NCBI GenBank assembly: GCA_028699215.1
Contig: JAQVVB010000003.1
Location: 1-36,478, forward strand
Origin: Sphaerochaeta sp.
Lineage (GTDB): Bacteria > Spirochaetota > Spirochaetia > Sphaerochaetales > Sphaerochaetaceae
Direction: 5' to 3'
Length of the DNA stretch: 36,478 bases
The notes beneath the pieces are model-generated. The model was not told where the DNA came from, made no database searches, and saw only the letters and a program-made list of their open reading frames with translations. The position numbers were made by a program, and so were the translations under genes. Below are positions 1-36,478 of this stretch, piece by piece (the stretch's first letter is position 1; every line of letters starts with the position of its first letter).

Positions 1-985
1 AGGCCTTGGCGGCACTGTCCGCTTGGGCCTTTGTCTGAGCCAGCTTGGGAGGGTCGAGAATCATGACGTCATATTTATTTGCTTCAATCACGCGCATTTG
101 TTCAAAGATGTCACAGCATGTGGTGGTCACTTTATCCCTGCTGTTTTCTGGAATCGCCTTGGCATCCTGATTGATGTGGATGTGTACCAGACTCTGTTTC
201 AAAGCAACTTCGCTGGAGTCGAACAGGTCAACTGATTTTGCACCTGATCGCAAGGCATGAAGGGTGAAGGCTCCTGTGTAGGAACAACCATCAAGAACCA
301 CAGCATTCTTGCAATAAGGTTCTATCGCCTTGCGGTTTTCCCTCTGATCACAATAGAACCCACTTTTCTGGCCTTTTCCCGGGACGATTTCGTACAACAG
401 GTTGTCTTCACGGAAACGAAGCGGATCCAAGCGTTTGCTCGGGGTGAAGTATCCTCCATTCTGATAGAACAACACTGTTTCACTCATATGTTCCACCGAA
501 CAGAACGAGGCATCGGTAGTGACAATGATCATGTCTGGATGAAGAAGTTTATCCAAGGTGGAAACGATGAGATCCTTATGGTGATACGCTGACCTTGCAC
601 TGATGATGATCCTGATCAGGGTGCCGTATACATCTGCAACGAGACCTGGAAGCATGTCTGCTTCTCCGAAGATGATGCGGAAGGTGGTCGTTGAAGTGCT
701 CTTGTCGGCAAAAAAAGAGGCTCGTCTGAGAACACTCTCCTTGATGGTTCTTACCCACCAAGCATCATCTATCCTTTCTTGTTCATTCCAAGAGAGCAAA
801 CGGAGGGGGATATGGCTTTCTTTGTCATACCAACCCCAAGCTATGAACTTGCCTTCTTGTGTTATTGCTTTTGCAACACCAGCTTCCCCCTCGTCGGAGA
901 TGGACTCGATTGCACCGGAAAATACCCATGGGTGATGGCGAAGAAGCTGTTTCTCCTTGCCTTCTTTAATTGTAATGCACTGCAT
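1..985 (-). CDS. rlmI: Class I SAM-dependent 23S rRNA (cytosine-C5) methyltransferase, RlmI-like with N-terminal PUA-like domain; C-terminus truncated by window edge
   Basis: Absent from the ORF track because it runs off the edge. My minus-strand translation from ATG at 985 reads MQCITIKEGKEKQLLRHHPWVFSGAIES...GQKSGFYCDQRENRKAIEPYCKNAVVLDGCSYTGAFTLHALRSGA...DVMILDPPKLAQ, containing the SAM-binding region and DPPKL motif typical of RlmI-type enzymes. Confidence 0.88.
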   Translation of the reverse strand, partial: MQCITIKEGKEKQLLRHHPWVFSGAIESISDEGEAGVAKAITQEGKFIAWGWYDKESHIPLRLLSWNEQERIDDAWWVRTIKESVLRRASFFADKSTSTTTFRIIFGEADMLPGLVADVYGTLIRIIISARSAYHHKDLIVSTLDKLLHPDMIIVTTDASFCSVEHMSETVLFYQNGGYFTPSKRLDPLRFREDNLLYEIVPGKGQKSGFYCDQRENRKAIEPYCKNAVVLDGCSYTGAFTLHALRSGAKSVDLFDSSEVALKQSLVHIHINQDAKAIPENSRDKVTTTCCDIFEQMRVIEANKYDVMILDPPKLAQTKAQADSAAKA

Positions 986-1064
986 AGGTAAACAGTATCT
1001 GAAGCACGCTATTTTGTCAAAACGTTTGTTGACTTGCATTGCCTAGATACCCGATAATGACATT

Positions 1065-1760
1065 ATGCAAGATTCCGCAACCCAAGCGATCCTTTTTGAC
1101 CTCGATGGGACGCTTGTTGATACGATTGAAGATATACGGGTGGCTATGAATGTAGCCTTGGATGCAGAGAAATTAGAACCTCTCACCACAGAGATGACCA
1201 AACAAGTGGTTGGAAGAGGTTTACGTAATGCGCTTATTGCTGCGTGTACACTTCGCTTTCGAGACGTTTCACAAACCAGATTAAACGAACTGTATGAGCT
1301 GATGATGGGCCATTATCGTATGCATTATGCTGATAAAAGTAGAAGCTATGAAGGAATTCCTGCCTTGTTGAAAACCTTGAACGATAGGAACCTACCCATC
1401 GGCATTTTTTCCAATAAGGAGGATGGTCTCACCAAGGCGATTGTTTCGAAGATGTTTCCTTCCATCCAGTTCGTCTGGGTGAGGGGCATGCGTGACGATT
1501 ATCCGCGAAAACCTGACAAATCAGGAGTGTTGCGCTTTATCGGGAAAGTTGGAATTGAGATGCAAAACTTGCTTTATGTCGGTGATTCTGAGGTTGACTA
1601 TCAGACATCTGTGAATGCAGGCTGCCGTCATGTGCTGGTGACGTGGGGCTTTCGGCCAAAAGAAGAGCTTTTAACGATACCAGACGCTCATCTTGTAGAT
1701 TCCGTGAATGAATTGGAGGATGCAATCTATGGCTTACAACGAGAAAGATCTGAGAAATAA
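1065..1760 (+). CDS. HAD-superfamily hydrolase, phosphoglycolate phosphatase-like
   Basis: DLDGTLVDT motif I near the N-terminus, GIFSNKE motif II region, YVGDSEVDYQTSVNAGCRHVLVTWGF motif IV region. Confidence 0.88.
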   Translation: MQDSATQAILFDLDGTLVDTIEDIRVAMNVALDAEKLEPLTTEMTKQVVGRGLRNALIAACTLRFRDVSQTRLNELYELMMGHYRMHYADKSRSYEGIPALLKTLNDRNLPIGIFSNKEDGLTKAIVSKMFPSIQFVWVRGMRDDYPRKPDKSGVLRFIGKVGIEMQNLLYVGDSEVDYQTSVNAGCRHVLVTWGFRPKEELLTIPDAHLVDSVNELEDAIYGLQRERSEK

Positions 1761-3441
1761 GGCTGAAATCTATATTCAAGCTGAACATGAAACCACCTTC
1801 CGAAAAGAAGTTGAAGACGACCTTCTTGCAAAAAACTGGGAGTCCCTCTACGACAGGTTCTATACAAGCTTGGCTTTCGGAACCGCTGGCATGAGAGGTG
1901 TTCTTGGTGGTGGGACCAACCGGATGAACTGCTATATGGTCCGTAAGGTCACCCAGGGGCTGAGCGATTATTTGAGTGAAGAATCCAGCAACCCTTCGGT
2001 GGTCATTGCCTATGACAGCCGAAACTATAGTGAACTTTTTGCCATGGACGCATCTTTGGTCCTTGCTGCCAACGGGGTGTCTGTATTTCTCTATGATACG
2101 TTGCATCCCGTTCCCATGCTCAGTTTTGCAGTCAGATATCTGCAGACCACTGCGGGCATTGTCATAACGGCGAGTCACAACCCATCTAAATACAATGGAT
2201 ATAAAGTATATTGGCGTGATGGGGGGCAGGTGACCCCTCCCCATGATTTCAGCATTGCAGAGCGGGCCAATTCGGTGAAATTCGAGAACATCAAGGAAAT
2301 CACTGAGCAGAGTGCACGGTCAAAGGGCCTTTTGGTTCCCGTTCCCGATAAGGTCGACCAAGCCTATTATCACATGGCGCTTGCAAGCCTGAGACGCCCT
2401 TCCTTGGTTCAGAACAGCCCCATCACGGTTGCCTATACTCCGCTTCATGGTACCGGAAACGTTCCGGTGAGGCATCTGCTGGATCAGGTCGGAATCAGAT
2501 GTGTGGTCGTCCCTGAACAGGAAATGCCTGATGGGAATTTCCCAACCGTTGTTCTTCCCAACCCTGAAAGTGCACAAGCTATGGAAAGAGTCCTCTCCCT
2601 TGCAAAATCGGAGAAAGCAGACATTGTCTTGGGTACTGATCCTGATGCTGACCGTTTGGGCATCGCCATTCCTCTCACCAAGCAGAAGGATACCTATCGT
2701 TTGCTGAGTGGAAACCAGATAGCTACCTTGTTATGCGACTATTTGATCAACACCGCCACAGAACTTGGGTTGAATTCCAAGAAACCTTTGTGTGTAAAAA
2801 GTCTGGTGACTACTGATTTGGTGAAGAGAATAACTGAAGCCCATGGGGGCACCTGCAAGGATGTGCTTACTGGATTCAAGTATATCGCAGAACAGATTGC
2901 CGACTTGGAAGGAGAGAGGGGAGAACTTGAGTATTTTCTCTTCGGTTGTGAAGAAAGCTATGGGTATCTTACCGTTCCACAGGTTCGCGATAAAGACGCG
3001 GTAAGCTCTGCTCTCGCAGCAGTGGAGATGATGTGTTACTATGCTGAACAAGGACTTACACTCCAAGAACGTCTTGATGCAATCTATCAGGAGTATGGAT
3101 ATAGCACAGAAGCTGTATTTTCTCGTGACTACGAGGGAGCCGCAGGTAAAGAAAAAATGGCTTCGATCATGGCGAACCTGCGTAACTTGAAACAGGGCGA
3201 TCAACTTGGGGGAAAAGTCATAGCTTCCATCAGTGATTTGCTTTCAGGCAAGGAAACTGGATTTCCTTCTTCTGATGTATTGATTTTGTATTTTGAGACT
3301 GGCGAAAAGTTGGTGGTTCGTCCTAGTGGAACTGAACCAAAAATCAAATACTATCTCTTTGTTACTGCGCAGAAAGGGGGTAGGAAAGAGTTGGAAGAAA
3401 AGCTTCCAGATCTTATTGAATCATTCAAGGTGGCTTTATAA
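1729..3441 (+). CDS. Phospho-sugar mutase (alpha-phosphoglucomutase/phosphomannomutase family)
   Basis: TASHNPSKYNGYKVYW active-site loop, GTDPDADRLG metal-binding loop, VRPSGTEPKIKYY phosphate-binding loop. Start chosen at MAYNEKDLRN, with GGAGG about 8 nt upstream; the tracked ORF begins at 1708. Confidence 0.92.
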   Translation: MAYNEKDLRNKAEIYIQAEHETTFRKEVEDDLLAKNWESLYDRFYTSLAFGTAGMRGVLGGGTNRMNCYMVRKVTQGLSDYLSEESSNPSVVIAYDSRNYSELFAMDASLVLAANGVSVFLYDTLHPVPMLSFAVRYLQTTAGIVITASHNPSKYNGYKVYWRDGGQVTPPHDFSIAERANSVKFENIKEITEQSARSKGLLVPVPDKVDQAYYHMALASLRRPSLVQNSPITVAYTPLHGTGNVPVRHLLDQVGIRCVVVPEQEMPDGNFPTVVLPNPESAQAMERVLSLAKSEKADIVLGTDPDADRLGIAIPLTKQKDTYRLLSGNQIATLLCDYLINTATELGLNSKKPLCVKSLVTTDLVKRITEAHGGTCKDVLTGFKYIAEQIADLEGERGELEYFLFGCEESYGYLTVPQVRDKDAVSSALAAVEMMCYYAEQGLTLQERLDAIYQEYGYSTEAVFSRDYEGAAGKEKMASIMANLRNLKQGDQLGGKVIASISDLLSGKETGFPSSDVLILYFETGEKLVVRPSGTEPKIKYYLFVTAQKGGRKELEEKLPDLIESFKVAL

Positions 3442-4221
3442 ATGATTACCTGTTATGCATTGCTTAGAAAGGGTGAAAGAAACCTGTATCTCAGTCCATA
3501 TCTCCAGACTGAAAAAACCTCGCTTTGGGATCCAGAAGAAGCTGTTGTTTTGAAAAGCAGTGGTATGCTGACCAAATCTCAGAAAGATGAGGCTTCGTAT
3601 GCCCTGTATGCTGCAATAGACTTTTCAGTGGACCGTTGGATCCAAGACAAGCAATATGTTCCTCGCTTGTTGGTTTCCTCTTTGGTTTTCATGGTCGTCT
3701 ATTTCTTCATGTCATTGGTCATCAGAGATCCCATACCTATGGTTGATGAACTGCTCATCAGTTCTGGACTGACCATCTTCAGTTGGATTGCCCTTGCTAA
3801 GCGCGATACACGTTCTTCTTTGGCCATCAAACGCCGGTATGAATTGAAAGCTTCTGCAGGCAGTCCTGATTTTTTGCAGGACGAAGGACTTTTTGCCTTG
3901 GAATCCTATCTTGAAGACTCATCTCAGCTTGATAGGCTTGACCTTTGCAATTCGCTTTGTCTTTCCTCAAAGGATCCTCTTGCACCACTTTCGTATGAAC
4001 AGGCACCACCATGGGTGGAAGAAGTGTTGCTTTTACTGGAACTTCATATGAAGGTCAATCAAAAATTTCTCTATCGTTATTATAAAAAAGTTTGCTCTCT
4101 TCGTGAAGGAAAGCGGGCAAGTTCCAAGCTGTCGGCCCGATTGTTCCACCTCTCCATGCAACAAAAACTTGATATTCCCCAGTTATCTCTTTGTGTGGCA
4201 TTACGTGAACAGATGAGCTGA
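3442..4221 (+). CDS. Hypothetical protein with two predicted transmembrane segments
   Basis: Long ORF abutting the upstream stop codon; hydrophobic segments LLVSSLVFMVVYFFMSLVI and LLISSGLTIFSWIALA. No family recognised. Confidence 0.7.
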   Translation: MITCYALLRKGERNLYLSPYLQTEKTSLWDPEEAVVLKSSGMLTKSQKDEASYALYAAIDFSVDRWIQDKQYVPRLLVSSLVFMVVYFFMSLVIRDPIPMVDELLISSGLTIFSWIALAKRDTRSSLAIKRRYELKASAGSPDFLQDEGLFALESYLEDSSQLDRLDLCNSLCLSSKDPLAPLSYEQAPPWVEEVLLLLELHMKVNQKFLYRYYKKVCSLREGKRASSKLSARLFHLSMQQKLDIPQLSLCVALREQMS

Positions 4222-4253
4222 AGCAATTTGATACACTAATCTTCTCACTCTAT

Positions 4254-5687
4254 ATGCGGGGTTCATGGTACGTACGTTTTGGGATCATCACTGTGGTCCC
4301 TGTATTTTTTTATACCGCCACCGGCGCTTCCTTTCTCTTGGACTTTCCGATTTTCTTTGTTTTAGGAGAGTTCTTTCTCGCTTTCCTCTGGTTTCAGATA
4401 TGTCCTCATCTCAAAAAAACCATTCTTATACTCAGTACTGCACTCGTTCTCTTTTATATGGTTTTTAGTTGGGCAAGCCAGAACAACCGTGTGGGGTTTG
4501 CCTTTGCACAAGATCGGATTGTTTCTTTGGGTGGCAAATTGGTCGAGGATTCCCTTCTCAGCAGAAGTGGTTACCAATTGCTTAGGGTCTCTCTTGTTGA
4601 TTGCGCTACGAATGATGGAGCTGCAGGGAGCGCCAAAGGGGTGGTTTCCCTGCTTAGTGAAGTAGGTGAGGTGCTTGTAAGTGGAAGCAGCATAGTATGT
4701 AGTGGTTCGTTTTCTGACGACGGCACGCTATTTTTTGCTGAGAAACTTCAAGTAACCGACATCCCTGCTTTTGCTCTGTTGCGAAGACGGGTACTTCACC
4801 ATTTGGAACTCCGATTCCATGCAATATTCCCTCATGAAGAGAGTAGGGCTCTTGCAATGATGCTACTCTTGGGAAGAAGCAGCGATGATGCTTTTTCTTT
4901 GAAGGATTTGAGTCTTTCCAGTGGGTGTGCTCATATTCTCGCGCTTTCTGGGATGCATCTCCAATTTTTCCTATCTCTTTCCAGTATCGTCTGCATGCAT
5001 CTTTTTTCCAAGCGTAAGGGAAGGTATATCGCTTTGGTTGTTCCCTTGCTGTTTGTCTTGCTTGCCGGTCCCAAACCATCCCTTGTCCGGGCGATGGGGA
5101 TGTACCTTTGCTCACTGTTTTTATGGAAAGGGTCGTCACACTCATACTATGCCTATGCTTGTACTGCATTAGTGCAGACATTGCTTTTCCCTGAAAGTCT
5201 TTCAAGTGCAGGGTGTCTGTTCAGTTATGCTGCCTATGGAGGCTTGCTGTGTGCCAATTTCATAAACCTATATCGGCCGAAAAGTATCAATGCACTGTTT
5301 GTATCGCTGTTTGCAGTGCTGTTTACCGCGCCGGCTTCTCTTCTCATGACAGGAACCTGGCAAATAGCAGGCATATTCATAGCTCCATTGGCTTCACTGC
5401 TTATATTCTGGGCGATGGCTCTTTCCTTGCTTGCCCTCTTGTTTGGCTCGACCTTTGCCATTGGGGTCGAATTGCTTTATCATGTGTTATTGAGCATACT
5501 GGAAATCGGCTCTCGTTGTTTTGGGGGTGGGTTCTCTTGGACTGGCTACTTGGTCTATCTGCTTGTTGTGTTGACCTGTCTTGCAACTATTGGATATGCT
5601 GAACGCGTTTTGCATAGAAGAAGGAGAAACTCTTATGAGTTGGAAGTTCGCGTACGATTCACCGACAGCAATAACCAAACTGCTTGA
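4254..5687 (+). CDS. comEC: ComEC/Rec2-family competence/membrane protein
   Basis: Polytopic protein with GCAHILALSGMHLQFFLSL, matching the ComEC/Rec2 HLLAISGLH-type signature, and an N-terminal OB-like region. Start codon uncertain. Confidence 0.85.
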   Translation: MRGSWYVRFGIITVVPVFFYTATGASFLLDFPIFFVLGEFFLAFLWFQICPHLKKTILILSTALVLFYMVFSWASQNNRVGFAFAQDRIVSLGGKLVEDSLLSRSGYQLLRVSLVDCATNDGAAGSAKGVVSLLSEVGEVLVSGSSIVCSGSFSDDGTLFFAEKLQVTDIPAFALLRRRVLHHLELRFHAIFPHEESRALAMMLLLGRSSDDAFSLKDLSLSSGCAHILALSGMHLQFFLSLSSIVCMHLFSKRKGRYIALVVPLLFVLLAGPKPSLVRAMGMYLCSLFLWKGSSHSYYAYACTALVQTLLFPESLSSAGCLFSYAAYGGLLCANFINLYRPKSINALFVSLFAVLFTAPASLLMTGTWQIAGIFIAPLASLLIFWAMALSLLALLFGSTFAIGVELLYHVLLSILEIGSRCFGGGFSWTGYLVYLLVVLTCLATIGYAERVLHRRRRNSYELEVRVRFTDSNNQTA

Positions 5688-6528
5688 GGTACATGGTTTG
5701 TCGATGAGCAAGAAGTTCGGCCAGAACTTTCTCTTATCCAGACAAGTCAGAGAGCATATTGTTGATGAAATGAAGATTGATGATTCCATGAAGGTATGGG
5801 AAATCGGTCCCGGCATTGGTTCATTGACCGCCCATCTTTTGGAAGCAGGTTGTATGGTTACTGCCTTTGAAATCGACCATGGATTCTGTAGGATTCTTTC
5901 CGATGAAGCCTTTGGGGATGATGAGAACTTTCGTCTCATTGAAGGGGACGCATTGAAAACCTGGGAGAAGCTCTTCAAAGTGGAAGGGACTCCTGATAGG
6001 ATTTGCGGCAACCTCCCGTATAATGTAGGTTCTGTTTGTATCGCCAAGCTGATCGAAGGCAAATGTCTTCCCCAAAAAATGGTATACACGCTTCAAAAAG
6101 AGGTTGCAGATAGACTTTGTGCACAACCTGGTGACAAGGAATGGTCTTCCTTCACGTTGCTTGCCCAGATGGATTATGTGGTTAAATCAGCTTTTTCTAT
6201 AAATAGTGGTGCTTTTTACCCGGTTCCCAACGTGACCAGCAGTGTCATCACCATGGACAAAAGGGAAAAACCCTTGGTGGATCCATCTCTTCGGGATTTG
6301 TTTCTGATGGTGATCAGAGACCTGTTTGCCCAGAGAAGAAAGACGGTGAAAAACAATCTTCTCAGTGGAAAAACTGGGGCGATCATTGGAAAACTAGGGG
6401 TTGATGATGTACTGGAATCCAGTGGAGTCTTGCCTGGCAAACGTGCCGAGCAACTTGATTGGGCACAGTTCATCGCCATCAGTGAAGCTATTTCCAACTA
6501 TCGAGCCAAGAACCTTTCAGATAACTGA
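5635..6528 (+). CDS. rsmA: 16S rRNA (adenine1518-N6/adenine1519-N6)-dimethyltransferase
   Basis: KKFGQNFLLSRQVREHIVD, VWEIGPGIGSLTAHLLEAG, ICGNLPYNVGS motifs. Start at MSWKF, preceded by an AAGGAG SD-like sequence; overlaps the end of comEC by 53 nt. Confidence 0.93.
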   Translation: MSWKFAYDSPTAITKLLEVHGLSMSKKFGQNFLLSRQVREHIVDEMKIDDSMKVWEIGPGIGSLTAHLLEAGCMVTAFEIDHGFCRILSDEAFGDDENFRLIEGDALKTWEKLFKVEGTPDRICGNLPYNVGSVCIAKLIEGKCLPQKMVYTLQKEVADRLCAQPGDKEWSSFTLLAQMDYVVKSAFSINSGAFYPVPNVTSSVITMDKREKPLVDPSLRDLFLMVIRDLFAQRRKTVKNNLLSGKTGAIIGKLGVDDVLESSGVLPGKRAEQLDWAQFIAISEAISNYRAKNLSDN

Positions 6529-7876
6529 ACAAGCAGATGATGCCTCTGAGCATCAAATCGCTCATCATTGCAATCCACACTCCCTGCAACCCAAGATTTG
6601 TCGTATGAAGCAGAATCCAAGCCAAAGGGAGGCGGAGAAGCCACATCCCTGCCAAAGAAATAAGGAAGGGGCCTTTCGTATGTCCAGAGCCTCTCATGAC
6701 CCCGAATACCAACATGGAAAGTCCAAATGCCGGTTCAGCGAACGCTTCGATTCGCAGTACTTTGGTTCCGATGAGAATCACTTGCGCATCTTGGGTGAAA
6801 AAGCCCATCAACTGAGGGGCGAAGACATAGAGGATCACTCCCATGAAACTCATAAGCAACGTACCGAGTATGGTGCAGCTGTCTGCATAGCGTTTAGCCA
6901 ATGCTTTGTCTTCATGTCCTAAGGATTGGGCTACCAAGGTTGTTGCCGCAGTTGAAAAACCCGAAGGAGGAAGATAGGTGATGGATTCTGCAGTATTGGC
7001 CAGGTAATGGGCGGCGAGGGCTGTCGTTCCCAGGGTGCTCACCATTTTGGTGAAGAAAATCTGTCCAAAGGATAGCGTTGAACGCTCTAGTGCTACAGGA
7101 ATACCCAGACGCATTGCTTGGTTTTGGATCTGTCTGTCGAACCTCCAGTTTCCTTGCAAGGTGATATGGATGGAATTGTGTCCCTTGAAGAGTGACAACA
7201 GCAACAAGATGGCGGTAAGGCTGCAGGAGATGCTTGTCGCAATGGCAGCTCCTTTCACCCCGAGTCCCAAAGCGGGGAGCGTGAAGGAACCTAGTTTCAC
7301 GATGGGGAAAATGAAAAAGAGGTTCAGCAGTATGTTTGCCAGGTTGTTGAAACCATTGAGATAGAGAGGAGTCTTGGAATCCCCACTGCAACGAAACAGG
7401 GTGCTGATGGTGATCATCATCAAATTCGGCATATACCCCAGTGCAATGTAGGTCATGTACTCTGTGGATAAGGTTCGTACCGTCGCTTCTGCACCAATCC
7501 AATAAGGTAGGTATCGTGCGATGATGGTGAAAAGAAAGGTAAGAAGTAAGCCATACACCACAGCTGATCCCAAGGCTTGTCTGATGACGAGTTGCGAGCG
7601 GTCTCTCTTTCCCGCCCCTAGGTTTCTTGCCATTAAAACCGAGAAACCGATGGCGATGGCATTCATCCAACCATTCACCAGGTAGATGGTGGAGTTCGTC
7701 ACCGATATTGCAGCAGTTGCTTCAGCTCCCAAAGATCCGACCATGGCCGAGTCGACATACGTTACGGTCACCTGGAGGATTTGTTCTAAAATGGTAGGCC
7801 ATGCCAAAGCCCAGATGATATGTCTTGTTGGAATTGAAGTATCCAACAAATTGAGGGGAGTCTTCATTGCTGACAT
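6488..7876 (-). CDS. MATE-family efflux transporter
   Basis: Twelve-helix-like ORF; WPTILEQILQVTVTYVDSAMVGSLGAEATAAISV is typical of MATE proteins. Start at MSAMKTPLN, preceded by AAGGA. Confidence 0.9.
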   Translation of the reverse strand: MSAMKTPLNLLDTSIPTRHIIWALAWPTILEQILQVTVTYVDSAMVGSLGAEATAAISVTNSTIYLVNGWMNAIAIGFSVLMARNLGAGKRDRSQLVIRQALGSAVVYGLLLTFLFTIIARYLPYWIGAEATVRTLSTEYMTYIALGYMPNLMMITISTLFRCSGDSKTPLYLNGFNNLANILLNLFFIFPIVKLGSFTLPALGLGVKGAAIATSISCSLTAILLLLSLFKGHNSIHITLQGNWRFDRQIQNQAMRLGIPVALERSTLSFGQIFFTKMVSTLGTTALAAHYLANTAESITYLPPSGFSTAATTLVAQSLGHEDKALAKRYADSCTILGTLLMSFMGVILYVFAPQLMGFFTQDAQVILIGTKVLRIEAFAEPAFGLSMLVFGVMRGSGHTKGPFLISLAGMWLLRLPLAWILLHTTNLGLQGVWIAMMSDLMLRGIICLFSYLKGSWLDSWK

Positions 7877-7920
7877 GCACGTTGTTTCCTTGAAAATTGA
7901 GACTGAATGGGGCAAGACAA

Positions 7921-7953
7921 GAGAAAAACGGGACCGCACGCGGCCCCGTTGGG
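7921..7953 (-). terminator. Rho-independent terminator of pta
   Basis: Minus strand AACGGGGCCGC-GT-GCGGTCCCGTT followed by TTTCTCTTGTCTT; the one non-Watson-Crick pair is G:U only in the minus-strand RNA. Confidence 0.8.
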
Positions 7954-7974
7954 TAATGAAAATCGAGAAGAGAA

Positions 7975-8976
7975 CTACATGGAAGCTGATTGCGCGAGGG
8001 TGATGGATGAGGTGACGACAATATCGTCGACTGAACAGCCTCGGGAGAGATCACTGACAGGTTTTGCAAATCCCTGGAGGATAGGTCCATACGCTTCAGC
8101 TCCAGCAAGTCTCTGTACCAACTTGTATCCAATGTTTCCAGCCTGGAGGTCGGGGAAAATGAGGGTGTTGGCTTGACCGGCTACAGGTGAACCGGCTGCC
8201 TTGCTCTTTGCAACGCTGCCAATGATGGCGGCATCAAGTTGCAATTCACCATCTACGCAAAGATCAGGCAGTTTTTGCTGGATGAGTTTGGTGGCATTGA
8301 CCACTTTATCAACCAAATCGCCCTTGGCAGACCCCTTGGAAGAGTAAGAGAGCATCGCTACCTTTGGCTCTGCACCGAGGAATGTCTTGCAAGAGAGTGC
8401 TGATGCTTCAGCAATCTCAGCTAATTGTTCTGCGGTTGGGTTGGGGATAGTGGCACAGTCGGCGAAAATGAACGATCCATTGGCGCCAAGATCCGTCTTG
8501 TCGGTGGCCATTACAAAGCAAGAGGAAGCATACTTGATGCCGGGCTTGCACTTGATGATGTTGAAAGCAGCAAGCAGTACATTACCGGTGGTGTTTTCAG
8601 CTCCTGCTACCATGGCATCGGCTTTGTTGAGGTGGACCATCATGGCTCCCCATCGCAAAGGCTCGATGATGCTGTCAAAGGCTTCTTCTTCACTCATGCC
8701 CTTGTGCTTGCGCAATTCGTAATACTCATGGGCGAATGCTTTTCTGTCGGCATTCGTAGTGGGGTCTTCGACAATGATGCCCTCGAGGGAAACGTTGATT
8801 GAGGCTGCTGCTGCTGATACAGCATCATTCGGGCCTACCAAGGTAACGGTTTTGGCAATTTTCTCATCAATAATCTTACGTGCTGCCTGGATGGTCCTTA
8901 ATTCGGTTCCTTCTGCAAGCACGAGATTTTTGTTGGCCGCAATAGCTTGGGCCTTCATTTTTTCTGCAAACGTCAT
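7975..8976 (-). CDS. pta: Phosphate acetyltransferase
   Basis: VDGELQLDAAI, GSPVAGQANTLIFPDLQAGNIGYKLVQRLAGAEAYGPILQGFAKPVSDLSRGCSVDDIV are Pta signatures. Start at MTFAEKMK with AAGGAG SD. Confidence 0.95.
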   Translation of the reverse strand: MTFAEKMKAQAIAANKNLVLAEGTELRTIQAARKIIDEKIAKTVTLVGPNDAVSAAAASINVSLEGIIVEDPTTNADRKAFAHEYYELRKHKGMSEEEAFDSIIEPLRWGAMMVHLNKADAMVAGAENTTGNVLLAAFNIIKCKPGIKYASSCFVMATDKTDLGANGSFIFADCATIPNPTAEQLAEIAEASALSCKTFLGAEPKVAMLSYSSKGSAKGDLVDKVVNATKLIQQKLPDLCVDGELQLDAAIIGSVAKSKAAGSPVAGQANTLIFPDLQAGNIGYKLVQRLAGAEAYGPILQGFAKPVSDLSRGCSVDDIVVTSSITLAQSASM

Positions 8977-9118
8977 GGTTCTGCTCCTTGACTGGAAATG
9001 GTTTTTTTCCCTCATAGGATACCACGATTGCACATCTTGGGAAAGTAGAAGGGAAAAGAGAAAAACCGATGCCTAATCACTCTATATTTGTAGGGTTGGG
9101 TATGATATCTTCACATCC

Positions 9119-10282
9119 ATGGGTATTCGAAATTTGCAGATAGCCATGCTTGTCGTGGCGGCTTTTGGCTCGAACCTTTTTGGAGGATTGAGCTCTGAGA
9201 TTCAAGAGACATGTTCTCTGTCTCTGTCTCAGATGAGCAACATCATGAGTCTCAGCCAAGCAGCAAATCTGATTTCCTTTCTTCTGCTTCCCCTTCTTGT
9301 CAGGCAATTCGGGCCCTATCCCCTGATGATATTTGGAATTGTCGGATCAGGTCTGGGACTGCTTGGTATGGGAATGTCCCGCACCGCATATGTATTTGGG
9401 TTTGCTTTCCTATTCAATACCTTGATGGGGTATTTCTATTCGACCAGCAACTTTACCGTGTTGGTGCGTTCTGATCCAAAAAAAATTCGGACAACTGTCC
9501 CTTTGGCTCATCTGACTTGGAGTTTGGCGAGTGTAGCCTCCGGTTTTTATATATCGCTGATAAAAGATGACCATTGGTATCGTGGTTACTATCAGATTGC
9601 CTTTGTGTATGCTGTCATGGTTGTGTTGTTTCTTTTCTCTGCTTCTCGTGCAAAGAAAATTCCCCAGATGTTTTCAGATACCTCAGAAAGAAAACCCTTC
9701 ATCCATAGTTTTTCTTTATTGAAAACAAAAAACTTCCGGCTCTTTTTCTTATATCTCATTCTATTTAATGCCGTCGAGTATTGCTGTACGGTCTATACGT
9801 TGCTGTTTCTGCAGAAAAATCTTGGTGCGAGTGCAAAGCAGATAGGGCTTGCTCTTTCCTTGATGTATCTTGGTAGTACCTTGAGTAGGGTCTTTGTCAT
9901 TCCCATCGTAAGGAAGAGCGGCACGCCTTTTCCTTTGTTGCAGCTATTGTCAGCTCTCTCGGTGTTCTCAATCTTGGCACTTTCTTTGGGAAGTTCGCTT
10001 ATCGTAGCTTTTTCAGCAATGGTGGTGATTGGTTTTTCTTTTGGGGCACTCAATCCTGCAAGTCAAATCGTAGAGATCATGTGTTGGCCGCAGGAGATGG
10101 ACCAGATCGCCAATCTGCATTCGATCAGCATGGTATTGGGCAGAATGGTGTTGCCCTCGTTATTCGGTGTGGTCTCTTTGTATTTTTCCCTCCAAGGGGG
10201 TCTGGTCTTTCTTTCTCTCTGCATGATATTTGCCAGCTTCTTTTTGTTTCTCTTTAAACGTTTGCAATCAAGTTATTGCTAG
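9119..10282 (+). CDS. Major facilitator superfamily transporter
   Basis: Polytopic ORF of 387 aa with two six-helix halves separated by a hydrophilic loop. Substrate unknown. Confidence 0.8.
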   Translation: MGIRNLQIAMLVVAAFGSNLFGGLSSEIQETCSLSLSQMSNIMSLSQAANLISFLLLPLLVRQFGPYPLMIFGIVGSGLGLLGMGMSRTAYVFGFAFLFNTLMGYFYSTSNFTVLVRSDPKKIRTTVPLAHLTWSLASVASGFYISLIKDDHWYRGYYQIAFVYAVMVVLFLFSASRAKKIPQMFSDTSERKPFIHSFSLLKTKNFRLFFLYLILFNAVEYCCTVYTLLFLQKNLGASAKQIGLALSLMYLGSTLSRVFVIPIVRKSGTPFPLLQLLSALSVFSILALSLGSSLIVAFSAMVVIGFSFGALNPASQIVEIMCWPQEMDQIANLHSISMVLGRMVLPSLFGVVSLYFSLQGGLVFLSLCMIFASFFLFLFKRLQSSYC

Positions 10283-10311
10283 CAAGGAACATTTTCGGTA
10301 CAATGCGCGCA

Positions 10312-11061
10312 ATGAATACTAATGTAACGATCGGTGTATACGGCCTTGGCCGTTTTGGCTCCTTCTGGGCACGGGAACTCGTAAAACATGGTTTTAGGGT
10401 GATTGGGTATGGAAGAAGCGCACAACATGCCCCCGAAGGGGTGATATTGGGAACTGAAGACGAGGTGCTTGCCACCGATGTCCTCTTTTTCTGTGTTTCC
10501 ATCAGTGCATTCTCTCAGGTTTTGGAGAGTACATCCTCACGTATAACTCCTTCAACCTTGGTGATGGATACGTGTTCCGTGAAAATCTATCCTGCCAAAC
10601 TCATGAAACAAAAGCTTTCACCCTTGGTGAACTGCATAGCAACCCACCCGATGTTTGGACCTGATTCTGGAAAATTCAGTACTGAAGGCCTTCCCATGGT
10701 TCTTTGCCCTGTGAATTGTTCACAAGAACTTTTTCAAGAATGGGTGGAAGAGTTTTCCAAATGGAAGCTGCATGTTTTGCAGATGAGCTGTGAACAACAT
10801 GACAGGGAAGCTGCTTGGTCGCAGGGAATCACCCACTTCGTAGGAAGAACTCTTTCCGAGTTGTCCCTCGGGGAGACCCAACTTGCAACTACAGGATATC
10901 GTACCTTGATGTCCATTGTGGAGCAGACCTGCAATGACCCCTTGCAATTGTTTTATGATTTGCAGCGATATAATCCCTATGCGAAGCAGATGCGCATGGG
11001 TTTGAAGGGAGCTCTCGATACGGTGATGCAGGCCCTTAAGGATCAGGAGAAAGTTCAGTGA
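10312..11061 (+). CDS. tyrA: Prephenate dehydrogenase family protein
   Basis: Rossmann motif VTIGVYGLGRFGSFWARELVKHGF; ATHPMFGPDSG and QGITHFVGRTL motifs typical of prephenate dehydrogenases. Start chosen at ATG 10312; the ATG at 10303 falls inside a TACAAT -10 hexamer. Confidence 0.85.
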   Translation: MNTNVTIGVYGLGRFGSFWARELVKHGFRVIGYGRSAQHAPEGVILGTEDEVLATDVLFFCVSISAFSQVLESTSSRITPSTLVMDTCSVKIYPAKLMKQKLSPLVNCIATHPMFGPDSGKFSTEGLPMVLCPVNCSQELFQEWVEEFSKWKLHVLQMSCEQHDREAAWSQGITHFVGRTLSELSLGETQLATTGYRTLMSIVEQTCNDPLQLFYDLQRYNPYAKQMRMGLKGALDTVMQALKDQEKVQ

Positions 11062-12362
11062 ACGTTTGTGTGTATACCTTGGGTTGCCGACTCAATCAAT
11101 GTGAGAGCGAGGCTATCGCAGACTCGTTTGCCAAGGAAGGTTTTACGATAGTGGGAGAAGAGACTCCTGCTCAATTATATGTAGTGAATACCTGTACTGT
11201 GACCAGTAAGGCTGAGCAGAAGGCTCGAAGGATGATTCGAAAATTTGCATCTGTCGGGGTGACGCTTGCCACAGGTTGTTACGCTCAGGTCAATGCTGAC
11301 GAATTGCAGTCTCTTTCTGAAAACGTCATTGTAGTGCCATTGGAGAAAAAAGCGCATCTCCTCAAGCTCGCCGCCCATGTGAAAGCCTCGCTCGTTGCCG
11401 GGTTTGATCTTAGACAAGGGTGTCTTTCCTTCAGCGATGGAAAGGCTTCTGTGTTCGATTATGATGCAACATCCTTTTCCTATCACAGCAGGGCATATCT
11501 CAAGGTTCAAGATGGTTGTGACAATGAGTGTGCGTATTGTAGGGTGCATATTGCTCGAGGTAAGGCTGTTTCTCTCGATAGCGCAAGTGTAGTGGAACGT
11601 GCCCTGGCTCTTGAGAATGCTGGGTTCTCTGAAATCATGCTTACCGGGGTGAATCTTACCATGTACGATCATCAAGGAGCTGGTTTGGGAGGTTTGCTTG
11701 AAAAGGTGCTTGCCAAACTGGGGCCGGATATCCGCCTTCGCTTGAGCTCATTGGAACCTGACCACATCGATGACAGGCTTTTGGATGTGCTTGGTGATCC
11801 TCGCATGCAACCTCACTTTCACATTCCTGTACAGAGTGCCAGCAATACGGTGCTTCAACGGGTAAACCGTCACTATGACATACACCAGCTTTCAGCTATC
11901 CTCGATAGGCTTCGAATTGCCAAGGACGACCCTTTCATAGCAGGTGATGTCATAACAGGTCTTCCCGGTGAAGGGGATGAAGAATTTGAAGAGACCTATC
12001 GATATTTTTCTGAACAGAAATTTGCACAGATGCATGTATTTCCCTTCTCGCCGCGTCCTGACACCCCGCTTTTCAAGGCAACGGACAGGGTCTGTGAGAG
12101 CATCCGTGACGAACGGGCATTACGACTTAGGAATCTTTCCACCTCTCTGCACCAAGAGTACCTGATGCGTCAAAGCAACAAGCCCACTGAGGTTGTATTG
12201 CAGAATCGCAAGGGTGGATATTGGTATGGGCTGAGTGGAAACTACATTGAAGTGAAGGTGCTTGATGCGCCTGCTTTTGCGAAGGAAGGTATGTTATTGA
12301 AAGCTACATTTTCTTTGATTGATACAGAGACCACCAAACCGGTGGTGTCCTGCCATGCATAA
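11058..12362 (+). CDS. mtaB: tRNA (N6-L-threonylcarbamoyladenosine(37)-C2)-methylthiotransferase, MtaB-type radical SAM
   Basis: VYTLGCRLNQCESEAI N-terminal domain, VQDGCDNECAYCRVHIARG radical-SAM cluster, GFSEIMLTGVNLTMY. GTG start overlaps the preceding stop (GTGA). Confidence 0.92.
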   Translation: MNVCVYTLGCRLNQCESEAIADSFAKEGFTIVGEETPAQLYVVNTCTVTSKAEQKARRMIRKFASVGVTLATGCYAQVNADELQSLSENVIVVPLEKKAHLLKLAAHVKASLVAGFDLRQGCLSFSDGKASVFDYDATSFSYHSRAYLKVQDGCDNECAYCRVHIARGKAVSLDSASVVERALALENAGFSEIMLTGVNLTMYDHQGAGLGGLLEKVLAKLGPDIRLRLSSLEPDHIDDRLLDVLGDPRMQPHFHIPVQSASNTVLQRVNRHYDIHQLSAILDRLRIAKDDPFIAGDVITGLPGEGDEEFEETYRYFSEQKFAQMHVFPFSPRPDTPLFKATDRVCESIRDERALRLRNLSTSLHQEYLMRQSNKPTEVVLQNRKGGYWYGLSGNYIEVKVLDAPAFAKEGMLLKATFSLIDTETTKPVVSCHA

Positions 12363-12921
12363 GCTTTTTGAGACGGAAAGGCTGAATGCCTTCATCATGG
12401 ACGACACGGGAGCCAAGCAGCTGCTTGCATATGAGATGGAAAACAAAGAGGCCTTCGCCCAGTTTTCCATAGCCCACAAGGACAGTCATTACACCTTGGC
12501 GAATTTTCTCAACATCTGTGAGAAACAGGCCCTGTTGTATGAACAGAGGCGCAAGTTGCCTCTTGTCTTTGTGAAGAAAAACAGTTGGCCGATCATTGCA
12601 ACCGTGAGCCTGAATGAAATCGTGTATGGAGCGTTTCGTTCTTCCTTCATTGGGTACAGCGTGGGAAAGGCCCATCAGAGGCAGGGGTATGCCACCGAAG
12701 CGGTGAAGGCCACCATCGAATATGCCTTCCAGACGATGTTGTTGCATCGCATCGAAGCCAACATCATGCCGAAGAACATACCGAGCCTGTCTTTCATCAC
12801 CACGTTGGGATTTGTCAATGAAGGGCTGTCAAAAAACTATCTCTATATCGATGGAAAATGGGAGGACCACTATAACATGGTCCTCATCAACGAACATCTG
12901 GATATGAAAAAGGTACGCTAG
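12355..12921 (+). CDS. GNAT-family N-acetyltransferase (RimJ/RimL-like)
   Basis: IGYSVGKAHQRQGYATEAVKATIEYAFQTMLLHRIEANIMPKNIPSLSFITTLGFVNEG is the acetyl-CoA-binding and C-terminal GNAT pattern. Start at MHKLFETERL. Confidence 0.9.
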   Translation: MHKLFETERLNAFIMDDTGAKQLLAYEMENKEAFAQFSIAHKDSHYTLANFLNICEKQALLYEQRRKLPLVFVKKNSWPIIATVSLNEIVYGAFRSSFIGYSVGKAHQRQGYATEAVKATIEYAFQTMLLHRIEANIMPKNIPSLSFITTLGFVNEGLSKNYLYIDGKWEDHYNMVLINEHLDMKKVR

Positions 12922-13838
12922 TTCTTTCTCAACGTCAGGTCTCTGAAGGAAGTCTTTGGTTCCTGGATTACCACCATGGTGGAGGCTGGAACATTCTCCT
13001 TGATCCATACGTTTGAGCCGATCACCGCATCGTGTCCAATGGTGATATCCCCGAGGATGGTTGCATTGGAGTAAATGGTCACATTGTCCTCAAGGGTGGG
13101 GTGGCGTTTGGTGCCCCTGATGAGCGCTCCACATGCATCCTTGGGAAAGCTGAGGGCTCCAAGGGTGACTCCTTGGTAGAGCTTGACGTTTTTACCGATG
13201 ATCGTGGTTTCTCCTATTACCGTACCTGTACCGTGGTCGATGAAGAAAGACTCTCCGATTTGGGCTCCAGGATGTATGTCGATTCCGGTTTCCTTGTGCG
13301 CATACTCATTGAACATGCGGGGTAGAAACGGGATGTCCATCAAAAACAGTTCATGGGCGATACGATGAATGGTCAAGGTCTTGATGCAAGGGTATGACAG
13401 GATGACTTCACGGACCGTCCGTGCTGCCGGGTCTCCATTGAAGCCTGCCTTTGCATCCAATTTGAGACTCCTTCGAATCTGAGGAAGCTTGGAACAGAGG
13501 ACCTGGACCGCTTGGTCGGCCTTTTCCAATAACGCGGATTCTTCAAGGAGCGGAGACTCGTATTTATATGATAAGAATATTTGAGCTTTGAGCATTGAAC
13601 AGACTTTGTTCATCTGCAACAAGAGGATGTCCTCAAGGCTCAGATCGATTTTATCCCGTCCACACCGTCCAGGGAACATCAGCTCAAGAAATTCATTCGC
13701 TATCTCTGCGATGACTGCCATCTGGGGGAGTTGCTTCATACCATGAAAATTTGTGTTCCCACTGATTCTGTCGAACGTTTCCAGAAAGGAGGGGAGGAAG
13801 GCTGAAGCCTCAAAGGTTTGTTCTTTGCATTGTTTCAT
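12918..13838 (-). CDS. cysE: Serine O-acetyltransferase
   Basis: C-terminal left-handed beta-helix hexapeptides; IDIHPGAQIGESFFIDHGTGTVIGETTIIGKNVKLYQGVTLGA is diagnostic. Confidence 0.92.
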   Translation of the reverse strand: MKQCKEQTFEASAFLPSFLETFDRISGNTNFHGMKQLPQMAVIAEIANEFLELMFPGRCGRDKIDLSLEDILLLQMNKVCSMLKAQIFLSYKYESPLLEESALLEKADQAVQVLCSKLPQIRRSLKLDAKAGFNGDPAARTVREVILSYPCIKTLTIHRIAHELFLMDIPFLPRMFNEYAHKETGIDIHPGAQIGESFFIDHGTGTVIGETTIIGKNVKLYQGVTLGALSFPKDACGALIRGTKRHPTLEDNVTIYSNATILGDITIGHDAVIGSNVWIKENVPASTMVVIQEPKTSFRDLTLRKN

Positions 13839-13866
13839 GGCATTACCTTACGGCGATTTTCACGTT

Positions 13867-14448
13867 CTATTCAAGAGTTGAACCAAGTTTTCCTTCCTTG
13901 TTTTCAAGAAGCATGAATTGTCTGACTCTTGATCCGAAACCCCTTGCAAGATTCACTGCAACAATGAGTTTGACGCCATCTCCAATGAGAAACGGCAACA
14001 TCCCCACGTTGATTGCTGTTTGCCAACTCAAGGATCTGTTGTATTTCAGAAAAGGGACTCCAATAAGATAGATCACCAGCGTAGCAAGCAGGCCGAAAAA
14101 GATGCAGGCCAAGGTGTACGTGCGTTTGCTTTCCGTCTTATTGCCGATGTTTCCTGCAATACCTGCAATGAAGGCAGCAGGAAGCAGTGCGATGATGAAT
14201 CCTCCTGTAGGTCCTAAAAGGACCCCCAGTCCGCCTCCGGCAGTGAACACCGGAAGCCCGATTGCGCCGAGAAGCAGATAGATGGCCGTACTGGCTACTC
14301 CTACAGCAGTCCCTCCAAGCAGGGATGCGGTGATGACGAACATCGTTTGTAAGGTGATGGGGACCGGGGGAAGGGGGAAGCGGATGTAGGCTCCTACGAT
14401 GATGAGGGAACAGAAGAGTGCGATAATGATGATTTTTCTTGTATTCAT
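13867..14448 (-). CDS. bioY: BioY biotin transporter S component
   Basis: RFPLPPVPITLQTMFVITASLLGG, YLLLGAIGLPVFTAGGGLGVLLGPTGGFI are BioY hallmarks. ATG at 14448 chosen; the tracked ORF starts at 14454. Confidence 0.94.
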   Translation of the reverse strand: MNTRKIIIIALFCSLIIVGAYIRFPLPPVPITLQTMFVITASLLGGTAVGVASTAIYLLLGAIGLPVFTAGGGLGVLLGPTGGFIIALLPAAFIAGIAGNIGNKTESKRTYTLACIFFGLLATLVIYLIGVPFLKYNRSLSWQTAINVGMLPFLIGDGVKLIVAVNLARGFGSRVRQFMLLENKEGKLGSTLE

Positions 14449-14476
14449 GTCCATGAGCCTAGCAGGTCTGTATTGG

Positions 14477-14503
14477 ATTGTAAACTTGATTTAGGTTGAC
14501 AAT
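14477..14503. promoter_or_regulatory. Candidate BirA operator between divergent bioY and birA
   Basis: ATTGTAAAC-N9-GTTGACAAT; half-sites match as an inverted repeat at 8/9 positions and resemble the TTGTAAAC/GTTTACAA BirA half-site. The spacer is shorter than the classical spacing. Confidence 0.6.
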
Positions 14504-14522
14504 CTGGTGTATGCTCATGTTC

Positions 14523-15488
14523 ATGAATACTGCATCGACGATTCTTGCCTATTTGGGCGAACATCCTGATACCTATGTTTCGGGGCAGACGTTGGCTGAC
14601 GAACTGAAAATCAGTCGGAGTGCTGTCTGGAAAGCCGTTGAACATCTCAGAGATGAAGGTCATCTGATAGACGCCATCACCAACAAAGGGTATTGCCTCA
14701 TGAGAACATCAGAACTTCTTGATAAGAAAAAACTTGAGCTGTTGCTCCCTTTTCTTCCCATACACCTGTTCGATACGCTTGATTCTACGAACAGCTATGC
14801 CAAGCAACTTGGAAATGAAGCACCCGCCTTGGTGCTTGCTTCTTCCCAAAGTGGGGGAAGAGGGCGACTTGGTCGAACCTTTGTCAGCCCCAAAGGGGGT
14901 ATTTACCTGAGTCTGGCGCTTCATCCCACCTGCAAGATGGAAGATGCTCCTCTCATCACCTCTGCTGCCTCTGTTGCCGTTGCCGAGGCGATCGAGGAGG
15001 TTTGTTCCTTGTCGTGCGGCATCAAGTGGGTGAATGATCTTTTTTTAGGAAACAAGAAAGTATGTGGAATCCTCACAGAAGGTGTGTTGGATGTCGAGAC
15101 GGGGTCGCTTTCTTCTCTGGTGGTGGGTATAGGCATCAACTTTGCAACTGCACAGAAGGCATTTGAATCCTCGGTTCGTAATCTGGTCACTTCCTTATAT
15201 GATGGTCAAGAGAACATACCTGATCACGTCGATGCTTCGGTTCTGGTATCCTCGGTGGTCAAGAAGCTCCTTGCTTACCATGAGACGCTTTCTGATCATT
15301 CCTTTCTCCCTGAGTATCGTAGACGTTCGATCGTGGTGGGAAAACAGGTGATGGTTATCCAACAGAGGAAACAGGAACAGGCGCTGGTGTTGGGTATCGA
15401 TGACCAGGCTCATCTGCAGGTTCGCTTCAAGGATGGAAGAGAGGAAACGCTCTTTTCAGGTGAAATCAGCATCCGTCTTGAAGTCTGA
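14523..15488 (+). CDS. birA: Bifunctional biotin-protein ligase / biotin operon repressor
   Basis: N-terminal winged HTH (YVSGQTLADELKISRSAVWKAVEHLRDEG) followed by the ligase domain (SSQSGGRGRLGRTFVSPKGGIYLSL, GIKWVNDLFLGNKKVCGILTEG). ATG 14523 chosen; upstream ATGs at 14511 and 14517 also possible. Confidence 0.94.
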   Translation: MNTASTILAYLGEHPDTYVSGQTLADELKISRSAVWKAVEHLRDEGHLIDAITNKGYCLMRTSELLDKKKLELLLPFLPIHLFDTLDSTNSYAKQLGNEAPALVLASSQSGGRGRLGRTFVSPKGGIYLSLALHPTCKMEDAPLITSAASVAVAEAIEEVCSLSCGIKWVNDLFLGNKKVCGILTEGVLDVETGSLSSLVVGIGINFATAQKAFESSVRNLVTSLYDGQENIPDHVDASVLVSSVVKKLLAYHETLSDHSFLPEYRRRSIVVGKQVMVIQQRKQEQALVLGIDDQAHLQVRFKDGREETLFSGEISIRLEV

Positions 15489-15537
15489 GTTTGGTTTATA
15501 GTATAGTTTGACCTACTTGTAATATAAGGAAAACAAT

Positions 15538-17301
15538 ATGTTAGCTAAGGTACGAATGGTATGGAAGGCTCTTATAGAGGAGCAACTTGGAATATATGCA
15601 CGTTCAGTTTTGGGTGAGGAAGTAGCTCTTCCTCCTCTTTCTGTTCAGACTCCCCCGAAACCAGAACTGGGAGATCTTGCGTTTCCCCTCTTTGCCTATG
15701 CAAAAACTTTGAAAATCGCTCCACCTAAGCTGGCAGCAGAACTTAAGTCCCTTTTAGAGAAACGTGAAGACCGTCCGCTTGGAGATTTATTGGTTGCCGG
15801 TCCTTATCTGAATGTAAGAATCGATATGTCATCTTTGGCTACCGATCTGTGCAAGGAGATAGCTGAAAAGGGTACATCCTATGGAGAGAATGATTCTCTC
15901 AGTGGCAAGCGGGTGACCGTTGAATTCAGCTGCCCCAACACCAATAAGCCCCTGCATCTTGGGCACATGCGAAATGATAGCCTCGGGGAAAGTCTCTCAG
16001 CTATCCTCAAAGCCAACGGTGCGCTTGTTCGAAAGGTGAATCTCATCAACAATCGTGGAGTGCATATCTGCAAGTCCATGCTTGCGTATCAGAAGTTTGG
16101 CAATGGGGAAACCCCTGCTTCCACGAACATGAAGGGAGATCACTTTGTTGGCAAGTACTACGTACGTTTTGCCAACTGGGCGAAAGAGGATCCCACTGCT
16201 GAAGAGCAGGCCCAGATGATGCTCCAGAAATGGGAAGAAGGCGAAAGTGAAGTCATCAAACTCTGGGAGATGATGAACAAATGGACGCTTGATGGACTTG
16301 CTGAAAGTTATCAGAAGATGGGCATCAGTTTTGATGCATACTACTACGAATCACAGACCTACAAATTTGGTAAGGACGAAATTCTCAAGGGACTTGAGGA
16401 TGGCGTTTTCTATCGTGAAGAGGATGGGTCTGTTTGGGTTGACCTGGAAAGCATCAAATTGGATAAGAAGGTGCTTTTACGAAAAGACGGAACCAGTCTG
16501 TACATGACACAAGATGTAGGCACTGCCATCATGCGTCATAAGGATTGGCCGTTTGATTCTCTTGTGTATGTAGTGGCCAGTGAGCAGCAGTATCACTTCA
16601 AGGTGTTGTTCTATGTCCTTCAGCAGCTTGGGTATGATTGGGCGAAGGACCTTCACCATCTATCCTATGGAATGGTGAACCTTCCAGAAGGGAAGATGAA
16701 GAGTCGTGAAGGAACGGTTGTCGATGCCGACGAGTTGGTTTCCACCCTTACCGAGCTTGCAGCTGCAGAGATACACGTAAAGCAACGGGAAGCGTTGGTG
16801 GGCGATGTTGAAAAGACTTCTGCAAGCATTGCCTTGGGTGCCTTGAACTATTATCTGCTGCAGGTGACTCCTACCAAGGATATGATCTTCAACCCAGCTG
16901 AGTCCATCTCTTTCAATGGCAATACCGGTCCGTATCTTCAGTACATGGGAGCAAGGATTTGCAGCATGCTTGCCAAGTATGAACAAGAAGGTGGGGATAG
17001 TGAGGGCATTGGGTTTGACAGCAGTCTGCTTACCCTTGGCGATGAGCGGTCCTTGATCAAACAGCTTGCCTTGTATCCCGAGGTGGTGGCAAAAGCCGGT
17101 GAGGATTTTGATCCTTCTGAACTTTGTACCTATCTGTATGAGCTTTCAAGACTCTTTTCCAAGTGGTACCATGACAATCCTGTGCTCAAGGCAGGAAACA
17201 AGCAGCTGGTGCGCTCCAGGATCGAGTTGTCAAGAATGGTGCTCCAGGTATTGAAGAATGCGTTCGCTTTGGTGGGTATTCCCTTCCTTGAGGCCATGTA
17301 G
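15538..17301 (+). CDS. argS: Arginyl-tRNA synthetase
   Basis: SCPNTNKPLHLGHMRNDSLGESL (HIGH-type), KMKSREGTVVDADEL, C-terminal DALR-like domain. AAGGA SD 7 nt before ATG. Confidence 0.96.
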   Translation: MLAKVRMVWKALIEEQLGIYARSVLGEEVALPPLSVQTPPKPELGDLAFPLFAYAKTLKIAPPKLAAELKSLLEKREDRPLGDLLVAGPYLNVRIDMSSLATDLCKEIAEKGTSYGENDSLSGKRVTVEFSCPNTNKPLHLGHMRNDSLGESLSAILKANGALVRKVNLINNRGVHICKSMLAYQKFGNGETPASTNMKGDHFVGKYYVRFANWAKEDPTAEEQAQMMLQKWEEGESEVIKLWEMMNKWTLDGLAESYQKMGISFDAYYYESQTYKFGKDEILKGLEDGVFYREEDGSVWVDLESIKLDKKVLLRKDGTSLYMTQDVGTAIMRHKDWPFDSLVYVVASEQQYHFKVLFYVLQQLGYDWAKDLHHLSYGMVNLPEGKMKSREGTVVDADELVSTLTELAAAEIHVKQREALVGDVEKTSASIALGALNYYLLQVTPTKDMIFNPAESISFNGNTGPYLQYMGARICSMLAKYEQEGGDSEGIGFDSSLLTLGDERSLIKQLALYPEVVAKAGEDFDPSELCTYLYELSRLFSKWYHDNPVLKAGNKQLVRSRIELSRMVLQVLKNAFALVGIPFLEAM

Positions 17302-17303
17302 AT

Positions 17304-17879
17304 TCAAACTCCGTTGTAGAGTGCACAGAATTTTGTAATGAAACGTTCTTCCTGCCAAGGGATGTCGGGATCTTTTCCGATCATCACCTTGGTGAGGAAG
17401 TTCTGTACTGTGGCGCTGAAGGTCAGTACCGCAAGATCCAGTTCTTCGATGTTCAGCCTTCTAGAGTCAGAGAGTTCCTCAAGGAGGATTCTACTCTGTC
17501 CTTCAAACATTTCAGAAAGCGTTCTGCTGATGGCTCCCGCTTCAGGGTGTGTGAGCTTCTCTGATTCAATGATTCGATAAAACCAATTCAAAGGCTCAGT
17601 GGTATACACTTCATGCCAGTGGTCCATCGCCCTGAAGAGTACTTCAGTGGCAGTTCCCGACAGCGAGATGGTTACCTGTTGGGAGAACGCGAGTTGCGTG
17701 CAGTAAGAGAAAAGTTCTTTGATCATGGTTTCTCGGCTGGCAAAATGGTGAAAGACCGAAGATTTGGTAATGCCGTTTTCACTGGCAAGATCTGAAATCG
17801 ATACTCGATCCAACCCTTTTTCAGAGGCCATTTTCAGAAGTGAATGAATGAGGTTTTGTTTTGTTGCTGTTCTATGCAT
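17304..17879 (-). CDS. TetR-family transcriptional regulator
   Basis: LLKMASEKGLDRVSISDLASENGITKSSVFHHFASRETMIKELF is a TetR N-terminal HTH. Start at MHRTATKQ. Confidence 0.9.
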   Translation of the reverse strand: MHRTATKQNLIHSLLKMASEKGLDRVSISDLASENGITKSSVFHHFASRETMIKELFSYCTQLAFSQQVTISLSGTATEVLFRAMDHWHEVYTTEPLNWFYRIIESEKLTHPEAGAISRTLSEMFEGQSRILLEELSDSRRLNIEELDLAVLTFSATVQNFLTKVMIGKDPDIPWQEERFITKFCALYNGV

Positions 17880-17889
17880 ACTCAATAGT

Positions 17890-17909
17890 AACCTATCGGT
17901 CGGTAGGTT
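17890..17909. promoter_or_regulatory. Candidate TetR operator in the tetR promoter
   Basis: AACCTATCGGTCGGTAGGTT, imperfect palindrome (16 of 20 positions self-complementary, outer 6 bp perfect), lying between minus-strand -35 TTGAAA (17909-17914) and -10 TACTAT (17885-17890). Confidence 0.65.
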
Positions 17910-17956
17910 TTCAAGTGCTTTTTCTTTGTTTTTCAATCAATTACTTAAAAAACGGG

Positions 17957-17986
17957 TTGAAAGTAGGTTTTGATTCATGCTATACA
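17957..17986 (+). promoter_or_regulatory. Sigma70-type promoter of the rplU operon
   Basis: TTGAAA, 18-bp spacer, TATACA upstream of rplU. Confidence 0.55.
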
Positions 17987-18022
17987 AATGGGGACAAACT
18001 AAATGTAAGGATGAATATCGAC

Positions 18023-18337
18023 ATGTACGCACTTGTAGAGATTCTCGGAAAGCAGTACAAAGCAGTCGAAGGCGAAACCGTCCGAGTTGATTATATCAGC
18101 AAGGAAGTGGCAGGCGCTTCGCTCGAGTACAATACTGTTCTCGCCATTGTGGATGAGAACAATGCAAAGTTTGGCACCCCCTATGTAGCAGATGCGAAAG
18201 TCAAAGCGACTCTCGTTGAGGACGTCAAGGGTGACAAGATCAGAGTGTTCAAGAAAGAACGCCGCAAAGGTTATACCAAGACTCAGGGTCATCGTCAGCG
18301 GTATACACTGATCTCCATTGATCAGATCATCGCATAA
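18023..18337 (+). CDS. rplU: 50S ribosomal protein L21
   Basis: MYALVEILGKQYKAVEGETVRVDYI...KIRVFKKERRKGYTKTQGHRQRYTLI. ATG at 18011 also possible. Confidence 0.95.
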   Translation: MYALVEILGKQYKAVEGETVRVDYISKEVAGASLEYNTVLAIVDENNAKFGTPYVADAKVKATLVEDVKGDKIRVFKKERRKGYTKTQGHRQRYTLISIDQIIA

Positions 18338-18349
18338 GGAGGAAGAAAA

Positions 18350-19728
<1,379 letters not shown>

Positions 19729-19733
19729 GGGGG

Positions 19734-20378
19734 ATGGATGTGGCTACCTCAGTTATGACAGCCATGTTTGGAGGAAGTTTTGATCCTGTTCATTTAGGTC
19801 ATCTTCATTTGGTGCATACGGTGGTTCAGACCATGAACTATCGTAGGTTCATTTTCATTCCCGTTGCTCAAAATAATTTCAAACGGAGTGCACGCTTGGC
19901 AGAAGCCCATCATCGGCTTGCCATGCTGCAACTCAGTTTTGAAGCCTATGAGAGACTGTATCCTGAAGATCCTCCTTTGGAACTGGTCACTGACGCTTGT
20001 GAAATAGAACGTGGTGGCGTCTCTTATACTTATGACACGGTCAAGCATCTTTACTTACAGTACAGCGTCAAAGGCCGTATCGGTTTGGTGATGGGGGATG
20101 ACCTTCTTGGCGATCTTCCCCGATGGCATGAATATGAAGCACTCAAGGAGCTGGTTTCTTTTGTTGTTATCCGTAGAAAACCAGAATCAGCGGTTTTTTC
20201 AGATTTGGCAGTTGATCTTGAGTATATTGACAATACAGTGTATGAAGATTCTTCTACAGCCATTCGAAAAGCCTGTTCTGTTTTACAAGGAGATGAACGC
20301 TTGTCTCCTTCAATCCGCGCTCTGATGTGTGAGGAGGTTGCTGACTATGTTCAGCAGTACAAGTTATACCGAACTTGA
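19734..20378 (+). CDS. nadD: Nicotinate-nucleotide adenylyltransferase
   Basis: MFGGSFDPVHLGHLHLV nucleotidyltransferase motif; DDLLGDLPRWHEYEALKELVSFVVIRR; SSTAIRKA. Start may be the ATG at 19755. Confidence 0.92.
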   Translation: MDVATSVMTAMFGGSFDPVHLGHLHLVHTVVQTMNYRRFIFIPVAQNNFKRSARLAEAHHRLAMLQLSFEAYERLYPEDPPLELVTDACEIERGGVSYTYDTVKHLYLQYSVKGRIGLVMGDDLLGDLPRWHEYEALKELVSFVVIRRKPESAVFSDLAVDLEYIDNTVYEDSSTAIRKACSVLQGDERLSPSIRALMCEEVADYVQQYKLYRT

Positions 20379-20931
20379 GGAATTCCTTCGTACACAGATG
20401 AGTGAGAAGCGCTTTCTTCACAGCAAAAAAACAGCCGAAACGTGCGTCACCCTTGCAGAACAATTTCATGAAGACCTTTCACCCTCGTTGTGTTACCTCT
20501 GTGGGTTGGTTCATGACTTGGTAAGGGAGTGGAGCAATGAAAAGCTTGTAAGATATGCTCAAGAACATGCACTTGTATTGGAAAAGGAAGAAATGCTTCT
20601 TCCTCAGTTGTTGCATGGACCGGTAGCTGCCCATCTGTTGCAAAAAGAAGGCTATGATCCGTCGCTCTGTTTGGCTGTTCGTTACCATACCTTGGGCAAT
20701 GTAGCGATGGGGCGCTTGGGATTGGTCCTCTTCATAGCAGACTATCTGGAACCTGGAAGAACACACCTAGCAGAGGTTACTCGGCAAAAATTGCTTTCTC
20801 TTCCTTCTTTGGAAGCGATATGCCTGCAGATTCTTTATATGCAGGAAGCTTATTTCTCTAAGCATGAAAAGTGTAAGGCTGTAAGTTCTTCTGCTTTGGA
20901 GACCTATTTGCAGGGGGGAGGCCGGCTGTGA
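20347..20931 (+). CDS. yqeK: YqeK-type HD-domain hydrolase
   Basis: HSKKTAETCVTLAEQF, LCGLVHDLVREW (HD), HGPVAAHLL, AVRYHTLGNVAMGRLGLVLFIADYLEPGR. GAGGAGG SD before ATG 20347; classical nadD-yqeK-rsfS neighbourhood. Confidence 0.9.
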   Translation: MFSSTSYTELEEFLRTQMSEKRFLHSKKTAETCVTLAEQFHEDLSPSLCYLCGLVHDLVREWSNEKLVRYAQEHALVLEKEEMLLPQLLHGPVAAHLLQKEGYDPSLCLAVRYHTLGNVAMGRLGLVLFIADYLEPGRTHLAEVTRQKLLSLPSLEAICLQILYMQEAYFSKHEKCKAVSSSALETYLQGGGRL

Positions 20932-21497
20932 AGAGAATCATCCTTTACCTGCTTTTGGTTGTTCCTCTTCTGGTAGGGTGTAAAGATGATGCATTCGAAG
21001 CCTGGTATGGAGATTTTGAGACGGAAACGGTTGCCTTGGTCATTCAAGATGATCTGTTGTTGGTGTTGAGTATTCCAGACTCCCTTGTTCAGGGCTATAT
21101 GATGTACACGCAGAAGGAATACGAGCAGGCTGTGGAAGAGCTGTTGGGGGTTTCTTCTGCTGGAGTGTTCGGATCGAATGCGAAAAACCTGCAGACCCTC
21201 CGAGATCTGACTTCCACCCTTGCCAGCGAGACCCTTGGTATCGATAGGACAATGGTTACTGATGAACAGCGGTTGCAAACACTTAAGATGCACGCAAACG
21301 TATTGAGGAAAACGGGTTTCACCGATACACTTGAAAGCCTGATAGGTTTATCAGGTGGTTTGGAATTGCTTGAGGCTGTGAAATACTGCCATGCTTATGA
21401 TATAGGGCAGTTTGTTGCGATAGAAACATCGAATGATTGGGAAGCGCTCAAAGATTACCTTAGCCAATGGCTTAAAGGAGCTCTGCTTCTCACGTGA
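20928..21497 (+). CDS. Hypothetical lipoprotein
   Basis: MKRIILYLLLVVPLLVGCKDD: signal peptide and lipobox (LLVGC). GTG start overlaps the yqeK stop (GTGA). Confidence 0.78.
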   Translation: MKRIILYLLLVVPLLVGCKDDAFEAWYGDFETETVALVIQDDLLLVLSIPDSLVQGYMMYTQKEYEQAVEELLGVSSAGVFGSNAKNLQTLRDLTSTLASETLGIDRTMVTDEQRLQTLKMHANVLRKTGFTDTLESLIGLSGGLELLEAVKYCHAYDIGQFVAIETSNDWEALKDYLSQWLKGALLLT

Positions 21498-21511
21498 AGG
21501 AGTAATATACG

Positions 21512-21850
21512 ATGAATGATTTAGTGGGAGCCAATGCGAATACAATTGGTCAGTTTCTAGAGGATCACAAATGTAAGGATGTCAATATCATTGATGTCAG
21601 CGGAGAGTGTTCCTGGGCTGACTGTTTAATCATTGGGACGGTAAACAGTGTTGGTCATCTCAAGGGCGTGGCCCATGAGTTGTGGGCTGAACTCAATGAT
21701 TTGGGATTACAGGTCGCCAACCGCCATAAGAATCCTCAAGGGGATGGTTGGGAGCTGATCGACTGCGGAGATATCGTGGTGCACTTGATGAGCCCCGAGC
21801 TGAGGGATTTCTACTCCCTTGAGAAGCTTTGGCAGAAAAAAGACCTCTAA
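21512..21850 (+). CDS. rsfS: Ribosomal silencing factor RsfS
   Basis: DVSGECSWADCLIIGTVNSVGHLKGVAHELWAEL...GDGWELIDCGDIVVHLMSPELRDFYSLEKLW. Confidence 0.94.
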   Translation: MNDLVGANANTIGQFLEDHKCKDVNIIDVSGECSWADCLIIGTVNSVGHLKGVAHELWAELNDLGLQVANRHKNPQGDGWELIDCGDIVVHLMSPELRDFYSLEKLWQKKDL

Positions 21851-21859
21851 AAACATGCA

Positions 21860-21885
21860 AAAAGAGGCCGGTGACGGCCTCTTTG
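21860..21885. terminator. Probable bidirectional terminator between rsfS (+) and the LacI regulator (-)
   Basis: AAAGAGGCC-GGTGAC-GGCCTCTTT; perfect 9-bp stem, with a five-T tract on the minus strand side. Confidence 0.8.
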
Positions 21886-21889
21886 CTTG

Positions 21890-22924
21890 CTAGTCCTCAA
21901 TATTCTCGGGGATTTTGATGATGGTCTTGGTGATGGTGTCTTCCATAGGGGTCTTTCCTTCACTCATGAGATGAGAGAACAGCTTCTGTATGGCAATATA
22001 GCCTTGCTGACGGGGTTCCTGACAAAGGGTGAAAGATATGATGCCTTGCTTTACCAAGGCTTTGGTGGACGGTATGTCGTCGAACGACATCACCTTGAGA
22101 TGATCTTGCATGTGCAGATGCATGATTGCTTCGCAAGCACCTTTGACTCCTGCCGCTGCAATGAAGACACAGTTGATCTGGGGATTTTGCTTTAGACATT
22201 CGCTTGTCAGGGTAAAGGCTTGTTCGTCATCGTCCATACTCTCCAACAAACATACGACTTCAAAATTCATCTTATGGGCCTCTAGGCCTTCAGTGAACCC
22301 TTTGATTCGTTCATTGTGACCCTTGATGTGGAAAGAACCAGTGACAATCAAGATGAAGAGTTTCTCTTCGTTGTTCATCATGGATAGCAAACCCGCCGCA
22401 GTTCTTCCTCCATGTGTGTAGTCAGGTCCTACATAGCACAACCTTCCCGTTGAAGTGATGTCGGTGTTGACGGTGATCACCGGAAGGCCTGAGATCACGA
22501 TATCATCAATGGCCTCCTTTACCTCTGGAACATCAATAGAGGTGATGCAGAGGCCTTGATAACGATTGTCTTTCAGACGTTTGATCGCTTCAAGGTGGAT
22601 GTTCTTGTCAAAGGATTTGACTTGTAGGACATCGATTGAAACCCCATAGTCGGCAAGTTCTTTTTCTCCCAAGTGGATTCCAGCAATCAGATCATTGAAG
22701 AAAGGGTTTCCTATGCTGGGGAGCAAACAGCCGAATCGTATCGGTTGCTTCCGTGCCGCCAAGACCTTTCCTGCACGATTAGGGGAGAATCCCATCTCTT
22801 TTGCGATGGAATTCACCCGTTCGGCAACCTCAGCATTCACCCCTTTGCGGTTGTGTAGGACACGGTCTACCGTTCCTCGTGAGACTTCTGCTTTTCTTGC
22901 AATATCTTTGATTGTTACAGCCAA
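21890..22924 (-). CDS. LacI-family transcriptional regulator
   Basis: VTIKDIARKAEVSRGTVDRVLHNRKGVNAEVAERVNSIAKEMGF HTH plus periplasmic-binding-like domain. TTG start with AAGGA SD; last gene of the sugar ABC operon. Confidence 0.92.
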   Translation of the reverse strand: MAVTIKDIARKAEVSRGTVDRVLHNRKGVNAEVAERVNSIAKEMGFSPNRAGKVLAARKQPIRFGCLLPSIGNPFFNDLIAGIHLGEKELADYGVSIDVLQVKSFDKNIHLEAIKRLKDNRYQGLCITSIDVPEVKEAIDDIVISGLPVITVNTDITSTGRLCYVGPDYTHGGRTAAGLLSMMNNEEKLFILIVTGSFHIKGHNERIKGFTEGLEAHKMNFEVVCLLESMDDDEQAFTLTSECLKQNPQINCVFIAAAGVKGACEAIMHLHMQDHLKVMSFDDIPSTKALVKQGIISFTLCQEPRQQGYIAIQKLFSHLMSEGKTPMEDTITKTIIKIPENIED

Positions 22925-22977
22925 TTTTTTATCCTTGAAGCAAGAATAGCCAACAATGAACCAAGATTCAATCTATT

Positions 22978-24159
22978 TTAGTTTGCCTTGACCCGTTTCT
23001 TGCTGAGCACATCAAAGACAACTGCGGCTAAGAGTACGGTACCCTTCACAGCTTTTTGCCAGTTGGAATCAATGCCAAGAATCGACATTCCATTATTCAT
23101 GACACCCATGAAAATGGCTCCAATCACCGCTCCACCTATTGTACCTGTGCCACCATAGGCTGATGCGCCTCCAATGAAACAGGATCCGATGGCATCCAAT
23201 TCATAGCTGTCACCTGCTGAAGGAGTTGCGGAGTTGAAACGCGCCACACACACCAAGGCTGCAACAGCCGAAAGGAAGCCCATGTTTGCATAGGCGAAAA
23301 AGAGCACTCTGTTTGTGTTGATTCCTGACAATTTGGTTGCTTTTTCATTTCCCCCGAGCGAGTAGAGATGCCGTCCAGGAACTGTCCTTGAAGTGAAATA
23401 GCTGTAAAACAGCACAATGGCAGCTAATAGAATCAAGACAACGGGGATACCTTTGTGTCTTCCCAGAAGTGAGAATACAAACAAAGCTGCACCACAAATC
23501 AAGATCAATCGGATGATGACGGATGGTAAGGACTCGACGGTATACCCTTTCTTGGTTTTCTTGTAGCGATCGAAGAATGTGTACACAAGATAGACCAGAC
23601 ATATAAGGATTCCTACAATCAACGTGACTGTAAAAACGATTTCAGAGGATGCATTTGCAGGGAGGAAGCTGGTGAAGTACTTCTGATAATTCGCTGGAAA
23701 CGGTGAGATGGTCAATCCATTGAGTATCAACAATGCAACACCTCTCCAGAGAAGCATACCTGCCAAGGTAACGATAAATGGAGGAATCCGTACATAAGCA
23801 ATCCAGAATCCTTGCCAGGCTCCAATTGCCAATCCAACCAAGAGACAGATGATGATGGAAACAAATATGTTCATGTGCAGGTTTACAATCAGGGTACCTG
23901 CAACCGCTCCAACCAGTGCTACGATTGAACCAACCGACAAGTCGATGTTCCCTCCAGTGAGAATACATAGAAGCATTCCCGAGGCGAGAATGACAACATA
24001 CGCGTTCTGGCTGATGAGATTGGAGATATTGGCAGGGGCGAAGAGAGAACCAATTCCTCTGGAGGAAATTAAGATCTGAAACAGCAACATCGTAGACAAC
24101 AATGCAATGAGCATAGAGTTCTTTTTCAAAATATTCTTGATATTTCCGCTTTTAGTCAA
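22978..24159 (-). CDS. gguB: Sugar ABC transporter permease, GguB/MmsB/XylH-type
   Basis: Polytopic BPD_transp_2-like protein; CILTGGNIDLSVGSIVALVGAVAG, GGASAYGGTGTIGGAVIGAIFMGVMNNGMSILG. A TTG start at 24159 overlaps the gguA stop (TTGA) with AAAGGAG upstream; the tracked ORF extends to 24195. Confidence 0.88.
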   Translation of the reverse strand: MTKSGNIKNILKKNSMLIALLSTMLLFQILISSRGIGSLFAPANISNLISQNAYVVILASGMLLCILTGGNIDLSVGSIVALVGAVAGTLIVNLHMNIFVSIIICLLVGLAIGAWQGFWIAYVRIPPFIVTLAGMLLWRGVALLILNGLTISPFPANYQKYFTSFLPANASSEIVFTVTLIVGILICLVYLVYTFFDRYKKTKKGYTVESLPSVIIRLILICGAALFVFSLLGRHKGIPVVLILLAAIVLFYSYFTSRTVPGRHLYSLGGNEKATKLSGINTNRVLFFAYANMGFLSAVAALVCVARFNSATPSAGDSYELDAIGSCFIGGASAYGGTGTIGGAVIGAIFMGVMNNGMSILGIDSNWQKAVKGTVLLAAVVFDVLSKKRVKAN

Positions 24160-25679
24160 TTTAGGTTCGCTCCTTTGTGAGACTGCATGATGCATTGCAT
24201 TATTGCTTCTTGAGTAGCTTCTTCCTGAAGCATCTCTCCTACAATCCTTCCTTCATTCATTACGTAGATCCTGTCACAGATTCCCAAGATTTCCGGTAGT
24301 TCCGAAGAGATGATCAAAACGGATTTGCCTTCAGCTACCAGTTGGTTGATGATGCAGTAGATCTCATACTTGGCTCCCACATCGATTCCTCTGGTAGGTT
24401 CATCCAACAACAAGATCTCCGGTTCAGCAAATATCCATTTACCTATGAGTACCTTTTGTTGGTTTCCTCCTGATAGGTTGTTCACTTCATCCCTTACCGA
24501 AGAACATTTGGTTTTGAGTGTATCAGAGATTCTTTTTGCTTCCTGATATTCAAGATCCGTATCGATGACTTGGTGTCGACTGACAGCCTTGAGGTGGGAA
24601 AGGGTGGTGTTTTCTATGATTGGATTGTTGAGTATCAATCCATTGCCTTTTCTGTCTTCGGTTACATAGGCGATTTTATGATCAATGGCGGATTTTATCG
24701 TATTTAAGACCACTTCCTTGCCGTTGATGAAGGTTTTTCCTTCGACAAATTGACCGTAGCTATGGCCGAAAATGCTCATAGCCAATTCAGTTCTTCCTGC
24801 TCCCATCAATCCACTGATTCCCACCACTTCTCCTTTTCGGAGATTGAAGGAGATGTTTTCACAAATTCTTCGTCCTTCATAGATGGGATGATTCACCGTC
24901 CAATTCTTGACTTCGAAGCTGACAGGACCTATGTTCGAAGTTCGTTTGGGAAATCTATTGGTAAGGCTTCTTCCTACCATGGCCTTGATAATTTCATTTT
25001 CACTGAAGGTATGTTTTTGTTTATCCAAGGTGGTGATGACTTCTCCATCTCGGATGACGGTGATTCGATCCGCAACATATGATACCTCGTTGAGCTTGTG
25101 GGAGATGAGAATGGATGTGACCCCTTTTTTCTTGAATTCGAACAAGAGGTCAAGGAGTTTTCTTGCATCAGAATCATTGAGGGAGGCTGTGGGTTCGTCA
25201 AGTATGAGGATTTTTACATTCTTAGCAAGGGCTTTTGCTATCTCGACCAGTTGTTGCTTACCAATGCCCAAATCCTTGATCTGTACTCGGGAGGACTCTT
25301 CCAGTCCTACGATTTTCAATTGCTTATCTGCTTTTGCGTAGGTTTCATCCCAGTCGATGCTGAAATAGGAGCCTCGTTCATTGCCGAGAAACATGTTCTC
25401 TCCAATGGTCAGATATGGGACCAGGGCAAGTTCCTGGTGAATGATGATGATACCTTGTCGTTCACTCTCCTTGATGGTATGGAAAGCGCAGGTTTCCCCC
25501 TCAAGTTGGATGGTTCCCTCATACGTACCTGAAGGATAGATACCGCTGAGGATATTCATCAGAGTCGATTTCCCTGCTCCATTTTCACCTACTATTGCAT
25601 GGATTTCTCCTTCAACGATTTGTAGGTTGACATCATGAAGCGCGACAACACCAGGGAAACGTTTAGTGATGTGTTGCAT
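24156..25679 (-). CDS. gguA: Sugar ABC transporter ATP-binding protein, GguA/MmsA-type (two ABC domains)
   Basis: GENGAGKSTLMNILSGIYP Walker A, second domain with VTEDRKGNGL and LSGGNQQKVLIGKWIFAEPEILLLDEPTRGIDVGAK. Start at MQHITKRFPGV. Confidence 0.92.
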   Translation of the reverse strand: MQHITKRFPGVVALHDVNLQIVEGEIHAIVGENGAGKSTLMNILSGIYPSGTYEGTIQLEGETCAFHTIKESERQGIIIIHQELALVPYLTIGENMFLGNERGSYFSIDWDETYAKADKQLKIVGLEESSRVQIKDLGIGKQQLVEIAKALAKNVKILILDEPTASLNDSDARKLLDLLFEFKKKGVTSILISHKLNEVSYVADRITVIRDGEVITTLDKQKHTFSENEIIKAMVGRSLTNRFPKRTSNIGPVSFEVKNWTVNHPIYEGRRICENISFNLRKGEVVGISGLMGAGRTELAMSIFGHSYGQFVEGKTFINGKEVVLNTIKSAIDHKIAYVTEDRKGNGLILNNPIIENTTLSHLKAVSRHQVIDTDLEYQEAKRISDTLKTKCSSVRDEVNNLSGGNQQKVLIGKWIFAEPEILLLDEPTRGIDVGAKYEIYCIINQLVAEGKSVLIISSELPEILGICDRIYVMNEGRIVGEMLQEEATQEAIMQCIMQSHKGANLN

Positions 25680-25727
25680 CTCCAATAAGATTTTTTCCAA
25701 TTGATTACTCTCCGTGGTAGAACAGTA

Positions 25728-25753
25728 GCAGGCGGGCATGCTTGTCCGCCTGC
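25728..25753 (-). other. Intercistronic stem-loop between the chvE-like gene and gguA
   Basis: Minus strand GCAGGCGG-ACAAGCATGC-CCGCCTGC, perfect 8-bp GC-rich stem, with no T-run after it. Confidence 0.7.
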
Positions 25754-25773
25754 AGAAGAAACAGAGCCACTTT

Positions 25774-26859
25774 TTAGTTGATGGTCAGATCGGATTCCTT
25801 GTAGTAACCACTGTCGATCAAGAGAGTCTTGTAGTTGTCAACGGTAGCAAATACGGGTTCACAGAGGAAGGATGGAATGATTCCAGTTCCATTGTCATAG
25901 GTCTTGTTGTCGTTGATGTCAACAGGAGTTCCCTTGACGATGGCGTTGACCATATCCACAACCTTGCTTGCAAGAGTTCTGGTATCCTTGAAAATCGACA
26001 TGCTCTGGATGCCCATGATCATGTTCTTGACAGAAGGTTTGTCACAATCCTGACCGGTGAGGATCGGGAAATTGCCTTTTCCATAACCTGCTGCGACTAG
26101 AGCATTGGTGATGCCTTGAGCGACTGAGTCATTGGATGAATAGACAGCGTCCAATCTGTTGGCTTTAGGACCATAGTTGTACGTGGTGATCAAGGTTTCC
26201 ATTCTCTTCTGGGCTTCTTCAGTCGACCAGTTAGGAGTTGCTGCCTGTGCTTTGGAGGTTTGGCCAGAGCGCACGACGAGCTTGCCGCTCTTGATATAAG
26301 GTTCAAGAATGGACATTGCTCCACCAAAGAAGAAGTTGATGTTGTTGTCATCAGGTGAACCGGTGAACAATTCAATGTAGAAAGGTCCCTTTTCGGTGTC
26401 GAGTTTCAAGGTGTCACGAATGTAGGTTCCTTGAATGGTTCCAACCTTGAAGTTGTCAAAGGTTGCATAGTAAGAGACCGCGTTGCTGTTCATGATCAAA
26501 CGGTCATACGCGATGACGGCAACACCCTTCTCTTTTGCTGATTTCAAGACTTCAGTCAAAGCAGAACCGTCAATGGCTGCAATTACCAAGACTTTGCAAT
26601 CGAAGGCAATCATGTTTTCAATCTGGGCGACCTGGGTAGGAATATCGTTGTCTCCAGCATACTGAAGGTCTACCTTGTATCCAGCTTCTTCGAGCATGGC
26701 TTTCATGTTGGCCCCATCCTGGTTCCATCTCTGGAGGCTTTGGGTAGGCATGGAAACACCAATTTTGGTTACCTTTGCTCCTGCTTCAGCAGTCCCGGCA
26801 GCGAACATGGCCGAGGTTGCGAGCAACACGATCAGCAAAACACATAGAAACTTTTTCAT
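25774..26859 (-). CDS. chvE: Multiple-monosaccharide ABC transporter substrate-binding protein, ChvE-like
   Basis: Signal peptide MKKFLCVLLIVLLATSAMFAAGTAEAG; KIGVSMPTQSLQRWNQDGANMKAMLEEAGYKVDLQYAGDNDIPTQVAQIENMI is ChvE-like. AAGGAG SD. Confidence 0.9.
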   Translation of the reverse strand: MKKFLCVLLIVLLATSAMFAAGTAEAGAKVTKIGVSMPTQSLQRWNQDGANMKAMLEEAGYKVDLQYAGDNDIPTQVAQIENMIAFDCKVLVIAAIDGSALTEVLKSAKEKGVAVIAYDRLIMNSNAVSYYATFDNFKVGTIQGTYIRDTLKLDTEKGPFYIELFTGSPDDNNINFFFGGAMSILEPYIKSGKLVVRSGQTSKAQAATPNWSTEEAQKRMETLITTYNYGPKANRLDAVYSSNDSVAQGITNALVAAGYGKGNFPILTGQDCDKPSVKNMIMGIQSMSIFKDTRTLASKVVDMVNAIVKGTPVDINDNKTYDNGTGIIPSFLCEPVFATVDNYKTLLIDSGYYKESDLTIN

Positions 26860-26874
26860 ATGAATCTCCTTTTT

Positions 26875-26892
26875 ATCTGGAATACTCCAGAT
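26875..26892 (-). other. Stem-loop just upstream of the chvE Shine-Dalgarno
   Basis: ATCTGGA-4 nt-TCCAGAT perfect 7-bp stem, 3 nt upstream of AAGGAG. Confidence 0.5.
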
Positions 26893-26971
26893 GGTTACAC
26901 TGTGTATCGCTTGGACATAGAGGAGTAGATTCAAAGAAGTAGATTTGTAAGATTCTCCGTTTAGGGGAACC

Positions 26972-26983
26972 GTGCCCGAGCAC
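26972..26983. promoter_or_regulatory. Candidate LacI-family operator of the chvE operon
   Basis: GTGCCCGAGCAC, near-palindrome (5 of 6 pairs) with central CG, immediately downstream of the inferred transcription start. Confidence 0.45.
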
Positions 26984-26993
26984 ATCTACTAGT

Positions 26994-27022
26994 AGTATTG
27001 GATGGTTTTGCTGATTTGTAAA
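26994..27022 (-). promoter_or_regulatory. Sigma70-type promoter of the chvE-gguA-gguB-lacI operon
   Basis: Minus strand TTTACA (27017-27022), 17-bp spacer, AATACT (26994-26999). Confidence 0.5.
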
Positions 27023-27093
27023 TGATTATGTTGTGGATTGTCGTTATTTTTTTATCTTTTCTTATAGTGGCAACCGTCGTCACCAGGCAAAAA

Positions 27094-28470
27094 TCAAATG
27101 ACTTTCTTGGTTTTCCATTTCCCATGTGAAAAACGTACGATGAAGCATAGGGAACGACAGAGCCAATCGCAGTACATGCCCAGCCACACTCCATAAATAC
27201 CAAAATTAAACATGATGGCAAGGATGTAGCTGACTGCTACACGGAACGTCCACATGCTGAACATCGAGATGACCATCGTGTATTTTGCATCGCCGGCAGC
27301 CCTGAGGAAATTGGGCAACGTGAAAGCGGTAGGCCATAATACCGTACTGGCTATCATGGCGGTTCGAATGACTCCACTTGCCAATTCGGTTGCTTCGCTG
27401 GAAAGGTTGAAGATGTGTACGATCTGAGGGGCAAAGAAATATATTGGTATTGCGATGCTGATCAGCGATAGGTAGGAGATGAAAAGGAGTCGTTTGGAAT
27501 AAAAGACTGCCTGATCCGCCTTCTTTGCCCCGATGCTTTGCCCGACGACGGTGATGGAGGCGAGCCCGATTGCCTGGGCGGGAATATTTGCGAATGATGC
27601 CACCGAGTTTGCAATGGCATTGGCGGCGATGGATGCGGTTCCGAAAACAGCTATGAAGCCTTGCACAAGAAGCTTTCCTACTTGGAAAACACTTCCTTCG
27701 ATGCCATTGGGAATGCCGATGCGAAGGATACGTTTGATCATTTCCCAACGCCATTCAAATCTCCAGAACCTATGGATGAAGATCTGGTTGTTTTTGTTGG
27801 TGATCAGCACAAGCATGATCAAGGCCCCGACAATTCTGCTGAGCAAGGTGGCAAGCCCGGCTCCTACAACACCTAGGTGGAGGACAAAGATGAAATAGGC
27901 ATTTCCCGTGATGTTGATGATGTTCATGAGAATGCTCACCCAAAGCGAGACCTTGCTGTTGCCCATGGACCTGAAGAGTGCTGCGCATGAGTTGTAGGCG
28001 GCAAGAAAGGGTAGGGAGAGGAGAATGAACAGAAAGTATGTTGATCCAAAGTTGAGGACAATGGATTCAATGGAGCCGAAAATCGTACCGATGATTTCAC
28101 TTCTGATCGGCAGACAGACAAACAACAACGAAGTGGAAACAGCAATGGAGAGGGTGAGAAGCTGTTTTGCTGCTATGTTTGCAGATGCCTGATCTTTTCG
28201 ACCCAAATATTGGCTTGAAACAACCGCTCCTCCTGTGGCAAAGGCGGCAAAAAGTTGGACGATGAGGATGGTGATTGAATCTACCAGGCTTATGGCACTT
28301 ACTGCGGCTTCTCCTGCAGAGGCAACCATGATGGTATCAGCCATGCCGATGGTAACGGCGAGCAGTTGCTCAATTACTAGGGGAACGATGAGTTTATAAA
28401 GAAACTGGCGGGTGAACAGAGCGTTACCCTCGAAATGCTGGACAGGTGTTTTCACGAACAGAAACCTCAT
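27094..28470 (-). CDS. MATE-family efflux transporter
   Basis: LYKLIVPLVIEQLLAVTIGMADTIMVASAGEAAVSAISLVDSI; twelve-helix pattern. Start MRFLFVKTP (28470) chosen. Confidence 0.9.
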   Translation of the reverse strand: MRFLFVKTPVQHFEGNALFTRQFLYKLIVPLVIEQLLAVTIGMADTIMVASAGEAAVSAISLVDSITILIVQLFAAFATGGAVVSSQYLGRKDQASANIAAKQLLTLSIAVSTSLLFVCLPIRSEIIGTIFGSIESIVLNFGSTYFLFILLSLPFLAAYNSCAALFRSMGNSKVSLWVSILMNIINITGNAYFIFVLHLGVVGAGLATLLSRIVGALIMLVLITNKNNQIFIHRFWRFEWRWEMIKRILRIGIPNGIEGSVFQVGKLLVQGFIAVFGTASIAANAIANSVASFANIPAQAIGLASITVVGQSIGAKKADQAVFYSKRLLFISYLSLISIAIPIYFFAPQIVHIFNLSSEATELASGVIRTAMIASTVLWPTAFTLPNFLRAAGDAKYTMVISMFSMWTFRVAVSYILAIMFNFGIYGVWLGMYCDWLCRSLCFIVRFSHGKWKTKKVI

Positions 28471-28503
28471 GTGTATCTTAAGAGTGCGTACGATAAATAA
28501 CAA

Positions 28504-28529
28504 GAGGGGTCGGTGTGAACCAACCCCCT
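28504..28529 (-). terminator. Terminator-like hairpin after the ABC ATPase gene
   Basis: Minus strand GGGGTTGGT-TCAC-ACCGACCCC followed by TCTTGTTATTTAT; the single mismatch is G:U in minus-strand RNA. Confidence 0.6.
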
Positions 28530-28548
28530 TGTATCCTTCTGGAATCCG

Positions 28549-29340
28549 TTATTCTTTGGTAAGCAATCCCTCATCATTGTCAAAGGTTTTGTTTCTGAGA
28601 TTCTTGAAGAGTTTGACGAGTTTAGGGACTGTGAGTTTTGATTTTTCCTCTCCACTAACATCCAGGATGATGGTTCCCTCATCCATCATGATGAGTCGGT
28701 TCCCAAAGTCAATGGCAAACTGCATGTTGTGCGTGACCATCAGTGCAGTAAGCTCATATTCTTTGATGAAACGCTCTGTAAGATCCATTACCACCTGAGC
28801 GTTTCGAGGGTCCAGAGCAGCAGTATGCTCGTCAAGCAACAGCATCTTGGGTTTGCTCATGACCGTCATGAGCAAAGTAAGGGCCTGACGTTGCCCCCCT
28901 GAGAGCAATCCTACGTTATCTCGCAGTCGATCCTGCAACCCAATTGGTTCCAAGAGTTTTTTGAACTGTTCTCGTTTCTCGTTATTGAGACTGATGCGCA
29001 GTCCCTTCATGCCTTTGGTGGCAGCTGTGATCATATTGTCTTCGATCGACATGTTGGCAGCGGTTCCACGAGTTGGATCTTGGAATATCCTACCGATGGT
29101 CATGGCACGCTTATACTCAGGACTATTGGTCACATCATTTCCATCGAAAATGATTTTTCCGCTGGTGACGGGATAGGTGCCGCTGATCAAATTGAAGAGT
29201 GTGGACTTGCCTGATCCATTTGATCCGACAACGCAAATGACGTCTCTTTTGTTGACATGCAAGGTAACATCATCGAGAGCCATTTTTTCATTTACGGTCC
29301 CTGGATAGAAGACCTTGGTCATATTGGTAATGTCGAGCAT
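28549..29340 (-). CDS. ABC transporter ATP-binding protein
   Basis: GSNGSGKSTLFNLISG Walker A, LSGGQRQALTLLMTVMSKPKMLLLDEHTAALDPR signature and Walker B. Confidence 0.93.
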   Translation of the reverse strand: MLDITNMTKVFYPGTVNEKMALDDVTLHVNKRDVICVVGSNGSGKSTLFNLISGTYPVTSGKIIFDGNDVTNSPEYKRAMTIGRIFQDPTRGTAANMSIEDNMITAATKGMKGLRISLNNEKREQFKKLLEPIGLQDRLRDNVGLLSGGQRQALTLLMTVMSKPKMLLLDEHTAALDPRNAQVVMDLTERFIKEYELTALMVTHNMQFAIDFGNRLIMMDEGTIILDVSGEEKSKLTVPKLVKLFKNLRNKTFDNDEGLLTKE

Positions 29341-30287
29341 CAGTTTTCCTCCTTCAGTTCTGCTTCGTGCCGGGCAAGTGAACGTGCAATCGCTTTTCGC
29401 CTTGCACCCTTGGAAGAAGCGACACTCCTGGTCTGGGCGATGAACAGCGAGGCAATTACCAAAATACCGGTAAGCAGCTTGAAGTCGTTCGGAGTGATGT
29501 TGACCAGATACCCATATTTTCGTCCAAAGAACATGAGAGCCTTATACATGATCGCACCAAGGATGGCCCGTAGGGTAAGCAAGGAAATCTTGTTGGTGGA
29601 GAAGAGGAATTCTCCGAGCATGATAGCCGCAAGTCCCTGGACCACCATGCCCTGTCCAAGATTTGCATCGGCAAAGCCCTGGTACTGAGCCAACAGTCCT
29701 CCAGAAAGCGCTATCAGTCCGTTGGAGAGTCCAATGCCCATGAGCTTGAGAATGTCCGGGTTGATGCCTTGGCTGATCACCATCTGTTCATTTCCACCCA
29801 TGGCTCCCAAGGAAACACCCAAATCTGTTCTAAAGAAGATATCGATCAATACCTTGATGAACAGCACCACCAAGAGCGTCCCTAAAAGGGAGGCCCATTC
29901 GGAAGGGATGAAAGAGAATATCTTCGGGAGTTTTGAATAGAGGGTCTCAACGCGAAGAAGAGGAACATTTGCCTTGTTTCCAAGAATGCGCAGGTTGATG
30001 GAATAGAGCATCGTCATGGTCAGAATTCCTGCGAGCAACCCAGGAATCTTCAGCTTGTTGTGAATGGCGGCAGTGACCATTCCAGCCAAGACACCAGCTA
30101 AAAACGAAAGAACCAAAGCAAGGTAAATCGGAAAACCGTTTACGATCGCCATGGTTGCAACTGCGGCCCCTGTTGCTACCGATCCATCACAAGTCAGATC
30201 TGCAAAGTCCAGAATCCGGTAAGAGATGAGAATACCGATGACCATAAGAGAAAAGACCAGGCCATCAACGAAAATTCCTTCTATCAT
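29340..30287 (-). CDS. ABC transporter permease (BPD_transp_2-like)
   Basis: DFADLTCDGSVATGAAVATMAIVNGFPIYLALVLSFLAGVLAGMVTAAIHNKLKIPGLLAGILTMTMLYSINLRI. Start MIEGIFVDGL; ATGA overlap with the downstream ATPase. Confidence 0.9.
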   Translation of the reverse strand: MIEGIFVDGLVFSLMVIGILISYRILDFADLTCDGSVATGAAVATMAIVNGFPIYLALVLSFLAGVLAGMVTAAIHNKLKIPGLLAGILTMTMLYSINLRILGNKANVPLLRVETLYSKLPKIFSFIPSEWASLLGTLLVVLFIKVLIDIFFRTDLGVSLGAMGGNEQMVISQGINPDILKLMGIGLSNGLIALSGGLLAQYQGFADANLGQGMVVQGLAAIMLGEFLFSTNKISLLTLRAILGAIMYKALMFFGRKYGYLVNITPNDFKLLTGILVIASLFIAQTRSVASSKGARRKAIARSLARHEAELKEEN

Positions 30288-30304
30288 GTAAAACCCCTTA
30301 AGCA

Positions 30305-30336
30305 GAAAAAACCGCCGGTTATGCAAGACCGGCGGC
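30305..30336 (-). terminator. Intra-operon Rho-independent terminator directly after the substrate-binding protein gene
   Basis: Minus strand CCGCCGGT-CTTGCATA-ACCGGCGG-TTTTTT, 8-bp perfect stem with T6 run; lies between 30354 and the permease start 30287. Confidence 0.82.
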
Positions 30337-30353
30337 AATGTAAAAACCTCAGA

Positions 30354-31367
30354 CTATTTCTGGCTGATTTTCTGACCGTTCTTGATAAGCATGGCTGCTC
30401 CATCCTGCAGTGACTGCGGAATAGTATAACCAAGCTTCTTGGCGGTATCAAGATTAAACCAGAGTTCAAATTTGGTAGGATCGGTGATATAGACGGTTCC
30501 AATATCCCCAGCAGCAGTTCCCTTGAGAACTTTTTCAACTACTTTACCGGTTTCAACTCCGATGCTGTAGTAGTCGAAGCCCCAGGCGATCATGGCTTCA
30601 AGACCATCGATACCTGATGGATCTGCACTGAAGAGTACCTTTCCAGCTTTGCTGGTGACATCGTCAACAGAAGCGATTGCACTGATTACCGCGTTGTCTG
30701 TAGCAATATAAATTGCATCGACACGTCCGATGATGGATTGGGCGGCCATTTTCACTTCACTTGAGTTGCTGATTGCAGAGCTGACGAATTTTACACCCAG
30801 TTTTTCACAGGCTGCCTTTGCCATTTCCATGAGTACGACACCGTTTGCCTCTCCAGAAGCATAGATATTACCAATGGTTTTAGCTCCGGTAAGGTCTATC
30901 AGGAGTTTGATCTGTTCTTCAACAGGATTCTTATCGGAAACTCCACTGATATTAGCTGCTACCAGACCTGCTTCATCAGCATCGGTTACGGCACTGAAGA
31001 TGACGGGGATGGAAGAGGAAACAGGAAAAACCTGGGCAAGGGCTTGTGCTGAAGGAGTTGCAATACCCACTGCTACATCAACTTTGTCGCTCTTGAATTT
31101 TTGGGCGATTGAAGAGGCTGTGGAGATGTCTCCATTTGCATTCTGAAGATCAAAGGTAACGGCAAGGTCCGTGGTCGCAAGATAATCCATCATACCCTTT
31201 TCTGCTGCATCGAGTGCAGGGTGGGCAAGAAGTTTGGATACACCTACCTTATACGTGCGAGGACCAGTGGTCACTGGGGCTTCAGCTGCTCCGGCAGCGA
31301 AAACCGGTGTGGATAAGGTCGCAATCGATGCAAGCAACAGGATTGCTGTTCTAAGTGAATGTTTCAT
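30354..31367 (-). CDS. ABC transporter substrate-binding protein (ABC_sub_bind-like, PF04392-type)
   Basis: Signal peptide MKHSLRTAILLLASIATLSTPVFAAGAAEA; YKVGVSKLLAHPALDAAEKGMMDYL, GIATPSAQALAQ. GGAGG SD. Heads the permease/ATPase operon. Confidence 0.9.
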   Translation of the reverse strand: MKHSLRTAILLLASIATLSTPVFAAGAAEAPVTTGPRTYKVGVSKLLAHPALDAAEKGMMDYLATTDLAVTFDLQNANGDISTASSIAQKFKSDKVDVAVGIATPSAQALAQVFPVSSSIPVIFSAVTDADEAGLVAANISGVSDKNPVEEQIKLLIDLTGAKTIGNIYASGEANGVVLMEMAKAACEKLGVKFVSSAISNSSEVKMAAQSIIGRVDAIYIATDNAVISAIASVDDVTSKAGKVLFSADPSGIDGLEAMIAWGFDYYSIGVETGKVVEKVLKGTAAGDIGTVYITDPTKFELWFNLDTAKKLGYTIPQSLQDGAAMLIKNGQKISQK

Positions 31368-31407
31368 GTGATTTTCCTCCAATCATGGAATCCTTTCGTT
31401 TTGCGAA

Positions 31408-31436
31408 ACTATAGCCTCAAAATGACTTTTTGTAAA
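31408..31436 (-). promoter_or_regulatory. Sigma70-type promoter of the substrate-binding protein/permease/ATPase operon
   Basis: Minus strand TTTACA (31431-31436), 17-bp spacer, TATAGT (31408-31413). Confidence 0.65.
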
Positions 31437-31441
31437 TCATC

Positions 31442-31482
31442 TTATGCAAGACAATGAATAATAATTCATAAGTTATGCAAGA
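31442..31482. repeat. Two direct copies of TTATGCAAGA, 31 bp apart
   Basis: TTATGCAAGA at 31442-31451 and 31473-31482, enclosing TGAATAATAATTCA and CTTATG...CATAAG inverted repeats. Confidence 0.85.
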
Positions 31483-31582
31483 ATGTGTAAAGAATTACTG
31501 CTTCTCCTTGATTTTCACCAAGCATTTTTCAGCGTTTGCCTTCAACCTCCTAGTTGCAGTAGTATGATGGTTGAGAGGTACT

Positions 31583-32644
31583 ATGATGCAAAAACAAGAC
31601 GCCTATGGATTTGGTATCATCGGTTTGGGGTCTATTGCCAAAACCCACGCTGAAGCACTTTTACACGCAAAAGGATGCAGATTGGTCAGCGGGTATCATG
31701 CAAATAAAGAAAAAGCAACCGCTTTTTGTTCACACTTTGGAGCGAAAGGGTATGATGATTTGGAAGCTTTTCTTTCAGACCCTGCACTGGATGTCGTGTT
31801 GATCGCCACCCCATCGGGGTCTCATCTTGAAAGTGCTCTTGCTTCCATTGCCCACAAAAAGCATGTTCTGATAGAAAAACCCTTGGAAGTGACCGTTGAA
31901 CGATGCGACCAACTCATCTCTGCATCACAGAGAGAACAGGTGGTGCTTGGTAGTATTTTCCAATCACGCTCATATGGCGCGGCAAAAGCAATCAAGAAGG
32001 CCCTTGAAGAGGGAAGGTTTGGACAGCTCACCCTTCTTGATGCGCAGATAAAGTGGTATCGAAGCCAAGCCTATTATGATAGTGCAGCTTGGAGAGGGAC
32101 CTGGCAATATGACGGGGGTGGTATTCTGATGAACCAAGGCATCCATGCAATTGACCTTCTGCAGTGGTTCGGCGGTCCTGTATCGGAAATATTCGGTGCG
32201 ACTGCAACGCTTACACATGAACGAATCGAAGTTGAGGATACTGCGGTGGCAACCTTGAGGTTTGCAAACGGGGCTTTGGGAGTCATTGAAGGGACGACAG
32301 GAACCTATCCTGGGTTTCTCAAGCGCATTGAGGTGTGTGGGAGCCAGGGAAGTGCAATTCTGGAAGAAGACAGCCTCCTTACCTGGAAATTCAGGGAGGA
32401 GAGAATAGAAGATGAGCTGATCCGCACGCAGTTCTCCAAGGAACATGGTTCCAAGGTGGACGCCACCCAATCCAGTGGGTTGGATTTTGCAGGACATCAG
32501 GGGGTCTTTGAAGATTTTGTGCAGGCTTTGCGAGAAAATCGGGATCCGACAATTTCTGGCAAGGAAGCGAGGAAGCCGGTGGAAATCATCGAAGCAATTT
32601 ATGCGAGCGCCAGAGGCAGGGTTCCTGTTTCCTTACCTTTGTAA
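31583..32644 (+). CDS. Gfo/Idh/MocA-family oxidoreductase
   Basis: GFGIIGLGSIAKTHAEALLHAKGCRLVSGYH Rossmann motif, HVLIEKPLEVTVERCDQLI, GGGILMNQGIHAIDLLQWFGG. Confidence 0.93.
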   Translation: MMQKQDAYGFGIIGLGSIAKTHAEALLHAKGCRLVSGYHANKEKATAFCSHFGAKGYDDLEAFLSDPALDVVLIATPSGSHLESALASIAHKKHVLIEKPLEVTVERCDQLISASQREQVVLGSIFQSRSYGAAKAIKKALEEGRFGQLTLLDAQIKWYRSQAYYDSAAWRGTWQYDGGGILMNQGIHAIDLLQWFGGPVSEIFGATATLTHERIEVEDTAVATLRFANGALGVIEGTTGTYPGFLKRIEVCGSQGSAILEEDSLLTWKFREERIEDELIRTQFSKEHGSKVDATQSSGLDFAGHQGVFEDFVQALRENRDPTISGKEARKPVEIIEAIYASARGRVPVSLPL

Positions 32645-32649
32645 AGGAA

Positions 32650-32688
32650 TAAAAAGGCTGCCTCAAAACTTAATTTTGAGGCAGCCTG
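32650..32688. terminator. Bidirectional terminator between the oxidoreductase (+) and second substrate-binding protein (-)
   Basis: AGGCTGCCTCAAAA-CTTAA-TTTTGAGGCAGCCT perfect 14-bp stem; TTTTTATT on the minus strand side. Confidence 0.88.
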
Positions 32689-32714
32689 AACCAATACAAG
32701 GAGTTGTATCGTTA

Positions 32715-33713
32715 TTACTGTTTGATCACCCGCTTTTCTCCATGTTCTACGAGGACTGAAGCAGCCTGCAACAGATCTTCGTCAATGGTGATGCCCAGTT
32801 TCTTTGCAGAATCAAGATTGAACCATAGTTCAAACTGGGAGGGGTCGTTGAAGAAAATGGCGCCGATATCCTTGGGCTTTTCCCCTTTGAGGATTCTTTC
32901 TACGACTTTACCGGTCTCAATGCCTACCGTATAGTAGTTGAAGCCCCAGCTCATCAAGAAATCAATGCCTTCGCTGCTGGTGGTGTCGGTGTTGAAGAGG
33001 GGAATTCCTGCTTTATCGCATACTTCACTGACGCTGGTGATGGCACTAACCACCGTATTGTCGATTGCCACATACATTCCGTCGACTCGATTGATGATGG
33101 ACTGGGCGGCCATTTTCACTTCACTGGAGTTGCTGATGGCTGCGGCGACAAACTCAACCCCGTTTTTCTTGCAGATTTCTCTTGCAAGTTCCATCATGGC
33201 CACTCCATTGGCTTCACTGCTGGTGTAGATCATTCCCAGGCTTTTGGGCTTGATGATGGAAAAATAGGTTTCAAGCTGAAGCTCAATTGGATTCAAATCG
33301 GAAATGCCTGCAATGTTGGTGTCTTCTGTTTTGTCGTAATTGGCTAGCAGTCCTGCCGCCAAGGGGTCGGTGATGGCACCGAATACCACAGGTTTTGTGG
33401 TGATGACCTGTGCAAGGGCTTGTGCTGGAGGAGTCGCAATCCCTATTACGATGTCCTTGTCGTCGCTCTTGAATTTCTGGGCTATGGCGATTGCCGTTGC
33501 TATTTCGGCATTACAATTCTGCAAGTCATAGGTTGCTTTGATACCGGTGGAATCGAGATAATCGATGATCCCCTGTTCGATTGCATCCAAAGCGGGGTGA
33601 GCCACCATTTTGGATATTCCGATGGATACGGTTTCTGGGTTTGTTTCTTTTGCAGGTTGGGCGAACAATAGGGCAGGAAGCAACAACAACGTGAGGATGC
33701 AAATCTTTTTCAT
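32715..33713 (-). CDS. Second ABC transporter substrate-binding protein, paralogue of 30354-31367
   Basis: Signal peptide MKKICILTLLLLPALLFAQPAKE; VSIGISKMVAHPALDAIEQGIIDYL, AISNSSEVKMAAQSII and FELWFNLD.AKKLG shared with the 30354-31367 product. AAGGAG SD. Confidence 0.9.
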   Translation of the reverse strand: MKKICILTLLLLPALLFAQPAKETNPETVSIGISKMVAHPALDAIEQGIIDYLDSTGIKATYDLQNCNAEIATAIAIAQKFKSDDKDIVIGIATPPAQALAQVITTKPVVFGAITDPLAAGLLANYDKTEDTNIAGISDLNPIELQLETYFSIIKPKSLGMIYTSSEANGVAMMELAREICKKNGVEFVAAAISNSSEVKMAAQSIINRVDGMYVAIDNTVVSAITSVSEVCDKAGIPLFNTDTTSSEGIDFLMSWGFNYYTVGIETGKVVERILKGEKPKDIGAIFFNDPSQFELWFNLDSAKKLGITIDEDLLQAASVLVEHGEKRVIKQ

Positions 33714-33737
33714 AGGGGATCTCCTTGTGATGACGTT

Positions 33738-33767
33738 ACTATAAACAGAAACGTAAAGGATGTGCAA
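33738..33767 (-). promoter_or_regulatory. Promoter of the second substrate-binding protein gene
   Basis: Minus strand TTGCAC, 18-bp spacer, TATAGT. Confidence 0.5.
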
Positions 33768-33813
33768 GTATCTATCTAAAGAAACATGATTTTTTTTCAT
33801 TTATTTGGGTATG

Positions 33814-33840
33814 AAAAAAGCCCCCAAAAAAGGAGGCTTT
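33814..33840 (-). terminator. Rho-independent terminator of the hyperacidic protein gene
   Basis: Minus strand AAAGCCTCC-TTTTTT-GGGGGCTTT followed by TTTC. Confidence 0.75.
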
Positions 33841-33860
33841 GTACTGCTTGTGACAAGTGC

Positions 33861-34130
33861 TTACAAGTCTTCGTCCAAGTCATCGAATTCATCGTCATCA
33901 AAGAACTCGTCTTCGAACGATTCGTCGCCTTCGACCATGAATCCATCATCAAGAAGTTCATCATCCTCTTCATCGTCTTCGATGATTTCATCGTCGTCGT
34001 CGCTGAATTCAATTACTTCCGGAGCATCGTATATGTCAGCTAATAAAGCATCTTCTTCATCTTCCAGTTCGCTGAAATAACGATCTTCTTCATCATCGAG
34101 GTCTTCGTCTTCCTCACGGAATTTTGCCAT
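33861..34130 (-). CDS. Hyperacidic small protein of unknown function (89 aa)
   Basis: MAKFREEDEDLDDEEDRYFSELEDEEDALLADIYDAPEVIEFSDDDDEIIEDDEEDDELLDDGFMVEGDESFEDEFFDDDEFDDLDEDL; 50 D/E by count. AAGGAG SD 9 nt upstream of ATG, promoter TTGACA-17-TATGTT, terminator downstream. Confidence 0.82.
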   Translation of the reverse strand: MAKFREEDEDLDDEEDRYFSELEDEEDALLADIYDAPEVIEFSDDDDEIIEDDEEDDELLDDGFMVEGDESFEDEFFDDDEFDDLDEDL

Positions 34131-34168
34131 GCCGGTACTCCTTAAAAACGTCTCTTCCCTATGTCTAC

Positions 34169-34197
34169 AACATAAGAGAAGCTTATCCACTTGTCAA
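34169..34197 (-). promoter_or_regulatory. Strong sigma70-type promoter of the hyperacidic protein gene
   Basis: Minus strand TTGACA (34192-34197), 17-bp spacer, TATGTT (34169-34174). Confidence 0.7.
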
Positions 34198-34270
34198 TTG
34201 GTTTTGGTGTGTTTTAAGCTGTTTGGAAACGCTCTGGACAGCCTTGTTTACCACTGCTATGATAACCACT

Positions 34271-35299
34271 ATGAAAGAAGAACCTATCTATTTGGCACTT
34301 CCCATGGGCGATCCCGCAGGTATTGGTCCTGAGATCATACTCAAGATGATTGATTCCCATGCTACTCCCTTTTCAGTTGCTTTGGTTGTTGTCGGCGATG
34401 CTTCTCTTTTTAGGAAAACATCGAGTGATCTTTACCTTCCTTTCACTTTCGATGCCGTCGTTGAAAACGAGGCGGACCTTCTTGAAGCAAAAGAAGAAGG
34501 GAAGCGTTGTATCCTCTATGACATGCACACAGTTGATCTCTCCTGTTTTGCATACGGAGCGATAAGCGCCATGTGTGGAAAGGCAGCTTTTGATGCAGTG
34601 AAACTCTGTGTCGAACTTGTGGAGAAAGGTATGTGCAAGGCAGTAGTGACTCCTCCTTTACATAAGGAAGCCCTCAAGGCTGCAAACATATCCCATATCG
34701 GGTATACGGAAATCCTTTCGGATTTGAGTTCTACCAAGAACGCCGTTACGATGTTCGATACCTTGGGGTTGAAGATTTTCTTTCATACTAGGCATCTTTC
34801 ACTTCGTGATGCTTGCAAAGCGGTTACCAAGGAAAGTCTGCTCAAGACCATTCTTTCCTGTGATGCCATAACGAAGAGTTCCCAAGCGTTTGATATGCAG
34901 CTTCCCCTTGTGGTTGCCGGGCTCAATCCCCATTGTGGGGAACATGGGCTTTTTGGCGACGAAGAGCAGACAGCCATTGAACCTGCCGTTTTTGAGGCGA
35001 GAAGGCTGGGGGTTGAAGTCGTTGGTCCTGTAGGTGCTGACTCTGTCTTTTATCAGACGAGGATGGGCAAGTATAGGGCGGTGATCTCCCTGTATCACGA
35101 CCAAGGTCATATTGCAGCAAAAACGCTTGATTTCAATCAGACCATTTCCATTACCTGGAATCTTCCTTTCTTGCGGACGAGTGTAGATCATGGAACGGCT
35201 TTCGATATAGCCGGAAAGGGTGTTGCCGACAGCCAAGGAATGGTGCGAGCCGTTCTTGTCGCATCAGAGTATCTTGCCAAAGGGGACATGTATCAATGA
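34271..35299 (+). CDS. pdxA: 4-hydroxythreonine-4-phosphate dehydrogenase family (PdxA)
   Basis: LPMGDPAGIGPEIILKM, VTPPLHKEALKAANISHIGYTEIL, AGLNPHCGEHGLFGDEE, ALYHDQGHIAAKTL-type motif, SVDHGTAFDIAGKG. Start at MKEEPIYLALP. Confidence 0.93.
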   Translation: MKEEPIYLALPMGDPAGIGPEIILKMIDSHATPFSVALVVVGDASLFRKTSSDLYLPFTFDAVVENEADLLEAKEEGKRCILYDMHTVDLSCFAYGAISAMCGKAAFDAVKLCVELVEKGMCKAVVTPPLHKEALKAANISHIGYTEILSDLSSTKNAVTMFDTLGLKIFFHTRHLSLRDACKAVTKESLLKTILSCDAITKSSQAFDMQLPLVVAGLNPHCGEHGLFGDEEQTAIEPAVFEARRLGVEVVGPVGADSVFYQTRMGKYRAVISLYHDQGHIAAKTLDFNQTISITWNLPFLRTSVDHGTAFDIAGKGVADSQGMVRAVLVASEYLAKGDMYQ

Positions 35300-36478
35300 A
35301 TATGAAACGAATTACGTTGGGTTTAGTCGTAGCAGGCCTGCTGTTTTTATCTTCCTGTGCAACCACGGTGCAGGTTCGCCATCTGATTCCTTCTGAGGTG
35401 AATCTCAGTGGGTATAGAACGATCGCCGTTGCTTCGACTGACTCCTATCGGTTCCCCTTTGGTAGGCCGGTGAGTCCTTGGATCCGGGGTCTGAACGAGA
35501 CTTCATTCAGTTTGACCAGCGGATATGCCAATGATCTTTCCAACCAGGTAGCTGATCTGGGCAGTCGGTATCTTACGCAAACACTCATGGATACTGATTA
35601 TTTTACGATTTTAGGACCTGATCTTACCGATGCCTATCTTACCCTTTCTTCAAGTGGGGAGGATTCGCTTTCCTTGTTGAAGGCAAAAGGAGTACAGGCA
35701 ATCCTAAGAAGTTCAATAACCTACATGGGATGTGACGAATCCATTTATGGAAGAGACAAGAAGACCTGGGTGAGCGAGAGTCTTGATCCTTTAAAGCCAA
35801 CTGTATTGACTTCCTATGAAAAGGTCACAGGAAGGGATTACTACCTTTTGCAGAAAGCAACCGTGACTTTCACCTATACGTTGATGGATATCGAGACAGG
35901 GAAAATCGTCACCACCAAATCCTTTACCGATCAGAGGGACAGGGAGACGCTCATAGGCCGAAGGACCTATGAAGATCAAGAGGGGTCGAGTTCCCGATTT
36001 AGCGACGAACGCATCTATGCAAGTGGATTTGCTCCTTCGTTTGTATCCCTTTTTGACAGGATGCTGGATGGTTTCCAGAATGAGATTTCCCATCAGCTCG
36101 CCCCTTCCTGGCAGACGTTCTCTGTTTCCCTCATGTCCAACAAACCTAAGGTTGATGCTGTGAAGCAGGCCTATGAACTGTCCGAGGCGGGGTCGCTTCA
36201 GAAAGCATACTCACTGTTCTTGGGACAATGGAATCAGAGCGGACATGTTCCCAGTGGGTATAATGCTGCTCTTCTCTTGGAAGCTCAAGGAGACTTGGAA
36301 GAAGCTGTCGACTTGATGAACGAGGTGTACAACTTCAGTGGGAACTCCAAGGCCCGGTCTCAATTTTTACGCATGCAAAAGGCTCTCTCTGATCAGATAA
36401 AAGCAGAAAAGCAGTTTTCTGGAGATGTATCCAGTGGAGATGAGTTTATGGTCATGACCCAGTTCTATACCGTGGAGT
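35296..36478 (+). CDS. Lipoprotein of unknown function with tetratricopeptide-like C-terminal segment; truncated by window edge
   Basis: Not in the ORF track because it runs off the edge. ATG at 35296 overlaps the pdxA stop (ATGA). My translation reads MNMKRITLGLVVAGLLFLSSCATTVQVRHLIPSEVNLSGYRTIAVAST...AYELSEAGSLQKAYSLFLGQWNQSGHVPSGYNAALLLEAQGDLEEAVDLMNEVYN; lipobox LSSC. Confidence 0.82.
   Translation, partial: MNMKRITLGLVVAGLLFLSSCATTVQVRHLIPSEVNLSGYRTIAVASTDSYRFPFGRPVSPWIRGLNETSFSLTSGYANDLSNQVADLGSRYLTQTLMDTDYFTILGPDLTDAYLTLSSSGEDSLSLLKAKGVQAILRSSITYMGCDESIYGRDKKTWVSESLDPLKPTVLTSYEKVTGRDYYLLQKATVTFTYTLMDIETGKIVTTKSFTDQRDRETLIGRRTYEDQEGSSSRFSDERIYASGFAPSFVSLFDRMLDGFQNEISHQLAPSWQTFSVSLMSNKPKVDAVKQAYELSEAGSLQKAYSLFLGQWNQSGHVPSGYNAALLLEAQGDLEEAVDLMNEVYNFSGNSKARSQFLRMQKALSDQIKAEKQFSGDVSSGDEFMVMTQFYTVE

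Follow-up and report, generated by a model that had tools for sequence, protein, structure and literature searches.

The closest described counterpart of the protein considered here is the acidic C-terminal region of the RNA polymerase subunit delta from B. subtilis, a disordered stretch of 83 aa (residues 91-173) that carries a net charge of -47 and a basic N-terminal stretch (PMC7749165). DNA and RNA bound to RNA polymerase are displaced by delta, and also by an excess of its tail alone (PMC7749165). Region 1.1 of sigma-70 forms, together with its linker, a further acidic segment of the main channel of the same enzyme. Very negative charge and small size are also found in the DNA mimics Ocr, gp5.9 and SPO1 Gp44. 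Known bacterial DNA mimics mostly have compact folds. A last point of comparison is SSB, whose C-terminal tip is acidic (DDDxPF-type).

The present work deals with a hyperacidic protein of 89 aa, MAKFREEDEDLDDEEDRYFSELEDEEDALLADIYDAPEVIEFSDDDDEIIEDDEEDDELLDDGFMVEGDESFEDEFFDDDEFDDLDEDL, encoded in a window of 36,478 nucleotides, i.e. the whole stretch of Sphaerochaeta sp. DNA that was analysed. The coordinates of the gene, its signals and its neighbours are collected in Table 1. The protein is a member of a real, unnamed and lineage-specific hyperacidic family, which has an anatomy similar to that of known polyanionic tails and does not belong to the delta family. In literature searches on Sphaerochaeta and on hyperacidic proteins, this protein was not found to be reported.

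Table 1. Positions of the hyperacidic gene, its signals, its conserved boxes and its neighbours in the window
Feature	Position	Strand	Remarks
Hyperacidic 89-aa protein, CDS	33861..34130	-	ATG at 34130, stop 33861-33863; 50 D/E, 3 K/R, net -47; orthologues; dN/dS
Sigma-70 promoter TTGACA-17-TATGTT	34169..34197	-	TTGACA 34197-34192, TATGTT 34174-34169
Shine-Dalgarno AAGGAG	34138..34143	-	7 nt 5' of the ATG; conserved across the genus
N-box EEDRYF, residues 14-19	34074..34091	-	Alignments
Central box DAPEVIEF, residues 35-42	34005..34028	-	Variants elsewhere in the family
C-box ELLDDGFMVEGDESFED, residues 58-74	33909..33959	-	Family form D-L-x-D-G-F-[FYM]-x-D-D-E
Intrinsic terminator, hairpin then T run	33811..33840	-	Hairpin 33840-33817
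ABC transporter substrate-binding protein, next gene downstream	32715..33713	-	PF04392; own promoter-like site
pdxA, divergent neighbour	34271..35299	+	PF04166
Lipoprotein, constant divergent anchor of the locus	35299..36477, runs off the window	+	Matches no Pfam family

The gene and its signals

The initial annotation had described a stand-alone, monocistronic gene with a Shine-Dalgarno sequence, a strong promoter signal and its own terminator, and had rejected the idea of a chance low-complexity frame. Recounting the composition of the product (28 D and 22 E; 1 K and 2 R; calculated pI ~4.05) gave the same figures, the Shine-Dalgarno sequence and the promoter were both recovered, and the terminator hairpin has a folding energy of -14.3 kcal/mol (z = -3.0). 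Besides, the best 60-aa stretch of the product contains 35 D/E residues, against 15 in the runner-up open frame of the window. A chance ORF or a frame artefact is ruled out by the orthologues, which keep the frame, by dN/dS, and by the promoter and the terminator. Since the gene possesses its own promoter, Shine-Dalgarno sequence and terminator, since pdxA is divergent, and since the downstream PF04392 gene has a promoter-like site of its own, the gene is, by its signals, in all appearance monocistronic.

Conservation and selection within Sphaerochaeta

Orthologues are present, in one copy each and with 61-81% identity, in 21 other Sphaerochaeta genomes, Sphaerochaeta halotolerans being among the named relatives, and the start, the Shine-Dalgarno sequence, the promoter and the reading frame are kept in all 21. 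Four Sphaerochaeta genomes are devoid of the gene, all of them incomplete assemblies with a completeness of 80-85%. Among these, G021 has a readable slot occupied by unrelated transporter genes, and a true loss is therefore likely in this congener.

The gene is under purifying selection, with a median dN/dS of 0.082 (Nei-Gojobori, 53 pairs); for the 18 pairs available for both genes, dN/dS amounts to 0.039 for the hyperacidic gene versus 0.059 for pdxA, these values being rough because dS is near saturation in many pairs, yet far from 1. Since the checks on orthologues, terminator and dN/dS, by which the initial annotation proposed to judge the frame, all turned out favourable, the gene can be considered real. 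At GAN codons, the ratio of synonymous changes to D-E swaps is 1.28, compared to 4.91 at the GAN codons of pdxA, with the transition/transversion ratio of 0.55 at pdxA 4-fold sites serving as neutral reference. D/E swaps are thus freer than in the enzyme and less free than at neutral sites, the charge itself being strongly guarded. Such an intermediate tolerance would be expected with charge as the main selected property. The family provides a clean case of selection on a low-complexity acidic protein.

Distribution across the Sphaerochaetaceae

With iterated profiles, members were recovered from several further Sphaerochaetaceae genera and not beyond the family, and most relatives are missed. 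Homology searches largely fail on this family, since conservation is limited to charge, a small number of aromatic boxes, the promoter and the slot. The slot upstream of the lipoprotein gene, taken as anchor, was therefore read in 40 further genomes, and a hyperacidic ORF was found in 18 of the 22 Sphaerochaetaceae genera, counting a copy truncated at a contig end in genus g20. No hyperacidic ORF occupies the slot in genera g19 and g25; genera g24 and g38 were not scorable, their contigs ending there. In most genera the slot ORFs encode 75-130 aa, many with little alignable identity, and distant members are called orthologous on slot, charge, boxes and promoter jointly, not on identity alone. 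In genus g27 the slot ORF is acidic and shrunken to ~50 aa; it adjoins a shortened, diverged pdxA-like gene. Since the slot lacks the hyperacidic gene in G021 as well as in part of the g18 and g27 genomes, the gene cannot be strictly essential.

The signals are also found across the family. A promoter of the form TTGAC[AGT]-16/18-TAnnnT is present in 49 of 57 loci, covering 16 of 17 genera (0.46 loci expected from shuffles), and a hairpin with a T run follows the stop codon in 36 of the 57 orthologues (0.7 expected from shuffles). Among the orthologous promoters, the -35 element is a near invariant TTGACA and the -10 element is suboptimal and variable (TATGTT, TACTGT, TATCCT, TAATGT). A variable, suboptimal -10 at an otherwise strong promoter may reflect regulation.

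Beyond the family, no acidic ORF was found upstream of the lipoprotein gene in 19 genomes of other families (20 loci, up to 4.4 kb), and profiles run more widely, over phylum and class, yielded no convincing member outside Sphaerochaetaceae among the sampled Spirochaetota. Two matches were inspected and discarded: the one in G377 lies within a larger frame containing a stop, no acidic ORF being seen on reading the place, and the one in G114 lies inside a 464-aa frame. The initial annotation had proposed testing synteny with pdxA across Sphaerochaetaceae and Treponemataceae. This synteny exists within the Sphaerochaetaceae, but pdxA is absent from the slot in some of their genera. The neighbour that stays constant is the lipoprotein gene situated beyond pdxA, which 134 of the 139 genomes of the order possess. 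Nothing comparable was found at the equivalent locus in the other families of the class. As to the window protein itself, it has no Pfam match (E up to 1) and belongs to no NCBIfam or PHROGs family. The only matches to PDB sequences are low-complexity ones to flavodoxin, at E 0.36 or worse.

Anatomy of the protein

In 33 representatives, the median length is 90 aa, the median net charge -47 (range -31 to -66) and the median aromatic (FYW) content 13.5%. The start of the chain is basic, 59 of the 126 K/R residues falling within residues 2-9 (11 expected), in 30 of the 33 proteins. The N-box form [DEN][RKQ][YF][YF] occurs in 17 of the 33 representatives (1.4 expected) and the C-box form DGF-[FYM]-x-D-D in 25 (3.7 expected from shuffles), an excess that is descriptive since the patterns had been drawn up after inspection of the alignments. 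Genera g23 and g37 display the central box variants DAPEVISF, DAPDVIRF and DAPDVSDY. Finally, 18 of the 33 representatives have F, Y or W as their last residue versus 4.4 expected from composition (23 versus 7.2 for FYWLI), with ends such as FDIDF, FDVDF, PFDF and SDDDF; the terminus is DEDL in the window protein, and R, S, N or D in genera g23, g30 and g31.

AlphaFold2 models the window protein with one helix at residues 4-35 (pLDDT ~85) and low confidence elsewhere (mean pLDDT 67.6, pTM 0.29), which suggests that most of the chain is disordered. The earlier statement that there is no recognisable globular domain is thus correct in that neither a Pfam domain nor a fold is predicted, but the chain is not featureless, given its aromatic boxes and basic start.

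A candidate polyanion of RNA polymerase

Among the functions considered, that of a polyanion of the RNA polymerase channel ranks first on circumstantial support: with a probability of roughly one in three (0.35), the protein would be a free-standing, disordered polyanion acting on RNA polymerase in the manner of the delta acidic tail. The comparison with this tail, drawn in the initial annotation together with the lack of the folded domain, agrees with the present data. The hyperacidic protein is similar in length and charge (89 aa and -47 versus 83 aa and -47), in its basic N-terminal end and in being, by prediction, mostly unfolded. It differs in being devoid of the HARE-HTH folded domain and in carrying conserved aromatic boxes, and no sequence homology is claimed. 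HARE-HTH (PF05066) is moreover absent from 24 of the 24 Sphaerochaeta-genus genomes searched, the controls being positive.

The family RpoD has to be considered in this context. In all Sphaerochaetaceae genera that could be read, the part N-terminal to region 1.2 comprises 147-232 aa (115 in one case) with a net charge of -47 to -68; in four outside spirochaete genomes, the same part comprises 87-143 aa with a net charge of -9 to -36. The hyperacidic extension sits between regions 1.1 and 1.2. The acidity around the RNA polymerase channel has thus changed in the clade that carries the hyperacidic protein. Nevertheless, as the extension and the hyperacidic protein both mark one clade, their co-occurrence amounts to a single evolutionary coincidence and not to a correlation, which is why the RNA polymerase reading is kept at the above probability. 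The protein itself recalls sigma-70 region 1.1 and its linker as an acidic segment of the main channel, in a family whose RpoD is hyperacidic; unlike region 1.1, it has a gene and a promoter to itself and no Sigma70_r1_1 match. DLLDD occurs in the RpoD linker as well as in the C-box, a resemblance that was set aside as likely due to composition.

What we infer concerns the disorder of most of the chain, the expression level of the protein, its binding to RNA polymerase and its mechanism. The chain of ~90 residues and -47 would insert into the DNA/RNA channel of the core enzyme, which is positively charged, and compete there with nucleic acid already bound or with the sigma region 1.1 acidic segment, a competition that would promote nucleic-acid release and recycling of the enzyme. 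The aromatic boxes (EExRYF, DLLDDGFxxDD) would anchor the chain on RNA polymerase and thereby replace the folded N-terminal domain of delta. This reading is favoured because of the match in length and charge, the K/R-rich start, the absence of delta, the acidic RpoD, the selection on charge, the conserved promoter and the AlphaFold2 model. Against it stand the lack of a folded anchor, the co-occurrence in a single clade, the dispensability of the gene in some genomes and the reduction to ~50 aa in g27. Besides, such polyanions are likely to associate with a wide range of basic partners in vitro. A broader proposal, by which Sphaerochaetaceae transcription would use a delta tail without delta, coevolved with the hyperacidic RpoD extension, so that a separate disordered protein would control nucleic-acid release, is rather unlikely. 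Studies of RNA polymerase recycling have used delta, a subunit with two domains; if the hyperacidic protein does act on RNA polymerase, it would allow one to ask, in a simple natural system, whether recycling can be driven by a polyanionic chain with no folded anchor.

Alternative functions

Close behind the RNA polymerase reading, although itself doubtful, comes a role as nucleic-acid mimic or acidic chaperone of another basic protein, such as an HU-type nucleoid protein, a ribosomal protein or a nuclease, whose basic surface would be masked by the acidic chain while the aromatic residues dock, in the way acidic histone chaperones work in eukaryotes. The aromatic-rich chain with its conserved boxes fits such a role, as does a stand-alone gene with strong expression signals, but the locus contains no gene for a basic partner (pdxA, the lipoprotein and the ABC transporter only), and no compact fold of the kind common among known mimics is predicted in the low-confidence AlphaFold2 model. 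The resemblance to Ocr, gp5.9 and Gp44 is partial: these are phage-encoded or compact inhibitors, whereas the hyperacidic gene is chromosomal, vertically kept and without a PHROGs match.

The excess of aromatic last residues, at the end of an acidic tail, could alternatively point to a peptide that docks, or acts as a decoy, in the pockets receiving the SSB C-terminal tip. This is improbable, since the aromatic end is not universal (Leu in the window protein) and the internal boxes would be left unexplained; unlike SSB, the protein has neither an OB fold nor an IPF motif, and its last residue varies. Equally improbable is a counter-ion or a cation/polyamine buffer, in which bulk charge would be the function and any partners incidental: the net charge is kept despite sequence drift, D/E exchange is partly tolerated and the promoter is strong, but the conserved aromatic boxes and the low dN/dS exceed what mere charge requires, a 90-aa protein is costly as a buffer and no ion regulation is visible. 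Finally, a joint role with the divergent lipoprotein or the envelope is very improbable, for although the lipoprotein gene is the constant divergent neighbour throughout the family and the only partner kept in most loci, the sequence of the hyperacidic protein shows no signal peptide, the lipoprotein is present in other families without the acidic gene and divergent orientation does not imply joint function.

Genomic neighbourhood

The lipoprotein is found in many other families of the Spirochaetia as well, and its C-terminal part looks TPR-like by eye. On the other side of the hyperacidic gene, a PF04392 substrate-binding gene also lies downstream in several other genera. In the window, two related PF04392 proteins are encoded on the minus strand, the one listed in Table 1 and another at 30354-31382; they flank a Gfo/Idh/MocA oxidoreductase gene on the plus strand, and permease and ATPase genes follow downstream.
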